Shown: positions 1 through 5,440 of the stretch, piece after piece
Layout of the letters: each line of letters starts with the position of its first letter
How positions within the stretch are numbered: position 1 is the stretch's first letter
DNA from: a bacterium
Lineage (GTDB): Bacteria > Desulfobacterota > DSWW01
Direction: 5' to 3'
DNA: 5,440 nt
NCBI GenBank assembly: GCA_030609865.1
Contig: JAUWSZ010000227.1
Location: 1 to 5,440, forward strand
Notes under the pieces: model-generated
Database searches by the model: none
The model's input: only the letters and a program-made list of their open reading frames with translations
Told to the model about the DNA's origin: nothing
Translations under genes and position numbers: made by a program

Positions 1-563
1 CGCCGATCGGGGGCAATCGGACCAAGACGTCTGATTTCCGGATCGTCGCGGCGACGAACAGGGACCTGATGGATCTCACGAGGAAGGGGATGATGCGGGA
101 GGATTTCTTCTACAGGATCCATATCATTCCCATCCACCTGCCTCCCCTGCGGAACCGCAAGGATGATATCCCCCTGTTCGTTGAACACTTCCTTAAAACC
201 TATGCGGGAGAAAGGGAGGTGCCTTCGATTCCGGGCCAGGTGATGGAATCCCTGGTCAACTACGACTGGCCGGGAAACGTGAGGGAGCTGCAGAACGCGA
301 TCCAGCGTTACGTCGCAGTGGGGCGCCTCGACATTCCAATTCCGTCGACGGTCGCACCGGATGCCCCCGGAGTGAGCCTTGATGCGGGGCGGCAGACGGG
401 AAGGAAGGAGTCCAGCCTCAAGCACGACATCGAGAACCTGGAAAGGGCCTCCCTAAGAGAGGCCCTGGAGCGTTACGGTGGCAACAAGAGCAGGGCCGCG
501 GAAGCCCTCGGTATCTCTCGTAAGACGTTGGCGAGAAAGCTAAAGCGTTACGGAGACCTGTAA
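1..563 (+). CDS. Sigma-54-dependent Fis-family transcriptional regulator, C-terminal part (5' end outside window)
   Basis: This is the last 186 residues of an NtrC-type enhancer-binding protein; the reading frame is open from position 3 and runs off the left edge. Visible in order are the sensor I strand of the AAA+ ATPase domain (RIVAATNRDL, about residues 14-23 of the visible part), the MMREDFFYRIHIIPIHLPPLR segment typical of this family, the sensor II motif YDWPGNVREL (87-96), a variable linker, and a C-terminal Fis-type helix-turn-helix (about 149-186, NKSRAAEALGISRKTLARKL). Such proteins bind upstream activating sequences and use ATP to open sigma-54 promoter complexes. The input domain, Walker A/B and GAFTGA loop lie outside the window, so the signal sensed is unknown. 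Its position just before three repeated sites and a -24/-12 promoter makes it the natural candidate activator of the synthase genes. The family call is very secure; the target is inferred. Confidence 0.95.
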   Translation, partial: PIGGNRTKTSDFRIVAATNRDLMDLTRKGMMREDFFYRIHIIPIHLPPLRNRKDDIPLFVEHFLKTYAGEREVPSIPGQVMESLVNYDWPGNVRELQNAIQRYVAVGRLDIPIPSTVAPDAPGVSLDAGRQTGRKESSLKHDIENLERASLREALERYGGNKSRAAEALGISRKTLARKLKRYGDL

Positions 564-611
564 AGGTCGAACGTGACCTTCGTCAGGGACTCGATGTTTC
601 AGCCCCTGATG

Positions 612-630
612 TTGGGACACGATGACCCAG
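612..630. promoter_or_regulatory. Putative upstream activating site 1 (enhancer-binding protein operator)
   Basis: The site TTGGGACACGATGACCCAG is a near-palindrome (half-sites TTGGGACA and TGACCCA, 3-base spacer) and matches the site at 724-742 at 15 of 19 positions. It sits 49 bases after the regulator stop codon and about 200 bp before the -24/-12 promoter, a normal distance for an enhancer of a sigma-54 activator. The repeats are seen directly; binding by the adjacent regulator is inferred. Confidence 0.65.
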
Positions 631-640
631 GGACTTCCTC

Positions 641-661
641 TGGCGGACACTTATGACCCAA
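641..661. promoter_or_regulatory. Putative upstream activating site 2 (degenerate left half)
   Basis: The site has the halves GGACA (645-649) and TGACCCAA (654-661), matching the flanking sites, but the spacer is four bases instead of three and the outer left half is degraded (GGC in place of TTG). Its centre lies about 31 bp, close to three helical turns, from the centre of site 1, which would place both on the same DNA face. It is probably a weaker site used cooperatively. Confidence 0.5.
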
Positions 662-723
662 TCATCCTTCTTGCTTCTATCTATCTGTAGAAAATAGATT
701 TTTCAGCTAGAGACCGAATCATA

Positions 724-742
724 TTGGGACATTGTGACCCAA
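724..742. promoter_or_regulatory. Putative upstream activating site 3 (best palindrome)
   Basis: The site TTGGGACATTGTGACCCAA is the most symmetric of the three: seven of nine base pairs are mirrored around the central T. It lies about 86 bp upstream of the -24 element, with the IHF-like site between the two. This is the proximal site in a typical enhancer, bend, promoter arrangement. Confidence 0.65.
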
Positions 743-798
743 ATCAAGCGATCTTCACTTTTCGCCTTCGTCCCTCAAAATTGTATTTTCATTTATAA

Positions 799-811
799 AA
801 TCAGTTGTTTG
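799..811 (+). promoter_or_regulatory. Putative IHF binding site
   Basis: AATCAGTTGTTTG matches the IHF core consensus WATCAR-N4-TTR at every defined position. It is preceded by an AT-rich stretch (781-800), as is common for IHF sites. It lies between the proximal activator site and the sigma-54 promoter, where IHF bending brings the enhancer-bound activator to the polymerase. The consensus is short and AT-rich DNA raises chance matches, so position is as important to this call as the match. Confidence 0.5.
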
Positions 812-827
812 GAGGAACTTCAGGTCT

Positions 828-845
828 CTGGCATTATTCTTGCCA
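828..845 (+). promoter_or_regulatory. Sigma-54 (-24/-12) promoter of the synthase genes
   Basis: CTGGCATTATTCTTGCCA carries the invariant GG (830-831) and GC (842-843) exactly 10 bases apart, within TGGCA and TTGC elements that match the RpoN consensus well. The predicted start of transcription is near 855, giving a leader of about 59 bases to the small-subunit start. The sigma-54 activator gene and repeated upstream sites ahead of it strongly support the call. Confidence 0.82.
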
Positions 846-898
846 TTACTGAACGCTTGTCCATGGTCTTCGCCGGGCGCACCGGCAAGTGCCTGAGC

Positions 899-905
899 AA
901 GGAGG
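899..905 (+). promoter_or_regulatory. Ribosome binding site that fixes the small-subunit start
   Basis: AAGGAGG ends eight bases before the ATG at 914, which is good spacing. It is only two bases from the in-frame ATG at 908 and lies downstream of the in-frame ATGs at 734 and 863. This selects 914 as the start. Confidence 0.75.
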
Positions 906-913
906 GGATGCCC

Positions 914-1087
914 ATGCCCACATGCAAAGAATGCAAACAGTTCTTTCCGATGGAAGAGAACCCGGACCAAGGAGACTGCGTGCAGCGGGTCGTGGACCCC
1001 AGGCAGGCATACTACAAGGCCAAGCCTGTCGATGTTCACGAAGAAGCAGGGGACTGTCCCGATTTCCAGAAGAAGACACAGGCTTGA
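914..1087 (+). CDS. Fumarate-adding enzyme small (gamma, BssC/AssC-like) iron-sulfur subunit
   Basis: This encodes a 57-residue protein, close to the roughly 60 residues of the BssC gamma subunit of benzylsuccinate synthase. It shares that family's opening Cys-x2-Cys-x2-Phe-Phe pattern, the GDCV segment and an aromatic-rich stretch ending in KPV. Four cysteines (4, 7, 22, 48) could ligate one [4Fe-4S] cluster, as the small subunits of this enzyme family do. In benzylsuccinate synthase the gamma subunit packs on the catalytic subunit and is needed to obtain it in stable form; the same role is inferred here. The start at 914 is chosen from the ribosome binding site. The gene ends 28 bases before the catalytic subunit, so the two are surely co-transcribed, and the small-then-large order matches the C-A part of bssDCAB. 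The letter used for this subunit in ass operons varies, so no symbol is given. Confidence 0.85.
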   Translation: MPTCKECKQFFPMEENPDQGDCVQRVVDPRQAYYKAKPVDVHEEAGDCPDFQKKTQA

Positions 1088-1115
1088 GATACCCGGAACG
1101 ACGGAGGAGAAAGCC

Positions 1116-3617
1116 ATGGCGGAACCTGTCCGACTCGAAAAGGAATTGAGCGAGCACGAGCAGAAGCAGGAGTGGTGGTGGGTTGCCGAGAAGAAGCGCT
1201 CCAAGCGTCTCGATTATCTGCGGAAGGCGGTCTGGAAAAAAGGCGCCTTGGGTGGCAACTACTCGCCGGGGATCAAGCTGGACCTCGAGATGCCCACGCT
1301 TTTCACAAATATGTGGAGGTTCTGGAAGTACGATTCGGTCATGCTCAGGCGGGCCAAGGCCTTCGCGCACGTACTGGACAACATTTCCATCTTCATCACC
1401 GACCAGGCCCAGATCGTGGGCTACATGGGCAGCCTTCCGCACACGATTGCCTGGCGTGTAGACGGTGCCAGCATGGTGAATGAAGAGGCCTACAATGAGC
1501 CCGGGATCCACACAGAGCCGGAAGAGGAATCCTTGAAGAAGGTGGCGGACCTGAACGAGTACTGGGCAGGCCAGACCGCGGTGGACAAGGTGGCCAGGCT
1601 GCTCGACCCGGAGGATGTGGTCAAGTTCATGAGCGGCGCCATTGGGTGGGGCGTGCCGACCTCGGCCTACGGGTACTCGAACAAGAACTATGAATACTTC
1701 ATGACCGGCAAGCGGGCCTTCGAGGACATCATCCAGGAGATAGACCGGGCAATCGAGAAGGCGGAGGACAAGACCATCGGGATCCCGGGACCGGACATCC
1801 TCTCCCTCTACGACAGGATCCAGAACTGGGAGGCCATGAAGATCGTCCTGGAGGCCGGCATTCGCTATGCAGAACGCTACGCAAGGCTGGCGCGGATCAT
1901 CGCCGAGAACTTCGAGAGCGACCCGAAGAGAAAAGAGGAACTCCTCCGGGTTGCCGAGACCTGCGAGCGGGTTCCGGCCAAGCCGCCGCGGACCTTGCAG
2001 GAATCCCTGCAATACGACTTCTTCGTTCAGATCCTCTCCCGCCTGGAGGCCCATGAGGGGGCATGGCCCTCACGGCCGGACTATTATCACGGACCTTACT
2101 ACGACAGGGACGTGAACATTGAGAAGAACATCACCCGGGAAGAGGCCCAGGATCTGGTCGGGGAGTTCATGATCCGCACCTATGAGGTGGGAGGCTTCGG
2201 CCCGCGCTGGGCGCGCGAGGGGCTCCAGGGGATTACGGGCACCTGGGTCTGGACCATCGGCGGGGTCAAGCCGGACGGCTCAGACGCCTGCAATGACATG
2301 ACCATCGCCCTCATGCAGGCGGCCAGGCTGGTGCGGGTAGCCAACCCCACGTTGAGTTTCCGGTGGCACCCCAAGGTCAAGGACGAGGTGATGCGGGAAT
2401 GCTTCGAGTGCATTCGTCAGGGGCTGGGCTATCCGAACATCCGGCACGATCCCATCATGGTGGCCAACGCCATGCACTGGCACGGCCACCCGATCGAGGA
2501 GGCCAGGCTCTGGGTGAACCAGGCCTGCATGTCGCCCTGTCCGCCCACCAAGCACGGGCAGCAGCCCATGCGGATGGCAGCGGCAACAGCCAACTGCGCC
2601 AAGATTATCGAATACGCCCTGTTCAACGGATACGATCAAGTGGTCAACATGCAGATGGGGCCCAAGACCGGAGATGCCCGCACCTTCACCGATTTCGAGC
2701 AGCTCTTCCAGGCATGGGTCAAGCAGATGGAATGGCTCTTCAGCACCCTGGTCCGGACGGTCAACCTCGGCCGGTACAAGGATCCGGAGTTCTACGGCAG
2801 GCCCTTCCTGTCCGCCATCTCGGAGCGGTCGGTGGAATCGGGCCTGGACATCTGCAGCCCGGAAGGGGAGCGAGGGAACTGCTGGATCACGGCCTTCACG
2901 TGGGTGGAGAACGCTGACGGCCTTGCAGCCGTCAAGAAGCTGGTCTTTGACGACAAGAAGTACGCGATGGACCAGCTCGTCACCGCCCTCGAGGCCAACT
3001 GGGAGGGCTACGAGGAGATGCGCCTCGATTTCGCGAGGAACGGGCCCAAATGGGGCAACGATGACGACTACGTGGATGATGTGATGCTCCGCTGCCTGCG
3101 CGAGTGCGCACGCTTCTCCCGGGTGCTCAAGTGTCCCAGCGGCAACAGCTGGCCGATCCTTCCTGAGAACGTGAGCGGCAACATCCACTATGCCAATATC
3201 GTCGGGGCCCTGCCGAACGGCCGCCGGTTGGGGGACGCCCTGTACGACGGAGGCATATCGCCCGGCCCCGGGCTGGACAAGAAGGGGCCCACGGCGGTTC
3301 TCAAGTCCTGCGGCAAGATCGATCACGTGACCGACGGCCGGGCCTTCCTCCTGAACCAGAGGCTTTCGCCCACACAGCTTGCCGGCGAATCAGGATATCA
3401 GCTCTGGAAGGCCTACATGCGAACCTGGGCCGACCTGGGCATCGACCACGTGCAGTTCAACGTGGTGTCCGATGAAACGCTTCGCTCCGCGCAGAGAGAC
3501 CCGGAGAGATACTCCGAGCTGATCGTTCGGGTGGCCGGATACAGCGCCCACTTCGTGGACATCAGCCGAAAGACCCAGGACAACATCATCCAGCGAACCG
3601 TCCAGGGGATCGGATAG
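1116..3617 (+). CDS. assA: Alkylsuccinate synthase-type glycyl radical enzyme, catalytic (alpha) subunit
   Basis: This encodes an 833-residue cytoplasmic glycyl radical enzyme that should add a hydrocarbon C-H across the double bond of fumarate, giving a substituted succinate. The pyruvate-formate-lyase-like barrel fills most of the protein. The active-site loop is NQACMSPC, with the thiyl Cys at 471. Arg486, 15 residues on, is the counterpart of the substrate-carboxylate arginine of BssA (Cys493/Arg508, from memory). The PNGRR...GPTA segment (700-727) leads to the C-terminal radical domain, RVAGYSAHF, with Gly808. The Cys-to-Gly distance is 337 residues, against 336 in BssA. The start at 1116 follows GGAGGAG at 1103-1109; the upstream in-frame ATG at 1032 would overlap the small-subunit gene and has no comparable site. 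The overall type is very secure. Alkane rather than aromatic substrate is inferred mainly from the adjacent AMP-forming ligase; BssA- or NmsA-like activity remains possible. The required radical-SAM activase is not in the window. Confidence 0.9.
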   Translation: MAEPVRLEKELSEHEQKQEWWWVAEKKRSKRLDYLRKAVWKKGALGGNYSPGIKLDLEMPTLFTNMWRFWKYDSVMLRRAKAFAHVLDNISIFITDQAQIVGYMGSLPHTIAWRVDGASMVNEEAYNEPGIHTEPEEESLKKVADLNEYWAGQTAVDKVARLLDPEDVVKFMSGAIGWGVPTSAYGYSNKNYEYFMTGKRAFEDIIQEIDRAIEKAEDKTIGIPGPDILSLYDRIQNWEAMKIVLEAGIRYAERYARLARIIAENFESDPKRKEELLRVAETCERVPAKPPRTLQESLQYDFFVQILSRLEAHEGAWPSRPDYYHGPYYDRDVNIEKNITREEAQDLVGEFMIRTYEVGGFGPRWAREGLQGITGTWVWTIGGVKPDGSDACNDMTIALMQAARLVRVANPTLSFRWHPKVKDEVMRECFECIRQGLGYPNIRHDPIMVANAMHWHGHPIEEARLWVNQACMSPCPPTKHGQQPMRMAAATANCAKIIEYALFNGYDQVVNMQMGPKTGDARTFTDFEQLFQAWVKQMEWLFSTLVRTVNLGRYKDPEFYGRPFLSAISERSVESGLDICSPEGERGNCWITAFTWVENADGLAAVKKLVFDDKKYAMDQLVTALEANWEGYEEMRLDFARNGPKWGNDDDYVDDVMLRCLRECARFSRVLKCPSGNSWPILPENVSGNIHYANIVGALPNGRRLGDALYDGGISPGPGLDKKGPTAVLKSCGKIDHVTDGRAFLLNQRLSPTQLAGESGYQLWKAYMRTWADLGIDHVQFNVVSDETLRSAQRDPERYSELIVRVAGYSAHFVDISRKTQDNIIQRTVQGIG

Positions 3618-3620
3618 CCC

Positions 3621-3639
3621 CGTGCTGCCGCACGTTTTT
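3621..3639 (+). terminator. Rho-independent terminator after the catalytic subunit
   Basis: A perfect 5-bp GC-rich stem (CGTGC / GCACG) with a 4-base loop is followed by five T residues, starting three bases after the assA stop codon. The stem is short, so termination may be partial, with some read-through into the ligase gene. Confidence 0.6.
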
Positions 3640-3741
3640 CATGACGTCTTCCCACTGGCGACTCGCAATCTCTTCCTTGGGGATGGGCTCCAGCACCTCG
3701 ACCTCGCCCGTGCCCGGCCTGACCAGTCCACCTAGATTTCG

Positions 3742-3770
3742 TTGACAACGTGGATGCCCGTGTGTTCTAT
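3742..3770 (+). promoter_or_regulatory. Possible sigma-70-type promoter for the acyl-CoA synthetase gene
   Basis: A perfect TTGACA (-35 box, 3742-3747) is followed after 17 bases by TTCTAT (3765-3770), a weak -10 box with three of six consensus bases. It lies after the terminator and about 47 bases before the ligase start, so separate constitutive transcription of the ligase is plausible. The weak -10 box keeps confidence low. Confidence 0.3.
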
Positions 3771-3816
3771 GAACGGATGCCCGTGGTTTTCGTTCCTGAG
3801 GCGGAGAGGAAGCAGG

Positions 3817-5199
3817 ATGGAGTTCGAGACGATCCAAGGGATGTATCAGCACTGGTTCGACACCCGCGCAAGCCTGGCTGCCTATCACCTCAAGCGGGGC
3901 GGGTGCTGGGACCCTGTCACATGGCGTGCCTTCGAAGAGAAGGTGACCCACTTCGCACTCGGGTTGATGGCCCTCGGGATGGAATACCGGGATCCGGTGA
4001 CCGTTCTCAGCCTGACGCGCGAGGAATGGGATATCGCAGACAAGGCTACCCTGAGTGCAGGGGGGGTGTCGGTCGGTTGCTACCATTCGAACACCCCTGC
4101 CCAGATCCAGCACGTGGTCAACCATTCGGAGTCTCGATTCCTCATCGTGGAAAACAAGGAGCAATGGGAGAAGGTCCTCGAGATCCGCCCGGAGTTGCCT
4201 CTGGTCAAACGGTACATCATCATGGATCCCGCGGGCACCGAGGGGCAGGCCCTTCTCGCGTTTCAGGATGTCATCGAGTTGGGGCGGCAGGAACGGGAAG
4301 GCCTGGAGGAGGAGTACAGGCGGCGGTTTTCATCGGTGACCTCCGAGGACACGGCGATTATCTTCTATACATCCGGCACGACGGGCCCTCCGAAGGGTGC
4401 GATGCTCTCCCACGGAAACATCCTGGAGGCCTGTCGCAGCATGCGGGATCTCGAGGTCTTCTCGGCACAGGATGTGACGGTGATCTGGCTGCCCATGCCC
4501 CAAATCTACGGCCGCGTTGCGCAGATTGCAGGAGCCTATATTGGTACAAAGGGGTACTATGCCGAGAGTCCGGACAGGATCGTGGAGAACCTCAAGGAGA
4601 TTCGACCCACGATCTTCTACAGCGTGCCCCATATCTTCGAGAAGGTGTACTCCCGGATCCTGGGTGAGGTCGAGGCTGCCTCCCCTGTCAGGAAGAAATT
4701 TTTCCAGTGGGCCCTCGAGGTGGGCCTGGCCCGAAGTCGTCTCCTGCAGGAGGGCAAGGACCTGCCCGTTTCCCTCCGGGTGCGATACCGGCTCGCCGAT
4801 GCGCTCGTGTTCAAGAAGATCCGGGACATCTTTGGCGGGAGGATTCAGATCGTCGTATCCGGCGGCGCTCCGATTTCGAGGGAGATCCTCGAGTTTTTCC
4901 ACGCTGCAGGCATCCTTCCCCTGGAGATGTACGGGATCACCGAGGCGCTCCTGTGCACCATGAACCTCACAAACAGGTACCGGTTCGGTTCCATCGGGGT
5001 TGCGGCCCCGGGGGTCCGGATCCGGATCGCAGCGGGCGGAGAAATCCTCGCAAAGAGCAGTATGGTCTTCAAGGGATACCTGAAGGACGAGGAAAGGACC
5101 CGGGAGGCGTTCACCGAAGAGGGCTGGTTCGCCACCGGGGACGTGGGGAAAATCGATCCGGACGGGTTCGTCTGGATCACGGACCGCAAGAAAGAATAA
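3817..5199 (+). CDS. assK: AMP-forming acyl-CoA synthetase (AssK-like), truncated: C-terminal domain missing
   Basis: This encodes 460 residues of the ANL adenylate-forming superfamily, long-chain acyl-CoA synthetase branch. Motifs in order are the P-loop YTSGTTGPPKG (184-194), SGGAP (348-352), YGITE (372-376), GWFATGDVG (436-444) and the hinge DRKKE (456-460), after which the frame ends at once in TAA. Family members normally continue (DRKKELI...) for about another 140-160 residues, forming the mobile C-terminal domain with the catalytic A10 lysine, so this product should be unable to adenylate normally. In alkane degraders a ligase of this kind (AssK) is proposed to convert alkylsuccinate to its CoA thioester, which fits the position after assA. 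The start at 3817 follows GAGAGGA (3804-3810) at good spacing; an upstream ATG at 3742 in the same frame gives a non-homologous leader. Immediately after the stop the base composition drops, pointing to a rearrangement or an assembly join. The family is very secure; the exact substrate is inferred. Confidence 0.88.
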   Translation: MEFETIQGMYQHWFDTRASLAAYHLKRGGCWDPVTWRAFEEKVTHFALGLMALGMEYRDPVTVLSLTREEWDIADKATLSAGGVSVGCYHSNTPAQIQHVVNHSESRFLIVENKEQWEKVLEIRPELPLVKRYIIMDPAGTEGQALLAFQDVIELGRQEREGLEEEYRRRFSSVTSEDTAIIFYTSGTTGPPKGAMLSHGNILEACRSMRDLEVFSAQDVTVIWLPMPQIYGRVAQIAGAYIGTKGYYAESPDRIVENLKEIRPTIFYSVPHIFEKVYSRILGEVEAASPVRKKFFQWALEVGLARSRLLQEGKDLPVSLRVRYRLADALVFKKIRDIFGGRIQIVVSGGAPISREILEFFHAAGILPLEMYGITEALLCTMNLTNRYRFGSIGVAAPGVRIRIAAGGEILAKSSMVFKGYLKDEERTREAFTEEGWFATGDVGKIDPDGFVWITDRKKE

Positions 5200-5209
5200 A
5201 GAGGTCAGG

Positions 5210-5264
5210 GTTTAATTCCTGCAATCATCCGCTTGGGAGTTTGGGGACAGCCACCGAATTAAAC
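5210..5264. repeat. Short inverted-repeat element, likely mobile-element relic at a junction
   Basis: A perfect 9-bp inverted repeat, GTTTAATTC (5210-5218) and GAATTAAAC (5256-5264), encloses 37 bases that include TTGGGGACAGCCACC just inside the right arm. The motif GGGGACAGCCACC, or its complement, resembles sequences I recall flanking REP-associated/IS200-like Y1 transposase genes in Deltaproteobacteria; that is memory, not a search result. No transposase is encoded here. The element begins 10 bases after the premature end of the acyl-CoA synthetase gene and ends 16 bases before the next gene, marking the place where gene content and composition change. Confidence 0.5.
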
Positions 5265-5280
5265 TATCAATGGAGCAAGC

Positions 5281-5440
5281 ATGTTGAAAAATATATACTT
5301 TATTTTCGGTTCATTATCAGGAGCTCTTGCTGTTGCCATGGGTGCATATGGTGCGCATGCGGGCGCACAATTTCTTACAACAGAAACAATGATTACCTTT
5401 GGCAAGGCAGTACGCTATAACATGCATCATTCCCTGGTAC
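5281..5440 (+). CDS. DUF423 (YgdD-like) small membrane protein, N-terminal part (3' end outside window)
   Basis: The first 53 codons are present and the frame is still open at the right edge. The peptide starts MLKNIYFIFGSLSGALAVAM and continues GAYGAHAG...FGKAVRYNMHHSLV. The SGALAVAxGAxGAH block, followed by the AVRYxMxH block, is the signature of DUF423 integral membrane proteins such as E. coli YgdD, which are about 120-130 residues with several membrane helices and no settled function. A hydrophobic segment covers about residues 5-25. The start is supported by GGAG at 5272-5275. GC content is about 42% by hand count, well below the genes to the left, and codon choice is correspondingly AT-rich, with no link to hydrocarbon metabolism. 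This is either an unrelated neighbour reached through a rearrangement or sequence from another genome joined in assembly. Confidence 0.85.
   Translation, partial: MLKNIYFIFGSLSGALAVAMGAYGAHAGAQFLTTETMITFGKAVRYNMHHSLV

Follow-up and report, generated by a model that had tools for sequence, protein, structure and literature searches.

The window, i.e., the whole stretch of 5,440 bases that was analysed, carries on its forward strand the end of a gene for a sigma-54 activator, followed by a spacer of 350 bases and by the genes of a glycyl radical enzyme. The AAA+ end, the AAA lid and the Fis-type helix-turn-helix (HTH) motif of the activator are present, and its N-terminus lies beyond the window edge. 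The genes and features are the following:

3..563, + strand: C-terminal 186 aa of a sigma-54 activator (Pfam Sigma54_activat, AAA_lid_14, HTH_8)
612..630: distal 19-bp dyad TTGGGACACGATGACCCAG, proposed activator site 1 (leave-one-out score 18.6)
643..661: middle, weak dyad GCGGACACTTATGACCCAA, proposed activator site 2 (leave-one-out score 14.1)
724..742: proximal 19-bp dyad TTGGGACATTGTGACCCAA, proposed activator site 3 (leave-one-out score 20.5, p 0.003)
799..811, + strand: IHF-consensus site AATCAGTTGTTTG, centre at about -50, at a comparable position ahead of the -24 box in related loci
829..843, + strand: -24/-12 promoter TGGCATTATTCTTGC, GG-N10-GC, as read from the sequence and conserved in the related locus L001
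855, + strand: predicted transcription start, placed 12 bases past the GC of the -12 box
899..907, + strand: putative ribosome-binding site AAGGAGGGG, as read from the sequence and also kept in L001
914..1087, + strand: small subunit of the BssC/TutF family, 57 aa (PF08201)
1116..3617, + strand: glycyl radical enzyme large subunit of the AssA/MasD type, 833 aa (PF02901, PF01228)
3817..5199, + strand: acyl-CoA synthetase-like gene, 460 aa, apparently shortened (PF00501; C-terminus ITDRKKE)

The small subunit was taken to start at 914 and not at 908, since L001 lacks an ATG at the position corresponding to 908. The acyl-CoA synthetase-like gene possibly belongs to the same operon as the synthase genes. 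Behind this ORF an inverted repeat, GTTTAATTC...GAATTAAAC with GGGGACAGCCAC inside, was observed at 5210-5264, followed by a DUF423-like gene that scored below the Pfam cut-off (region 3817-5280), and the operon may have been cut at the acyl-CoA synthetase gene by a mobile repeat. The window was also scanned with Rfam and for tRNAs, which gave no matches.

At the synthase locus both the glycine radical domain (PF01228) and the gene of a small BssC/TutF-family subunit (PF08201) are present. Compared with glycyl radical enzymes of solved structure, the large subunit scored 1484 bits with MasD (9o8u_A) and 524 bits with TutD, and therefore the locus was classified as an alkylsuccinate synthase (ass) locus and not as bss; the addition of alkanes to fumarate is predicted from this sequence similarity. 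An assignment as benzylsuccinate synthase (Bss) was rejected as TutD/BssA is not closest. The sequence-only reading of the region had taken the bss operons and their two-component system TdiSR for comparison, which by these scores is not the nearest one.

Regulatory elements in the window and in the closest locus

The promoter element at 829-843 is the sole match to TGGC-N7/8-TTGC on both strands of the 5440 bases and lies 265 bases past the stop codon of the activator gene; the chance of a -24/-12 element on the + strand of 564-907 was estimated at about 0.5% by first-order Markov resampling. The site at 799-811 matches exactly WATCARNNNNTTR, which we take to be the IHF consensus, and does not match the stricter form WATCAANNNNTTR; for the 90 bp ahead of the promoter the probability of an IHF match by chance was put at about 1.3%. 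The distal dyad is centred at about -234 from the predicted start and the proximal dyad at about -122; in the leave-one-out test the distal dyad was scored at -216 from the -24 element. The middle dyad, centred at about -203, has a strong right half and a poor left half with 3 of 9 dyad pairs. Among 2000 resampled sequences, one contained two similar dyads of this quality.

The closest locus, L001 from PL23a_bin.76, encodes an AssA that is 93% identical (among the best 80 of 279 matches). Its proximal dyad shares 18 of 19 bases with that of the window. Of the middle dyad the right half is kept and of the distal dyad mainly the right half, and both the IHF-like site, with one mismatch, and the -24/-12 element are conserved; the distances of these elements to the -24 box deviate by at most one base from those in the window. 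Two contig ends of this genome, L001:1-94 and L110:3072-3159, carry a tandem repeat of 29 bp with a similar GTCCCC/GGGGAC unit, and this repeat, lying between regulator and operon, probably broke the assembly. In PL23a_bin.76, contig C171 terminates in the 29-bp repeat of L001 just past a regulator gene 77% identical to the window fragment; this gene (L110:1096-3021) encodes a full-length PAS-PAS-AAA-Fis regulator without receiver domain, the identity extending over 186 aa of the activator fragment. We infer for the unjoined contigs of PL23a_bin.76 the same order of regulator, dyads, promoter and operon as in the window.

The sequence-only reading had described a sigma-54 control module directly behind the activator gene, composed of three near-palindromic sites, an exact IHF consensus and a correctly spaced -24/-12 promoter. 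Its coordinates are right, with a core module of 612-843, and both the position behind the activator gene, which ends before the dyads, and the GG-N10-GC spacing of the promoter were borne out. Two of the three sites are strong, near-perfect dyads (612-630 and 724-742) and the third (643-661) is weak, and the IHF site holds for the looser and not for the stricter consensus. Across the relatives the operator is looser than TTGGGACA-N3-TGACCCAA. Conservation in close homologues had been named as a test of the proposal, the one that can be run computationally, and it was passed, the proximal dyad, the IHF-like site and the -24/-12 element being found in L001.

The module in related ass loci

Altogether 79 assA loci from the best 80 of 279 matches were analysed. 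In the 415,725 bases upstream of these assA genes 36 high-scoring -24/-12 elements lie on the coding strand and 3 on the other strand. Among the 54 of these loci with at least 3 kb of upstream sequence, 29 carry such an element on the coding strand and 25 carry none, the latter including L009, the second ass locus of Desulfatibacillum alkenivorans. In the ass operons of relatives within this set the module usually precedes an opening mutase gene, e.g., in L032 with the order B12-binding mutase small subunit, mutase, MeaB, MmgE/PrpD, radical-SAM activase and assA; in the window, L001 and L002 the synthase genes follow the module directly. For 20 of the 79 loci a mutase-small-subunit ORF could be identified, and a near-perfect -24/-12 element lies at most 250 bp before its conserved motif in 18 of these 20 (the misses are L058 and L072).

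For the dyads and the IHF-like site a set of 22 loci was used, which was picked by promoter and not by dyad; outside its counts are L021 and L050, whose regulators belong to a different class, and eight more loci in which a promoter match lies on the coding strand. The seed of one dyad matrix was written with an earlier result in view, and the leave-one-out test was seeded with the consensus of the sequence-only reading. In this test the dyads were significant (p<0.05) in 17 of 22 loci and not significant in L002, L006, L012, L061 and L077. With the window and L001 left out, the same consensus gave 31 sites in 16 of 20 loci, compared to 2.6 sites (sd 1.7, maximum 9) in 200 base-composition shuffles. 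Matrix training yielded 40 sites on the real sequences and 10.4 on shuffled ones (maximum 20, 40 runs), and at a threshold of 9 there were 1.8 dyad sites per region versus 0.05 per control region (176 regions taken from the same loci), with a matrix trained on the tested loci. As these loci are kin to one another, all these statistics overstate independence. The majority of the dyads are located about 90-126 and 180-230 bases upstream of the -24 box. The position of the IHF-like site is even more fixed than that of the dyads in the 22 loci: at -32..-27 before the -24 box it was found in 4, 13 and 20 of 22 loci at 0, 1 and 2 mismatches, respectively, while other six-base windows reached at most 1, 3 and 7.

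The eight loci outside this set (L018, L036, L049, L059, L060, L068, L071 and L074) have a significant dyad at 0 of 12 promoters and an IHF-like site with at most two mismatches at 0 of 12, and the module is therefore common, not universal. Over all 30 loci dyads amount to 17 and IHF-like sites to 20, and the two tend to appear or fail together. At the promoters of L021 and L050 a significant dyad of this kind was found in 0 of 2. Ten relatives have a neighbouring PAS-type regulator gene in the same direction; here the promoter lies 186-225 bases past the stop codon of this gene, and the first dyad between about 13 bases before and 50 bases past this stop; in L012 the regulator gene is divergent. 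Thirteen regulator loci were inspected in addition, among which L123 and L124 repeat training loci, L132 is cut at a contig end and L128 was not read. The sole new positive was L130, which was outside the training set and in which a mutase gene is preceded by dyads and promoter (p 0.002); L129 has a promoter without dyads, and in L125-L127, L086-L088 and L131 the regulator is not followed by a module. The claim of a sigma-54 module in front of a fumarate-adding enzyme operon is thus supported, as many of the related loci conserve both the parts and their arrangement.

Similar arrangements were observed at further places. Behind a paralogous regulator gene, L155 and L170 carry dyads, an IHF site (near or exact) at -29 and a sigma-54 promoter. 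In L167 (genome G009) dyads and a sigma-54 promoter are located upstream of the regulator gene and in divergent orientation to it; the glycyl radical enzyme of L167 is by sequence closest to diol/glycerol dehydratases. L023 has a second module (L023:1061-1913) with dyad, IHF-like site with one mismatch and promoter, where a PEBP-family gene adjoins the ass operon. In L172 (G001:C192), whose contig carries another ass operon, a half-site, an IHF-like site and a promoter lie between a copy of the regulator gene and a MeaB gene.

The regulator and its distribution

Eight neighbouring regulators have the architecture PAS-PAS-AAA-Fis and none has a receiver domain; in these PAS-type regulators the Fis HTH helix reads SRKTLxRK or close. 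L021 and L050, which are Desulfomonile-type ass loci, encode a receiver-AAA-Fis regulator with a different HTH, and their dyads are TTCGG...CCGAA-like, located at +20 and +78 past the regulator stop codon, while the distance of the promoter is similar (+216/217). That protein and site have changed together, although in two loci only, supports the pairing of regulator and dyad. Relatives of the regulator in the PDB are ZraR, NifA, FleQ, NtrC1 and DmpR. A structure model of the L003 regulator (mean pLDDT 70, pTM 0.38) has strands and helices that fit two PAS folds, a helix linker and an AAA+ domain, but the 50 matches listed by a Foldseek search are AAA+ activators and give no clue to a ligand.

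In ten related genomes one RpoN each was found (10/10). At least one close regulator (>950 bits) is present in nine of ten genomes searched, the next paralogs scoring below 670 bits; the tenth, Desulfosarcina alkanivorans, has no close regulator and a best score of 551 bits. The IHF-alpha model TIGR00987, the sole IHF model searched, gave nothing above cut-off in ten genomes, and the bending protein may therefore be an HU/IHF relative. Across 395 genomes of the phylum, at least 12 have the regulator, at least 18 AssA and at least 10 both, these being lower bounds as the top 2-3 candidates per genome were scored; the two sets were matched up by hand. Without the five genomes that contributed to the models and without G007 (own locus set), regulator and AssA co-occur in 4 of 6 (P 8e-6). 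At the cut-offs used, two genomes have the regulator without AssA and eight have AssA without the regulator, which may be explained by incomplete genomes or by other regulators.

Proposed mechanism, alternative readings and known systems

Taken together, the region very probably represents the control module of an operon for anaerobic alkane activation, consisting of activator sites, an IHF- or HU-like bend and an RpoN promoter, and most likely an enhancer-binding protein activates RpoN polymerase at 829-843. The activator encoded directly upstream, which is probably of the PAS-PAS-AAA-Fis type like its closest full-length relative, would bind the conserved TGGG...CCCA dyads, and an IHF- or HU-like protein would bend the DNA at the fixed-place site 799-811. 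The activator would then contact RpoN polymerase at the conserved promoter element and drive promoter opening by ATP hydrolysis, with a start near 855; start and opening are proposed in this form because NtrC-type activators work in this way. Since its relatives have no receiver domain, the activator is probably a one-component sensor, and an alkane, an alkylsuccinate or a redox cue might be guessed as signal of the PAS domains.

It is possible, though on the doubtful side, that the module is part of a wider carbon regulon with ass as one among several targets. This would be compatible with control of the ass operon by the module rather than excluding it. In L155 and L170 modules stand before a Gpr1/Fun34/YaaH-family gene beside the paralogous regulator, in L023 before the PEBP-family gene, and in L167 dyads and promoter, with an IHF-like site at three mismatches, before the other glycyl radical enzyme gene; the Gpr1/Fun34/YaaH-family and glycyl radical enzyme cases suggest a regulon wider than ass. 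Genome-wide, the bare operator TGGGNCANNNTGNCCCA is not enriched, with 7 places, 3 of them on ass contigs, compared to 9 for the backward control, which speaks against the reading as an ass control module. The half-site at the right distance from a -24/-12 element gave 24 matches compared to 2 for the control, 3 of the 24 having no following ORF of at least 60 aa. However, 9 of these 24 matches in ten genomes precede ass-operon genes, as partly judged by eye, and regulator and AssA co-occur across genomes. A more far-reaching idea, which we regard as rather unlikely, is that throughout the phylum anaerobic alkane activation is under the control of a dedicated regulator family that has a cis code of its own. 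Genomes with several ass operons would then carry regulator copies with drifting operators, and every operon would respond to a particular alkane or alkylsuccinate. In PL23a_bin.76 there are five close copies of the regulator and, among the best 80 of 279 matches, at least four assA genes.

It is improbable that the promoter is sigma-54 dependent and the dyads bind another factor, e.g., a repressor, the neighbouring activator acting elsewhere. Strong dyads before the promoter without an upstream regulator gene found in the locus (L023, L027, L028, L032 and L045) would fit this, but the genomes of L023 and L032 have a close regulator elsewhere, the dyads lie at enhancer distance and adjoin the regulator stop codon in most co-directional loci, and they differ where the regulator is of the receiver type with another HTH (L021 and L050). 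Coincidental matches in an AT-rich spacer, for which it speaks that single short motifs such as the IHF site are weak evidence alone, are contradicted by the conserved parts and spacing across loci and can practically be dismissed.

The proposed control of the ass operon by the upstream activator through an RpoN promoter resembles known systems in several respects. Promoters of the NtrC/NifA/DmpR type combine an AAA+ activator with Fis HTH, upstream dyads, an IHF site and a -24/-12 element, which are all common to the module described here, whereas target operon, operator sequence and PAS-PAS sensor differ. In Geotalea daltonii the bss and hbs operons were reported to be sigma-54 controlled, based on 5' RACE and rpoN complementation, and, as far as the accessible part of that article extends, a fumarate-adding glycyl radical enzyme operon adjoins a sigma-54 Fis-family regulator gene and has a GG/GC promoter as in the window; in contrast, the enzymes are of the Bss type, the regulators lie upstream in opposite orientation, and no operator or IHF code is given in that part (PMC11497800). 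The earlier proposal of an RpoN-controlled hydrocarbon-activation operon is thus supported, but the idea has a precedent in this organism. TdiSR also controls a fumarate-adding enzyme operon, namely bss in Azoarcus and Magnetospirillum; according to the accessible text it differs in being a two-component system with TdiR placed in the LuxR family and with another proposed operator, ARGTGTYCGCACC (PMC7285207). In the same text a gene for a sigma-54 XylR-type regulator is described beside bss in Magnetospirillum 15-1, a relative of which adjoins bss in Geobacteraceae (PMC7285207). The ass clusters of Desulfoglaeba alkanexedens likewise contain assA with mutase, MmgE/PrpD and transport-type genes, and the words regulator, operon and sigma are absent from the main text of that article in its accessible form (PMC7180275). 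The accessible part of a further article holds nothing on ass control (PMC5606693). A literature search, with subscription journals mostly outside it, found no link between alkylsuccinate synthase and sigma-54, and the accessible portions of the literature naming both alkylsuccinate and NtrC make no link between them. Sigma-54 control of fumarate-adding enzymes is accordingly known for bss and hbs, and for ass operons no earlier report was found.

How the anaerobic attack on alkanes is switched on seems to be hardly studied. A similar switch in a number of related alkane-degrading bacteria makes the control of this pathway testable, and a readable operator, together with a bending site and a promoter at fixed spacing, may be used for the prediction of the regulon, for reporters of oil biodegradation and for direct tests of inducers.
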